DNA from: Sphingobacteriia bacterium
GTDB taxonomy: Bacteria > Bacteroidota > Bacteroidia > Chitinophagales > Chitinophagaceae
NCBI GenBank assembly: GCA_004294135.1
Contig: RDZY01000017.1
Location: forward strand, 1-64,000
DNA: 64,000 nt
Direction of reading: 5' to 3'
This document shows, piece by piece, positions 1-64,000 of the stretch. How positions within the stretch are numbered: position 1 is the first letter of the stretch; the number at the start of each line of letters is the position of its first letter. Under the pieces are notes generated by a model, which saw only the letters and a list, made by a program, of their open reading frames with translations, ran no database searches and was not told where the DNA came from. A program made the translations under genes and the position numbers.

Positions 1-68
1 TTATAGGGCTGGCCGTTCTTGGGACTTGGTTTAGATTTTTTTTGCTCTTTTACTGTCATTCTGGATAG

Positions 69-260
69 TTTTTTGACAAGCTATATCAGGACGAGTCAGG
101 TGGTCATATGAGCTATGTTTGGAAGCAGTTAAATGCAAGACTATTAAAATGGGTAAAATGGGAGAAAGGCTTAAGCGTAAATGCCTCCATAAAATGGTTG
201 CAACAAAAGTACAAAGCTAATCCTTCATTATTCCCCCATTGGGAAGTGGCATATCCATAA
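69..260 (+). pseudogene. C-terminal remnant of a group II intron reverse transcriptase/maturase
   Basis: Frame ending with TAA at 258-260 reads ...SYVWKQLNARLLKWVKWEKGLSVNASIKWLQQKYKANPSLFPHWEVAYP*, resembling group II intron maturase C-termini (LxxWVxxK...KWLxxxxKxxPxLFxHW). In-frame stop at 66-68; no upstream RT domain visible in the window. Confidence 0.75.
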
Positions 261-366
261 GTTATTATTAACTTGTGATTTATAAACAAGAAGAGCCGTG
301 TGATGGGAGACTATCAAGCACGGTTCCGCGAGAACGTAAGGGTGAAAATCCCTTGCTTGACTCGAT
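69..366 (+). mobile_element. 3' portion of a group II intron (maturase tail, domain V, domain VI), 5' truncated or extending beyond the window
   Basis: Domain V at 293-326: GAGCCGTG-TGATGG-GAGA-CTATCA-AG-CACGGTTC, a 34-nt hairpin with AGC triad and GNRA loop. Domain VI-like hairpin follows (CGAG...AAGGG...CCCTT...CTCG, about 329-364). Confidence 0.8.
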
Positions 367-428
367 TATATGCGATTTTTGCCGACCGCACAACCAACGA
401 CTGACATAGAAAAATTTAAAAGTTTTAT

Positions 429-459
429 GTTTCACTTTAGGGAAACTTTATTATCTTTG
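429..459 (+). promoter_or_regulatory. Putative promoter/operator of the toxin-antitoxin operon
   Basis: Inverted repeat GTTTC-8nt-GAAAC (429-446) followed by a Bacteroidota -7-like box TATCTTTG (452-459), 5 nt before the GTG start at 464. Confidence 0.5.
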
Positions 460-463
460 CCTC

Positions 464-811
464 GTGGACAAAAATCAGAAACTTAGAAAAATTGTATTTT
501 TCAAAAGCTATTTCCAGGACTTTTTTGACAAGCAATCAAAAAAGGTAAAAGCCAAAATTGTTTGGACTTTTGATTTAGTTGAAGACTTGCATAGAGTTCC
601 TGAAATTTACCTAAAACACCTTGAAAACACTGACGGGCTTTATGAAATTAGAGTTCAACAAGGCAGCGATATTTTCCGTATTTTCTGTTTTTTTGACCAA
701 GGACAATTAGTTGTGTTAGCCAACGGCTTCCAAAAGAAAACTCAAAAGACACCGAAGAATGAAATTGAATTAGCACTTAAAATAAAAGCAGAATATGAAA
801 GCAAAAAATAA
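464..811 (+). CDS. higB: Type II toxin-antitoxin toxin, RelE/HigB (phage Gp49-like) family
   Basis: 115 aa; VWTFDLVEDLHRVPEIYLKHLENTDGLYEIRVQQGSDIFRIFCFFDQGQLVVLANGFQKKTQKTP is typical of Gp49/HigB toxins; overlaps an XRE antitoxin by 17 nt. Confidence 0.88.
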   Translation: MDKNQKLRKIVFFKSYFQDFFDKQSKKVKAKIVWTFDLVEDLHRVPEIYLKHLENTDGLYEIRVQQGSDIFRIFCFFDQGQLVVLANGFQKKTQKTPKNEIELALKIKAEYESKK

Positions 812-1100
812 CAACTTGACAACTCTTGAAGAGTTTAAAGAAAAAAATTACGGCAGACGTGGGACAAAGGAGCGTGACGAACTTGAAGCAGGTTATGAGA
901 ATTTCAAAATGGGTGCGTTAATTCACGACACACGTTTAGAAATGGGAATGACACAACAACAACTTGCTGAAAAAGTAGGGACGACTAAATCATACATATC
1001 AAAAATTGAAAACAACATCAAAGAGGCTCGTATTTCGACACTTCAAAAAATTGTTGAACTTGGTTTTGGCGGACACTTAGAGTTATCAATTAAACTCTAA
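795..1100 (+). CDS. higA: XRE-family antitoxin (HigA-like)
   Basis: HTH: LIHDTRLEMGMTQQQLAEKVGTTKSYISKIENNIKEARISTLQKI; directly follows the HigB-like toxin. Confidence 0.88.
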   Translation: MKAKNNNLTTLEEFKEKNYGRRGTKERDELEAGYENFKMGALIHDTRLEMGMTQQQLAEKVGTTKSYISKIENNIKEARISTLQKIVELGFGGHLELSIKL

Positions 1101-1145
1101 CGGACGACTTGACCGAAGGAAGAATAACCGCATATAATAACTAAG

Positions 1146-1182
1146 ACTTCGTTGGGTGCGCAGCGCCTACAATGAAGTCTAA
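1146..1182. repeat. Imperfect palindrome, attC-like
   Basis: AGACTTCGTTGGGTGCGCAGCGCCTACAATGAAGTCT: arms AGACTTC/GAAGTCT plus TTG/CAA and GCGC/GCGC with mismatches, followed by GTTGAAC (fits GTTRRRY). Confidence 0.5.
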
Positions 1183-1429
1183 TGTTGAACGGAACCGGTA
1201 AATTATTGGGGTGATTGTTTATTATGGGGTTGTTGTTTTGCAACTTGTTACTTACCAACGAAAGAGTAGGATAGGATTTTGTTTTAATCATTTGTGTCAG
1301 CAGCGGATTAGGTATTTATCTACTCTTTTTTTTAGTAAAGCATATAGGTTCCCCTACCCACTATTTTATACAGCAGCAGCAAGTTGTTTTTTCAGTAAAT
1401 ATTTTTCAGGTGGTCCACAAAAGATACGA

Positions 1430-1978
1430 ATGACAACATACATTTCAATACTAAGAGGTATTAACGTAAGCGGACAAAAACTTATCAAAATGGACGCTTT
1501 ACGAAAGTCGTATGAAAATTTAGGTTTTCATAATATTACCACTTATGTACAAAGCGGAAATGTCATTTTTTCGGGTAACAATGTAAATCCTAATGAACTT
1601 GTACAAATAATAACAAGACAAATTGAAACAGACTTTGGATTTAAAGTTCCAATAATCGTTTTGACTATTAACAACTTGAAAAAAATAATTGACAGCAATC
1701 CATATTTAAAGGATAGTAACAAGGATACTACTTTTTTACACGTTACTTTTCTATCTTCAAAACCACAAAAAATTAACTTCACCGCAGTTGAAGAAAAGAA
1801 ATTAAGTGGAGAAGAAATATTTTTTACTGATGATGCTGTTTACTTGTATTGCCCAAATGGTTACGGAAAAACAAAATTGACCAACGGTTTTTTGGAAACA
1901 AAACTAAAAATTGGTGCGACTACCAGAAATTGGAAAACAACAAACGAACTTTTAAAAATAGCACAAGAAAAAATCTAA
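1430..1978 (+). CDS. DUF1697 domain protein
   Basis: MTTYISILRGINVSGQKLIKMDALRKSYENLGFHNITTYVQSGNVIFSG is the DUF1697 N-terminus. The ATG at 1430 is preferred over the extended ORF start at 1211. Confidence 0.85.
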   Translation: MTTYISILRGINVSGQKLIKMDALRKSYENLGFHNITTYVQSGNVIFSGNNVNPNELVQIITRQIETDFGFKVPIIVLTINNLKKIIDSNPYLKDSNKDTTFLHVTFLSSKPQKINFTAVEEKKLSGEEIFFTDDAVYLYCPNGYGKTKLTNGFLETKLKIGATTRNWKTTNELLKIAQEKI

Positions 1979-2314
1979 AAAATAAATAAAGAACTGATAG
2001 TAACAACAAGCTGCAAACGAACAACCACAAAAGCATTCACAGACAGCGTGGACAAACGTATTTCAACAAATAAAACAAATGACTGAATAAAAAAGGTTAT
2101 TTTTAAAAGAACCCAAAATTGGCTATTAAGAAAATAGCTACTACAAAGCCCACAATACAATATTTAGTAGTATAGCCTGAAGTAATAGATTATTTAGAAA
2201 ATTTATCTTTTGTTCACAATTCTGAATTAGTTTTAGTAGAATGTTCAGAAGAATTAAATTTTTTAAGAAGGGGGTTAATACAGAAATACCAAATCGTTTT
2301 GGCTACCCCCCAAT

Positions 2315-3124
2315 TTACATCCGCTTGCCCATAGGAAAAGTATAGCCCAAACTTAAGATCAGTTGGTATGATAGAAATGCTTCTTTTGCCTTTCCCTCAT
2401 ACACTTTTAAACCACTGTAGCGGGCATAATCTAGCTTTTGTGCAAACTCTAAATATATATGCTTATAAAATGTACCCCTTAATGCAGTTTCTGTGCCTAT
2501 ATTCCATCCGCCCAATTGAAATCCATCTTGATTGGCTTTGCCAAAAAACGTATTCTCTACGTGTGGAATAACGGGGCCTATTCCTGCCTTACCCAAAAAA
2601 TCTAATTTAAAATTCTCGCGCTTGCTTTCATACCATTTCCATCTTTTCACAATATTAAAAAGTAAAAAATTGGCGCCATTATTTAAGTAATAATTGAAGC
2701 CATTCGATTGGGCAAATAAAACACTGGTATCTACTGCTCTACCACCCAATATGCCCACCAATCTGGCTGTTTGTCCATCCGTAAGAATATGTTTGGTATG
2801 GTCGAAATTTATTTCAAATGCTAGCCCTTTCTTTTTATTGAAAAAATAGCCAATCCGATAGTTATACTGTGGTATGCTCAAGGGTATATTAAAAATACCT
2901 TGATCCCAACCCACATTATCGTGCGATGTAACATTCTTTAAGGTATAGTTATTGTTTAAAGAAGGTTGATTTACTCGAACATTCGAATTGGTATACCACT
3001 CTTTATTATATCCCCAAGAAAAATAAAATTCACCACGGCGTTCTTTCTTCTCGTTTTTTGATTGCGCATTTACTGCTAAAGGGCATAGTAATAATAATAA
3101 GGCGACTTTCTGTACAAGGCTCAT
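2315..3124 (-). CDS. Secreted/outer-membrane beta-barrel-like hypothetical protein
   Basis: Signal peptide MSLVQKVALLLLLCPLAVNAQ with internal start at 3124; aromatic-rich beta-strand pattern ending LSLGYTFPMGKRM. Confidence 0.6.
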   Translation of the reverse strand: MSLVQKVALLLLLCPLAVNAQSKNEKKERRGEFYFSWGYNKEWYTNSNVRVNQPSLNNNYTLKNVTSHDNVGWDQGIFNIPLSIPQYNYRIGYFFNKKKGLAFEINFDHTKHILTDGQTARLVGILGGRAVDTSVLFAQSNGFNYYLNNGANFLLFNIVKRWKWYESKRENFKLDFLGKAGIGPVIPHVENTFFGKANQDGFQLGGWNIGTETALRGTFYKHIYLEFAQKLDYARYSGLKVYEGKAKEAFLSYQLILSLGYTFPMGKRM

Positions 3125-3141
3125 AGGGCAAATGTCGGCAA

Positions 3142-5856
3142 TTATTCTAAAATAGGACTCAACCAACGTTCTGCAGTGGGCAAATCCATTCCTTTTCTTT
3201 TTGCATAATCTTCTAGCTGATCGCGCTGTATTTTTCCAATACCAAAATACTGGCTCTGTGGATGCGAAAAATACCATCCACAAACCGATGCTGCTGGATA
3301 CATTGCTAGGCTTTCTGTGAGTGATATTCCTGCATTTTGTTCTGCGTTCAACAGTGCAAATAATTTGTATTTCTCCGTATGATCGGGGCAGGCTGGATAA
3401 CCAGGGGCAGGCCTGATACCCATATATTGTTCTTTTATTAATGCTTCGCTGCTGAGGTTTTCATTGCTATCATAACCCCAAAATTCTTTTCTGGTATGTA
3501 AGTGTAACGCTTCTGCAAAAGCTTCGGCAAAACGATCTGCCAATGCTTGCAACATAATTTTATTGTAATCGTCTAATGCTTCTTCAAACTTTTTCAAGTG
3601 TGGCTCAATACCATGAATACTTACAGCGAATGCACCCAAATAATCTTTAGCATCATTGGTTGAATTTGCTGGCTTTATAAAATCAGCCAAAGATAAATTG
3701 GGCTGGCCGGGTGCTTTTTTAATTTGTTGGCGATGAAATGAAATTACGGTTGTTTCATTGGCCACTTTCACATTTATATCATCTCCATCACTTGCTGCTT
3801 CCCAGAAGCCGATTACTCCTTTTGCATTCAACCATTTTTCTGCTATTATTTTATCGAGTAAGGCGTTGGCATCATGGTATAGTTTAGTGGCTTCTTCACC
3901 TACTACAGCGTCGGTGAGAATGGCTGGAAAATTGCCATGCATCTCCCAGGTAATAAAGAAAGGCTTCCAATCAATCAACTGGCGGAGCTCATTTAAGTCG
4001 TACTGATCAAATATTTTTATTCCAGTAAAACTCGGTTGAATGGGTTGGTATTGATCCCAGTCAACTTTCACTTTATTTTGTAAGGCTTCTGCATAAGGCA
4101 GGTATTGCTTCACTACTTTTTTGTTATCGAAATCTGTTTTTAACTTAACGTATTCGGTACTCAACTCAGCTAAAAAAGGAGTTTTCAATTCTTTGTTAAG
4201 CAGAGATCCAGCTACTGTAACACTGCGTGATGCATCAAGAACGTGAACCACGCCGAGTTCGTATTCAGGCGCAATCTTAACGGCAGTATGCATTCTAGAA
4301 GTGGTAGCACCGCCAATTAATAAAGGCTGTTTCATATTGCGGCGCTTCATTTCTTTGGCTATATGAACCATTTCATCTAGTGAAGGCGTAATCAATCCAC
4401 TCAACCCAATAATATCTGCTTTTTCTCTTACTGCCGCTTCTAAAATTTTATCGGCAGGCACCATCACCCCAAGGTCTACAATATCATAACCATTACAACC
4501 CAATACCACACCTACAATATTTTTACCAATATCATGTACATCACCTTTTACGGTGGCTAATAATATTTTAGCAGCACCAGCAGTCTCTTCGTTGGTAGTG
4601 CCAGCGGCAATATGGGCGTTCCTGCGGTCTTCTTTTTCCTGTTCAATATAAGGGGTAAGAATGGCCACACTTTTTTTCATAACGCGTGCACTTTTCACCA
4701 CCTGTGGTAAAAACATTTTTCCTGCTCCAAATAAATCACCTACGATATTCATGCCATCCATTAAAGGACCTTCAATAACATCTAAGGGACGGGGATATTT
4801 TTGTCTCGCTTCTTCCGTGTCTTCATCAATATAATCGGTAATGCCGTTGATTAAAGAATGCGCTAATCTTTTTTCTACAGGCTCGGTTCTCCATACCTCA
4901 TTTTTAATTTCAACTTTACCTTTTGCTTTAACCCTTTCGGCGTGTACAATTAATTTTTCTGTGGCTTCATTGTTGTCGTTGTTTTTATTCAACAGCACAT
5001 CTTCACAGAGTTGGCGCAGAGTGGGTTCAATTTCATCGTACACTACAAGCTGACCGGCATTTACAATACCCATGTCCATACCCGCTTTAATGGCGTGAAA
5101 TAGAAACACAGCGTGAATTGCTTCGCGAACGTGGTCGTTACCACGGAAAGAGAAAGATACATTCGATACACCACCGCTTACTTTAGCTAGGGGCATAAGC
5201 CGCTTAATTTCTTGTGTAGCTTGTATAAAATCTACCGCATAATTATTGTGTTCTTCAATACCAGTAGCTACTGCAAAAATATTGGGATCGAAGATGATGT
5301 CCTGGGGATCGAATCCAACCTGTTCAACCAGTATTTTATAAGCACGGGCACAGATTTCGATTTTTCTTTCTTTGGTATCAGCTTGTCCCACTTCATCAAA
5401 TGCCATTACAATTACTGCTGCACCGTAAGCCCTGCAAATATGCGCTTGTTCAATAAATTTGGCTTCTCCTTCTTTCATGGAGATAGAGTTCACAATACAT
5501 TTGCCTTGCACACATTTTAAGCCTGCTTCAATAATTTCAAATTTAGAGCTGTCGATCATGATGGGGATGCGTGCAATATCGGGCTCACTTTGTACTAAAT
5601 TTAGAAAAGTGGTCATGGCACTTACCCCTTCTAAAAGTGCATCATCCATATTTACATCCAGCACCTGCGCACCGCTTTCTACTTGTTGGCGTGCAACAGA
5701 AAGAGCTTCTTCATACTTATTTTCTTTAATGAGACGGGCAAATTTTTTAGAACCAGTTACATTGGTTCGCTCGCCTACGTTTACAAAATTTGTTTCGGGG
5801 CGTATGATAAGTGGTTCAAGACCAGCTAGGCGTAAATATGGTTTGATGCTGTTCAT
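3142..5856 (-). CDS. metH: Methionine synthase, pterin-binding, cobalamin-binding and activation domains
   Basis: B12 motif [29 protein letters not shown]; pterin-binding [16 protein letters not shown]; activation domain [15 protein letters not shown]. Confidence 0.96.
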
Positions 5857-5859
5857 TTT

Positions 5860-6873
5860 CTAGATCGTTGTTTCAACTATAGGTAATGGTCTGGGTAAAA
5901 TTTTTCTTACATTATCTGCAATATGTTTAATATGGTCGGGTGTAGTGCCACAGCAGCCGCCCACAATATTTACAAAACCTTGTTGAGCCCACTCTTCAAT
6001 AAAATGTGCGGTTTCATGTGGTTGTTCATCGTATTCGCCCATGGCATTGGGTAAGCCCGCATTGGGATAGGCAGAAGTATAGCAGGAAGCAATTTGAGAT
6101 AATTCTTCAATATGGCTTCTCATATCGGCTGCTCCTAAAGCGCAGTTAAGCCCCACACTTAGGGGATTGGCGTGCATTACAGAGGTGTAAAAAGCTTCCA
6201 GTGTTTGTCCGCTTAAAGTTCTTCCAGAAGCATCGGTGATGGTGCCGCTGATCATCACGGGCAGTTCGGGAATTCCCTTGTCTCTAAAATACTTTTTAAC
6301 GGCATAGATGGCACCTTTTGCATTCAGGGTATCAAAGATGGTTTCAATTAAAATCACATCAACACCGCCATCTACCAATCCGCTTATTTGTTCGTAATAG
6401 GCACTGGCAACTTCATCAAAACTGACTGCTCTAAAACCTGGATTGTTTACATCGGGAGATAGGCTAAGGGTTTTGTTTAATGGGCCAATGGCACCTGCAA
6501 CAAATTTGGGTGAAGTACCAGGGTTTTCTGCTGTATATTCAGCCACTGCATTTTTAGCACAATGGGCAGCAGCAATATTCAGTTCATAGGCCAGCGATTG
6601 CATGTCGTAGTCGGCCATGGCAATTACCGTACTACTAAAAGTATTGGTCTCAATAATATCGGCACCAGCAGCTAGGTATTGCTTGTGAATATTTTTAATA
6701 ATATCGGGTTGGGTAATACAGAGCAGGTCGTTATTGCCTTTTACATCGCAATGCCAGTCTTTAAAACGTTCGCCACGATAGTCTGCTTCCTCTAAGCTAT
6801 GACGCTGAATCATGGTGCCCATGGCGCCATCAATAATTAAAATTCTCTTTGCTAATTCTTCTTTAATCTGCAT
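5860..6873 (-). CDS. metH: Methionine synthase, homocysteine-binding domain (separate ORF)
   Basis: [23 protein letters not shown]...; Zn ligand motifs GLNCALGA and [11 protein letters not shown]; immediately upstream of and in frame with the second ORF. Confidence 0.94.
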
Positions 6874-7039
6874 ACGTTTGGTTCAAACACCTTTTAAATG
6901 GTAGTTTAATACACCAATAAACGCCAGAATGAGTGGGGAGTTCACTTCAAAACGTTTATTAGTTCGATCAGTTCCGCATTTTACAACGGAAAATTCAGGC
7001 TGAACAATAAACAAATCCACCTGAATAAGTGCAAAGATA
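6874..7039 (-). promoter_or_regulatory. Structured 5' leader of metH with putative promoter
   Basis: Minus-strand TATCTTTG -7-like box (7032-7039); several complementary segments (see finding). Confidence 0.5.
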
Positions 7040-7080
7040 AGTCCATATTGGTTAATAACAAAATATGGATTAATTCAAAA

Positions 7081-7812
7081 CTAAAACCGGTATCCAAAAG
7101 CAACACCAATAAAGCTAAAGCTACCTGTATACCGCATGGTTGCTTTTTGTGTTTGGCCTAATACATAATCAGTCATTTCAATGTTATGAAGTGTAACGCT
7201 ATTGGTGCTGACGCTTTGAGAGTAAGAAAAGAAAGCGGTGGTATATACTCTATTATTCCATTCAGTTCGGGAACCAATTGTACCATTGAGTGATAAATAA
7301 ATTGGCTTATTGATTTTATATGACTGTTTATTTTCAAATATAGTATCTCCATTTGTGTTTACGTACAACCCTCCATCATAACCAATTGCATCTGGACTGA
7401 AAGTAAAACTTATGCCTGGTCCTGCATTGCAATACAATGAAAACTTGTTGTTACTCGTTTTAACTATCTCTTTCTGATATAGAAAAGCAAATTGTAAGAA
7501 AGCACTTCCAACAGAAAAACCGTAAATGCCATCGGAAGGGAATCGAGCAGAATTACCAATTTTGAAATGATTAAATTCAAGTATATATTTTGTAGTTTCA
7601 TTTTTATTATACGTCAGTCTTGCGCCAATTGATGGTCTCGAGTTAGGTATTTTACTTATTCTACCCCAAGGATCATTTACTTTGAAAAATGTTTTCACAA
7701 AGCCAATTCTAGGTTCGATGCTGAACTTATGCTTAAATATTTGAAGATCCTGTGATAGTGCATTTTGGCAAAATAGTAGTGTGACTAAGTAGATTGAATT
7801 TATTTTGATCAT
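7081..7812 (-). CDS. Outer-membrane beta-barrel-like hypothetical protein
   Basis: Signal peptide MIKINSIYLVTLLFCQNALSQ with internal start at 7812; terminal FIGVAFGYRF is barrel-like. Confidence 0.6.
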   Translation of the reverse strand: MIKINSIYLVTLLFCQNALSQDLQIFKHKFSIEPRIGFVKTFFKVNDPWGRISKIPNSRPSIGARLTYNKNETTKYILEFNHFKIGNSARFPSDGIYGFSVGSAFLQFAFLYQKEIVKTSNNKFSLYCNAGPGISFTFSPDAIGYDGGLYVNTNGDTIFENKQSYKINKPIYLSLNGTIGSRTEWNNRVYTTAFFSYSQSVSTNSVTLHNIEMTDYVLGQTQKATMRYTGSFSFIGVAFGYRF

Positions 7813-7869
7813 AGGATATATTTGAAATAATAGGAGCTGCTTATTAGCAGGCACCTATCTCAAAATCAG

Positions 7870-9021
7870 TTAATTATGTTTGATAAGTCTAAAAAAATTA
7901 TTATTCCTATCTTTTCCACTGAATTCTGATACAAGCTTTTTAAATGAATAATTTTTTGAAAATTTTACCGATGGCTTATTTTTACCACTGCCAACTTTTA
8001 TTCCTATTTGTAATGTGTGCTCATCAAGTATTCTTTCTTTACTTCTAGCTCCTGATTCGCAGATATTATTAACTTTAAATGTGATATCAGTGAAAATGTC
8101 ATTATAATATTTTGTTTTATATACGCCCTCTGCTTTTAAACATAATTGATCTGCTTTTACATTCCACCAAATTCCGAATGTTCTTGTCTGCCTTCTTATT
8201 TTTACACCGATAGATGAATAAAATCCAAGATTTTGTGCCCATGCTGTTGCGGTAAACCTCCTACGGTTATCAATAGATTGATGGCAATCCTGAAGTTGTC
8301 CAAAAATATTAATTCCTAGAATACCATTCTCATTACATGGGATTGGCTTGTTTGACTCTGCGGAATTAAAAAAAAATTCATCTCGATTTAGCAAATATAT
8401 ATCTGGTAAAACCTCTATCAGTTCACTAAAGTCTAAATTATCGTTTGTATTTCTACCATCTAAAGTATTATCAAAACCTTGTGTATCAAATACATCCTCG
8501 AAATAACTCTGACTCTTCAACTCATAAGAAAATACACCTTTTTCTGTTATTCGTATCACATAATCCTGTATCATGACCTCCCTGTGATCATTTAATAAGA
8601 TTTCCATGAACGGATCTTGAATTAAATAGTCATCATAAAATAACTCTTCCGTCACGGGTGTGTAATCATTTTCTGAATTTGATTCTAGGCCTAAATATTT
8701 ATTTTGTAGATCGGATTTAGTTAGTGCTTTATTTAATCTAAGTATAGTTTCTTTATCTTCTAACTTTATTTCACTAAGTCCTTTAAAATTTGGAATCAAT
8801 TTTATTCTTTCTGAAAATTTTTCTACACCCTCTGATTTGAATATTTTAATTGCTTTATCGAAAGCTTCTGAATTCTCAAATGCAATTATACCGTTTTTAA
8901 CTACAAACAAGTCATCACTTGATTGATTACTACTGGCTTTAAAGCTATTTTTTTTAGTACATCCTAATAATAGAACTCCTAAGGATAAAAAAAAGGAAAT
9001 ACTTTTTGAGGCGGTTAACAA
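7870..9021 (-). CDS. Hypothetical lipoprotein
   Basis: Lipobox-type N-terminus MLTASKSISFFLSLGVLLLGCTKK; no recognised domain; start codon TTG. Confidence 0.55.
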   Translation of the reverse strand: MLTASKSISFFLSLGVLLLGCTKKNSFKASSNQSSDDLFVVKNGIIAFENSEAFDKAIKIFKSEGVEKFSERIKLIPNFKGLSEIKLEDKETILRLNKALTKSDLQNKYLGLESNSENDYTPVTEELFYDDYLIQDPFMEILLNDHREVMIQDYVIRITEKGVFSYELKSQSYFEDVFDTQGFDNTLDGRNTNDNLDFSELIEVLPDIYLLNRDEFFFNSAESNKPIPCNENGILGINIFGQLQDCHQSIDNRRRFTATAWAQNLGFYSSIGVKIRRQTRTFGIWWNVKADQLCLKAEGVYKTKYYNDIFTDITFKVNNICESGARSKERILDEHTLQIGIKVGSGKNKPSVKFSKNYSFKKLVSEFSGKDRNNNFFRLIKHN

Positions 9022-9120
9022 ATTGTAAATGATTTTTCATATTTTTTACAAAGGAAGTGTTGTTGCGTGTAGTAAGGCTGCACATTTGTAAAAAAAATGT
9101 CAAAGATTTTGAAACCTGAT

Positions 9121-9345
9121 TTACTGGAAACCTATTATGAAATCACCATTTCGCTCATAACAATATGAACATGAAATTCGGCTAAAATAAATTGGCGCAC
9201 CGCACGATCTCATTACACTTATAAATTCCTTAGCAGTTCTTTCACAAATACCTAACTTTTCTCCCAACTCTTTAGCGTTTCCAGTTGCTCTTTTTTTTAT
9301 GAGCAAATCTATTTTTTGTAATCTAGCTATGAAAAATTTTGGCAT
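9121..9345 (-). CDS. Small HTH-type DNA-binding protein
   Basis: RLQKIDLLIKKRATGNAKELGEKLGICERTAKEFISVMRSCGAPI resembles an HTH. Confidence 0.5.
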   Translation of the reverse strand: MPKFFIARLQKIDLLIKKRATGNAKELGEKLGICERTAKEFISVMRSCGAPIYFSRISCSYCYERNGDFIIGFQ

Positions 9346-9435
9346 GATATATAGATTTGCATAATTAAGAGCTTTGACAATAGATCAAGTAATGAACTTG
9401 TTTTAATGCCGTTTAATTCCTAAATATACAAATTA

Positions 9436-9966
9436 TTAATACACGCAATTGATTTCAGCATTCACTTGATTGGTTACAGTTGCAGCGTCAATATTGAAGT
9501 CTTTCATTACAATAATGAATTGTGCATTCGCAGTTAGTTTGCCTGCTTTAACCGAAATAATTCCGTTAACGGTAATTGGTTTTGTTACGCCATGAAGGGT
9601 AAGATTGCCTTTGACTGCTACTTTATAGTTACCGTTTTTGGTGAAATCAACCGTTTTAATATTGGTAATATTCCCTTTAAAATCGGCACGGGGAAACTGA
9701 TTACTTTGCAGATAATCGTTGTTAAAATGAGTTTGCATTTCGGCGTAAGCAAATTTAAATCCTTTCAGGAGTAGGCTAAAGCTGATTTCTCCTTTATCGC
9801 TAAGGCGGCTCACCACTTCATTGTTCACCGCAGTCACGTCTTCATCTTTTTGGGCTGTAAAACTTATTTTACCATTTCTGGTGCCATAAATTTTTTGTGC
9901 ATTCACCGAACTACTTGCTAAAAGCACTACCACAACTAAGCCGAATATTTTTTTCATTTTCATCAT
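9436..9966 (-). CDS. YceI family protein
   Basis: Signal peptide followed by a YceI-like pattern: FNNDYLQSNQFPRADFKGNITN...KGNLTLHGVTKPITVNGIISV. Confidence 0.85.
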   Translation of the reverse strand: MMKMKKIFGLVVVVLLASSSVNAQKIYGTRNGKISFTAQKDEDVTAVNNEVVSRLSDKGEISFSLLLKGFKFAYAEMQTHFNNDYLQSNQFPRADFKGNITNIKTVDFTKNGNYKVAVKGNLTLHGVTKPITVNGIISVKAGKLTANAQFIIVMKDFNIDAATVTNQVNAEINCVY

Positions 9967-9995
9967 TTTATTTATAAATAGCTACCGTTCACCGT

Positions 9996-10421
9996 CTAAG
10001 GCTTCACACCCACCAATACACCCTCGTTCACCACTACATTGGCATCGGGAATATACCCGGTACAAATTCCTTTAAAAGTGATGGTGCTGCTGGGTTTTAG
10101 CTCGCCGGGATGGGTTTTAAATGTGCAGTTGATTACAAAAAATGGGTCGTCGGTTTTAAAATTTACGACGGATTGTCCATCTTGGTTGGTACTTTGATCT
10201 AGTACTTCACCACTGAGTTCAATGGCTTTATCGAGATATAGCGCATTGGCTGCAACTTCATCGGCCTTGAAAGCGTTAAAAAGTTGCTGGGCGGTCATTT
10301 TAACCCCCGCTTCGCTGGTCACGTCCCGATGTGGTTTGGTGAAAATTCGGTAGACCATGATGCTACCGATTAATGCCGCAATAGTTGCGAGTATAAGAAT
10401 GATTTTAGTCCACTTTTTCAT
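9996..10421 (-). CDS. OB-fold tRNA_anti-like protein
   Basis: MTAQQLFNAFKADEVAANALYLDKAIELSGEVLDQ...TITFKGICTGYIPDANVVVNEGVLV resembles tRNA_anti-like family proteins. Confidence 0.65.
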   Translation of the reverse strand: MKKWTKIILILATIAALIGSIMVYRIFTKPHRDVTSEAGVKMTAQQLFNAFKADEVAANALYLDKAIELSGEVLDQSTNQDGQSVVNFKTDDPFFVINCTFKTHPGELKPSSTITFKGICTGYIPDANVVVNEGVLVGVKP

Positions 10422-10492
10422 TGAATAACTAATTAATGTTTAAACAGCAAATATAGACACCCTAACTCAAACAGCTTTTAATGATTGCCAAC

Positions 10493-11107
10493 TTATTTCA
10501 CATATTGTTGAACTGGCAATCGGTTGGCAATACTTCTGGCCAGCGTCATTTCATCTGCATACTCCAATTCTCCGCCAAAGGCAATACCCCTGGCAATGGT
10601 GGTTACTCGGCAGGTCAAGTGACTTATTTTTTTTTGTATATAATAAATGGTAGTATCGCCTTGTATATTGGGACTAAGCGCAAATACCAGTTCCTCTACT
10701 GCTTCTTTTCCAATTCTATTTACGAGCGACTCAATGGTGAGTTGGTCGGGCCCCACACCATCAAGCGGTGAGATAATACCTCCAAGCACGTGGTAGGTTC
10801 CATTGAATTGCTGGGTGGTTTCTACGGCAATCACATCTCTAATATTTTCTACCACACAAATCACTTGTTGATTTCGCATAGAATTGGCGCAGATAGAACA
10901 GATATCGCCATCGCTGATATTGTGGCAACGCTGACAAAATTTAATTTCGTTTCGCATCCGTGCAATCGTTTCCCCAAATAATTGAACCTCATTAATATCC
11001 TGTTTTAATAGATGCAATACGAGTCGCAATGCCGTTTTTTTACCGATTCCCGGTAGCTTGGTAAATTGTGCTACAGCATTTTCAAGTAATGAGGAGGGGA
11101 GTTGCAT
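10493..11107 (-). CDS. recR: Recombination protein RecR
   Basis: FTKLPGIGKKTALRLVLHLL; zinc finger CQRCHNISDGDICSIC; Toprim VICVVENIRDVIAVE. Confidence 0.96.
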   Translation of the reverse strand: MQLPSSLLENAVAQFTKLPGIGKKTALRLVLHLLKQDINEVQLFGETIARMRNEIKFCQRCHNISDGDICSICANSMRNQQVICVVENIRDVIAVETTQQFNGTYHVLGGIISPLDGVGPDQLTIESLVNRIGKEAVEELVFALSPNIQGDTTIYYIQKKISHLTCRVTTIARGIAFGGELEYADEMTLARSIANRLPVQQYVK

Positions 11108-11144
11108 AATGTAAAGATAATCGGTTTACTTTGCGCTTCAAGTT

Positions 11145-12221
11145 TTGAATATGAAGCTGTACAATTTTAATTCAGGTCCTTCTATTTTACCCCAGCCCGT
11201 TTTGGAGCAGGCGGCCGCTGCCATCCTTAATTTTAATGAAACGGGGTTGTCGCTGCTCGAAATTGGTCACCGTACCGCATGGTTTCAAGAAATTTTACAA
11301 GAAGCAAAAGATTCAGTGAAAAAACTGATGCAGTTGGATGATTCCTATGAAATATTATTTTTACATGGGGGCGCAACTACACAGTTTATGCAAGTGCCTA
11401 TGAATTTATTGAATGAAAACGATACGGCTGCTTATTGCGATAATGGCACTTGGGGTAATAAAGCAGTGAAAGAAGCCCGTTTATTCGGTAATGTTAATGT
11501 AGTGGCAGATAGCAGCGATAGGCAGTATCAATATATTAATAAAGGGTTTAATATTCCATCCGATTCGGTTTACCTCCACCTTACTTCTAATAATACGGTA
11601 GAAGGAACCCAATGGCATCAATTTCCCGAAACCAATACCCCATTGATTGCTGATATGAGCAGTGATATCTTTAGCAGGCCTACCCCTTTTAATCAATTCT
11701 CACTTATTTATGCAGGTGCCCAGAAAAATATGGGTGCTGCAGGTGTTAATTTGGTAGTAGTAAAAAAAGATATATTAGGAAAACTTACCCGGAAAATTCC
11801 TACCATCATGAATTACCAGAAACATATTGAAGCTGGTTCTCTCATGAATACGCCACCCGTATTTGCGGTATATGTAAGCATGCTTACGCTTAAATGGATC
11901 ATACAAGAAGGTGGCTTGGAAGAAATGGGTAAAAGAAATCGAGCCAAATCTGCTTTGCTCTATCATACGATCGACTCATTACCGCTCTTTCATGCACCTA
12001 TTGCAAAAGAAGATAGGAGTGAAATGAACGCAGTATTCTTCTTAAATAACCCTGCTTTGGAAGCACCATTTTTGGATTTGTGCAAAAAAGAAGGGATGAT
12101 TGGGGTGAAAGGATACAGAACCGTAGGTGGAGTAAGGGTGAGCATGTACAACGCCTTACCGCTAGAATCGGTAGCGGTTTTCTGTGGGCTGATGCATGAT
12201 TTTGCCCAGCAGCATGGATAA
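11145..12221 (+). CDS. serC: Phosphoserine aminotransferase
   Basis: YNFNSGPSILPQPVLEQAA...LFLHGGATTQFMQVPMNLL...YAGAQKNMGAAGVNLVVV. Confidence 0.95.
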   Translation: MNMKLYNFNSGPSILPQPVLEQAAAAILNFNETGLSLLEIGHRTAWFQEILQEAKDSVKKLMQLDDSYEILFLHGGATTQFMQVPMNLLNENDTAAYCDNGTWGNKAVKEARLFGNVNVVADSSDRQYQYINKGFNIPSDSVYLHLTSNNTVEGTQWHQFPETNTPLIADMSSDIFSRPTPFNQFSLIYAGAQKNMGAAGVNLVVVKKDILGKLTRKIPTIMNYQKHIEAGSLMNTPPVFAVYVSMLTLKWIIQEGGLEEMGKRNRAKSALLYHTIDSLPLFHAPIAKEDRSEMNAVFFLNNPALEAPFLDLCKKEGMIGVKGYRTVGGVRVSMYNALPLESVAVFCGLMHDFAQQHG

Positions 12222-12277
12222 TACAATGTTTATACGATTAGTTTTCTTTTGTTAACGTATTCAACGATATTTGCAAC

Positions 12278-13513
12278 ATGGCAATCATTCAACCTTTCAA
12301 GGCTTTGCGTCCCCAGCCTCAACTGGCTAAGCAAGTAGCAAGTCTACCTTATGATGTACTCAATAGTGCAGAAGCTAAAATAGCCGCACAAGGAAATTCG
12401 TATTCCTTTTTGCACATCACTAAAAGTGAAATTGACCTCTCTGATAAAATAGATATACACGCTCCAGCAGTTTATTTACAAGCAAAAGACAACCTAGACG
12501 CTTTTATTAAAAGAGATGTTTTATTTAGGGAATCTAAAGAGTGCTATTATATTTATCAATTGGTAATGAATGGAAGAAGTCAGACTGGATTGGTATGCGT
12601 TAGCAGTGTGGATGATTATGAAAATGATATTATTAAAAAGCATGAATTTACCCGTCCCGAAAAAGAACAGGATCGGATCAACCATATTAAAGTTTCTGGT
12701 GCCCAAACAGGTAATGTTTTTTTAGCTTATCGCAATCATACTGCCATAGATGCGTTGATTGATGGATGGAAATTATCAAAATCTCCTCAGTACGATTTTA
12801 AAGCAGAAGATGGTATTCAACATAGTATTTGGATTGTAAACGATTCTAAAATGGTGGAATCCATCACTACTATTTTCAACAATGAAATTCCTTGTACATA
12901 TATTGCTGATGGTCACCACAGAGCAGCTTCTGCCGCAAAAGTAAGAACGCAGTTGGGCGACAAAGCTGGGCCTGCCGCCAACTATTTTTTAACCACTTTA
13001 TTTCCTTCCAACCAGTTGTATATCATGGATTATAACCGCGTAGTGAAAGATCTTAACGGGTTATCAGCGGAAGCGTTTATTGCTGCAGTAGAAGTTTCAT
13101 TTGAAGTAACACCATTGGGCAAACAAACCTACCGACCAGAAGAACTCCATACTATTGGCTTATATATTGAAACACAATGGTATAAACTAAAAGCAAAAGC
13201 GGGTACTTATACCAATGATCCAATTGGAGTATTGGATGTAAGTATTCTGCAAGAAAAAATACTCGGCCCCATTCTAGGTATTATGGATCAGCGTACTGAT
13301 AAGCGCATTGATTTTGTAGGTGGTATTCGTGGCTTAACTGCTTTGGAACAAAGGGTAGACAGTGGTGAAATGGCCGCTGCATTCAGCCTTTATCCTGTTA
13401 CCATCGATCAACTTTTTACCATAGCTGATAGTGGAAATGTAATGCCTCCTAAAAGTACTTGGTTTGAGCCAAAACTTAGAGACGGCCTGCTTACACATTT
13501 GATTGTAGATTAA
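12278..13513 (+). CDS. DUF1015 family protein
   Basis: MAIIQPFKALRPQPQLAKQVASLPYDVLNSAEA...YIADGHHRAASAAKVR. Confidence 0.9.
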   Translation: MAIIQPFKALRPQPQLAKQVASLPYDVLNSAEAKIAAQGNSYSFLHITKSEIDLSDKIDIHAPAVYLQAKDNLDAFIKRDVLFRESKECYYIYQLVMNGRSQTGLVCVSSVDDYENDIIKKHEFTRPEKEQDRINHIKVSGAQTGNVFLAYRNHTAIDALIDGWKLSKSPQYDFKAEDGIQHSIWIVNDSKMVESITTIFNNEIPCTYIADGHHRAASAAKVRTQLGDKAGPAANYFLTTLFPSNQLYIMDYNRVVKDLNGLSAEAFIAAVEVSFEVTPLGKQTYRPEELHTIGLYIETQWYKLKAKAGTYTNDPIGVLDVSILQEKILGPILGIMDQRTDKRIDFVGGIRGLTALEQRVDSGEMAAAFSLYPVTIDQLFTIADSGNVMPPKSTWFEPKLRDGLLTHLIVD

Positions 13514-13661
13514 GCCAATCTGTAAGTTGATTTTTGAAAAATTAAAGGTTATTCAATTATTCACTTTTTTATTTGTTGATATTTCCCTAATTTAATAGCC
13601 CAGATTAGGAAATATTCCAGATGAATTGTATTTGGCAATTGCAATTAATAACCGATTCTAT

Positions 13662-15446
13662 ATGACTACAAAACGCCTTTTCGATTGTATTGATTACCAG
13701 CTTACCCATTTTCCCAAAAATGATATGCTTGCGGCGAAAGAAAATGGCCAATGGCGTGGATACAGTACACGAGAAGTAGCAGATACGGTGAATAAATTCA
13801 GTGCTGGCTTAATTTCATTAGGCGTAAATGCCAATGATTTTACACCTGAGCATAGTGATAAAATTGCCATCATCAGTAATAATAGACCCGAATGGGTATT
13901 TACTGATTTGGCCATACAGCAGATAGGTGCCATACTGGTGCCTGTTTATCCCACTACCAACCCTATTGAGTTGCAGTTCATATTAAATGATGCTGCTGTA
14001 AAATATATTTTTGTAAGCAGTGAAGACCTTTTGGTGAAAATAAACAGCATCATTCATCAAATTCCTTCTATAAAAGCGGTGTATACATTCGATCGTATAG
14101 CAAGCGCATTGCATTGGTCTGAAATAACCAATCTTGCAACATCCGAATTACTCGAACAGGTTAATAGCATTAAAGCATCAATTCCAGAAGAACAAGTGGC
14201 TACCATTATTTATACGTCGGGAACTACTGGAACACCCAAAGGCGTTATGCTTACGCATAAGAATATTCGCACCAATGTGCATTTTTCCAAGCAAAGTTTT
14301 CCTTTTGTAGACGCTCCTGAATCTAAAGTACTTAGCTTTCTCCCACTGAATCATATTTTTGAAAAAACAGTTACCTATATTTACTTATTCAGTGGTATCA
14401 GTATTTACTATGCAGAAAGTCTCGAAACTATTGGTGACAACCTTAAAGATATAAAGCCGAATGGATTTTCTACCGTTCCAAGACTGCTTGAAAAAGTTTT
14501 CGAAAAAATAATGACCAAGGGCAATGAGCTTAAAGGAATCAAAAGAAAATTATTCTTCTGGGCGGTTGACTTGGCAGAGAAATACGATAATAGAATCAGT
14601 GGTGGTGCATGGTATAATCTGCAACTAGCAATTGCAAAAAAGCTTATTTTTTCGAAATGGAGAGCGGCATTGGGGGGTAATATTTCTTACATTATAACAG
14701 GCGGAGCCGCTTGCCAAATAAAACTGTTGCGAATTTTTAATGCAGCTGGTGTACCAGTATATGAGGGTTATGGCCCCACCGAAAATAGTCCCGTTATATG
14801 CGTTAATCGTCAAGAAAATGGTGGAATGAAATTTGGCACTGTGGGCCCACCAATTGCGGGTATTGAAGTGAAATTAGCTGAAGATGGAGAAATATTAGTA
14901 ACTGGCCCTTGTGTAATGAAAGGCTATTACAAACGTCCCGATTTAACAGCCGAAACAATTGTAGATGGATGGCTGCTTACAGGTGATATTGGGGTATGGG
15001 ATGAGTCGAAATTTTTAAAGATTACCGATCGAAAAAAAGAACTCTTTAAAACCAGTGGTGGTAAATATGTAGCTCCTCAACCCATTGAAAATAAATTAAA
15101 GGAAAGTCCCTTTATTGAACAAGTGATGGTGGTGGGTGCAGAGAAAAAATTTGTTGGAGCACTTATTATCCCTTCCTTTACAAGTTTGCAAGAATGGATG
15201 AAGGAAAATGATATTGCTTTTACTACATGTGAAGAAGCAGTAAATAACCCAAAAGTACTTGAACTGTATCGTGAATTGGTGGAGCGTTTTAATCAATTTT
15301 TTAACCATGTAGAGCAAATTAAGAAATTTGAATTATTACCCAGAGAATGGACCATTGAGACGGGAGAAATGACTCCTAAAATGAGTTTAAAAAGAAAAGT
15401 AGTTATGGAAAAATTTAAAGCCGCTATTGAGCGAATATATGCCTGA
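13662..15446 (+). CDS. Long-chain acyl-CoA synthetase (AMP-binding)
   Basis: IIYTSGTTGTPKGVMLTHKN; YGPTENSPVICVN; ITDRKKELFKTSGGKYVAPQPIEN. Confidence 0.93.
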   Translation: MTTKRLFDCIDYQLTHFPKNDMLAAKENGQWRGYSTREVADTVNKFSAGLISLGVNANDFTPEHSDKIAIISNNRPEWVFTDLAIQQIGAILVPVYPTTNPIELQFILNDAAVKYIFVSSEDLLVKINSIIHQIPSIKAVYTFDRIASALHWSEITNLATSELLEQVNSIKASIPEEQVATIIYTSGTTGTPKGVMLTHKNIRTNVHFSKQSFPFVDAPESKVLSFLPLNHIFEKTVTYIYLFSGISIYYAESLETIGDNLKDIKPNGFSTVPRLLEKVFEKIMTKGNELKGIKRKLFFWAVDLAEKYDNRISGGAWYNLQLAIAKKLIFSKWRAALGGNISYIITGGAACQIKLLRIFNAAGVPVYEGYGPTENSPVICVNRQENGGMKFGTVGPPIAGIEVKLAEDGEILVTGPCVMKGYYKRPDLTAETIVDGWLLTGDIGVWDESKFLKITDRKKELFKTSGGKYVAPQPIENKLKESPFIEQVMVVGAEKKFVGALIIPSFTSLQEWMKENDIAFTTCEEAVNNPKVLELYRELVERFNQFFNHVEQIKKFELLPREWTIETGEMTPKMSLKRKVVMEKFKAAIERIYA

Positions 15447-16890
15447 TTCTAGTTCCTTATTATTACGCATACTTGTTATTGAAGACAATCCTGTAGATCT
15501 CCTTATATTGGAAGGCTTGCTTTGGAAAACTCGGCTACCCATTGATAAAGTGTTTAGAGCCGATAGAAATGCTGATGCCATTGCTATAATAGAGAAGGAA
15601 GAACCTAGTTTAATTTTACTCGATCTAACACTGGCAGACAGTACAGGATTGGATTCTTACAATCAAATTAATAGATACGCTGGTGCAATACCAGTTATAG
15701 TTTTAACGGGACTAGCAGATATGGACATGGCGTTAGAAACTATGGCTAATGGGGCACAAGATTACTTGGTTAAAGGGGAGTTCGACGAAAAATTACTTTC
15801 AAAATCTATTCAATACAGTATTGAGCGTAAGAAAAATTTAGAAAATATTAGGGTAAGTAGGGAACAATACAGTAGTTTGTTTTATTACAATCCAATGGCT
15901 ATTTATGTATGGGATTTGGCAACGCATAAAATTTTGGAAGTGAATGCCATGGCAGAAAAAGAGTATGGGTATACATTAGAGCAGTTTTTAAAATTAACCA
16001 TTTGGGAACTGCGAGCTCCATCACATTTCGGTAGGCTGAAAAAATTTATCCAAAAAATTACCGAGAGCTCAGAAATGAAGAGCGGAGGCACTTGGGAGCA
16101 TATTACTAAAAGCGGGAAACAAGTTTTTATGGATATATCTTCTCATCGCCTACAATACAATGGTAGAAATGCGGTGATGGCGATTGCCAATAATATTACT
16201 GATAAATTATTGCTTGAGAGCAAGTTGGAAGAAGAGCGACAAGCTAAACAAAAAGAAATTACAGAAGCCGTAATTCATACACAGGAAAAAGAGCGACACG
16301 ATATAAGTAAAGAATTACATGATAATGTAAACCAACAGCTTACTGTAGCCATGATGTATATAGCTTCTGCAGAAAAAAAACACGCTGGGGGATCTGAATT
16401 ATTGAAACAATCTGCCGAATTTATTTTACACGCAATTGAAGAAATCAGAAGCTTATCTAAAGGATTGGTTACTCCATTAATTAAAGATTTTGGATTAGTT
16501 AAAGCCATTGACAGTATTCTAGATGATCTCACTGCGGTGAAGGAAATGGGTATTGAATTTATTTCAGACACATTTATAGAAGATGATATAAATTATGATT
16601 TCAAGTTGAGTATTTTTAGAATTATACAAGAGCAAGTAAGCAATATTTTGAAACATTCCAAAGCAGCTTCACTCAAAATTGAATTGGGTAGGAATATGCA
16701 AAGTATTTATTTGTCCATCAATGATAATGGTATTGGATTTGACCTTTCTTCACAGAAAAAAGGAATCGGCTTGTATAATATTACCAGCCGGGTTGAATTA
16801 TTTAATGGTTCAATCAGCATACATACCGCGCCTACTTCTGGATGTGCCATGCATATTAGTTTTCCAATTACTAAGAACCTGATGCGTTAA
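15439..16890 (+). CDS. Response regulator receiver - PAS - histidine kinase protein
   Basis: N-terminal receiver (LVIEDNPVDLLILEGLL...LILLDLTLADSTGLD), PAS region, HisKA_3-like ERHDISKELHDNVNQQLTVAMMYI and HATPase DNGIGFDLSSQKKGIGLYNITSRV. Confidence 0.85.
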   Translation: MPDSSSLLLRILVIEDNPVDLLILEGLLWKTRLPIDKVFRADRNADAIAIIEKEEPSLILLDLTLADSTGLDSYNQINRYAGAIPVIVLTGLADMDMALETMANGAQDYLVKGEFDEKLLSKSIQYSIERKKNLENIRVSREQYSSLFYYNPMAIYVWDLATHKILEVNAMAEKEYGYTLEQFLKLTIWELRAPSHFGRLKKFIQKITESSEMKSGGTWEHITKSGKQVFMDISSHRLQYNGRNAVMAIANNITDKLLLESKLEEERQAKQKEITEAVIHTQEKERHDISKELHDNVNQQLTVAMMYIASAEKKHAGGSELLKQSAEFILHAIEEIRSLSKGLVTPLIKDFGLVKAIDSILDDLTAVKEMGIEFISDTFIEDDINYDFKLSIFRIIQEQVSNILKHSKAASLKIELGRNMQSIYLSINDNGIGFDLSSQKKGIGLYNITSRVELFNGSISIHTAPTSGCAMHISFPITKNLMR

Positions 16891-18436
16891 CTCTTTTTTT
16901 TGCTTCCAGAAATTTTTGGCGGATAATGCTCTGTACAGGCTTACGCTGAATTTTACTCTCTAGCCAAGAAATAATATCTAGATACATAAATGCCCTTGTC
17001 TCCATTCTATCATTCACCATTGACTTCAAGGCGAATAATAATTTTTCAAACAAAGGTTTTACTTTATTTGCGGGTGTTCTAAATGCTTGTCGCAAAAACC
17101 CAAATATGGCTTCTTCTGCCGCACTAAGGTTCTGCATTTTATACATAAAACGATACACCGATTTGAGTAAGTATTCCAATAAGTCGGTATTCCCCAATTC
17201 ATAGTGGGCAATTAAATGTAATAACCTGGCATAGCATTGTAAATCGGTTCTTAAATCTACTTTCCAGTTGATGATTTTATTGAGATAGTCGATGCTTTTT
17301 GCAGCATCTCCACTACCAAAATATAGGGAAGCTATTTTGTAATAAAAAACGAGTATACGGTGGCGGTCGAGGTATATTTCAAAATATTTTAATTGCGCTT
17401 CAATTTCTGGTACCAATACCAAACCCTTGCTAAATGTACCTTCCATAAAATGCTTATTCAGTTTTGCAGTATACAAATAAGTGAAGCATTGCACTTGGTT
17501 ATTGGTATTTTCTTGTACTACCGGTGTTTGTATAAACTGCTCAAAAATTTGAATGGTTTCATTAAACTTAGGATAGTTTCTTAAATCAAAATGAGCCCCA
17601 AGTAAGTTGTGCATCCCTTTTATATAATGCACTGTTTCCACCTCAATCATTTTGGGTTCAGCATAAAATAAATCTACCCATTTCTGACAATATCTGTAAT
17701 ATAACAAAAATTCTTGGGTAATAAATGCATACCAACAATAACATTGGTACAGATACATTTTTTCGTAAAACCCTTGATATTGCACTGTTTCATGTAAAAA
17801 AGGGTGATTGAAATAAATATCCAATGCTTTTTTATCGGCTTCATTTCTGGCGTGCCCATTTTTTATATACCAGCCATATAAAAGCAATGATAAATTAGAA
17901 AGGGTACTGATGATGGAAAGGCGTTCATTGGTGTCTTCAACTTCACGACAAAGTATTTCTGCCCTATCCTGCATACTACGGGTGATATGTAAGGCTTCAA
18001 TTTTTTTCTCTAAAAACAATACCTGAAGTATATAAGTTACCTGATTATTTATTTTTGCAAGTTCTTTAACTCGATCCAATATTTTCAAACTTTGCAGATA
18101 GAGCCCCTTATTGTAGAGAATTCTAGCAAAATCTAGTTGTTCGTGTAATTGAAGATCTATATTATCTACCTGCCTTAGCAATCTTACGCTGCTGAGTATT
18201 TCTTGGTATAAATGAGCTTTTAAATTAGAGAGCTGTGCCTTTTGAATGCTCGGATTTTTTTTCAACAGCATCAATTCATCATACTGCTTCATTTTATCAA
18301 TTGCATCAAATAGCTGAATCACTTTAAGGTTACCCGAGGCGCTATTTCGGGTCATATAAAGCTTGAAATTGCGCTTTTCGGCTCTTTCAAGCGATTGAAT
18401 CAGTTGAAATAATGCATCTGTAGATCGGTTGGGCAT
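16871..18436 (-). CDS. Hypothetical helical-repeat (TPR-like) protein
   Basis: Long intact 521-aa alpha-helical ORF, no catalytic motif recognised; convergent overlap with the upstream signalling gene. Confidence 0.6.
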   Translation of the reverse strand: MPNRSTDALFQLIQSLERAEKRNFKLYMTRNSASGNLKVIQLFDAIDKMKQYDELMLLKKNPSIQKAQLSNLKAHLYQEILSSVRLLRQVDNIDLQLHEQLDFARILYNKGLYLQSLKILDRVKELAKINNQVTYILQVLFLEKKIEALHITRSMQDRAEILCREVEDTNERLSIISTLSNLSLLLYGWYIKNGHARNEADKKALDIYFNHPFLHETVQYQGFYEKMYLYQCYCWYAFITQEFLLYYRYCQKWVDLFYAEPKMIEVETVHYIKGMHNLLGAHFDLRNYPKFNETIQIFEQFIQTPVVQENTNNQVQCFTYLYTAKLNKHFMEGTFSKGLVLVPEIEAQLKYFEIYLDRHRILVFYYKIASLYFGSGDAAKSIDYLNKIINWKVDLRTDLQCYARLLHLIAHYELGNTDLLEYLLKSVYRFMYKMQNLSAAEEAIFGFLRQAFRTPANKVKPLFEKLLFALKSMVNDRMETRAFMYLDIISWLESKIQRKPVQSIIRQKFLEAKKRVNASGS

Positions 18437-18451
18437 CGTAATTCATTTATA

Positions 18452-18618
18452 TTGAAACGCAATACCATATTCACTCTTAGTTATTTTACAATGGCTTTAA
18501 GAGTGTAAAATCAATACTGTTTTGTTTCAAAATCGAAGATAAGGCAAACTAAATTCGAATTTGACAGGCCGTACTATTGTTATTAAAGGCAATCAATAAC
18601 AATATTTACGCGCCTGTC
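18452..18618 (+). promoter_or_regulatory. Structured leader upstream of leuA (nested inverted repeats and terminator-like hairpin)
   Basis: TTGAAAC(18452)/GTTTCAA(18524), CACTCTTA(18472)/TAAGAGTG(18498); hairpin GACAGGC..ATTGTTATT / AATAACAAT..GCCTGTC at 18563-18618 followed by TTTT. Confidence 0.5.
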
Positions 18619-18649
18619 TTTTCATCTGCCTAATGTAAAATAAGCTAAT

Positions 18650-19816
18650 ATGGAACAGAAAGTCCACATTTTTGATACTACGCTTCGCGATGGTGAGCAA
18701 GTACCAGGTTGTAAGTTGAATACCAAAGAAAAACTAACGCTGGCACTGAAACTAGAAGAGCTGGGTGTTGATATTATTGAAGCTGGCTTTCCCATTTCCA
18801 GTCCCGGAGATTTTGAGTCGGTTTCACAAATTTCACGCATCATTAAAAATGCTACAGTTTGCGGCTTAACTCGTGCGGTACAAAAAGATATTGAAGTAGC
18901 CGCCGAAGCGCTAAAATATGCAGTGCGACCAAGAATACATACTGGTATTGGCACTTCTGATTTTCATATTAAGGCCAAATTTAACGCCACCCAAGATGAG
19001 ATTCTAGCACGCGCTATTCAGGCCGTTAAGTGGGCTAGAAATTTTACAGATGATGTAGAATTTTTTGCAGAAGACGCAGGTAGAACAGATGATCAGTACC
19101 TTGCAAGGGTGGTAGAAGCAGTTATTAAGGCAGGTGCAACAGTGGTGAATATACCCGATACAACAGGCTATTGCTTGCCCCATCAATATGGAGCAAAAAT
19201 TGCTTATTTAATGAACAATGTGCCCAATGTGGACAAAGCAATTCTTGCGTGTCACTGTCACAACGATTTGGGACTGGCCACTGCCAATTCTATCAGCGGT
19301 GCTATTAATGGTGCCCGTCAAATTGAGTGTACCATAAATGGACTGGGGGAACGCGCCGGAAATACTTCTTTAGAAGAAGTGGTGATGGTAATTCAGCAGC
19401 ACAAGCATTTGGGATTATTTACCAATATTAAAACGCAGATGTTGAATCCATTGAGCCGCGAAGTATCAGAAACTATGCGGGTTCCGGTTCAGCCGAATAA
19501 AGCCATTGTAGGAGCAAATGCATTTTCTCATTCCTCAGGAATTCACCAAGATGGTTTTTTAAAAAATGCGCAGACCTATGAAATCATCAGCCCTGATCAA
19601 GTGGGTGCAGATGGAAGCAAAATTGTATTAACCGCTCGGAGTGGAAGAAGTGCACTGGCTTATCGCTTTCAAAAAATAGGGTACGACTTTAATAGAGATG
19701 ATATTGATGCATTGTATCAACAGTTTTTAATAGTAGCGGATGGTCAAAAAGAAGTATTAGAACCAGACCTGATAGAGATGGCAAAAGTTCATTTATCTGC
19801 AAACGTAACCGCATAA
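18650..19816 (+). CDS. leuA: 2-isopropylmalate synthase
   Basis: [58 protein letters not shown]. Confidence 0.95.
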
Positions 19817-19828
19817 ATTAAGATCACA

Positions 19829-21241
19829 ATGGGAAAAACATTATTCGATAAAATTTGGGATCAACACGTAGTAGAAAAAATAGAAAATGGCCCCTCTGTT
19901 TTGTATATTGACAAGCATTTTATTCATGAAGTAACCAGTCCCCAAGCATTCAAAGGTATAGAGCAAAGGGGGTTGACTTTATTCCGACCCAAACAAACAA
20001 TTGCAACGGCAGATCACAATGTACCTACCATAAATCAGCACCTACCTATTAAAGATCAGTTGTCGAAAATGCAAGTAGATCAGTTGATTGAAAACTGCGG
20101 TAAACATGGGGTTGAATTGTATGGATTGGGACATCCTTATCAAGGTATTGTACACGTAATTGGCCCAGAGTTGGGTATTACACAACCGGGCATGACAATC
20201 GTTTGTGGAGATAGTCACACTTCTACCCACGGCGCTTTTGGTGCCATTGCATTTGGTATTGGCACAAGTGAAGTAGAAATGGTTTTTGCTTCACAGTGTG
20301 TATTGCAAACCAAGCCCAAAACCATGCGTATAAATATTGAAGGTGAGTTGCAGTCTGGCGTGGTTTCAAAAGATATTATTCTCTATATTATTGCTAAAAT
20401 TTCTGCCAGTGGAGCAACTGGATATTTTGTAGAATATGCAGGAAGCACCATTCGCAGCTTGAGTATGGAAGCCAGAATGACCATCTGTAATATGAGTATT
20501 GAAATGGGAGCAAGGGGTGGTATGATTGCGCCAGATGAGAACACATTTAACTATATGCAAGGCAGGGCTTATGCTCCAAAAGGTATTCATTGGGATGATC
20601 AACTTTCGGTATGGAAAAAATTGTATTCGGATGCGGATGCAATTTTTGATAAGGAATTGAATATAGATGCATGGTCAATTCAGCCGATGATTACTTACGG
20701 CACCAATCCCGGTCTCGGTATGGCCATTAACGCAAGCATTCCATTAAGTGATACCATTTTAGACGAAGGAGAAAGAAAGAATCTGATAAAAGCCTTGCAG
20801 TATATGGGTTTGGAAGAAGGTAAATCCTTAATAGGTATGCCCATTCAGCACGTTTTTATTGGCAGTTGTACCAATTCACGTATTGAGGATTTAAGGCAGG
20901 TAGCTGCGTTGGTAAAAGGAAAGAAAAAACACGATTCGGTTAAAGTAATGATTGTACCTGGCTCACAACAAGTAGCCAAACAGGCGCATGCGGAGGGGCT
21001 GGATCATATTTTTGCAGAAGCTGGTTTTCAAATTCGGCAGGCTGGTTGCAGTGCTTGCTTGGGTATGAACGACGATAAAATTCCCGCTGGCACATACTGC
21101 ATCAGCACCAGTAATAGAAATTTTGAAGGGCGACAAGGAGCGGGCGCCAGAACATTATTAGCAAGCCCGCTAACTGCCGCCGCCGCCGCCATTACAGGTG
21201 TAGTTACCGATATTAGAGAAATGATGAACGAAAAATTATAG
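19829..21241 (+). CDS. leuC: 3-isopropylmalate dehydratase large subunit
   Basis: [51 protein letters not shown]. Confidence 0.97.
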
Positions 21242-21261
21242 ATTTTAAATTATAGAATTCA

Positions 21262-21846
21262 TTGAAAGCATTACAAAAAATAAAAAGTCGCTTTGTTCCA
21301 CTGCCCATGGAAAATATTGATACGGATCAGATTATTCCGGCTCGTTTTTTAAAGGCGACCACCAGAGATGGATTTGGAAAAAATCTTTTTAGAGACTGGC
21401 GCTATGAGCAGGATGACAGTACAAAACCCAAAGCAGATTTTGTGTTGAATCAAGCTATTTATGCTGGTGAAATTTTAGTAGCTGGAAAAAATTTCGGATG
21501 TGGATCATCTAGGGAACACGCAGCGTGGTCAATACTTGATTACGGATTTTATGCAGTGGTATCTAGCTTTTTTGCAGATATTTTCAAAAATAATGCACTC
21601 AATAATGGGGTACTACCTGTGACGGTTTCCGATGCATTTCTTCAAAAAATATTTCAGCAAGAATCAAGCGCTACCTTATCTATTGATGTAGAAAAGCAGA
21701 CCATTACCATTGATGCAACGGGTAAACAAGAATCATTTGAATTGAATCCATATAAAAAAACCTGCTTACTCAATGGATACGATGATATTGATTTTTTACT
21801 TAGTAAAAAAGATACAATAGAAAAATTTGAAAAGGAATTAATATAG
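21262..21846 (+). CDS. leuD: 3-isopropylmalate dehydratase small subunit
   Basis: [52 protein letters not shown] start. Confidence 0.96.
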
Positions 21847-21848
21847 TT

Positions 21849-22961
21849 ATGATAAAGAAAATTGCGGTTATTAATGGAGATGGTATTGGGCCGGAAGTAA
21901 CCGCCCAATCAATTAAGGTACTGAATGCAGTTGCTGAGGAATATGGACACCAGTTTCAATATGCTTATGCCATTATGGGAGCAGATGCAATTGATAAAAC
22001 AGGAAATCCCTTGCCTGATGAAACACTGGAAGCTTGTAAACAAAGCGATGCCATTTTATTTGGCGCAATTGGTCACCCTAAATACGATAACGATCCATCG
22101 GCTAAAGTGCGTCCCGAACAAGGTTTGCTGCGGTTGAGAAAAGAATTGGAATTGTTTGCCAATATCCGACCCATTAATACCTATACTTCCTTGCAACACC
22201 TTTCTCCTTTAAAAGCCAAGCAACTTGAAGGAGTTGATTTTATTATTTTTCGGGAGCTTACGGGTGGAATTTATTTTGGAAAGCGTACCATTTCCGATGA
22301 TAAAACATATGCTACCGACGAATGTGCTTATCATGAACTTGAAATAGTTCGGGTTGCAAAAATGGCTTTTGAATACGCACAAAAAAGAAGAAAAAAACTA
22401 ACCTTAATTGATAAGGCAAATGTATTAGAAACATCTCGTTTGTGGAGAAGGGTGGTACAGGAACTCAGCAGTCAATATACCGATGTGGCAGTTGATTTTC
22501 TATTTGTAGATAATGCTGCTATGCAGGTAATTTTAAATCCAGCGCAATTTGATGTGGTGCTTACCGAAAATATGTTTGGTGATATCATTAGTGATGAAGC
22601 GAGTGTATTAAGCGGATCATTGGGTTTATTGCCTTCTGCTTCGGTAGGAAATACAGCAGCACTATTTGAACCCATTCATGGATCATACCCCCAAGCTGCA
22701 GGAAAAGATATAGCCAATCCATTGGGTTCTATCCTTTCTGCCGCAATGATGTTGGATCATTTTACACTCTCTGCAGAAGCCGCAGCAGTTCGTGCGGCGG
22801 TAAACTGGACCCTCGCCAATGGCTTTGTATCAAAAGATATAGATGCTATAAATAATTATGGTACCATTGCAATTGGTGATTTGATAGCAGACTATATTAA
22901 ACGTAGTGCAAAAACTAGTAGTGTAAATAATACCATCATTAATGCTTCTACTATTATTTAA
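21849..22961 (+). CDS. leuB: 3-isopropylmalate dehydrogenase
   Basis: KIAVINGDGIGPEVTAQSIKVL; FEPIHGSYPQAAGKDIANPLGSILSAAMML. Confidence 0.96.
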   Translation: MIKKIAVINGDGIGPEVTAQSIKVLNAVAEEYGHQFQYAYAIMGADAIDKTGNPLPDETLEACKQSDAILFGAIGHPKYDNDPSAKVRPEQGLLRLRKELELFANIRPINTYTSLQHLSPLKAKQLEGVDFIIFRELTGGIYFGKRTISDDKTYATDECAYHELEIVRVAKMAFEYAQKRRKKLTLIDKANVLETSRLWRRVVQELSSQYTDVAVDFLFVDNAAMQVILNPAQFDVVLTENMFGDIISDEASVLSGSLGLLPSASVGNTAALFEPIHGSYPQAAGKDIANPLGSILSAAMMLDHFTLSAEAAAVRAAVNWTLANGFVSKDIDAINNYGTIAIGDLIADYIKRSAKTSSVNNTIINASTII

Positions 22962-23000
22962 ACAAATAGTTAGTTGTTTCTGAGTTAAAATAAATTAGAT

Positions 23001-23882
23001 ATGAATTATTATAATGCAGATACCATTATTTACCACAATGGTGAATTTGTAAAAGCGGCCGATACTAAGATGGACTTATACAGTCAATCCCTTCACTACG
23101 GTTATTCTGTATTTGAAGGCATTCGTTCGTACAAGACCGCTGCTGGTGAAACAAAAATATTTAAAGCCAAAGAACATTTTGAGCGATTGAAAGTATCTGC
23201 TGAATCCATCAACCTTCCCTATACTTTTAATACCAATGAACTAATTGAAGCCACTTATAAAGTACTGCACCAAAATAATTTAGGAGACGCCTATATTCGT
23301 CCCGTTGTATATGCTCCTGCCAATATGAGTTTTGCTCCCAATACCGAATCTTTTTTATTCATTCAAGCCTGGGAAATGGCGCCATTCTTGGGCGATAAAC
23401 TATTGCGGGTTATGACTTCTTCATATCAACGTCCTAATCCTAAATCAGTTAAAATTCATGCAAAGGCAGCTGGGCATTATGTGAATTCTATTTTAGCCAG
23501 TCAAGAAGCAAAAAGCAATGGATACGATGAAGCATTTTTATTAGATATGAATGAGCATACTGCAGAAGGTCCTGGTGCGAATTTATTTTTTGAGAAAGAT
23601 GGCGTATTGTACACACCAGAAGCAGGTCATATTTTAGCAGGTATTACACGCGCTACGGTAATTGAGTTGTGCAATAAATTAAATATTCCACTTGAAATAG
23701 GTGTGTACACCATGGATCAATTAAAAGCAGCAGACGCAGCATTTTATTGTGGCACAGCGGCAGAAGTAATTGGATGGGAATCTATTGATGATACTGTATT
23801 CCCTACCAATTGGAAAGACACACAAAGTGCAAAAATTCAACAAGCCTATAAAAATTTAGTAATAGAAAAATCAATATCATAA
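23001..23882 (+). CDS. ilvE: Branched-chain amino acid aminotransferase
   Basis: [52 protein letters not shown]. Confidence 0.94.
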
Positions 23883-23893
23883 ACTTATTACCG

Positions 23894-25573
23894 ATGGAAC
23901 TCAATCCGTATAGTAAAATAATTACACAAGATCCTACACAACCAGCCGCACAAGCTATGTTGTATGGAATTGGACTTACCGAAGATGATCTTAAAAAAGC
24001 ACAAGTGGGCATTGTGAGTATGGGCTATGATGGCAATACGTGCAATATGCATTTGAACGACTTAGCCAAAGTAGTTAAAAAAGGCGTTTGGGAAAACGAC
24101 TTGGTGGGACTGATTTTCAACACCATTGGCGTAAGCGATGGCATCAGCAATGGTACAGAGGGAATGAGATACTCCTTAGTGAGTCGCGATATTATTGCCG
24201 ATTCAATTGAAGCGGTTTGTGGCGCACAATATTATGATGCGGTAATTGCTTTGCCTGGCTGTGATAAAAATATGCCTGGCTCATTAATAGCGATGGGAAG
24301 ATTAAATCGTCCCGCTATTATGGTTTATGGCGGCACTATTGCACCGGGGCATTATAATGGGCAGGATCTGAATATTATTTCTGCCTTTGAGGCATTGGGT
24401 CAGAAAATGGCAGGTCAGTTATCAGAAAATGATTTTAAAGGGATCGTAAAAAATGCTTGCCCCAGTGCAGGGGCATGTGGTGGCATGTACACGGCCAATA
24501 CCATGGCATCAGCTATTGAAGCATTGGGTATGAGCCTTCCTTTTTCATCTTCCAATCCTGCATTGAGTGAAGAGAAGCAAGAAGAATGTATCAACGCTGG
24601 CAAAGCCATTAAAATATTGATGGAGAAAAATATATTGCCGCGTGATATTATGACGCGTAAAGCGTTCGAAAATGCCATCACCATTATTATGGTATTGGGT
24701 GGCAGTACCAATGCAGTATTGCACTTGATTGCAATGGCTAAAAGTGTTGATATTCCTTTAACCCAAGATGATTTTCAAATCATCAGCGATAAAATACCTG
24801 TGTTGGCTGATTTTAAGCCGAGTGGAAAATATTTGATGCAGGACTTGCACCAATATGGCGGCGTTCCTGCTGTAATGAAATATTTATTAAAGAAAGGGTT
24901 GCTTCATGGAGATTGTTTAACCGTGACTGGAAAAACAATTGCGGAGAATTTAATCCAAGTGCCAGACTTAGATTTTGATCAGCAGAAAATTATATTTCCA
25001 TTAGAAACACCTGTTAAAGCCACTGGTCACTTACAAATATTATACGGCAACCTTGCTACTGGTGGTAGTGTGGCAAAAATAAGTGGTAAAGAAGGTGAGT
25101 TATTTGAAGGTCCAGCAAGGGTATTTGATGGTGAACAACAATTGATTGCAGGAATTAATTCTGGAAAAATAAAATCAGGCGACGTAGTTGTAATAAGAAA
25201 TGTAGGGCCGGTAGGTGCGCCTGGTATGCCCGAAATGCTAAAACCTACTTCTGCAATTATTGGTGCTGGATTGGGCAAATCGGTAGCTTTAATTACCGAT
25301 GGAAGATTCAGCGGTGGTACCCATGGATTTGTGGTGGGACATATTACACCCGAAGCAGTGAAAGGAGGATTAATTGGCATAGTTGAAGATGATGATATGA
25401 TAGAGTTGAATGTGGCCACTAAAAAAATGACTTTAAAGGTTTCCGAAGAAATCATTACAGCAAGAAGAGCAGCATGGGTAAAACCAGCACCAAAAGCAAC
25501 CAAAGGTTTATTGTTTAAATACGCTCAATGTGTTAAAGATGCATCCGAAGGATGTGTAACAGACGAGGCTTAA
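23894..25573 (+). CDS. ilvD: Dihydroxy-acid dehydratase
   Basis: [71 protein letters not shown]. Confidence 0.97.
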
Positions 25574-25612
25574 ACACAATCCAAAGCAATTAAAGAGTAC
25601 AAAAAAAATTGT

Positions 25613-27370
25613 ATGAGTACAGCAATAGAAACAACCCAAAATGAGCCGAAAGATGCTCCAGCTATTATTGAAGTAGAAGCAAAAGAACTTACGGGTTCTC
25701 AAGCAGTGCTAGAAGCTTTTATAGCCGAAGGTGTGGATACTATTTTTGGTTATCCGGGTGGTGCCATCATGCCTATTTATGATGCACTCTACGATTACAA
25801 TGATCAACTTAAACATATTTTGGTGCGGCATGAACAGGGTGGAATACATGCGGGACAAGGGTATGCGCGCAGCAGTGGAAAAGTAGGCGTTGTATTTGCC
25901 ACCAGCGGTCCTGGTGCTACCAACCTAGTAACTGGTCTTGCTGATGCAATGATTGATAGTACCCCATTGGTTTGTGTAACGGGACAAGTATTTGCTCACT
26001 TATTGGGTACAGATGCTTTTCAAGAAACAGATGTAATCAATATCACCACGCCTGTTACCAAATGGAATTACCAAATTACCGATGCCACAGAAATACCATC
26101 CGTATTGGCGAAAGCATTTTATATAGCTAAAACCGGAAGACCAGGCCCCGTATTAATAGATATTACCAAGAATGCACAGATACAGAAAATAGAGTACAAA
26201 GGGTACACAAAATGCACACATATTAGAAGCTATAGACCCAAGCCGATTGTTAGAAAAACGTATGTAGAAGAAGCGGCAAAACTAATTAATGAAGCAAAAA
26301 AACCATTTGTACTTTTCGGTCAAGGTGTGATTTTAGGAAATGCAGAAAAAGAATTTAAAGCATTTATTGAAAAAGCTGGATTGCCTTCTGCTTGGACCCT
26401 GCTTGGGCTAAGTGCATTGCCAACCGATCATTATTTGAATACGGGCATGTTGGGTATGCACGGCAACTACGGCCCCAATGTACTCACCAATGAATGTGAT
26501 GTACTCATTGCCGTAGGAATGCGTTTTGATGATCGGGTAACAGGGCGACTGGATAAATATGCTAAACAAGCCAAAATAATTCACTTAGATATTGATCCGG
26601 CAGAAATAGATAAAAACGTAAAAGCAGCAGTGCCGGTATGGGGCGACTGTAAAGAGACGCTGCCCATGCTTACTCGTTTGGTAGAAGCCAAGCAACATAC
26701 AGATTGGTTGGCAAAATTCAATGAATATAAAAAACAAGAAGAAGAGCAAGTTATTCAAGCTGAATTGCATCCCACCAGTGGAGAGCTTACTATGGGCGAA
26801 GTGATTCATCAGTTGAATGAACTCACCAATGGCGATGCAATTATTGTTACCGATGTAGGGCAACACCAGATGGTGGCTTGTAGGTATGCACGGTTTAATG
26901 AAACCAAGAGTAATATTACTTCGGGTGGATTGGGTACAATGGGCTTTGCCTTACCAGCAGCTATTGGTGCAAAATTTGGTGCGCAACATAGAACTGTCGT
27001 TGCCGTTATTGGGGATGGTGGTTTTCAGATGACGCTGCAAGAGCTGGGTACTATTATGCAAACGAAGCTGAATGTAAAAATTCTGATTTTAAACAATCGA
27101 TTTCTGGGAATGGTACGCCAATGGCAACAACTGTTCAACGATAAGCGATATTCATTTGTAGATATTCAAAGTCCCGACTATATAATGCTTGCAAAAGCGT
27201 ATGGTATTGAAGGGCAATCGGTAAACGATAGAATATTGTTGCAATCGGCATTAAAAACCATGCTAGATCACGATGGATCTTATTTGCTGGAAGTAATGGT
27301 AGGAAAAGAAAACAATGTATTTCCAATGGTACCACAAGGATGCAGCGTATCAGAAATCAGGTTAAAATAA
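25613..27370 (+). CDS. ilvB: Acetolactate synthase large subunit
   Basis: GYPGGAIMPIYDALYD; RHEQGGIHAGQGYARSSGKVGV; VIGDGGFQMTLQELGTIMQ. Confidence 0.97.
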   Translation: MSTAIETTQNEPKDAPAIIEVEAKELTGSQAVLEAFIAEGVDTIFGYPGGAIMPIYDALYDYNDQLKHILVRHEQGGIHAGQGYARSSGKVGVVFATSGPGATNLVTGLADAMIDSTPLVCVTGQVFAHLLGTDAFQETDVINITTPVTKWNYQITDATEIPSVLAKAFYIAKTGRPGPVLIDITKNAQIQKIEYKGYTKCTHIRSYRPKPIVRKTYVEEAAKLINEAKKPFVLFGQGVILGNAEKEFKAFIEKAGLPSAWTLLGLSALPTDHYLNTGMLGMHGNYGPNVLTNECDVLIAVGMRFDDRVTGRLDKYAKQAKIIHLDIDPAEIDKNVKAAVPVWGDCKETLPMLTRLVEAKQHTDWLAKFNEYKKQEEEQVIQAELHPTSGELTMGEVIHQLNELTNGDAIIVTDVGQHQMVACRYARFNETKSNITSGGLGTMGFALPAAIGAKFGAQHRTVVAVIGDGGFQMTLQELGTIMQTKLNVKILILNNRFLGMVRQWQQLFNDKRYSFVDIQSPDYIMLAKAYGIEGQSVNDRILLQSALKTMLDHDGSYLLEVMVGKENNVFPMVPQGCSVSEIRLK

Positions 27371-27384
27371 ATAATTGTAATTAA

Positions 27385-27972
27385 ATGAAAGCAGAATATA
27401 CCATCACAGTTTATACAGAGAATCAAGTAGGTTTATTGAATCGTATTGCCATTATTTTTTCGAGAAGAAAAATAAATATCGAAAGCCTGAATGTATCTCC
27501 ATCAGAAGCTGATGGCATTCACCGCTTTACGGTGGTAATTAATGAAACCGAAGACGTGGTGCGTAAACTGTGTAGGCAAATTGAAAAACAGGTAGAAGTA
27601 CTGAAAACTTATTTCAATACCAATGAAGAAATCATTTGGCAAGAAATGGCTTTGTACAAAGTATCTACCGATGCAGTAGCAGAAAAACTGAAGGTGGAAA
27701 GGCTGTTGCGAGAAAATGGTGCAAGGGCTGTAGTAATTAGAAAAGACTATACTATTTTTGAAACTACTGGACACCGTGAAGAAACCGATAAGCTGGTAGA
27801 AGTACTTGCGCCTTATGGGTTGATAGAATTTGTACGCAGTGCAAGGGTGGCTATCATCAAAGCCAGCAAAGGCTTTCACGAAAAACTGAAAGAGTTTGAA
27901 GCGGTTGAACCAGCAGCGGAATTGGCTGAGAATGAATACCTAGATAAGGGGGATGCGGTTTTTACAATGTAG
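27385..27972 (+). CDS. ilvN: Acetolactate synthase small subunit
   Basis: ACT domain: YTITVYTENQVGLLNRIAIIFSRRKINIESLNVSPSEADGIHRFTVV. Confidence 0.92.
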   Translation: MKAEYTITVYTENQVGLLNRIAIIFSRRKINIESLNVSPSEADGIHRFTVVINETEDVVRKLCRQIEKQVEVLKTYFNTNEEIIWQEMALYKVSTDAVAEKLKVERLLRENGARAVVIRKDYTIFETTGHREETDKLVEVLAPYGLIEFVRSARVAIIKASKGFHEKLKEFEAVEPAAELAENEYLDKGDAVFTM

Positions 27973-28039
27973 GGCGTTTAGACAGTAGACCGTGAATTAA
28001 AAAGTAAATTGTAAACAGGAACTATAAATAAAATAAAAA

Positions 28040-29524
28040 ATGGCAAACTATTTCAACTCATTATCACTGCGTGAACAACTGAATCAATTGGGCGTATGTG
28101 AGTTTATGGACAAGACTGCTTTTGCAGACGGAGTGAACGCTTTAAAAGGAAAAAAATTAGTGATCGTAGGATGCGGCGCACAAGGATTAAACCAAGGATT
28201 AAACCTAAGAGATTCTGGTTTAAATATCAGCTATGCTTTACGCAAAGATGCCATTGAACAAAAACGTGCTTCATGGAAAAACGCGACTGAAAACAATTTT
28301 ACTGTCGGCACCTATGAAGAACTAATTCCTACGGCAGATATAGTTATCAACCTTACGCCCGATAAACAACATAGCGCAGTAGTAAGTGCAGTAATGCCGC
28401 TGATGAAACAAAGCGCCACACTTTCTTATTCGCATGGTTTTAATATTGTAGAAGAAGGCATGCAAATTAGAAAAGATATTACCGTAATTATGGTAGCACC
28501 CAAATGTCCCGGCACCGAAGTACGCGAAGAGTACAAGCGTGGCTTTGGCGTACCTACTTTAATAGCAGTGCATCCAGAAAATGATCCCGATGGAAAAGGA
28601 TGGGATTATGCAAAAGCCTATTGTGTAGGAACAGGGGGACATAAAGCAGGGGTTTTAAAATCATCTTTTGTGGCTGAAGTAAAATCAGATCTGATGGGTG
28701 AACAAACCATTTTATGTGGATTGTTGCAAACAGGTTCTATTCTTTGTTTCGACAAAATGATTGAAAAAGGCATTGACGCTGCTTATGCTGCTAAACTAAT
28801 TCAATATGGCTGGGAAACAGTAACCGAAGCACTTAAACAAGGTGGTATTACTGCTATGATGGATCGACTATCGAATCCTGCAAAGTTAAAAGCGTATGAA
28901 TTATCTGAGGAGTTGAAAGATATTATGCGCCCACTTTTTCAAAAACACCAAGATGATATTATGAGTGGTGTTTTTTCATCTACCATGATGGCAGATTGGG
29001 CCAACGATGATAAAAACCTACTTACTTGGAGAGCTGCAACAGGAGAAACAGCCTTTGAAAAAACAACGCCAGGTACGATGAAAATTACAGAGCAAGAATA
29101 TTTCGATAATGGCTTGTTGATGGTTGCTTTTGTACGCAGTGGCGTAGAGCTGGCATTTGAAACCATGGTAGAAGCAGGCATTAAAGAAGAGTCTGCCTAC
29201 TATGAGTCGCTTCACGAAACACCACTTATAGCCAATACCATTGCTCGTAAAAAATTATTCGAAATGAACCGTGTTATTTCTGATACTGCAGAATATGGCT
29301 GCTACCTGTTTGATCATGCTTGTAAACCGCTATTGAGTAGTTTTATGGCTAATATTGATACAGATCTAATTGGTAAAAATTTCAACGAAGGAAAAGACAA
29401 TGGGGTTGATAATAAAACCTTGATTGCAGTGAACTCCGTTATACGTTACCATCCTGTAGAATTAATTGGGGAAGATTTACGCCAAGCAATGACCGATATG
29501 AAAACCATCAGCAGCAATAGTTGA
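28040..29524 (+). CDS. ilvC: Ketol-acid reductoisomerase, class II (long form)
   Basis: [51 protein letters not shown]; 494 aa. Confidence 0.96.
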
Positions 29525-29537
29525 TATTAAATAATTT

Positions 29538-30830
29538 ATGGAACTAACTGCTCCCTTATACGAAAAAGCAAACGCTGATAAAACCTTATTGGAAAAATAT
29601 GGGCTTGATGTGAATGCAGCAAAAGAAAAGCTGGCCAAAGTTGTAACGCATACTGCGCTCACTTATAACGCCAACCTTTCAAGAAAATACGACTCCCGTA
29701 TTTTCTTGAAAAGGGAGGATCTGCAAATTGTTCGCTCTTATAAATTAAGGGGTGCATACAATATGATGAGTAGTTTTTCACCCGAACAACTAGCAAAAGG
29801 TGTGGTATGTGCCAGTGCGGGCAATCACGCACAGGGCTTTGCATACAGTTGCCGTAAATTAAATATTAGGGGGGTGGTTTTTATGCCCATTATTACCCCA
29901 AATCAAAAAGTGAGTCAAACAAAAATGTTTGGCGATGGTAATATTGAAATAAAATTAGTGGGCGACACATTTGATGATTGTGCCATTGCAGCAAAAGCAT
30001 ACACTGCAGCTCATGCAATGACTTTTATTCCACCGTTCGACGACCTCCGAATTATTGAAGGTCAAGCTACTGTAGGATTAGAAATATTAGAAGATTTGAC
30101 ACAGATAGATTACCTATTTGCCCCTGTGGGCGGCGGAGGGTTGTCGGCCGGTGTGGGTGCTTACTTTAAAACATTTTCACCCAATACCAAAATTATTGGG
30201 GTAGAGCCATTGGGTGCGCCCTCAATGTATGAGGCACTGAAAGCAGGTAATCCCATTGCCTTAGACCAGATAGAGCGATTTGTAGATGGCGCAGCAGTAA
30301 AGCGCGTAGGAGACATTACATTTGCCATTTGCAAAGAAGTGTTAGATGATATGCTGCTGGTGAATGAAGGTAAAATATGTTCAACTATTCTTTCTTTGTA
30401 TAATGAAGACGCAATTGTGGTAGAGCCAGCAGGCGCACTGTCAATTACTGCGCTGGACGATTATGCAGATAAAATTAAAGGGAAAACCGTTGTTTGCATT
30501 GTAAGTGGTAGTAATAATGATATTGATCGCATGCAAGAAATTAAAGAGCGTTCTTTGCAATACGAAGGGTTGAAACATTATTTCTTAATTCGTTTTGCAC
30601 AGAGGCCGGGTGCATTGAAAGAATTTGTAAATCATGTATTGGGACCAACAGATGATATTGTTAGGTTTGAATATATGCAGAAACACAATAAAGAAACAGG
30701 CCCCGCATTGGTTGGAATAGAAGTGTTACAAAGTTCCGATTATGATGTGCTGGTAGCAAATATGAAAGCGTATCATATAAACTATACGCCAATAAATAAA
30801 AACGATAATTTATTCGGATACCTTATTTGA
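29538..30830 (+). CDS. ilvA: Threonine ammonia-lyase (threonine dehydratase)
   Basis: IFLKREDLQIVRSYKLRGAYNMM; CASAGNHAQGFAY; PVGGGGLSAGVGAYFK. Confidence 0.95.
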   Translation: MELTAPLYEKANADKTLLEKYGLDVNAAKEKLAKVVTHTALTYNANLSRKYDSRIFLKREDLQIVRSYKLRGAYNMMSSFSPEQLAKGVVCASAGNHAQGFAYSCRKLNIRGVVFMPIITPNQKVSQTKMFGDGNIEIKLVGDTFDDCAIAAKAYTAAHAMTFIPPFDDLRIIEGQATVGLEILEDLTQIDYLFAPVGGGGLSAGVGAYFKTFSPNTKIIGVEPLGAPSMYEALKAGNPIALDQIERFVDGAAVKRVGDITFAICKEVLDDMLLVNEGKICSTILSLYNEDAIVVEPAGALSITALDDYADKIKGKTVVCIVSGSNNDIDRMQEIKERSLQYEGLKHYFLIRFAQRPGALKEFVNHVLGPTDDIVRFEYMQKHNKETGPALVGIEVLQSSDYDVLVANMKAYHINYTPINKNDNLFGYLI

Positions 30831-30868
30831 GTAAATTTCGAATTAACAGAAACAAAGGGAGTATTATT

Positions 30869-33310
30869 ATGCAGGTATTAAAATTTGGGGGGAGTTCTGT
30901 TGCCAATGCAGGCAATATTAGTAAGGTAATTGCTATTGCCTTAGCAGCCAGTAAAAAAGAGCCAGTGATACTGGTTGTATCGGCCTTGGGTGGTGTTACC
31001 GATCAACTAATACACGCAGGTATTCTGGCTGCACAAGGTGTAGAAGAATATCGCCAGCGAATAAAATTACTAGAAGATAAGCACCTAGAAACAGTCCGTG
31101 AATTACTACCCATTCAAGCACAAAGTGCTACGCTTAGTTGGGTAAAACAACAACTGAATGAATTAGAGAGTTTATGCGATGGTATTTTTTTATTGGGCGA
31201 ACTTTCTCCCAGAATTAAAGATCGACTGGTAAGCTATGGCGAACTATTATCTTCTTATATTATTGCAGCCAAACTGCAATCAATGGAAGTAGATCAACGG
31301 TGGACAGATGCGCGCGAACTGATACTTACCAATGAACAATATGGTAATGCAGCCGTGTTATTCAACAAAACAAATGAGCGAATTCAAGCTTATATTCAAA
31401 CTTATAAAGCACAAATTTATATTGTGCCTGGTTTTATTGCATCCAACGAAAAAAATCATACTACCACACTGGGAAGAGGTGGTTCTGATTATACAGGAGC
31501 TATTTTTGCTGCAGCAGTAGATGCTGCTACATTGGAAATATGGACAGACGTGAGTGGAATGATGACGGCAGATCCTCGATTGGTTCAGCATCCAAAACAT
31601 ATCCAAAGAATTTCTTACCAAGAAGCAATGGAGTTATCGCATTTTGGTGCTAAAATTATTTATCCGCCAACCATTCAACCGGTGATGAAAAAAAATATAC
31701 CGGTATGGATTAAGAATACTTTTGAACCAGAAGCAGTAGGCACAATTATTGAAAAGCAGGTAGATTTTGATCATGAAATTATTCGAGGTATTTCCAGCAT
31801 CAACGGTATCGCATTACTCAGCTTAGAAGGCAGTGGAATGATAGGGATACCCGGATTTTCTAAACGATTGTTTGAGGTATTAGCCATCCAACAGATCAAC
31901 GTTATTTTAATTACACAAAGTTCATCGGAATATGCCATCTGTGTAGCCATTAGTGAGTCAGATGCAGTGGCTGCACAAAAAGCTATTGACTCCGCATTTG
32001 GTTATGAAATTGAAACTGGTAAAGTAGAGCCTGTTAAAGTAGAAACTGCATTAAGTATAGTTGCAGTGGTAGGCGAACAGATGAAAAGTCACCCGGGCAT
32101 CAGCGGTAAAATGTTTGGTGCTTTGGGAAGAAATGGAATTAATGTGAGGGCTATTGCACAGGGCTCTTCTGAAAAAAATATTTCAGCAGTACTCTCTGCG
32201 GCCGATGTAAAAAAAGCCATCAATGTACTGCACGAAGATTTTTTTGAAACTACGTATAAACAGCTTAATATATTTATTGCAGGTGCCGGTAATGTAGGCA
32301 GTAAATTAATAGCGCAAATTCAACAACAACAGCAGTATCTTAAAGAAACATTGCGTGTTCAAATACAAGTAGTAGGAATAGCCAATAGTAGTAAAATATT
32401 ATTGGGTGATGGGGGGATAGATTTAGCCAATTGGAAAACACTGTTACTGCAAGCACCTGTGGGTAAGGTTGATGACTATATTCAAGCTATTGTAGATAAA
32501 AATTTACGCAATACTGTCTTTGTAGATGTAACTGCCAATGAAGCTGTGGCAGGTGTATATGGTAATTTATTGGCTAAAAGTATTGCAGTAGTGGCTTGTA
32601 ATAAAATTGCTTGTTCTGCTGCATATGCTTCGTATAAAAAACTTAAATCACAGGCCAGAGAGTACAATACTAAATTTTTATTTGAGACCAATGTGGGCGC
32701 CAGTTTGCCCATCATTGGCACATTGAATGATTTGGTAAGAAGTGGCGACAAAGTGAATCGCATACAAGCTGTTTTATCGGGTACATTAAACTATGTATTC
32801 AATCATTACGACGGCAGTATTCCTTTTGCACATATCGTGAAAAAAGCACAGGAAGAGGGATATACAGAACCCGATCCAAGGTTAGATTTAGGTGGAACAG
32901 ATGTGATGCGTAAAATTATGATTCTAGCAAGAGAAGCAGGAGAGCACTTTGAAATGGAAGATATTGGCAATGAATATTTTTTACCCCTTAGCTGTTTTGA
33001 AGGATCAGTTGCTGATTTTTATATTGAAATGGAAAAGCAAGAAGCACATTTTAAAGCATTGTATGATGCGGCTAAAGCAAAACATTGTAAGCTAAAATTT
33101 GTGGCTAATTATGATAAGGGATCGGCTCAAGTGGGGCTGCAACATATTCCCGCCGATTCTGATTTTTATCATTTATACGGTAAAGACAACCTTGTATTAT
33201 TTTATACCGATCGGTACCCAGAACAACCATTGGTAATTAAAGGAGCAGGGGCTGGTGCTGATGTAACCGCATCTGGGGTATTTGCTGATATTATTAGAGT
33301 TGTTGGGTAA
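30869..33310 (+). CDS. thrA: Bifunctional aspartate kinase / homoserine dehydrogenase
   Basis: MQVLKFGGSSVANAGNISKV; TTLGRGGSDYTGAIFA; HSD domain FETNVGASLPIIGTLNDLVRSGDKVNRIQAVLSGTLNYVF. Confidence 0.96.
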   Translation: MQVLKFGGSSVANAGNISKVIAIALAASKKEPVILVVSALGGVTDQLIHAGILAAQGVEEYRQRIKLLEDKHLETVRELLPIQAQSATLSWVKQQLNELESLCDGIFLLGELSPRIKDRLVSYGELLSSYIIAAKLQSMEVDQRWTDARELILTNEQYGNAAVLFNKTNERIQAYIQTYKAQIYIVPGFIASNEKNHTTTLGRGGSDYTGAIFAAAVDAATLEIWTDVSGMMTADPRLVQHPKHIQRISYQEAMELSHFGAKIIYPPTIQPVMKKNIPVWIKNTFEPEAVGTIIEKQVDFDHEIIRGISSINGIALLSLEGSGMIGIPGFSKRLFEVLAIQQINVILITQSSSEYAICVAISESDAVAAQKAIDSAFGYEIETGKVEPVKVETALSIVAVVGEQMKSHPGISGKMFGALGRNGINVRAIAQGSSEKNISAVLSAADVKKAINVLHEDFFETTYKQLNIFIAGAGNVGSKLIAQIQQQQQYLKETLRVQIQVVGIANSSKILLGDGGIDLANWKTLLLQAPVGKVDDYIQAIVDKNLRNTVFVDVTANEAVAGVYGNLLAKSIAVVACNKIACSAAYASYKKLKSQAREYNTKFLFETNVGASLPIIGTLNDLVRSGDKVNRIQAVLSGTLNYVFNHYDGSIPFAHIVKKAQEEGYTEPDPRLDLGGTDVMRKIMILAREAGEHFEMEDIGNEYFLPLSCFEGSVADFYIEMEKQEAHFKALYDAAKAKHCKLKFVANYDKGSAQVGLQHIPADSDFYHLYGKDNLVLFYTDRYPEQPLVIKGAGAGADVTASGVFADIIRVVG

Positions 33311-33394
33311 TGATAAAAGATATAATACTATTGGTTTAAATGAGTTAGTAAGCAGGTAATATGTATATTGTAAATCGGAAATACAAGAAAATAA

Positions 33395-34324
33395 ATGAGT
33401 GAGCTAAGTTCTGTCACAATAAAGTCGCCCGCAACAGTCGCCAATATGGTATGTGGGTTTGATGTATTGGGCTTTGCGGTGAATGAGCCCTATGATATGA
33501 TGCATATTCGTTTTTCTGATCAGCCTGGTATTACCATTATTAATGAAGATGCATATAATTTACCCACCGATCCGGAGAAGAATGTAGCTGGGGCGGCATT
33601 ATTGGCTTTAATGGAAGAGTTGAATGAGCAAGTAGGTTTCGAATTGCGTATTAATAAAAAAATAAAACCGGGTAGTGGCGTAGGCTCAAGTGCAGCCAGT
33701 GCAGCAGGTGCTGTAGTAGCTGCGAATAGATTATTGGGAGATCGGTTTTCTAAACAAGACTTGGTTCGCTTTGCCATGAATGGCGAAAAAATAGCATCGG
33801 GTGTAAAGCACGCAGATAATATAGCACCATGTATTTATGGAGGTGTTACTTTAATTCGCTCCATATTCCCGCTCGATATTATTCCACTGCAAGCACCACC
33901 TTTATTTGTAACCATCGTGCATCCACAAATAGAAGTCCGTACGTCAGATGCAAGAAGCATTTTGAAACAGCAGGTATTGTTGAAAGATGCCATTAAACAA
34001 TGGGGTAATATTGCTGGGTTGGTAGCGGGACTGCAACAGAGCGATTATTCTTTAATTGGTCGCTCTTTAGAGGATGTATTAATAGAACCTGTAAGAAGTA
34101 TTTTAATTCCAGGATTTGATTTGGTAAAACAGAAAAGTAAAAAAGCAGGTGCGTTGGGTGGGGGGATATCTGGCTCGGGACCTTCTATTTTTATGTTGAG
34201 TAAAGACGAAGCAACAGCGCATGAGGTTGCTAAGGAAATGAAATCTGTTTTTGAATCCATTTCATTAGAACACCATACCTATATTACAACCATTAATACA
34301 GAAGGTGTGAAATTTATAAACTAA
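33395..34324 (+). CDS. thrB: Homoserine kinase
   Basis: GHMP motif KIKPGSGVGSSAASAAGAVVAANRLLG. Confidence 0.95.
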   Translation: MSELSSVTIKSPATVANMVCGFDVLGFAVNEPYDMMHIRFSDQPGITIINEDAYNLPTDPEKNVAGAALLALMEELNEQVGFELRINKKIKPGSGVGSSAASAAGAVVAANRLLGDRFSKQDLVRFAMNGEKIASGVKHADNIAPCIYGGVTLIRSIFPLDIIPLQAPPLFVTIVHPQIEVRTSDARSILKQQVLLKDAIKQWGNIAGLVAGLQQSDYSLIGRSLEDVLIEPVRSILIPGFDLVKQKSKKAGALGGGISGSGPSIFMLSKDEATAHEVAKEMKSVFESISLEHHTYITTINTEGVKFIN

Positions 34325-34340
34325 GCACGCAGTATTTAGT

Positions 34341-35639
34341 ATGAATTATTATAGTTTAAATAAGCAAGCTCCTAACGTAAGTTTTAAAGAAGCAACCATA
34401 TTAGGTCAAGCACCTGATAAAGGTCTGTATTTTCCTTCCAATATACCCATGCTAGATCAACAGCTCATCAGTTGTATGAACGACTATTCTAAGGAGGACT
34501 TGGCTTTTCGTGTTATGCAACCTTATATTGGGAATGATATTGACGAAGCTTCTTTATTCACCATAGTTAGTGAAGCCATCAACTTTGATTTCCCATTGGT
34601 AGATATCAATAGTAATATAGCTTCACTAGAATTATTTCATGGGCCAACCCTAGCTTTTAAAGATGTGGGTGCTCGTTTTATGAGCCGTTGTCTAGGTTAT
34701 TTTTCAAAAGACCGTTCTAATACCATCACCGTTTTAGTGGCTACTTCTGGCGATACTGGCGGAGCAGTAGCCAATGGTTTTTTGGGGGTTGAAGGGGTAG
34801 ACGTAATTATCCTATACCCCTCTGGTAAAGTGAGTCCCGTTCAGGAATTACAACTTACAACATGCGGGCAGAATATTACTGCTTTAGAAATTGAAGGTAG
34901 TTTTGATGATTGCCAATCTATGGTGAAAGAAGCATTTATGGATGAAGTGCTTCGTAAAAAAATGCAGCTAACTTCTGCTAATTCTATTAATATAGCTCGA
35001 TGGTTACCACAGCAGTTATACTATTTTTATGCGTATCAACAATGGGCAGATAAATTCAATCCACCAGTAATAGCAGTACCTAGTGGAAACTTTGGAAATA
35101 TTTGTGCGGGCTTGTTGGCTCAAGTAAGTGGCTTGCCTATTAAACACTTTATTGCTGCGTGTAATATTAATGATGCTGTGCCTGATTATTTGCGGACTGG
35201 TCGTTATCAGTCAAAGCTAGCCGTACCAACCGTTTCCAATGCTATGGATGTAGGTGATCCCAGTAATTTTATTCGCATACTAGAATTGTTTAAGCAAGAA
35301 TTTACTACCATCAAAGATTGCATATCTGGCTATACAGTAAGCGATGAAACTACAAAAGAAACCATTGCTAATGTGTATCAACAGTACCAATATATATTAG
35401 ATCCACATGGGGCAGTTGCTTATCATGCTTTGGATCAATATTTAAACAACTACCTTAGTCAAAAAGGAATCATACTAGAAACAGCGCATCCTGTTAAATT
35501 TCCAGCAACCGTAGAAGCTGCAATAGGTAGATCAATAGAAATTCCTGAATCAGCCAAATCCTTATTGGGTAAGGGAAAAATAAGTATTAAAATGCCTGCC
35601 AATTTTAATGCACTGAAAGAATATTTAATCAGTCGTTAG
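34341..35639 (+). CDS. thrC: Threonine synthase
   Basis: LFHGPTLAFKDVGARFMSR; VATSGDTGGAVANGFLG; PSGNFGNICAGLLAQ. Confidence 0.95.
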   Translation: MNYYSLNKQAPNVSFKEATILGQAPDKGLYFPSNIPMLDQQLISCMNDYSKEDLAFRVMQPYIGNDIDEASLFTIVSEAINFDFPLVDINSNIASLELFHGPTLAFKDVGARFMSRCLGYFSKDRSNTITVLVATSGDTGGAVANGFLGVEGVDVIILYPSGKVSPVQELQLTTCGQNITALEIEGSFDDCQSMVKEAFMDEVLRKKMQLTSANSINIARWLPQQLYYFYAYQQWADKFNPPVIAVPSGNFGNICAGLLAQVSGLPIKHFIAACNINDAVPDYLRTGRYQSKLAVPTVSNAMDVGDPSNFIRILELFKQEFTTIKDCISGYTVSDETTKETIANVYQQYQYILDPHGAVAYHALDQYLNNYLSQKGIILETAHPVKFPATVEAAIGRSIEIPESAKSLLGKGKISIKMPANFNALKEYLISR

Positions 35640-36082
35640 ATAGATTTATTCGGTAATGGTGTGATGGTATTAAGTGTTGCATCAACTTTGTTTAGAATGG
35701 CAAGAATTTTATCTAGTTTGTCAATTTCAATTTTGCTGAGGTGCTTTTGTAATGCTTCGATTTCTTTTTTTGCTTCTACATTGGTATCATAATCATTTTG
35801 AGCCTGTATCCTATCGCGTTCACTTTGTCTGTTTTGCGACATCATAATAATAGGTGCTGCATAGGCGGCTTGCGTAGAAAAAATAAGGTTCAGCAAAATA
35901 AATGGATAAGGATCCCAGTGTTGAATGAATCCTACAATATTCAAAAACATCCAGATTAAAACAATAATTGTTTGCCAGATAATAAACTTCCAGGAGCCCA
36001 TTCCACTAGCAACTTTATCGGCAATTTCATCTCCAACGGTAGAAGACTCTGTATGTTTTTGATGCCAAGTTTTATTTGTCAT
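35636..36082 (-). CDS. DUF1003 family membrane protein
   Basis: ADKVASGMGSWKFIIWQTIIVLIWMFLNI...WDPYPFILLNLIFSTQAAYAAPIIMMSQNRQSERDR is the DUF1003 signature. Confidence 0.9.
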   Translation of the reverse strand: MTNKTWHQKHTESSTVGDEIADKVASGMGSWKFIIWQTIIVLIWMFLNIVGFIQHWDPYPFILLNLIFSTQAAYAAPIIMMSQNRQSERDRIQAQNDYDTNVEAKKEIEALQKHLSKIEIDKLDKILAILNKVDATLNTITPLPNKSI

Positions 36083-36204
36083 ACTATTTTTTGTATAAAT
36101 CTAAGCTGCTTTATCGGAATAAGTTGTTCCATAAAAAATTTACTATCTTTACAATCTTAGTTCTTTACTATATTTCTTGATCAAATAGCAAAGGTTTTAC
36201 TTAG

Positions 36205-36420
36205 AAGCTGAACCATTAATAGGGGTAGCTTCTTTAACGTAAATTAATAGGGAATTGTGTGTAAATCACAAGCTGTCCCGCAACTGTAAGTAACCGAGTT
36301 TTTATCAGCACTATGTTCACTGTTTAACAATGGGAAGAACGATAAAAATGTTACAAGTCAGGAGACCTGCCTTTACTGTATTGAAATGCTTTCGTGGAAT
36401 GAAGCAGATCAAACGAATGG
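36205..36420 (+). ncRNA. Cobalamin riboswitch (AdoCbl/B12-type)
   Basis: Conserved core: AATAGGGAATTGTGTGTAAATCACAAGCTGTCCCGCAACTGTAAG ... AAGTCAGGAGACCTGCC, then TGCTTTCGTGGAATGAAGCAG; directly upstream of metE. Boundaries approximate. Confidence 0.95.
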
Positions 36421-36540
36421 TATACCATACTTGAACAGGGTTTATTGTATACTTTATCTCTTGATTTATTTATTCTAAAAAGTATTGCGAAGGTTAGCAA
36501 AAGGACTTTTAATTGATTTTATCATTTTAAAAGTAACAAC

Positions 36541-38871
36541 ATGCAAACGCACAACTTAGGCTATCCGAGGATTGGTAGTCAACGTGAGCTTAAAAAAGCT
36601 TTGGAACAGTATTGGTCGGGTAAGATCATGCTAGAACAACTGGTAGAAACAGGCAAATCCATTCGCCAACAGAATTGGCAACTTCAAAAAGAAGCAGGGG
36701 TTGACTTGATTCCTTGTAATGATTTCTCTTATTATGATCTGGTGCTTGATTGCAGCCTGATGTTTGGCGCAATTCCTGAAAGATATCATCACCTTATGCA
36801 GCAGAAGTACTGCACGGAAATTGATTTACTTTTTGCAATGGCAAGAGGGTGTCAACGGGAGGGTTATGATATTACTGCCATGGAAATGACCAAATGGTTT
36901 GATACCAACTACCATTATATAGTTCCAGAATTTACCGCCAATCAACAATTCAGTTTGTACTCCAATAAAATAGTGGATGAATTTTTAGAGGCAAAAAATG
37001 CAGGGTTTAATGCAAAGCCGGTGTTATTGGGCCCCATATCCTACCTATTGTTGGGGAAAGAAAAAGAAGCAGGGTTCCATCGAATCAGCTTGATTAAAAA
37101 ACTATTACCCGTTTATATTGAAATACTAAAAAAATTAAGTGATAACCACGCAAAGTATATTCAATTTGATGAACCTTGTTTGGTACTCAATTTAAATGAA
37201 GAAGAGCGGCAGACAGTATTTAAAACATACCAACAGATCAATAAACAGTTTCCTAATCTGCATATTATTTTAGCTGGTTATTTTGAAAGTTATGGGCAGA
37301 ATCTACCAACCGTGTTAAGTCTCCCAGTTCAAACCATACACTTAGATTTAGTTAGATGCCCCCAACAATTAGATGCTGTGCTTAATACTGATTTCGTTCT
37401 TAAAAAAACCAATCTTTCACTAGGCTTAGTAGATGGCAGAAATATTTGGAAGAATGATTTTCAACAATCATTTATATTGATAAATAAAGCCGTTCAAAAA
37501 CTTGGGTCATCAAGAATTTGGATAGCCCCATCTTGTTCATTAATGCATTCGCCATGCGATTTAAATTTAGAAACCAATGATGGTATATTGGTACCAGAGA
37601 TAAAACAATGGCTCTCATTTTCTAAGCAAAAAGTTGAGGAAGTAGTAACGCTTCGTAAACTGGTAATGGATTCAAGTTCAGCATCTGTACAACTACAGTT
37701 GAAGGAAAATATAGCTGCAAATGAAAGCAGAAAAACAGCAGCTATTATTCACAATAAAAAAGTGAAAGACCGAGTAGCTGCTATTACCCAAAAAGATGCA
37801 CAGCGGAAAAGTAATTATACTGCTAGAAAAATAAAACAGTATCAAGCATTGCGACTACCCATGTTTCCCACCACCACTATTGGTTCATTTCCGCAAACAG
37901 CCGAAGTAAGAACCTGGCGCGCCAAACTAAAAAAAGGAGTGCTTACTAATGTTGAATACGATCGTTTAATTGCAAAAGAAACGGCAGAAGCAATTAGATG
38001 GCAGGAGGAAATTGGTATTGATGTATTGGTACATGGTGAGTTCGAACGCAATGATATGGTGGAATATTTTGGTGAACAATTAGCGGGTATTGGGTTCTCT
38101 AAAAATGGATGGGTACAGAGTTATGGAAGCAGGTGTGTAAAACCTCCCATTATTTATGGAGATATAAGCAGAGCGGAACCGATGACTTTAAAGTGGACTG
38201 CCTATGCTCAATCACTCACTAAACGTTGGGTAAAAGGAATGTTAACTGGGCCGGTTACTATTTTGCAATGGAGCTTTGTACGCAACGACCAGCCACGCAG
38301 TGAAACCTGTAATCAGCTTGCATTAGCCATTCGTGATGAAGTGGTAGATTTAGAAAACGCAGGAATAAAAATTATTCAGATAGATGAACCTGCAATTCGT
38401 GAAGGCCTGCCTTTGCGAAAGGAAAATTGGGAGGCATACTTGCAATGGGCAGTAAATGCATTTCGTATTTCGGCAAGTGGGGTAAAAGATGATACCCAAA
38501 TTCATACCCATATGTGCTATTCAGCATTTAATGATATCATGCAACATATTGCAGCTATGGATGCGGATGTAATTACCATTGAATGTTCTCGTTCTCAAAT
38601 GCAATTACTAGATGCTTTTGCAGCTTTTAGGTATCCCAATGAAATTGGCCCTGGGGTATATGATATTCATTCTCCACGGGTACCATCCACAGCAGAAATG
38701 GTTGCTTTATTACAAAAAGCACAAGCCGTTATTCCAGCAAATCAGCTTTGGGTAAATCCTGATTGTGGTTTAAAAACGCGACATTGGGAGGAAACAAAAA
38801 AAGCATTGCATGCAATGGTAGACGCCGCAAAAGAAATGCGGTTATTGATGCAGCAAACTAAAATTTTATAA
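36541..38871 (+). CDS. metE: Cobalamin-independent methionine synthase
   Basis: MQTHNLGYPRIGSQRELKKALEQYWSGKI; PMFPTTTIGSFPQTAEVR; MCYSAFNDI; VWDIHSPRVPS-like YDIHSPRVPS. Confidence 0.97.
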   Translation: MQTHNLGYPRIGSQRELKKALEQYWSGKIMLEQLVETGKSIRQQNWQLQKEAGVDLIPCNDFSYYDLVLDCSLMFGAIPERYHHLMQQKYCTEIDLLFAMARGCQREGYDITAMEMTKWFDTNYHYIVPEFTANQQFSLYSNKIVDEFLEAKNAGFNAKPVLLGPISYLLLGKEKEAGFHRISLIKKLLPVYIEILKKLSDNHAKYIQFDEPCLVLNLNEEERQTVFKTYQQINKQFPNLHIILAGYFESYGQNLPTVLSLPVQTIHLDLVRCPQQLDAVLNTDFVLKKTNLSLGLVDGRNIWKNDFQQSFILINKAVQKLGSSRIWIAPSCSLMHSPCDLNLETNDGILVPEIKQWLSFSKQKVEEVVTLRKLVMDSSSASVQLQLKENIAANESRKTAAIIHNKKVKDRVAAITQKDAQRKSNYTARKIKQYQALRLPMFPTTTIGSFPQTAEVRTWRAKLKKGVLTNVEYDRLIAKETAEAIRWQEEIGIDVLVHGEFERNDMVEYFGEQLAGIGFSKNGWVQSYGSRCVKPPIIYGDISRAEPMTLKWTAYAQSLTKRWVKGMLTGPVTILQWSFVRNDQPRSETCNQLALAIRDEVVDLENAGIKIIQIDEPAIREGLPLRKENWEAYLQWAVNAFRISASGVKDDTQIHTHMCYSAFNDIMQHIAAMDADVITIECSRSQMQLLDAFAAFRYPNEIGPGVYDIHSPRVPSTAEMVALLQKAQAVIPANQLWVNPDCGLKTRHWEETKKALHAMVDAAKEMRLLMQQTKIL

Positions 38872-38878
38872 TAATGAT

Positions 38879-38911
38879 GAACAGGCAATTGTACGCAACA
38901 GTTGCCTGTTC
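38879..38911 (+). terminator. Stem-loop downstream of metE
   Basis: GAACAGGCAA...TTGCCTGTTC 10-bp stem 8 nt after the metE stop; weak T-tract. Confidence 0.5.
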
Positions 38912-39083
38912 TATATTTCAGCACTCTGCTTATTTATATAAAAATTTATGAATCATTTCCTAAATCCGAAAATCAAATTCCTCTTTCAGAAACCAAGATC
39001 AATTATTTCACTTCACCTTTGTGGTATTACTGATAGCAAATTCTCAGTATTTATTTCTCACTTTTCAATCCAATACTATTTCA

Positions 39084-39998
39084 ATGAAAAACATTTTATT
39101 AACGCAAGATATAGATCAAGCCAGATCTTTTACTTGTAAACCATTCACGCATTTCGATTTTACTGAAGCACAAAAATTAGCTAGTCGCATTGGCGATTAT
39201 GTAACGTTATTAAACGGTAATTTTATCGATTTTCTAAAGGAACTGCATACACTGGGTGAAGTAGTGGCAGTAACGGGTAATAATCATTGTAAAGTAGAGC
39301 ATATAGGCGTTTACCGCAATATTAGTTTTGAGGGCGATACCAGTTTTTTGTATGGCAATGAAATGGATTTGCAATTCTTCTTACCCCAATGGAAATTTGG
39401 TTTTGCAGTGGATGAGAATGATCGACTTAGCTTTCAGTTTTTTGATAAAAGTGGAAGAGCAGTGCATAAAATATTCTTGACTGAATATAGTACCAGAAGT
39501 GCTTGGTTCAGACTGATGGCTTTGTATAAAACAAAAGAAAAAAAGTATGCTGCTACTGGTATTCAAGATTTCTTCTATACCGCTAAAAACCATATTGCAT
39601 TCAATACCATATCGCCTTTACCAGAAATAGCTGGATTTGTAAAACAGGTGAATAATAATACACTTGAAAATATACTATTTCAGTGCACCGTACAAAATAT
39701 AGCAGTGAAGCTTATTGTAGCCAATCATGGTTGCACGCAATTGTACAATGGCATGATACAAAACCTGCAACAAACAAATTCTTTCTATAAAGTTATTGGA
39801 CATAATATGAATATGCGATTACAGCGAATGGCTATTGCAGACAGTTATATTGTAAGAATGCCAGTAAAGAATGGCGTAATGAGCTACTTAGAAATATTTG
39901 GCGAGGATGGTAATAGGGTATTGCGATTAAGAGGTAAACAAAATGCAGATGGAACGGAATCTACTGGCTGGACTAATATATTGCGCCATTTAAGTTAA
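39084..39998 (+). CDS. HemS/HmuS-like heme-degrading/utilisation protein
   Basis: LGEVVAVTGNNHCKVEHIGVYRNISF...MDLQFFLPQWKFGFAV...LSFQFFDKSGRAVHKIFLTEYSTRSAW matches the HemS/ChuS repeat pattern. Confidence 0.8.
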   Translation: MKNILLTQDIDQARSFTCKPFTHFDFTEAQKLASRIGDYVTLLNGNFIDFLKELHTLGEVVAVTGNNHCKVEHIGVYRNISFEGDTSFLYGNEMDLQFFLPQWKFGFAVDENDRLSFQFFDKSGRAVHKIFLTEYSTRSAWFRLMALYKTKEKKYAATGIQDFFYTAKNHIAFNTISPLPEIAGFVKQVNNNTLENILFQCTVQNIAVKLIVANHGCTQLYNGMIQNLQQTNSFYKVIGHNMNMRLQRMAIADSYIVRMPVKNGVMSYLEIFGEDGNRVLRLRGKQNADGTESTGWTNILRHLS

Positions 39999-40286
39999 AT
40001 AGACAGCACAATAACAACATAAATTTAAGTAATAGGAACAGAGTGGCTGATGCGGTAGGAAATATTAAGTTGATTGGATCATTAAAGTTGAAGGAGAATT
40101 GTTTGCCAATGCAACGGATCTGTTTAATACACTTAGGATAAAGAAAGTAATCAGTGGTAATGGATTTCAATTGAAAAGTACGGATTATTATGAAACCCAA
40201 GTAATCAGGTTCGGGTATAGTCACAAATTCTAAATATTGGTTATGTACAAACCAAATATGCGATGAGGAAAAAAACGAGATAAATA

Positions 40287-40736
40287 TTATTTTTCTTCTT
40301 CATTAAAATTATCAAAGTAGGTATAATCTTTTGTAATAAGACCATTTTCAATGGTGAAAATTATGCAAATGGCCAATTCGAATTTCTTTTTGTCTGGCCC
40401 TATTCCACTTGATATAAACTCTACAATTATATGATTGTTTCCGGAGGGATAAGTTTGAATAATTTGATCGTGTAAGTCAGGGAAAATATTTATGAGTTCT
40501 GTATATTTTTTTATTGTTTGTTGCCTTGTCTGTTTTACTATTCCTTGCCCTAATGAAGGGTCTTTAAAATCAGTTGTTTCTGCATACATATTTGCCATTT
40601 TAACAAAGTCGTGTTTGTTGAAATGTTCAAAATATTGGTTAACTAATTTTTCAGCCTCACTTGTACTCATATTTTTTTGTTCGCTACAAGCAATCAAGGA
40701 AAATGCTAGCATAAAAAAGGGAAATATTTTTTTCAT
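40287..40736 (-). CDS. NTF2-like (SnoaL-type) lipoprotein
   Basis: Lipobox FSLIACSEQ; LVNQYFEHFNKHDFVKMANMYAETTDFKDPSLGQG is SnoaL/NTF2-like. Confidence 0.7.
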   Translation of the reverse strand: MKKIFPFFMLAFSLIACSEQKNMSTSEAEKLVNQYFEHFNKHDFVKMANMYAETTDFKDPSLGQGIVKQTRQQTIKKYTELINIFPDLHDQIIQTYPSGNNHIIVEFISSGIGPDKKKFELAICIIFTIENGLITKDYTYFDNFNEEEK

Positions 40737-40789
40737 TTTTTTTTATTTAGGTGAGTAATATTGAATGATGCTTTCTTACCTGCTGAAAA

Positions 40790-41050
40790 TTAAATTTTAT
40801 TGAGTGCTTTTCTTATTACCGTTCTATATTCATTACCACTTAAATTACTGCGGCTAATTTCAAAAGAGAATTCCTTATCTATTTTTGTATTCAAGATCAA
40901 CCGATAAGGAAATCTTGTGAAATAAGTTGACGAATTAATTTTCTCCAGATTCGCTCTTGATCTTGTTTTAGTTAAATTAATATAGAATTGTGAAAAAGAG
41001 AATGAGCTAAAGCATATCAAGAATATGAAGACTGGAATGATGCGTTTCAT
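40790..41050 (-). CDS. Small secreted hypothetical protein
   Basis: Signal-peptide-like N-terminus MKRIIPVFIFLICFSSFSFSQ. Confidence 0.45.
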   Translation of the reverse strand: MKRIIPVFIFLICFSSFSFSQFYINLTKTRSRANLEKINSSTYFTRFPYRLILNTKIDKEFSFEISRSNLSGNEYRTVIRKALNKI

Positions 41051-41183
41051 TTTACTAAAGGGTTTTGCTTACCAATAACCGAAATTGCTTAAAAATTACC
41101 GTGGTATTCAAATATACAAACAATGAATATAATTTAAATGGTATCGTTGTGGTCTCGCCAAGGCTCGCAGCGTTCTAAAAAAA

Positions 41184-41210
41184 ATAGCCCAGCACGAAGT
41201 GCTGGGCTAT
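41184..41210 (-). terminator. Rho-independent terminator of tRNA-Arg
   Basis: Perfect 12-bp stem ATAGCCCAGCAC-GAA-GTGCTGGGCTAT; on the minus strand followed by a T-run. Confidence 0.85.
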
Positions 41211-41211
41211 G

Positions 41212-41283
41212 TGGTCTCGCCAAGAATCGAACTTGGATCTAGAGTTTAGGAAACTCCTATTCTATCCATTGAACTACGAAACC
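41212..41283 (-). tRNA. tRNA-Arg (CCT)
   Basis: Minus strand GGTTTCG-TA-GTTC..GAAT-A-GGAGT-TTCCTAA-ACTCT-..-CCAAG-TTCGATT-CTTGG-CGAGACC-A folds as a cloverleaf with anticodon CCT. Confidence 0.9.
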
Positions 41284-41349
41284 GCAACGGTTTGATTCCG
41301 AGTTGCGCAAAAATAGTAGATTTGACTAGTTCATCTTCATAAATTCAAC

Positions 41350-41796
41350 ATGAAAACAAGTTTTTTTACATTTATTCTTTGCGCCATGCTCCATCAACCC
41401 GCCAAAGCACAGTCCCCCAAGCCCACCATCAACCATATTGCCCAAACCGTTGTAAATATAGAAGAATCGGCATTCTTCTATGGTACTGTTCTGGGCTTAG
41501 ATACCATTCCAGAGCCATTTCATGATGGATTGCATATTTGGTATGCCATTGGTGGCAATGCCTCTTTGCATATTATTGGAGGTGCAAAACAGAAAATAGC
41601 TAGAGATAAAGGTCATCACCTCTGTTTTAGCGTTGCATCTATGGATCTACAAATTACCCTACTTAAAAAATACAGCCTTAAATGGGAGGACTGGCCGGGT
41701 AAAACATATGGCATCACCACCCGCCCCGATGGTGTGAAGCAAATATGGTTACAAGATCCAGACGGATATTGGATAGAAATTAATGATGCACACTAG
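41350..41796 (+). CDS. VOC (glyoxalase/bleomycin resistance) superfamily protein, secreted
   Basis: INHIAQTVVNIEESAFFYGTVLGLDTIPE...KTYGITTRPDGVKQIWLQDPDGYWIEIND. Confidence 0.85.
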   Translation: MKTSFFTFILCAMLHQPAKAQSPKPTINHIAQTVVNIEESAFFYGTVLGLDTIPEPFHDGLHIWYAIGGNASLHIIGGAKQKIARDKGHHLCFSVASMDLQITLLKKYSLKWEDWPGKTYGITTRPDGVKQIWLQDPDGYWIEINDAH

Positions 41797-41854
41797 ATAT
41801 AAGTTGTAAAAGTCCATTACTCAATGCCTTATCTTTGCCCCCCAAATTGAATGT

Positions 41855-42505
41855 ATGAAGTTTTATAATATCATTATTAAATACCGTTTCTGGTTGAGTT
41901 TGCTGGCATTGGTACTAGCTATTACGGTAAATATTACCAGTGGTTTCTGGCCTTCTTTTGTCCTCTATTTTATTGGAGTCATAGGGTTAGCGAGCCACTT
42001 TTTTATCGGTCCATTGCGCTTAATACAAGCACCAATGGAAGCAGGTAATATGCAAGAAGTAGAAAAAATTTTAAACACGGTTTGGTATCCTGGCTTATTG
42101 TACAAGCCGGTACGGTCCACTTATTATACCATTAAGGGTAATATGGCCATGATGAATCAAGATTTTGATGCCGCTGAAAAACACTTAAAAATGAGTTCAG
42201 CATTGGGATCACCCATGCCAGAAGCCGAAGGTGCCAATAAGTTGCAGTTGGGTATGATGAGTATGCAAAAAGGCGACTTAAAGCAAGGGGAATCTTATAT
42301 CCGCGCTGCCATCCGTGCTGGTATTGCCGATAAAGAAAGTGAGGCAGTAGCATTTATTAGCATGTGCCAGATTTTTATGAATAAGCGCGAGTTTCGCGCC
42401 GCCAAAGATTATTTTAGAAAAGCCAAAGCCTGTAAGCCAAAGAGTAAACAAGTGCTCGATCAAATTAAAGAAGTAGAAAAATACATCTCACGTATGCCAG
42501 GCTAG
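41855..42505 (+). CDS. TPR-containing membrane protein
   Basis: Two N-terminal TM segments; TPR-like repeats NMAMMNQDFDAAEKHLKMSSAL... and FRAAKDYFRKAKACKPKSKQ. Confidence 0.65.
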   Translation: MKFYNIIIKYRFWLSLLALVLAITVNITSGFWPSFVLYFIGVIGLASHFFIGPLRLIQAPMEAGNMQEVEKILNTVWYPGLLYKPVRSTYYTIKGNMAMMNQDFDAAEKHLKMSSALGSPMPEAEGANKLQLGMMSMQKGDLKQGESYIRAAIRAGIADKESEAVAFISMCQIFMNKREFRAAKDYFRKAKACKPKSKQVLDQIKEVEKYISRMPG

Positions 42506-42525
42506 GTTCAATTCAACACAATTGA

Positions 42526-44934
42526 ATGAAAAATATTTACTTATTACTACTCTTGTGCTTAATAAGCGAATATGCATTTGCACAACGCAATACCAACAGC
42601 TTAACTGGTTCAATAATAGATCAAAAAACTTCACAACCCATTGAATTTGCAACCATTCAATTAATTCAAAATAACAAATCAGCATTCATTAAGACCGCAC
42701 TAAGTAGTAAGAAAGGTAAATTTTTGATGGACAGTATAATGGCCGGCACTTACTTACTTCGCATCAATTATATGGGGCTAATAGTGCCAGAAAAAGAATT
42801 GGTATTTACCAATAATCAAGGCAGGGTAGACCTAGGTATTATTGAAATGAATTTGGCCAGTAATGCATTGGCAGATGTAATAGTTACCGCAAAAAAATCT
42901 ATGCTCAATACGTCAATCGACCGAAAAGTGTACAATACTGCTCAAGATATTATGGCACAGTCTGGATCAGTAAGTGATATCTTACGAAATATACCTTCGG
43001 TAGAAATAGATATAGAAGGCAATATCAGCTTACGCGGTTCGGGAGAATTAATGGTGCTAATTAATGGGAGACCATCGCCTTTGATGGGAAAAAATCGCGC
43101 TGAGGTATTGCAACAAATTCCGGCTAATACCATCGAAAGAATTGAAGTAATTACCAACCCTTCTGCCAGATTTAGACCTGATGGCAGCTCGGGTATCGTA
43201 AATATTGTGCTAAAGAAAAATACAAAAGCAGGGTTTAATGGAAATATAACAGGTAATATCGGCAATAAAGAAAGATCCAATGGAAGCCTTACACTGAATT
43301 ATAAGAAAGGCAATTGGAATAGTTATGCTACTTATGGAATTCGACAAGATGAACGCAACCGTTTTGGTAACACAGAAAGACAGTTTTTTGATTCCGCAAA
43401 GAACAACAATGGATCTTATGCCGAACAATTCCGTTCTAAGGCAAGGCCCTTATCGCAACTGTTCAGAGCTGGTATTGATTATACCATCAACAACAGCAAT
43501 AGCGTGGGTATTTCAGGAAGTATATTGAAATCAAATCTAACACGGAATGATCGGTTGAGTAGAATATTTTTTGACAATCAATTGATTGTTACCAGTCAAC
43601 TAGATCGACTTCGCTACGCCCCAGCAGTAGAGTATGAAAAAGATGCTACCATTTATTGGCAACATAATTTTATAAAAGAAGGGCACGAATTAAGGGTAGA
43701 AGCAACAATATCATCACAAAGTGAGGATGAAAAAAATGCTTATAGTAATCAATATTATTTTCCACAAAATAAAATCATACCCGATAATAACTGGGTAAAT
43801 CAAATTGAAGTGAATAAGCAGGTAACGGTTGATTATACCAATCCGATAGCTGAAAACGCAAAAATTGAATTGGGATATGCTGGCTCATTCGTAAAAGAAG
43901 ACATTGATTTTTATGTAGAGAATTTTGATCCCATTTTACAAAAACTAACTAAGAATACCCTTACTAGCAATCATTTTTTATTCAATCAGCGGTTGCACGC
44001 ATTTTATGGTACTTTTTACAAAACCATTGCTGCGTTTAGTTATTCGCTTGGTTTGCGCGCCGAGCAATCATATATAACCAGTAATTTAATTACAAGCGAT
44101 TCAGTTATTAAGAATCAATATTTTCAAATATTCCCCACCATGCATTTGGCATACAAACTTAAAAAGGGGGAACTTCAATTGAATTATAGTAAGCGAGTAA
44201 ACAGGCCAGAGGGAGACGATTTAAATCCCTTTCCTGAATACATGGATCCATTGAATTTAAGGGCAGGAAATCCAAAGCTTTTGCCCGAATATATTCATTC
44301 AGTAGAGTTTGGCTATCAATGGAAGAATAAAATATTTACCATCGTACCCAGCATTTATTACCGCTATAAGTACAATGGATTTACCGCTCTTACTAAAAAA
44401 TTAAACGACTCCGCTTTTCTAACAACAAAAGAGAATTTATCCAATGATCAATCAACTGGATTAGAGTTAGTAGTATCTGCTAAACCATCAAAATTTATTA
44501 CAGCAAATTTGAATACAAATTTCTTTTTAAATACCATCAATTTTGGGACTACCACAGTTCCTGCAAAAAAATCGATGGTCACGATGAGCACAAACTTTAA
44601 TGCAAGTTTCACCATTACACCAACAACTATGTTGCAGTTTAGCTGTATTTATCGATCGGCTCGACAAACCATACAGGGCGAATTTAGGCCGACTATAGTC
44701 ACCAATTTAGGCATTAGGCAAGAGTTGTTGAATCGTAAATTATCAGTAGTGTTAACGTTGAGTGATGTATTCAGAACCCTAAAACAAAAATCGCAATTAA
44801 ATACTTTATTTCTCAATCAAATATCTATAAATAGCCGCGACGCACAGGTTTTTTATGTTGGCTTTAATTATCGGTTTGGTAGTACAGGCAAAAAACCTGT
44901 CGAGGAAAAAATGCAGTACGATAATGCTTTATAA
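42526..44934 (+). CDS. TonB-dependent receptor-like outer-membrane protein with carboxypeptidase-like regulatory domain
   Basis: SLTGSIIDQKTSQPIEFATIQL...; plug GSVSDILRNIPSVEIDIEGNISLRGSGELMVLINGRPS...IERIEVITNPSARFRPDGSSGIVNIVLKKN. Confidence 0.9.
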   Translation: MKNIYLLLLLCLISEYAFAQRNTNSLTGSIIDQKTSQPIEFATIQLIQNNKSAFIKTALSSKKGKFLMDSIMAGTYLLRINYMGLIVPEKELVFTNNQGRVDLGIIEMNLASNALADVIVTAKKSMLNTSIDRKVYNTAQDIMAQSGSVSDILRNIPSVEIDIEGNISLRGSGELMVLINGRPSPLMGKNRAEVLQQIPANTIERIEVITNPSARFRPDGSSGIVNIVLKKNTKAGFNGNITGNIGNKERSNGSLTLNYKKGNWNSYATYGIRQDERNRFGNTERQFFDSAKNNNGSYAEQFRSKARPLSQLFRAGIDYTINNSNSVGISGSILKSNLTRNDRLSRIFFDNQLIVTSQLDRLRYAPAVEYEKDATIYWQHNFIKEGHELRVEATISSQSEDEKNAYSNQYYFPQNKIIPDNNWVNQIEVNKQVTVDYTNPIAENAKIELGYAGSFVKEDIDFYVENFDPILQKLTKNTLTSNHFLFNQRLHAFYGTFYKTIAAFSYSLGLRAEQSYITSNLITSDSVIKNQYFQIFPTMHLAYKLKKGELQLNYSKRVNRPEGDDLNPFPEYMDPLNLRAGNPKLLPEYIHSVEFGYQWKNKIFTIVPSIYYRYKYNGFTALTKKLNDSAFLTTKENLSNDQSTGLELVVSAKPSKFITANLNTNFFLNTINFGTTTVPAKKSMVTMSTNFNASFTITPTTMLQFSCIYRSARQTIQGEFRPTIVTNLGIRQELLNRKLSVVLTLSDVFRTLKQKSQLNTLFLNQISINSRDAQVFYVGFNYRFGSTGKKPVEEKMQYDNAL

Positions 44935-45077
44935 ATGGGTAAGTCAATTCACTTCCTTGCCCCAATTTTAACTCCTTTTAATTAAGTTCTGCAGATTGCT
45001 GATGATATCTTAATAATATGCTAAATTACAAGTTCAATCATATAAATTTAATACTAAATAAATCACTATTGTATTGA

Positions 45078-45821
45078 ATGGATAAGGCCTTCCGAATACT
45101 TATTGTTGAAGATGAAATGATTATAGCAGCCAATATTTCGTTGCAATTAAATCATTTAGGATACGATGTAATAGGCATTATACCTAGGGCAGAAGAAGTA
45201 CTGCCCTATATTAAACAACAATTACCAGATATTATTCTGCTTGACATTAATTTAAAAGGAGATTTAGACGGTATTCAACTTGCACATTTAATTAACAGTG
45301 ATTATAAAATACCCCTTATTTTTTTAACCGCAAACACTGATGAACTCCATTTTAACAGAGCAAAGGCAACAAAACCCTATGCTTTTATTGCTAAACCATT
45401 TAAGAAATTAGATTTACAACGCGCCATTGAACTTACTTTAAACAGGATTAAAGCGGAAGAAGCGTTAGAGAAAATTACCAGTTCTAACACCGACTCCCCT
45501 TTTGTTTTAAGCGATTGCATTTTTGTGCGTAGCCAAGATAAAATGGTTAAAGTTTTTATCCATGATATTTTATACATTGAAGCAGACCGAAATTATTGCA
45601 AAATACACTGTAAAGGCAAAGAATATTTACTCGTAATTACGTTAAAAGATTTAGAAGAAAAACTAACCGATAAGAATCTTTTACGCATTCATAGATCCTT
45701 TATGGTGAACCTTTCTAATATAGATGAAATTGCCGCTAACCATATAGTTGTAGCACAAAAAAATATTCCTATTGGTCCCGATTTTAAAAAACAGTTGTTA
45801 CAACATATTCAAAAAATATAA
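45078..45821 (+). CDS. LytTR-family response regulator
   Basis: Receiver RILIVEDEMIIAANISLQL...; LytTR ILYIEADRNYCKIHCKGKEYLLVITLKDLEEKL..LLRIHRSFMVNLSNID. Confidence 0.9.
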   Translation: MDKAFRILIVEDEMIIAANISLQLNHLGYDVIGIIPRAEEVLPYIKQQLPDIILLDINLKGDLDGIQLAHLINSDYKIPLIFLTANTDELHFNRAKATKPYAFIAKPFKKLDLQRAIELTLNRIKAEEALEKITSSNTDSPFVLSDCIFVRSQDKMVKVFIHDILYIEADRNYCKIHCKGKEYLLVITLKDLEEKLTDKNLLRIHRSFMVNLSNIDEIAANHIVVAQKNIPIGPDFKKQLLQHIQKI

Positions 45822-45917
45822 TTTGTGCAATTATTATTTTGAATTGTGCCATAACAGATTTTTTCCAACGGGATATCTAGTAGCGAATTCTCTGGCAAAA
45901 TCAAAAAAACTAAGCAA

Positions 45918-47873
45918 ATGAAAAAAATACTACTTTTTATTTTACTGCTTACTTTTAGTAAAGGATTTTGTCAAAGTAATAGCTCAAATATTAATAATAC
46001 CATTTTAAAATCCAGCAGCATTTATCTCAATAAAGCTTTATGGTTTCAAGAAATGCCTCAATATAATAGCGATAGCAGCAATTATTATTTTGAAAAGCAA
46101 CTAAACAATTTCTAGTCAATTCAACTATTTATGGACTACAACTGGCTCAAATTTATTTTCACAAATGTAGTATTTCAGCAATCAACAACTCTTTTGAGGT
46201 ATTAGATTCTTTAGCAAATATTGGTTGGTCTTATTTTGTAAAAAGCCCACAAAAAAAAGATAATCAGCAATTTGATACGATTTTTTAACCAACTGGTCCT
46301 CCATTAAACGCGAAAAAGGCGATACTAAAGAGTCGTTGAATTTATTTTCAAAAGCAATTCAATTAGGTAGCGACTTTAAAACCGACGAACAAAAGGCAAA
46401 AGTTTTTGCCGATAAAGGCATTTTTTATGAAAGACATAAGTTGGTGAATGAACAAAAACTGGGACTCACCTATTTAATTAAAAGCTGTAATTTCTATGAA
46501 GAAATTGGGATAGAAAAAAACCAATGGAACTCTCTCGCATTTATGCAGCCATTATTGGGTATTATTCAGACATAAATACAGACTCCCTATTTCACTATTC
46601 GGCTAAGTTGCAAACGATTTTAAAATACCTAAAAAAACCACAAAAACACGCTTGGTATTATGTAACAGCGGGGAGAGACCTCATCACTTATCCACTAAAT
46701 GGAGCAAAAAAAATACCAGCAGAACAATTCAATAAAGGCAAAGCATATATTATTCATGCACTTGATATTCTTGAAAAATATAAAATTTATAAAAATACCA
46801 TTAGGCCTTATGCTTATGGTTTATTAGCAGATATTTATTTGAATGAAAAAAAATACGATTTGGCCATTATCAATTATAAAAAAAGTAATCAAGGTTATTT
46901 ATTGCTAAAAAACAGATCAGGAGCGCTAGACATGAATTTATACATTGCAGAAGCTTACCAGAAAAAAGGCGACTTAGCAACTGCATTAGCATATTTTAAA
47001 CAATACAATACAGCATCTATAAATCTAGAAAAAGAAAGAAACGAACGAGGTTTGCGCGAAAGCGAATTGCAGGTTAATTTATTACAACAAGATAAAGAAA
47101 TTAATAAGGAGAGAAAACAGCAATATTTATACCTTATTTTATTGTTTGTAGCACTGGGTTTATTTGCATTACTCTTCTGGAATTATGAACAAAAACAAAA
47201 AAGTAATAAGCAACTGGCTGTATTAAATAATGATTTGGCTGCTAAAAATAGCCTGCTCGATAAGCGCAATGCCGATATTGAATTGCTACTGAAAGAAATT
47301 CACCACCGGGTAAAAAATAATTTAGAAGTGGTTTCTAGTTTGCTTGCTTTGCAATCGGCTCAAATTAGCGACCCCAATACCAAAGATGCAATGACCGAGG
47401 GACAAAACCGAGTAAACTCTATTGGTATTGTACACCAGAAACTTTATCAAGGAACCAACCTTGGTTCGGTAGAAATGAAAGATTATTTTTTAAATTTGAG
47501 CGAAAGTATTTTGGATAGTTTTGGTGCAGAACAACGTATTAATTTAAAGTTGGCAATGGAAAATCTAGATTTAGATATTGATACTGCGGTGCCGCTGGGA
47601 TTAATCGTAAATGAATTATTAACCAATTGCATTAAATACGCTTTTCCAAATGGCGAAAAGGGAATCATTACCATTAAATTACACAAAACCAATAATACCA
47701 CATTGCGACTAGAAGTAGCCGATAATGGCGTAGGTAAATCTGGCGTTACACAAGGCACTGGTTTTGGAGCACAACTTATATCCTTACTTACCCAACAATT
47801 AAACGGTAGCATCACCGAAGAGAGCCTCAACGGCACCAAACTTATTTTTGATTTCAAAGTAAAGGCGGCTTAG
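45918..47873 (+). pseudogene. TPR-histidine kinase (HisKA_2 type) interrupted by three frameshifts
   Basis: Continuous protein recovered only by changing frame near 46109, 46281-46286 (T6) and about 46517-46523 (A7). C-terminal part 46524-47873 intact, with LLLKEIHHRVKNNLEVVSSLLALQ. Confidence 0.75.
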
Positions 47874-48056
47874 TCAGCGCTTACAAATTCCAAACTCCTT
47901 TCGGTAAATAGAACCCCACCTTCGGACAGTATTTTGCCCCATTCGTCCTAACCCAATTGTTTATTGCAAACAATAATTGTTATTTTAAAAGTATATAAAA
48001 TCCAAAAACCGTTCCGATGGCTATCGGAAAGAGTAGGCAAACAAAAAAACAATGCA

Positions 48057-48692
48057 ATGGATAAATCAAATTTTTTAACCCAATTCAAACCAAAATCTTA
48101 TTTAAGATTTGCCCTAACACTATTTCTAATTCTGTTTGCAGGGAAATTTATTATTAAAGATGCTTTGCCTTATTTTGGATTTGAAAAAGAGACATTTGGA
48201 CACTATTGGATTATTAAATGGTCACTTATTGGGCATATTTCTGGGGGTATTTTAGCATTAATAATTGGGCCATTTCAATTCTCGAAAGCCTTTAGAAACA
48301 AATTTATGACCACCCACAGATGGTTGGGAAGAATATACTTAACCGCAATTCTAATTGCTACAATAAGTGCAACATATATTGCGTGGACAACTGCTATCCA
48401 AGTTAATTTTTCTTGGGCTTTTTCGTTGCAAATGTTGGCTTTTGCATGGATTGTAACTGCTTCTATGGCTTATTTGTCGGTAATGAAAGGACGTATTATT
48501 CAACACAAGGAATGGATGATACGCAGTTATGTGGTGACTTTTGCTTTTGTTAATTTTAGGTGGCTAAATGAATTAACTATCGTAAAAAATTTGATGCCGG
48601 AATTTGAAGAAAGAGGAGCAACAATAATTTGGCTGTCATGGACTATACCATTATTGATTACAGAAATTGTTTTAAGCTGGAAAAAGAAGTAA
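48057..48692 (+). CDS. DUF2306 membrane protein
   Basis: HISGGILALIIGPFQFSKAFRNKFMTTHRWLGRIYLTAILIATISATYIA...IIQHKEWMIRSYVVTFAFVNFRW. Confidence 0.85.
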   Translation: MDKSNFLTQFKPKSYLRFALTLFLILFAGKFIIKDALPYFGFEKETFGHYWIIKWSLIGHISGGILALIIGPFQFSKAFRNKFMTTHRWLGRIYLTAILIATISATYIAWTTAIQVNFSWAFSLQMLAFAWIVTASMAYLSVMKGRIIQHKEWMIRSYVVTFAFVNFRWLNELTIVKNLMPEFEERGATIIWLSWTIPLLITEIVLSWKKK

Positions 48693-48748
48693 AAAAAGGA
48701 AAGCCGAAAACCGATTTGAGTAGTCAACGAAATTAAAATTCTAAGAAA

Positions 48749-49468
48749 ATGAAAAAAATACTTTATGCCTTAAATATTCTTGTCTTACTATCCTGTAATC
48801 AACAAGAGGACAAATATTCTATGCCTGCCGAGTGGGAAAAACAAGATGCCGTGTGGCTTGGTTGGCAAGCAGACAGTACGCTTGGGTTTTATCCTGTGGT
48901 AAGAGAAATGATAAAAACCCTTACTCCAAAAGTCACTGTAAAAATAGCATTCGATTCTGATAGTCTAATGCAAACCGCAAAAAGCTATTTGAAGCGCCAG
49001 CAAGTAGATACTTCAAATATCAAATTCTATGTAATGCCGGGTGACCGTTATTGGATTAGAGATAATGGTGCAGCCTTTTTAGTGAATAGCAACGGAGAAC
49101 TCGGTGTAGCTGATTTTGGTTGGAATCATTACGGCTTTCCTCAATTTATGAAAGAAAAATATAACAACAATCAAGACAGTATAAACAAGTATCTTAACAA
49201 AAGATTGCTTTCTATGACTAAATCAGGAACCGTAGATAGTTTGATGGCTGTTGCAGAAGGTGCAAAAATCTTTAAGACAACTGTTGTTGCCGAAGGTGGA
49301 AATATAGAAGTAAACGGAAAGGGAACACTGATTGTTTGTAAGGCAGCTATGAAAAACCGTAATCCTGATTTGACCAAGGAATTTATGGAAAGTGAATTCA
49401 AAAAAGTTGGGACGGTGGCGGTATTCACTGTTCAACACAACAGCAACCAAGTAAAATTAACTAAATAG
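48749..49468 (+). pseudogene. Truncated agmatine deiminase / peptidyl-arginine deiminase family lipoprotein
   Basis: MPAEWEKQDAVWLGWQ, PGDRYWIRDNGAAFLVN, VVAEGGNIEVNGKGTLI match the N-terminal two-thirds. The ORF ends after FKKVG-TVAVFTVQHNSNQVKLTK, without the expected C-terminal His/Cys motifs. Confidence 0.7.
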
Positions 49469-49494
49469 TTGAGTACTAGAAAAAATAACAATTT

Positions 49495-50607
49495 ATGGCT
49501 ACAACAACTCCTCAAAAATTTTATGGACTCGACCATTTAAGAGCATTAGCAATTTTGCTCGTTTTGGTTTTCCATTATCAACTTAAACCGTTCCATCCAA
49601 GTTGGACAAAATGGTTTATGCAAATTGGCTGGACTGGTGTTGACTTATTTTTTGTCCTTAGCGGTTTTTTGATTTCTTCCCAATTGTTTATTGAAATTAA
49701 AAAAGAAAGAAGAATTTCATTAAAAACTTTTTTCATCAAACGTTTTTTCAGAATACTTCCAATATACTTTTTTGTAGTAGGTGTTTATTTTCTATTTCCA
49801 TTAATTAGAGAGAAGGAAGCCCTTCCACCATTGTGGAAATTTTTGACTTTTGCGCAAAATTTTGGATTAGATGCCAAACACTTCGGTACATTTTCTCATG
49901 CTTGGTCGCTTTGTGTAGAAGAACACTTTTATCTACTATTCCCTCTAATTTTACTTTTTCTGACAAGTAAAAATTTATTCGCAAAATCATATTGGATTTT
50001 AATTGCATTATTCGTTTTTGGGATTGTATTTAGAATGTATCTCTGGAATATTTATTATCCTTCCGACGATGCTGTTAACGCTTCAGTACCGTATTGGACA
50101 GTACATTTTTACTATCCGACATATAATAGATTAGATGGTTTGCTGGTTGGTGTGGCTATTGCAGCTCTCTATCAATTTTTACCCAAACTTTGGGGCAAAA
50201 TTTCAAAGTTTGGCAATCAGTCAATAATCTTAAGTATTTCTTTATTAACCCTAATATACTTTTATTTTTCTAACATGGGTTCCTATTCAACTTCGATATG
50301 GGGATTCCCATTAATTTCTATCGCATACGGTTTTCTTGTATTAGGAGCAATTAGCCCTTCAAGTTTTTTGTATAATTGGAGTTCAAGAATAACAACTTTA
50401 ATTGCTACACTATCTTATGCTATTTATCTCTCTCATAAAATCATTTTCCATATAGTTCAAGAATTATTTACAAAAGTGGGCATTGCAAAAGACAGCAATT
50501 TAACTTTTGTACTCTCGATGATATTTTGCGTTTTAGTGGCTTTGCTGTTACATTACAGCATCGAAAAACCATTTATGAAAATGCGAGCTTGGTTTTTGAA
50601 AAAATAA
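49495..50607 (+). CDS. Acyltransferase 3 family membrane protein (OafA/YrhL-like)
   Basis: FYGLDHLRALAILLVLVFHYQ...GWTGVDLFFVLSGFLISSQLF...SLCVEEHFYLLFP. Confidence 0.92.
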   Translation: MATTTPQKFYGLDHLRALAILLVLVFHYQLKPFHPSWTKWFMQIGWTGVDLFFVLSGFLISSQLFIEIKKERRISLKTFFIKRFFRILPIYFFVVGVYFLFPLIREKEALPPLWKFLTFAQNFGLDAKHFGTFSHAWSLCVEEHFYLLFPLILLFLTSKNLFAKSYWILIALFVFGIVFRMYLWNIYYPSDDAVNASVPYWTVHFYYPTYNRLDGLLVGVAIAALYQFLPKLWGKISKFGNQSIILSISLLTLIYFYFSNMGSYSTSIWGFPLISIAYGFLVLGAISPSSFLYNWSSRITTLIATLSYAIYLSHKIIFHIVQELFTKVGIAKDSNLTFVLSMIFCVLVALLLHYSIEKPFMKMRAWFLKK

Positions 50608-50619
50608 TAAAAATAGAAT

Positions 50620-50657
50620 CCTTGCAGTCCCGAAGTTTCGGGATAAACTCTGCAAGG
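50620..50657. repeat. Nested intergenic palindrome
   Basis: CCTTGCAG-TCCCGAA-GT-TTCGGGA-TAAACT-CTGCAAGG: two nested perfect stems. Confidence 0.8.
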
Positions 50658-50686
50658 GTAGTTTAAAATAAATAAAAAGAATAAAA

Positions 50687-51901
50687 ATGACAACAATTAC
50701 TACTTGTAGCGATACTTCGGTAAAAAAAAGAATAGAATCAATTGACATTTTACGAGGGGTGGTGATGGTTATTATGGCATTAGACCATGTGAGAGACTTT
50801 TTTCATATTGAGGCATTTACAGATGACCCCATGAATTTAGCTACAACTACACCGCTGCTTTATTTTACCAGATGGATAACAAATTTTTGTGCCCCCGTTT
50901 TTGTATTGCTCTCTGGTACTTCTATTTACTTACAAAGTTTACGTAAAACAAAAAAAGAGCTAAGTACTTTTTTAATTAAAAGAGGATTATGGCTCATTTT
51001 TGTTGAGGTTATCATCATTTCGTTTTCTTGGTCTTTCGACCCATTTTATAATTTTATTTATTTGCAAGTGATATGGGCCATTGGTATTAGTATGGTGCTG
51101 CTCGGATTTTTTATCCATTTGCCTTATAAAATTATTTTAGTGCTCGGATTACTGATATTTTTTGGTCACAACCTCTTAGATATACCCGAAGCTGCACCTA
51201 GCTTTAAAGCTGGTTTTTGGTGGGATATTTTGCATCATGCAAAATGGGCTGATTATGCAATTACACCCAATCATCACTTAATAATTATATATCCTTTTGT
51301 TGCCTGGACTGGGATAATGATGCTGGGTTATTGTGGAGGCATTTTATTTACACCAAATTTTACTGGAGCGCAACGGCACAAAATATTAACCCGAACAGGT
51401 TTTGCACTTGTTTTATTTTTTATTGTGCTGCGTTTTGCAAATATTTATGGCGACCCAATTGCATGGACAACACAAAGAAACGGTTTATATACTTTCCTAT
51501 CCTTTATGAAAATACATAAATACCCACCTTCTTTATTATATTTTTGCATTACCATTGGGCCTGCTTTGTTGTTTTTAGCTTTTATAGAAAAGATAAAAAA
51601 TCGTTTTACCAATATAATGTTGGTTTTTGGTCGCACAGCCTTTTTTTATTATATACTTCATTTTTATTTGCTCCATTTACTTTTAATGGTAACTTTTTAT
51701 GTGCAAGGTAACACCACAGCACAAGCAATTGCTTCTCTTAAAAATTTACCATTTCTTTATTGTATTCCGGGCAAGGGGTTTGGGTTGGCAGGCGTTTATG
51801 CCGTTTGGGCAGGAGTAATTATAGCTTTGTACCCTTTGTGTAAATGGTACGATAGATATAAAACCAATAACAAACAAAAATGGTGGTTAAGTTATTTATA
51901 A
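50687..51901 (+). CDS. DUF1624/heparan-alpha-glucosaminide N-acetyltransferase-like membrane protein
   Basis: RIESIDILRGVVMVIMALDHVRDFFHIEAF...TRWITNFCAPVFVLLSGTSIYL. Confidence 0.85.
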   Translation: MTTITTCSDTSVKKRIESIDILRGVVMVIMALDHVRDFFHIEAFTDDPMNLATTTPLLYFTRWITNFCAPVFVLLSGTSIYLQSLRKTKKELSTFLIKRGLWLIFVEVIIISFSWSFDPFYNFIYLQVIWAIGISMVLLGFFIHLPYKIILVLGLLIFFGHNLLDIPEAAPSFKAGFWWDILHHAKWADYAITPNHHLIIIYPFVAWTGIMMLGYCGGILFTPNFTGAQRHKILTRTGFALVLFFIVLRFANIYGDPIAWTTQRNGLYTFLSFMKIHKYPPSLLYFCITIGPALLFLAFIEKIKNRFTNIMLVFGRTAFFYYILHFYLLHLLLMVTFYVQGNTTAQAIASLKNLPFLYCIPGKGFGLAGVYAVWAGVIIALYPLCKWYDRYKTNNKQKWWLSYL

Positions 51902-51969
51902 AATTAAAAAAAAACAACTTTTTCAAAGTTCAAAATTCTGAAAGGGTTACTACAAATTAAAATTAATTT

Positions 51970-53145
51970 ATGACAACAATAGCCAAACCCAGAATACAAT
52001 CTATCGACCTTTTAAAAGGTTTGGTAATGGTAATAATGGCAATTGACCATGTGCGGGATTATTTTCATTATTCGGCATTTATGTTTGACCCAACAGACCC
52101 AACTCAGACGACTTTACCAATATTTTTTACGAGATTCATAACTCATTTTTGTGCTCCAGCTTTCAGTTTCTTAGCAGGACTCTCTGCTTTTATGATTGGG
52201 AAACGAAAATCAATTAATGAATTATCAAGCTTTTTATTAAAACGTGGACTTTGGTTGGTTTTTGTAGAAATTATCATCGTTAATTTTGGATGGAAATTCG
52301 ATTTTAACTTCACATATACTAATTTGGCAACTATTTGGCAATTAGGAATAAGTATGATAGTTTTAGCAGGATTAATCTACCTTCCAAAGAAGTTTATTTT
52401 GGCATTTAGCCTTATCATAATTTTTGGACATAATTTACTGGATAATATTCATTTTGATGGCAGTTACTTTTGGTCAATGGTTCACGAACCAAAAAAATTT
52501 GAATTTATCGAAGGTCGTACAGTTCTTTTCGGTTATTCATTATTGCCTTGGATTGCCGTAATGTCTTTAGGATATTGTTTTGGCTCATTATATGATGCTA
52601 CTTTTGACATTCAAAAAAGAAAACGAATATTGAATGATTTAGGCATTGGAAGTTTGGTGCTTTTCTTCATTCTTATTGCAATTAATAAATATGGAAATCC
52701 TGTAAAATGGACTAATTATGGCGATACAACCAAAACAATAATGTCTATTTTTGATGTTAATAAATATCCGCCATCTTTATTGTATTTATTAATCACATTA
52801 GGAGGAACTTTTCTCTTTTTAGCCAATGCCGAAAAACTAAAAGGCAAAGTAGTTGATTTCTTTTGTGTATTTGGTCGAGTTCCTTTTTTCTATTATATTC
52901 TACATATTTTCTTAATTCATTTTATTGCCGTTTTCGCTGCAGAATTTACTGGTTTTGGTTGGGAGATTATGGTTTCAATGCCAAAATTTGTGACCCGTAT
53001 TGAAACTTTGAAAGGATATGGATTTAATTTAATAACAGTTTATATTATTTGGATTGTTGTTATCGCTTTGCTTTATCCGTTGTGTAAAAAATTTGATGCT
53101 TATAAACAAAACCATAAAGAAAAATGGTGGTTGAGTTATTTGTAG
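51970..53145 (+). CDS. DUF1624/heparan-alpha-glucosaminide N-acetyltransferase-like membrane protein (tandem paralogue)
   Basis: RIQSIDLLKGLVMVIMAIDHVRDYFHYSAF...TRFITHFCAPAFSFLAGLSAFM; same length and C-terminal ALYPLCKxxDxYKxNxxxKWWLSYL as the preceding gene. Confidence 0.85.
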   Translation: MTTIAKPRIQSIDLLKGLVMVIMAIDHVRDYFHYSAFMFDPTDPTQTTLPIFFTRFITHFCAPAFSFLAGLSAFMIGKRKSINELSSFLLKRGLWLVFVEIIIVNFGWKFDFNFTYTNLATIWQLGISMIVLAGLIYLPKKFILAFSLIIIFGHNLLDNIHFDGSYFWSMVHEPKKFEFIEGRTVLFGYSLLPWIAVMSLGYCFGSLYDATFDIQKRKRILNDLGIGSLVLFFILIAINKYGNPVKWTNYGDTTKTIMSIFDVNKYPPSLLYLLITLGGTFLFLANAEKLKGKVVDFFCVFGRVPFFYYILHIFLIHFIAVFAAEFTGFGWEIMVSMPKFVTRIETLKGYGFNLITVYIIWIVVIALLYPLCKKFDAYKQNHKEKWWLSYL

Positions 53146-53161
53146 AAAACTGAATACTATT

Positions 53162-53192
53162 ACTCCGACAGAGTTTGAAACTCTGTCGGAGT
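53162..53192. repeat. Perfect intergenic palindrome
   Basis: ACTCCGACAGAGTTTGAAACTCTGTCGGAGT. Confidence 0.85.
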
Positions 53193-53219
53193 TGTAAAAA
53201 AAATAAAATAATTTTTAAA

Positions 53220-53687
53220 ATGAAAAAGAGACAAACAATCTTCGTATTTATTGCATTGCTGAATATATTTTCTTTAACAACTTTTTTGCAGGCACAAAAG
53301 CTATTGAAAAAAGACCAGCAGGAAGTACAAGAGGCAGTTGTGCAACTATTTGAAGCTTTATCAAAACGAGATTCGGTAAATCTTAAAGCATACTGCACTA
53401 CCGATATTTCCTTATACGAATATGGTCAGGTTTGGAATATTGACACCTTAATAAATAAAGCAATCACCATGAATACGGCTGCCGATTTTAAACGTACCAA
53501 TACTTTTGAATTTATCAGTACCGAAACAGATAAAAATACAGCATGGGTAACATACAGACTCAGTTCCGCCGTTACCAAAGATGGCAAACAAATAGCAATA
53601 CAATGGCTGGAAACAGTATTTTTAAACAAACAAAAAAAACAGTGGAAGGTAAAACACCTTCATTCAACGCTAATCAAAAGAAATTAA
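53220..53687 (+). CDS. Secreted NTF2-like/SnoaL-type protein
   Basis: MKKRQTIFVFIALLNIFSLTTFLQAQKLLKKDQQEVQEAVVQLFEALSKRDSVNLKAYCTTDISLYEYG. Confidence 0.7.
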   Translation: MKKRQTIFVFIALLNIFSLTTFLQAQKLLKKDQQEVQEAVVQLFEALSKRDSVNLKAYCTTDISLYEYGQVWNIDTLINKAITMNTAADFKRTNTFEFISTETDKNTAWVTYRLSSAVTKDGKQIAIQWLETVFLNKQKKQWKVKHLHSTLIKRN

Positions 53688-53708
53688 AAATTTACTCAAT
53701 ATACAATC

Positions 53709-55148
53709 ATGAAAAAAATATTTACCTTTTTTATCTTAGCACTTGTTTTATCAGCTCCTGTTTTCTCACAAATAAAATTTAGTGACGAAACAAAAAAATA
53801 TATTGAGTATAACGACTCTATTACTGTATTTAAAAATGCTTTGCTCATTGATGGCAAAGGCAATGCTGCCAAGCAAAACCAAACAATTATCATTCGCAAA
53901 GGGAAAATTGATTGGGTAGGCGATGATGCAAAAGCTATGGTTCCTAAAGGGGCAAACATTATTGACCTAAATGGTAAAGCGTTGATGCCCGGACTGGTTA
54001 TGCTGCACGAACACATGTTTATGGCTGCTCCTTCGCTTGAGTATGGATACTATAACGCTAGACAACAGCCAGTGTCTTTTCCTCGATTGTATCTCGCATG
54101 CGGAGCCACAACCATTAGGACGGCTGGCAGTGTAGAGCCTTATTCAGACATTAGTATAAAAAGGGACATCGATTCTGGAAAATATCCTGGTCCATTTATA
54201 GAATTGACAGCACCTTATCTTGAAGGCAAAAATTCGTTATATCCACAAATGAATGAATTGAAAAACCCAGAAGATGCCAAGGCTTTCGTCAATTATTGGG
54301 CAGACCAAGGTTTTACTTCTTTCAAAGGATACAATATGATTGATAAACCAACATTAAAAGCTGCTATTGACGCAGTACATAAAAGGAATTTAAAAATTTC
54401 AGGGCATCTGTGTGCAGTGACTTACCGGGAAGCGGCAACCATGGGCATAGACCAATTAGAACATGGTTTTATGCCGAGTTCTGATTTTATAAAGGACAAA
54501 AAAGAAAACGAATGTCCAGAGAAACCAGACTATGTTTTGTCCCATATAAACCCTCGTAGTGATGAAGCAAGAAACTTAATTCGTTATCTAGTTGATAAGA
54601 AGGTAATCGTTACATCTACCCTAGCAGTATTTGAAGCCTACAATTCTTCTCAGCCAATGCCTTCACTGGAATTCCTGAGCTATTTTTCGCCAGACAACCG
54701 GGATCTGTATTTAAAAGTATTCGCTCAAATCAAATCTGCCGTAGCACCAACCGATGATGACAGTGCTTACGCAAATAATATTATCATGGAAAAGATGTTT
54801 TCTGATATGGGTGGATTGCTAACGGTAGGTTCTGACCCAACCGGAACTGGTGGAACAATTGCTGGTTTTGGCAATTGGCGATCAATAGAATTATTGGTGG
54901 AAGCTGATGGCTTCAAACCTTTGGAAGCCATAAAAATTGCAACGCAAAATGGTGCTATTGCTTTGGGATTTGATAAAACTATTGGAACAATTGAAGTAGG
55001 TAAATCTGCTGACCTGCTTATTATAGACGGAGACCCGTCAAAAAACATTAGCGACATTCGTAAGGTTTTGTATGTTTTTAAAAATGGAGTTGGATTTAAT
55101 TCAAAAAAATTATTTGAATCGGTAAAAGGAAAAGTAGGTTTCAATTAG
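53709..55148 (+). CDS. Secreted amidohydrolase family protein
   Basis: ALLIDGKGNAAKQNQTIIIRKGKIDWVG...GKALMPGLVMLHEHMFM...VGSDPTGTGGTIAGFGNWRSIELLVEADGF...GKSADLLIIDGDPS. Confidence 0.9.
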   Translation: MKKIFTFFILALVLSAPVFSQIKFSDETKKYIEYNDSITVFKNALLIDGKGNAAKQNQTIIIRKGKIDWVGDDAKAMVPKGANIIDLNGKALMPGLVMLHEHMFMAAPSLEYGYYNARQQPVSFPRLYLACGATTIRTAGSVEPYSDISIKRDIDSGKYPGPFIELTAPYLEGKNSLYPQMNELKNPEDAKAFVNYWADQGFTSFKGYNMIDKPTLKAAIDAVHKRNLKISGHLCAVTYREAATMGIDQLEHGFMPSSDFIKDKKENECPEKPDYVLSHINPRSDEARNLIRYLVDKKVIVTSTLAVFEAYNSSQPMPSLEFLSYFSPDNRDLYLKVFAQIKSAVAPTDDDSAYANNIIMEKMFSDMGGLLTVGSDPTGTGGTIAGFGNWRSIELLVEADGFKPLEAIKIATQNGAIALGFDKTIGTIEVGKSADLLIIDGDPSKNISDIRKVLYVFKNGVGFNSKKLFESVKGKVGFN

Positions 55149-55151
55149 ATG

Positions 55152-55247
55152 AGCCGAATAAAACGCTTATTTGGCTCATTTAATTTAGAATATTTGAGCC
55201 GTTTATTAATGTATTTTCTTTTCAGCTAATGGCTCAAAAAATAGCTT
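55152..55247 (+). repeat. Pair of related TGAGCC/GGCTCA stem-loops
   Basis: ATGAGCC..GGCTCAT followed by TTTGAGCC..GGCTCAAA; the central arms can pair alternatively. Confidence 0.6.
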
Positions 55248-55250
55248 AAT

Positions 55251-55346
55251 ATGCCAAAAATTTAAAAAAATAATATATTTACGATGCCAATTTATTAAAT
55301 AAATAAACTTTTTATGATGCCTAAAATTTAATTTTACGTATTTTTG
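55251..55346 (+). promoter_or_regulatory. ATGCC-headed degenerate direct repeats with 33-bp spacing and putative promoter
   Basis: ATGCC at 55251, 55284 and 55317, followed by AT-rich tracts; -7-like TATTTTTG at 55339-55346 just before the ATG at 55360. Confidence 0.45.
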
Positions 55347-55359
55347 TTAAAAAAATAAA

Positions 55360-56667
55360 ATGCAATTAAAACGGAATATTGATACAATACTTTTCGAATG
55401 GAAAAAAAGTCATTCCAGAAAACCAATTTTATTAAGAGGAGCAAGACAGGTTGGTAAATCTACTTCGGTAAAAGCATTTGCAAAACAGTTTGACTATTTT
55501 GTGGAAGTTAATTTTGAAACCGAAAAAGATATACACGTTTTTTTTGAGGGAAATATCAATGTTGTAAACATTTGCGAAAAATTGTCGGTTTATTACAACA
55601 CACCTATTGAAGCTGGTAAAACCTTATTGTTTTTTGATGAAATACAGCAATGTATTCCAGCCATAAGTGCTTTACGCTATTTTTATGAGCAATTAGATGA
55701 ACTACATCTTATTGCTGCGGGGTCTTTATTAGAATTTGCCTTGTCAGAATTACCTTCATTTGGCGTAGGTCGCATAAGGTCAGTGTTTATGTATCCGTTT
55801 TCTTTTTATGAATTTTTAGCCGCGAAAGGCGAAACTAAATTACTTGAACTTATTAAAATTGGCAAAACATTAGATGCCCCTTTTCATAAAAAACTGAAGG
55901 ACTATTTACGAATTTTTATGATTATTGGTGGAATGCCAGAAGTAGTTGCAAAATATATTGCTGGTGAGCCATTACTGGAAATACAAACGGTACTAGACGA
56001 ATTACAAGCATCAATCATAGCTGATTTTACCAAATACAAAAAAAATGTTCCGTCAAATAGACTGAATGAGGTATTTGAAGCAGTAGTTGCACAATCGGGA
56101 GGGAAATTTAACCTTAGCAAAGCATCATCAAACTCAAATCATGGACAAATAAAAGAAGCATTGGCTTTGTTAGAAAAAGCAGGTTTGATTTATGCAGTTA
56201 CCCATTCTGCAGGAAATGGCGTGCCTTTGGGTGCTGAAATTAATGATAAAAAAAGAAAATATTTGCTCTTAGATACAGGGATTTTTCAGCGAATATTAGG
56301 ATTGAATATTGGGCAGTTTTTAGCACAAACCGACCAAGAAATTATAAATAAAGGCACTATTGCTGAAACATTTGTTGGTAACGAAATCATTAAAAACAGT
56401 AATCCTTATACTCAAGAGCGCTTATATTATTGGCATCGAGAAATTCCATCAAGTAATGCCGAAGTTGATTATTTAATTCAAAAAAATGGTCAGGTTTTAC
56501 CAGTAGAAGTAAAATCTTCACAAAAAGGAAGTATGCAGAGCCTATTGTTATTTATGAAAGAAAAAAATACAAAAGGCATACGAATATCGATGGAAAACTT
56601 CAATAGTCTTCAAGAAATTACCATCATTCCACTTTATGCTGCTGGGTATTTTTTAAAAACAAGTTAA
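55360..56667 (+). CDS. AAA family ATPase with DUF4143 (PD-(D/E)XK-like) C-terminal domain
   Basis: Walker A LLRGARQVGKSTSVKAFAKQF; Walker B LLFFDEIQQC; C-terminal EVDYLIQKNGQVLPVEVKSS. Confidence 0.9.
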   Translation: MQLKRNIDTILFEWKKSHSRKPILLRGARQVGKSTSVKAFAKQFDYFVEVNFETEKDIHVFFEGNINVVNICEKLSVYYNTPIEAGKTLLFFDEIQQCIPAISALRYFYEQLDELHLIAAGSLLEFALSELPSFGVGRIRSVFMYPFSFYEFLAAKGETKLLELIKIGKTLDAPFHKKLKDYLRIFMIIGGMPEVVAKYIAGEPLLEIQTVLDELQASIIADFTKYKKNVPSNRLNEVFEAVVAQSGGKFNLSKASSNSNHGQIKEALALLEKAGLIYAVTHSAGNGVPLGAEINDKKRKYLLLDTGIFQRILGLNIGQFLAQTDQEIINKGTIAETFVGNEIIKNSNPYTQERLYYWHREIPSSNAEVDYLIQKNGQVLPVEVKSSQKGSMQSLLLFMKEKNTKGIRISMENFNSLQEITIIPLYAAGYFLKTS

Positions 56668-57469
56668 TAATCAATTGCCTTTTGAACGATTTAAAGCAAT
56701 AGACAAGTACAAAGATGGAGTAAGCAAATTGTTTGAAACAAGTGTAAGAGGAGAATCATCAATTGAAAAGCGTAATAGTATCATTCTACCTGCGGCTGCA
56801 GAGCAAATTACTGCAGAAGAAATGAATAAAACACTTGATAACATTAAATCCTCTTTAGGGGAAGGTGGAATTGGTGTCGGAGTTCCAATCGGCTATTTGC
56901 CTAAATCAAATCCAACAGGATTGTACAAGGTTTTTCAGTTGGCTTGTGAATTAAATGTACTTGTTTTCACTCACGTTCGAAACCCCGATATTATTTCAAT
57001 TCAGGAAGTAATAGCTGCTGCTGCACTAACCAATGCACCGCTGCATATTGTTCATATCAATAGTATGGCATTGGGTAATATTCAGCTTGGTTTATACATG
57101 GTGAATGCAGCACAAAAAAGAGGTATAGATATTACGGCAGAACTTTATCCATATACTGTTGGCTCTACAAGTATTACAAGCGCAATGTTCAATGATAGAT
57201 GGCAAGAAAAGTTAGGCATAAGTTATGGCGATGTACAATCGGTAGCAACTGGTGAACGACTTGCGAAAGAAACATTTGAAGTGTATCGTAAAACTGGCGG
57301 TACAGTAATCTTACATGCGATGAAACCGGAATGGATTAAAACAGGCATCGCAGTACCAGATATTACAGAGGTATTATGCCCTTCAAAAAAATTTCACCCA
57401 TCTCCGTATTTACCCCCTCCCCAAACAAGCAATAAAATACCAAAGTTGCCGTTATTAACGCATAAATAA
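56657..57469 (+). pseudogene. Internal fragment of an N-acyl-D-amino-acid deacylase-like amidohydrolase
   Basis: GIGVGVPIGYLPKSNPTGLYKVFQLACELNVLVFTHVRNP...PLHIVHINSMALGNIQLGLYMVNAAQKRGIDITAELYPYTVGST; lacks the N-terminal metal-binding segment and the C-terminus; begins via TTG directly after the ATPase stop. Confidence 0.65.
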
Positions 57470-57475
57470 CTGCTC

Positions 57476-58609
57476 ATGGTGCTCGATTCTTTACTCGATT
57501 TTTTAGAACCCATTAATACCGCTCAACTCTCTAACGATGAGGGCTTTAAAGATACCCAACTGGGAAAATATATCCTTGTTCACGAACAAGAATTGCCCGA
57601 TATTTCTCAGGCCGATTTGGTAATTGTTGGATGCGGAGAAATGCGTGGCATGGGTATGCAATACACCGCATCGAATGCTCCCGATACCATTCGCGCAGAA
57701 TTCTACCAATTATTTTACTGGCATACAGCAGTCACCATTGCTGACTTAGGCAATATTAAAATTGGTGCCACTGTACAAGACAGCTATGCTGCCGTTAAAC
57801 TCGTTGTAAGTGAACTCATTCAAATGGGTAAAAAAGTATTAATACTCGGTGGATCTCATGATATTACCACTCCCCAATGCGCAGCCTATGGCGCACTCAA
57901 TAAAATTATTGACGCCGTTGCTGTTGATGCAAGAATTGACCTTGATATGGACAGCCTTGAACCTGCAGATAATTTTCTGGTTGATCTTTTCACTGGCATC
58001 CCCAACTATCTTAAACATTATACCCATATTGGTTTTCAAAGCTATTTTATGCACCCCGATATGCTTGAAACAATCGATAAATTGGGCTTCGACTGCTACC
58101 GTGTTGGTAAAGTAAAAGAATCTATTGAAGAAATGGAACCCGCTATTCGCAACAGCGAACTATTTAGTTTTGATATTGCTGCCATACAAAATGCACACGC
58201 CCCTGCCAATCTAATTACTCCCAATGGCTTTAACGGTGAAGAAGCTTGTACTTTGATGCAATACGCAGGCATGAGCAATACCTGCAATACCATTGGCTTA
58301 TACGGTTATATTACTTCGCAGGATCGCGATGCAATGACCGCTAAACAACAAGCCCATATGCTTTGGTATGTGCTGGATGGAATTCATAGAGGCAAACAAG
58401 AAGCTTCACTCGATAACCGAAATGAATTCAATGAGTTTACCATGGCTTTCGCCGAAGTTGAAACCGCCTTTTTACAAAGCAAAAGAACCGGCAGATGGTG
58501 GATGCAATTACATGATGGCAAATACGTAGCTTGCAGCTATAAAGATTATATGACCGCCTGCAACAACGATATTCCCGAAAGATGGTTGCGCGCAGTTGAA
58601 CGCAGCTAA
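57476..58609 (+). CDS. Arginase/agmatinase/formiminoglutamase family (ureohydrolase)
   Basis: VLILGGSHDITTPQ; VAVDARIDLD; ureohydrolase pattern FSFDIAAIQNAHAPAN. Confidence 0.85.
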   Translation: MVLDSLLDFLEPINTAQLSNDEGFKDTQLGKYILVHEQELPDISQADLVIVGCGEMRGMGMQYTASNAPDTIRAEFYQLFYWHTAVTIADLGNIKIGATVQDSYAAVKLVVSELIQMGKKVLILGGSHDITTPQCAAYGALNKIIDAVAVDARIDLDMDSLEPADNFLVDLFTGIPNYLKHYTHIGFQSYFMHPDMLETIDKLGFDCYRVGKVKESIEEMEPAIRNSELFSFDIAAIQNAHAPANLITPNGFNGEEACTLMQYAGMSNTCNTIGLYGYITSQDRDAMTAKQQAHMLWYVLDGIHRGKQEASLDNRNEFNEFTMAFAEVETAFLQSKRTGRWWMQLHDGKYVACSYKDYMTACNNDIPERWLRAVERS

Positions 58610-58619
58610 ACCCAAATAT

Positions 58620-59930
58620 ATGAACCGCATTATTTTTTATATACTCTGCTGTTTCTTTTTTTTAACCGCTTGCAAAGTTCAAAAGCAGTCACAACTTAGC
58701 GTTCAGGTAAATAATTCATTTTTAAACAAACCCGAATTCGCTCCCGCACATATTGGCATTAGCATCTATGATCCTAAAACCAATAGCTTTTTATTTGACC
58801 ATCAATCGCAGAAATATTTTATCCCAGCCAGCAATACCAAAATACTTACCTGCTATGCTGCCATGAAAAATTTAGGTGATAGCATTATTGGCTTTGAATA
58901 CATATCCGATTCCGATCAAATTGCTGTTCGCTTTACGGGCGATCCTACCTTTCTTCATCCAGATTTTAATTCTCAAAAATCGTTTCATTTTTTACAGCAA
59001 AATGCCGCTAAAACTACTTTTGTTGCTCCCCGCTGGAATACTTCTCCAATGGGTAATGGCTGGGCTTGGAACGACTATGATTTTATGCCTGAAAGATCAT
59101 CCATGCCCATCTATGGAAATATGGTTTGGTTTAATAAAAAAGGCAATGGCTTACAAATTATTCCCAAAGCATTCAAAGATTCGCTGGTGATTTTTTCTAG
59201 TATGCAAAACGGATTCTTTGATATTACACGAGATAAAGGCGACAATCATTTTCAAGTAGTTAAAAGTAATAGTCGATTTAATGAAACTTCTCTTCCCTTC
59301 GTAGTAAAAAAAGAACTGGATATACTGGCATTGCCCTTACTCGAAGATACACTGAACAGAGTGCTGCACTATGCCAGCGAACTTGCTGTAGAACCTGCTA
59401 CTTGGAAACGTTTTTATTCTCAATCAACCGATAGCCTATTGAGCATCATGATGCACCGCAGCGACAATTTTTTTGCTGAACAAATACTGCTCATGATAGC
59501 CAATCAAAAAATCGGCTCAATGGACGATGAAAAAATTATTGATAGTCTCCTTAAATCAGATTTTAGTGGCTTACCCAATAAGCCCCGATGGGTTGATGGG
59601 AGTGGGTTGAGCCGCTATAATTTAATGACTCCCCGCGATTTTATCTGGGTATTAAACCAACTTAAAAAAGAATTTTCTTGGGATCGCATCAAAGCCATTT
59701 TTCCTACGGCCAATGAAGGCACTTTAGCTGGCTTATATAAAGGATACGAAGGTAAAATTTTTGCAAAAACAGGAACACTAAGTAACCATATTGCATTAAG
59801 TGGCTATCTCATTACCAATAGCGGTAAAGAATTAATTTTCTCCGTTATGGTAAACGCACATCAATCTTCTTCCAGCGCAATTCGAAAAAATATTGAACAG
59901 TTGCTCACTAATATTATTGATCAATATTAA
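58620..59930 (+). CDS. D-alanyl-D-alanine carboxypeptidase/endopeptidase (PBP4-type, S13)
   Basis: SQKYFIPASNTKILTCYAAMK (SxxK), VDGSGLSRYNLMTPRDFIWVLN, IFAKTGTLSNHIALSGYL. Confidence 0.88.
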   Translation: MNRIIFYILCCFFFLTACKVQKQSQLSVQVNNSFLNKPEFAPAHIGISIYDPKTNSFLFDHQSQKYFIPASNTKILTCYAAMKNLGDSIIGFEYISDSDQIAVRFTGDPTFLHPDFNSQKSFHFLQQNAAKTTFVAPRWNTSPMGNGWAWNDYDFMPERSSMPIYGNMVWFNKKGNGLQIIPKAFKDSLVIFSSMQNGFFDITRDKGDNHFQVVKSNSRFNETSLPFVVKKELDILALPLLEDTLNRVLHYASELAVEPATWKRFYSQSTDSLLSIMMHRSDNFFAEQILLMIANQKIGSMDDEKIIDSLLKSDFSGLPNKPRWVDGSGLSRYNLMTPRDFIWVLNQLKKEFSWDRIKAIFPTANEGTLAGLYKGYEGKIFAKTGTLSNHIALSGYLITNSGKELIFSVMVNAHQSSSSAIRKNIEQLLTNIIDQY

Positions 59931-61784
59931 CTATCTCCCAAACATTCTACTCAGGTAATCTTCTTTGAAGGCTAAATAAGTGGGGCTTCCAGTAGGTGTT
60001 ATATTGGGCGTATTGCATTCAAAAAGTGCTGCTATTAATGCTGCCATTTCTTTTTGTTCCAGTGGCTGAGCCGTTTTTATACTCTGCTGCTTGGCCATAC
60101 ACCGAATTAATTTTTCGCGCTTGCTGAACTTTACTTCTGTACTAAAATGTTTATACTGCTCTATCAACATCTCAATAGCATGCTTCTCATTACCTGAAAT
60201 AATATCCGCTGGCGTTCCTTGTATTACAAAACTATTCTTTCCAAATGGCTCTATTAAATAACCTATGGTTTGTAAATCCGCAAGCAATTCCTGCAATAAA
60301 ACAGCATCACTTGCAGCCAATTCCAGCGTAACAGGAAACAGACTTTTTTGTGTGGGCACTTGCTGGCTATATGCGGCTTGACTGTATTGCTCGTACAACA
60401 CACGCTCATGCGCAAGCTGTTGATGCACCAATATAAAACCATTGGTAGTGGCCACCACTATATACGTGTTGTGGAGTTGAAACGGCTTGGCTGAATCTGG
60501 AATTTCTAAACTGGAATTAGGAATGGATGTATTGGATTTTAATTCACTTATTGCTGATTGAATGGGATCGCCACTCATTTCAATACTCCCCGCGGGACGA
60601 TCAAAAAAATCCTTCCAATTCCTCAACTCCGATTTTGATGTAGGCTCTATAAAGTGTGCCTGATTTTTTTGCGTAAATGCTTTGTACAAATTAGATGAAA
60701 CGGCTGCTGCTTGCTGTTGCCCAGTAAAGGGTTTACTCACTGCATCTAATCCTTGTATATCTGCATTCAGCGAGAAATCTAGTGATGGTGCAATACTGAA
60801 CTGTGCCAGTGCATGTTTTACTGCCGCCTGTACAAATGCATAGATGATTTTTTCATCCTCAAATTTTATTTCCTGTTTGGTAGGATGCACATTAATATCA
60901 ATATGCGCAGGATCTAAATCTATATACAAAACATAACTTGGGTAACTGTCTTTGGCAATAATGCCCTCAAAAGCAGCGTTCACGGCATGGTTGAGATATG
61001 CACTTCGGATGAATCGGTTGTTTACAAAAAAATATTGATCTCCCCTGGTCTTGCGAGCCATTTCTGGCTTGCCAATAAAGCCGGAAATATTCATATAATC
61101 GGTTTCTTCCAATACACTTACCAGCTTTGCATTATAGCTATTCCCCAATACCTGAACAATGCGTTGTTTGCTACTGCCTGCTTCTAAATGAAATACTTCC
61201 TGTCCATTACTGGTAAGCGAAAAAAATACAGCCGGAAACGCCATCGCCACCCGAATAAATTCATCTACAATATGACGGGTTTCTGCCGCATTACTCTTTA
61301 AGAAATTTCTACGAGCAGGCACATTAAAAAATAAGTTCTTCATGCTGATGCTGGTGCCCTCGGGCGACGCACAAGCTTCTTGTTTCAAAACCTTGCTATT
61401 CTCAATGGCTATAAATGTTCCAAGTTCATCTTCGGCTCTTTTGGTTTTTAACTCAACCTGTGCCACAGCCGCAATAGATGCCAATGCCTCACCACGGAAT
61501 CCCATGGTCTTTATATGAAAAAGATCTTCAATGCTTTTAATCTTACTGGTAGCATGTCGCTCAAATGCCATTCTAGCATCTGTTTCACTCATGCCTTTGC
61601 CATTATCTATTACCTGTACCAAGGCTTTCCCCGCATCATTAATAAGCAGCCTAATGCGACTGGCTCCTGCATCAACTGCATTTTCTAATAGTTCCTTTAC
61701 AGCACTTGCCGGTCGTTGAATTACTTCTCCTGCCGCAATTTGATTGGCTATATTATCAGGTAATAATTGAATGATATTGCTCAC
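59931..61784 (-). CDS. mutL: DNA mismatch repair protein MutL
   Basis: IIQLLPDNIANQIAAGEVIQRPASAVKELLENAVDAGASRI; DNGKGM; TMGFRGEALASIAAVA. Confidence 0.97.
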   Translation of the reverse strand: MSNIIQLLPDNIANQIAAGEVIQRPASAVKELLENAVDAGASRIRLLINDAGKALVQVIDNGKGMSETDARMAFERHATSKIKSIEDLFHIKTMGFRGEALASIAAVAQVELKTKRAEDELGTFIAIENSKVLKQEACASPEGTSISMKNLFFNVPARRNFLKSNAAETRHIVDEFIRVAMAFPAVFFSLTSNGQEVFHLEAGSSKQRIVQVLGNSYNAKLVSVLEETDYMNISGFIGKPEMARKTRGDQYFFVNNRFIRSAYLNHAVNAAFEGIIAKDSYPSYVLYIDLDPAHIDINVHPTKQEIKFEDEKIIYAFVQAAVKHALAQFSIAPSLDFSLNADIQGLDAVSKPFTGQQQAAAVSSNLYKAFTQKNQAHFIEPTSKSELRNWKDFFDRPAGSIEMSGDPIQSAISELKSNTSIPNSSLEIPDSAKPFQLHNTYIVVATTNGFILVHQQLAHERVLYEQYSQAAYSQQVPTQKSLFPVTLELAASDAVLLQELLADLQTIGYLIEPFGKNSFVIQGTPADIISGNEKHAIEMLIEQYKHFSTEVKFSKREKLIRCMAKQQSIKTAQPLEQKEMAALIAALFECNTPNITPTGSPTYLAFKEDYLSRMFGR

Positions 61785-61896
61785 GTTCTGTATCTTTCTT
61801 CTCTGTTGATCTAAATAAATAAAACTTTGTAAAAATAGTACTCCTATTCCATCTTCAAGATACAGTTATCCTAAATTTGCCATCAAATTACAGATT

Positions 61897-63615
61897 ATGG
61901 TGCCGAATGCAGCAATACAAAAAATTCCACGTTCTTTTTTACCGATCAACTTTACCGTTACGGACTGGGCTAGCTTAGAACCTTTTTTTATTGACTTAAC
62001 GGAAAGGGCAATCAATAGTAAAGCCCATTTAGAGCAATGGCTTAAAGATATCAGCGAATTAGAAGCAGTTGTGAGTGAAGACGCTTGCTGGAGGCAAATT
62101 AAAATGACCTGCGATACCACCGACCCATCCCTCGAAGCTGCTTTTACTTTTTTCTGCATGCAAATTCAACCGAAACTGCAGCCCTATGCTGACCTTTTGA
62201 ATAAAAAATTAATAACTTCTCCTTTTACCGCCCAACTAGACCAATCCTTATACCATACTTACTTGCGCAGCGTACAAAAAAATATTGACTTATTCCGCGA
62301 AGCCAATATTCCCATACAAGCCGAACTAAGTGTTTTACAACAACAGTATGGTACTATTGCAGGAAAAATGACGGTAACCGTTAACAACACAGAATATACT
62401 TTGCAACAAGCTGCTAAATTTTTAGAGAGCAGTGACCGTGCTGTGCGCGAAGAAGTATACCATAAAATTCAAGAACGTCGCAAGCAAGATGCTGCACCCA
62501 TGCACGAACTTTACAGTTCATTAATTGCCAAACGCCACCAGATTGCCTTGAATGCTGGCTTTGAAAACTACCGCGATTATAAGTTTAAAGAACTCGGAAG
62601 ATTCGACTATAACAAAGAAGACTGCTTTCAATTTCATGATGCAGTAAAACAACACGTTTTACCGCTGGTGAATGAAATTTATAAAAACAAAAAAATAAAG
62701 CTTGGCTTGCCCGAACTAAAACCTTGGGATACCGAAGCAGAGCCGGCTGGTATAACCGCTTTAAAGCCTTTTAAAGATGGCAACGACTTGTATGAAAAGT
62801 CGGTTCAATGCTTTCAACAAATGAATCCTTTTTTTGCCGATTGCCTTCGCAAAATGAAAGAATTAAATCATTTTGATTTGGAAAGCCGCAAAGGCAAAGC
62901 TCCTGGTGGCTATAATTGTCCCCTTGCAGAGAGTGGTGCCCCTTTTATTTTTATGAATGCTGCAGCACAAATGAGCGACCTTACCACTATGGTTCATGAA
63001 GGTGGACATGCCATTCATTCCTTTCTAGCGCATCCGTTGCCATTGAGCGCATTTAAAGAATACCCAATGGAAATAGCCGAAGTGGCCAGCATGGCAATGG
63101 AACTATTCAGCATGAATCACTGGGATGCTTTTTTTGAGGATCCTGAACAGTTAAAAAGAGCAAAAGCACACCAACTTGAAAGAACTATTACCATATTTCC
63201 ATGGATTGCTATTATTGATAAATTCCAACATTGGGTATATGAAAATCCACAGCATAGCATAGCAGAAAGAACTGCACAATGGATGCTTATATTGAATGAA
63301 TTTTCTACCAATGCCATTGATTACACGGGCTTGGATGCCTATCGTGCTATTGGCTGGCAGCGTCAATTGCATTTGTTTGAAGTGCCTTTTTACTATATTG
63401 AATATGGCATTGCTCAACTGGGAGCAATAGGACTTTGGATGCAGTACAAAGAAAATCCCGAACAGGCATTGAAAAACTATATGAATGCATTAAGCCTTGG
63501 CGGCACCAAAACCTTACCTGAATTGTATCAAGCGGCGGGCTTGGAATTTAACCTCACACCTGCTTATATAAAAACATTGATGGAATTTGTACAAACCCAA
63601 ATGGATCAACTGTAA
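61897..63615 (+). CDS. M3 family metallopeptidase (oligoendopeptidase F-like)
   Basis: Zn motif MVHEGGHAIHSFLAHPLPLSAFKEYPMEIAEVASMAMELFSM. Confidence 0.93.
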   Translation: MVPNAAIQKIPRSFLPINFTVTDWASLEPFFIDLTERAINSKAHLEQWLKDISELEAVVSEDACWRQIKMTCDTTDPSLEAAFTFFCMQIQPKLQPYADLLNKKLITSPFTAQLDQSLYHTYLRSVQKNIDLFREANIPIQAELSVLQQQYGTIAGKMTVTVNNTEYTLQQAAKFLESSDRAVREEVYHKIQERRKQDAAPMHELYSSLIAKRHQIALNAGFENYRDYKFKELGRFDYNKEDCFQFHDAVKQHVLPLVNEIYKNKKIKLGLPELKPWDTEAEPAGITALKPFKDGNDLYEKSVQCFQQMNPFFADCLRKMKELNHFDLESRKGKAPGGYNCPLAESGAPFIFMNAAAQMSDLTTMVHEGGHAIHSFLAHPLPLSAFKEYPMEIAEVASMAMELFSMNHWDAFFEDPEQLKRAKAHQLERTITIFPWIAIIDKFQHWVYENPQHSIAERTAQWMLILNEFSTNAIDYTGLDAYRAIGWQRQLHLFEVPFYYIEYGIAQLGAIGLWMQYKENPEQALKNYMNALSLGGTKTLPELYQAAGLEFNLTPAYIKTLMEFVQTQMDQL

Positions 63616-63625
63616 AAGCAATTCA

Positions 63626-64000
63626 CTAAGCTTTCTCTTCTGGAGGAGGAGGAGACTGTGGTGGGCGCTGTTCTGTCGGTCTATTTTGTTGAGGTGGTCT
63701 ATGCTGCTGAGGGCCACGATTTAATGGCGGCCTTTGCTGCGGCGGTCTATTCTGTTGTGGTCTACTTGGCTGAGGTCGGCGATCATCAGGTCCACGCTGA
63801 TCAGGTCTTCTGTCGTCCGGTCTTCTGTCATCAGGTCTTCTGTCGTCTGGTCTTCTGTCGTCTGGTCTCCGTTCGTTTCTATTCGGTCCTTGTTGATTAT
63901 AGCCAGTGCCCGTTCTTTGCTGATCTCTTTTTCTTCGCTCATTTTTATCAAGCGACTTCAAGCTGATCTGTCCAACCAATTCTACAAATGCCGGTTCTTC
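63626..64000 (-). CDS. C-terminal part of a protein ending in a low-complexity DDRRP/PQ-rich tail; N-terminus beyond the window
   Basis: Minus frame stays open through 64000: EEPAFVELVGQISLKSLDKNERRKRDQQR...ERRPDDRRPDDRRPDDRRPDDRRPDQRGPDDRRPQPSRPQQ...PPPPEEKA. Confidence 0.7.
   Translation of the reverse strand, partial: EEPAFVELVGQISLKSLDKNERRKRDQQRTGTGYNQQGPNRNERRPDDRRPDDRRPDDRRPDDRRPDQRGPDDRRPQPSRPQQNRPPQQRPPLNRGPQQHRPPQQNRPTEQRPPQSPPPPEEKA

Follow-up and report, generated by a model that had tools for sequence, protein, structure and literature searches.

A conserved pseudoknot in methionine synthase leaders of the Chitinophagaceae, a probable divergent relative of the SAM-II and SAM-V riboswitches

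The window, that is, the whole 64,000-nt stretch of DNA analysed here, belongs to a 2.6-Mb genome and carries on its minus strand a split methionine synthase, encoded by metH-N and the following metH-C. The leader of metH-N spans ~7027–6878 on the minus strand and contains an H-type pseudoknot RNA. An earlier note on this DNA had described a methionine synthase gene behind a set of complementary segments. The gene assignment is upheld by matches to PF02574 and to methionine synthase models, and re-reading of the window sequence located every segment as claimed on the minus strand, namely the box TATCTTTG at 7039–7032, TTCAGG at 7025–7020 with CCTGAA at 6999–6994, GTTTATTGTTC at 7012–7002 opposite GAAC-T-AATAAAC at 6965–6954, the inner hairpin TTCCG 6991–6987/CGGAA 6976–6972, and the downstream segment CGTTTATT at 6923–6916. 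The alternative downstream pairing exists as well, but its length had been put wrongly at 8 bp; it comprises 11 bp, including one G-U, between ACTAATAAACG and CGTTTATTGGT. The leader fold beats 198 of 200 dinucleotide shuffles (z -2.8). The features are listed below in the order of transcription.

7062–7059, minus strand: TTTG in the -33 position, read in the sequence
7032–7039, minus strand: Bacteroidota-type -7 box TATCTTTG, read in the sequence
7019–7025, minus strand: P1 5' strand, TTCAGG 7025–7020, extended by T7019, a possible U-G partner of G7000
7013–7018, minus strand: L1, GGATTT, candidate triplex strand; T7015–T7013 correspond to U10–U12 of SAM-II and G7017 to G8 (SAM-II residues: PMC3764141)
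7002–7012, minus strand: P2 5' strand, made up of P2a GTTT 7012–7009, A7008 (A19 of SAM-II) and TTGTTC 7007–7002
6994–7000, minus strand: P1 3' strand, CCTGAA 6999–6994, with G7000 pairing with T7019
6966–6993, minus strand: L3, variable in length and sequence, containing the inner hairpin
6954–6965, minus strand: P2 3' strand GAAC-T-AATAAAC, pairing with 7012–7002; bulged T6961 (U44 of SAM-II), A6960 and A6959 (A45 and A46), T6958 (A47 in SAM-II), then the P2a strand AAAC 6957–6954
6913–6923, minus strand: anti-pseudoknot strand CGTTTATTGGT, forming 11 bp with the P2 3' strand at 6963–6953 (-11.7 kcal/mol); its other partner, when the P2 3' strand is occupied, is ACCAAACG beside the start codon
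6875–6917, minus strand: sequestering hairpin, TTGGT 6917–6913/ACCAA 6882–6878 over TTAAAC 6909–6904/GTTTGA 6888–6883
5860–6873, minus strand: metH-N, 337 aa, homocysteine S-methyltransferase part of the split methionine synthase, the predicted regulated gene (PF02574, E 6.9e-101; methionine synthase models)
3142–5856, minus strand: metH-C, 904 aa, pterin-, B12- and activation domains, next in the operon (PF00809, PF02607, PF02310, PF02965)

Among homologous leaders, a TAnnTTTG-type box lies directly 5' of P1 in 184 of 197, compared with 9 of 197 for a control stretch. Since the box sits just before P1, the 75-nt aptamer at 7027–6953 should open the transcript, which is predicted to start at or slightly before P1. 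A transcription start downstream of the paired region, which had been named as an argument against a regulatory RNA, is thus not what the sequences suggest, the promoter box being upstream of P1.

Each of the 30 metH-N loci retrieved from the window's genus has the element, with a common layout of a variable P1 whose loop holds an invariant GATTTGTTTATTGTTC, followed by a variable loop in which a hairpin may occur and an invariant GAACTAATAAACG. The hairpin in L3 is kept with altered sequence in many relatives and is missing in others, and the 3' end of L3 is A-rich in most of them. We then assessed covariation in 100 leaders over 17 pairs (P1 6, P2 11). P1 shows double-sided changes at all six pairs, with 92% of cells paired, and the whole structure has 96.5% of cells paired; in each whole-structure measure it surpasses 500/500 shuffles and every slid control. 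P2, with its 11 pairs and one bulged U, is nearly invariant. Specifically, its double changes are U-A to C-G at pair 2 (three sequences of family f13), C-G to U-A at pair 11 (seven sequences of family f17) and G-C to A-U at pair 1 (one sequence), and they arose in separate lineages; because pairs in the middle of P2 show little or no variation, covariation supports only the ends of this helix. The compensatory changes in P2a fix the register, and the base after C-U-A-A is therefore a U facing an A and not a bulge. This base, at 6958, is T in 100/100 leaders, and in L1 the A and the three Ts are conserved in 100/100 and the G in 99/100. Conservation and covariation in orthologous leaders, together with the absence of any known Rfam family at the leader, thus bear out the proposal of a pseudoknotted, previously unrecognised cis-regulatory RNA whose helices exclude each other. 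All these findings confirm that the metH leader RNA with its exclusive pairings is real.

When 399 genomes of the order were searched with a covariance model built on P1 and sequence, 132 had the RNA, including 122 of 135 Chitinophagaceae genomes, the rest being in the sister families f13 and f17, at one copy per genome with a single exception. A lone match of weak score in family f22 (L107, genome G085) and the class-wide matches L155–L162 were rejected as chance, as they have no metH and have lost P1 or P2. Outside the order, 395 genomes of the class yielded just one probable contaminant, L154 in genome G1068; this contig of another order has a leader sequence identical to L135 of Chitinophagaceae and lies in a bin with 4% contamination, and we attribute it to misbinning. 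Viral contigs contained no copies. A genome-wide DNA pattern gave at least 80 matches; the 80 listed are Bacteroidota or unnamed metagenome records, and among the matches listed most are Chitinophaga, Ferruginibacter, Flavihumibacter, Terrimonas, Sediminibacterium, Hydrotalea or Chitinophagaceae. The RNA is followed by metH-N within 700 nt in 198/207 distinct sequences; the remaining ones are at contig or locus edges, stand before metH-C, or have one gene inserted ahead of metH. In L174 (MAG Chitinophagaceae nzgw141, 5656–6810, minus strand), a membrane-protein gene resembling by eye the Na+/H+ antiporter NhaA lies between the RNA and metH-N, apparently governed by this leader as well. In the f13 genome G048, metH-N is found elsewhere without the element and the RNA precedes metH-C, and the AUG of f13 metH-C abuts the P2 strand (AACUAAUAAG-AUG). 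The RNA therefore tracks methionine synthase rather than a syntenic block. We found no description of it in the literature searched, with the 2017 list of 224 motifs and most subscription papers outside its scope.

Rfam 15 gave no relevant match to the metH leader at gathering or permissive thresholds. The earlier note had likewise recognised no SAM consensus, and here it erred, since beside real SAM-II sequences the core is nearly base for base the SAM-II/SAM-V pocket, with one diagnostic difference. For this comparison we used RF00521 hits and RF01726 hits fetched from the phylum. In SAM-II the relevant residues are U10, U11 and U12, U20, U21, G22 and C23, and G42, C43, U44, A45, A46 and A47, with G8 in a triple, and A47 contacts the amino and carboxylate groups of SAM (PMC3764141); those of SAM-V are U8, U9 and U10, A18, U19 and U20, the bulged U47, and A48, A49 and A50 (PMC6061858). 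The metH RNA shares with SAM-II the H-type pseudoknot with L1 before the P2 5' strand, the G8-N-U10-U11-U12 stretch as GAUUU in L1, and A19-U20-U21-G22 opposite C43, the bulged U44, A45 and A46, the last set in 100/100 leaders at every column. The order of elements, GAUUU, P2a, AUUG, P1' and C-U-A-A with a bulged U, is common to both, and so is the kind of gene controlled, as the metH RNA precedes metH-N or metH-C, both methionine genes. Two features are absent: the equivalent of A47, a contact residue in SAM-II, is U in 100/100 metH leaders, and the equivalent of the C23-G42 pair, which forms a triple with G8 in SAM-II, is U-A in 100/100. Additionally, the equivalents of U12 and A19 are spaced by 4 nt in the metH RNA and by 6 nt in RF00521.

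The SAM-II long loops family (RF01726; Weinberg 2010, PMC2864571) resembles the metH RNA in its succession of P1, GAUUUG, P2a, AUUG, P1', a long variable loop, C-U-A-A and P2a', and is found in the same class of bacteria and the same pathway. The fetched RF01726 loci read GAGG-AAAGAUUUGA-CUG-AUUGCA-ACCUC...UGCUAAAGCAG, and the metH RNA reads CAGG-CGGAUUUG-UUU-AUUGUUC-GGCCUG...GAACUAAUAAACG. The two differ in that RF01726 has CUAAA where the metH RNA has CUAAU, C(A)/(U)G in P2b after AUUG instead of UUC/GAA, CUG/CAG in P2a instead of GUUU/AAAC, and metK instead of metH as its gene; neither model matches the other. All 20 fetched RF01726 hits in class Bacteroidia (L312–L331) are upstream of metK, as judged by N-terminal sequence, and many of them start directly after a TAnnTTTG-like box. 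A descriptor consisting of P1, GATTTG, ATTG, the first P2b pair and CTAA finds the metH RNA and 11 SAM-II loci, with one site in the window and none in 2.87 Mb of shuffled sequence. The RF01726 model reached its cut-off in 0 of 40 Chitinophagaceae genomes, in the window's own family a further RF01726 search gave no match and RF00521 none over the cut-off, the metH leader staying below the Rfam gathering threshold, and the model built from the metH RNA (R2) detected none of the fetched SAM-II loci. Because the covariance models fail to cross-detect, the relationship to SAM-II is drawn from core and topology, not from scores.

SAM-V (RF01826; PMC6061858) shares the topology, the U-bulge in P2, the third strand U-U-U, and a P2a at the ribosome site with a translational OFF model, and differs at A50, which makes the A50-A18 contact at the aminoacyl end and is U in the metH RNA. 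Its model was silent in the window and in every one of 297 genomes of the phylum (0/297), a set in which no positive control gave a signal. Search algorithms also sort SAM-II and SAM-V apart (PMC2704228). SAM-I (RF00162) has an unrelated fold with a four-way junction (PMC6061858), gave no match at the metH leader or anywhere in the window's own genome, and resembles the metH RNA in location: other families, and also genus g26, have it at this site ahead of metH. The cobalamin model RF00174 did not match the metH leader either; its only match in the window is at 36206–36388 (plus strand, 85.4 bits), before metE according to the earlier note, and with this placement the RNA switch of one methionine synthase would differ from that of the other. 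A Group II intron match (RF00029, 58.3 bits) lies near the window start at 291–366 on the plus strand. Together, architecture and pocket place the metH RNA in the SAM-II/SAM-V superfamily, apparently as a divergent variant new to Rfam 15; because the defining contact was looked for and not found, we do not file it under RF00521, RF01726 or RF01826.

Next, we analysed the region between P2 and the start codon. In 26 of 198 leaders, referred to as direct, P2 ends 1–14 nt before the AUG, so that P2 itself covers the initiation region. In the other 172, referred to as long, the distance is 50–298 nt; farther downstream they carry a CGUUUAU(U)AGUUCA-type sequence that is complementary to the P2 strand. 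The pairing of this anti-strand has a median of -8.1 kcal/mol, compared with a shuffled mean of -4.5 kcal/mol, and reaches p≤0.05 in 66% of the 172 leaders. When P2 is held in the pseudoknot, the opening cost of the start region rises in 104 of the 172 leaders and falls in 13, with a mean change of 1.56 kcal/mol (0.01 in shuffled leaders; p ~1e-18), where the p-values overstate independence because the leader sequences are related. The shuffled leaders also rule out the folding constraint alone as the cause of the closure. For the window leader, constrained folding gives an opening cost of 4.75 kcal/mol, rising to 10.49 kcal/mol with the pseudoknot, and the outer part of the sequestering hairpin is predicted in the pseudoknot state only. 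These data predict occlusion of the start codon by the pseudoknot.

The ligand was approached through the relatives. Rfam recognises SAM-I in the metH leader of nine relatives that belong to the order but to other families, and among 13 Chitinophagaceae members without the metH RNA it occupies the same place in three, while ten have neither. Most of these ten have a promoter box within ~30 nt of the start codon; in L337, L338, L339 and L341, which lack the RNA, the -7 box lies so few nucleotides before the metH AUG that a leaderless mRNA is suggested. In the genus of the window, 17 of 51 genomes have one SAM-I, elsewhere in the genome, and the loci read are followed by a gene similar to cystathionine synthase/lyase genes or by one that, judged by eye, resembles homoserine dehydrogenase. 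Separately, two members of family f2 (L038 and L040, genomes G037 and G058) share another type of metH leader, in which a TATCTTTG box is followed by the conserved GTTATCTAAGTCACTGG ... GATTATTCATTTAAC; this leader has no Rfam match, a similar stretch follows SAM-I in L041, and it is possibly another unrecognised leader RNA.

Our model is that the 5' end of the metH mRNA would form a small SAM-II-type riboswitch, comprising P1, an L1 (GGAUUU) that would occupy the P2 major groove, and a P2 with a bulged U in which the P1 loop pairs with a downstream strand. SAM, the end product of the pathway, would bind the putative L1/P2 triplex and stabilise P2, thereby taking up GAACUAAUAAACG. In the 26 direct leaders the occupied strand would be the ribosome landing site itself, just 5' of the AUG. 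In long leaders, including that of the window, GAACUAAUAAACG would otherwise be paired to the anti-strand CGUUUAUUGGU; once freed, CGUUUAUUGGU would pair with ACCAAACG before the AUG and close a hairpin over the start codon. In both designs the ligand would lead to less methionine synthase, a direction of control that these pairings predict as translational OFF. We consider it probable that the metH leader is such a translational SAM OFF switch and a divergent variant of the SAM-II/SAM-V superfamily.

SAM is most likely the ligand, because SAM-I alternates with the metH RNA, the sulfonium-sensing triple is kept, and metH is the target. The same scaffold might instead serve a changed ligand, such as S-adenosylhomocysteine or a different methionine-cycle metabolite carrying an adenosyl group, with the A47-to-U change altering recognition of the amino-acid end. 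The one direct-contact base that departs, U in 100/100, is indeed the reader of the methionine tail, a change of a conserved pocket base usually marks altered specificity (compare the guanidine-IV variants of PMC9788692), and SAM-I coexists elsewhere in 17/51 genus genomes. Such a switch would represent a new riboswitch specificity fixed across Chitinophagaceae, yet we regard it as unlikely: the sulfonium-sensing U.A-U triple and the adenine-reading U are retained, SAM-I takes the same place in relatives, and the predicted direction, OFF, is the one expected for SAM.

Transcription attenuation by the same RNA in long leaders could account for the many leaders in which 50–298 nt separate P2 from the AUG and an alternative hairpin is strong, and SAM-II members are mostly transcriptional (PMC6061858). 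Leaders read by eye, however, lack a clear U-run after the hairpin, direct leaders are too short for a terminator, and start-region accessibility shifts as in a translational switch, which together make attenuation a rather improbable mode of control here. The extreme conservation of the P2 sequence is what a protein site can show, and a leader bound by an RNA-binding regulator or by its own product would need no small molecule; that the conserved bases fall on the SAM-II pocket and not on a free site, and that the 5' UTR of direct leaders is almost wholly aptamer, renders such a leader very improbable. Finally, a promoter box stands immediately upstream, as it would for a conserved promoter or operator element of the DNA with chance pairing and no regulatory RNA. 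This reading is already contradicted by the covariation, as compensatory changes in both arms of P1 and P2 and the variable loop lengths are not explicable by a DNA site, and we give it almost no credence.

As a probable translational SAM switch, the metH RNA would supply the missing regulator of methionine synthase for a large bacterial family, one that is absent from Rfam 15. It would also offer a natural experiment on a well-studied riboswitch pocket, in which nearly all contacts are kept and one conserved contact is replaced, and it makes testable both the reading of the methionine tail by SAM-II-type RNAs and the possibility of new ligands on their scaffold. Inside one family, SAM-I and a SAM-II-like RNA swap places before one gene.
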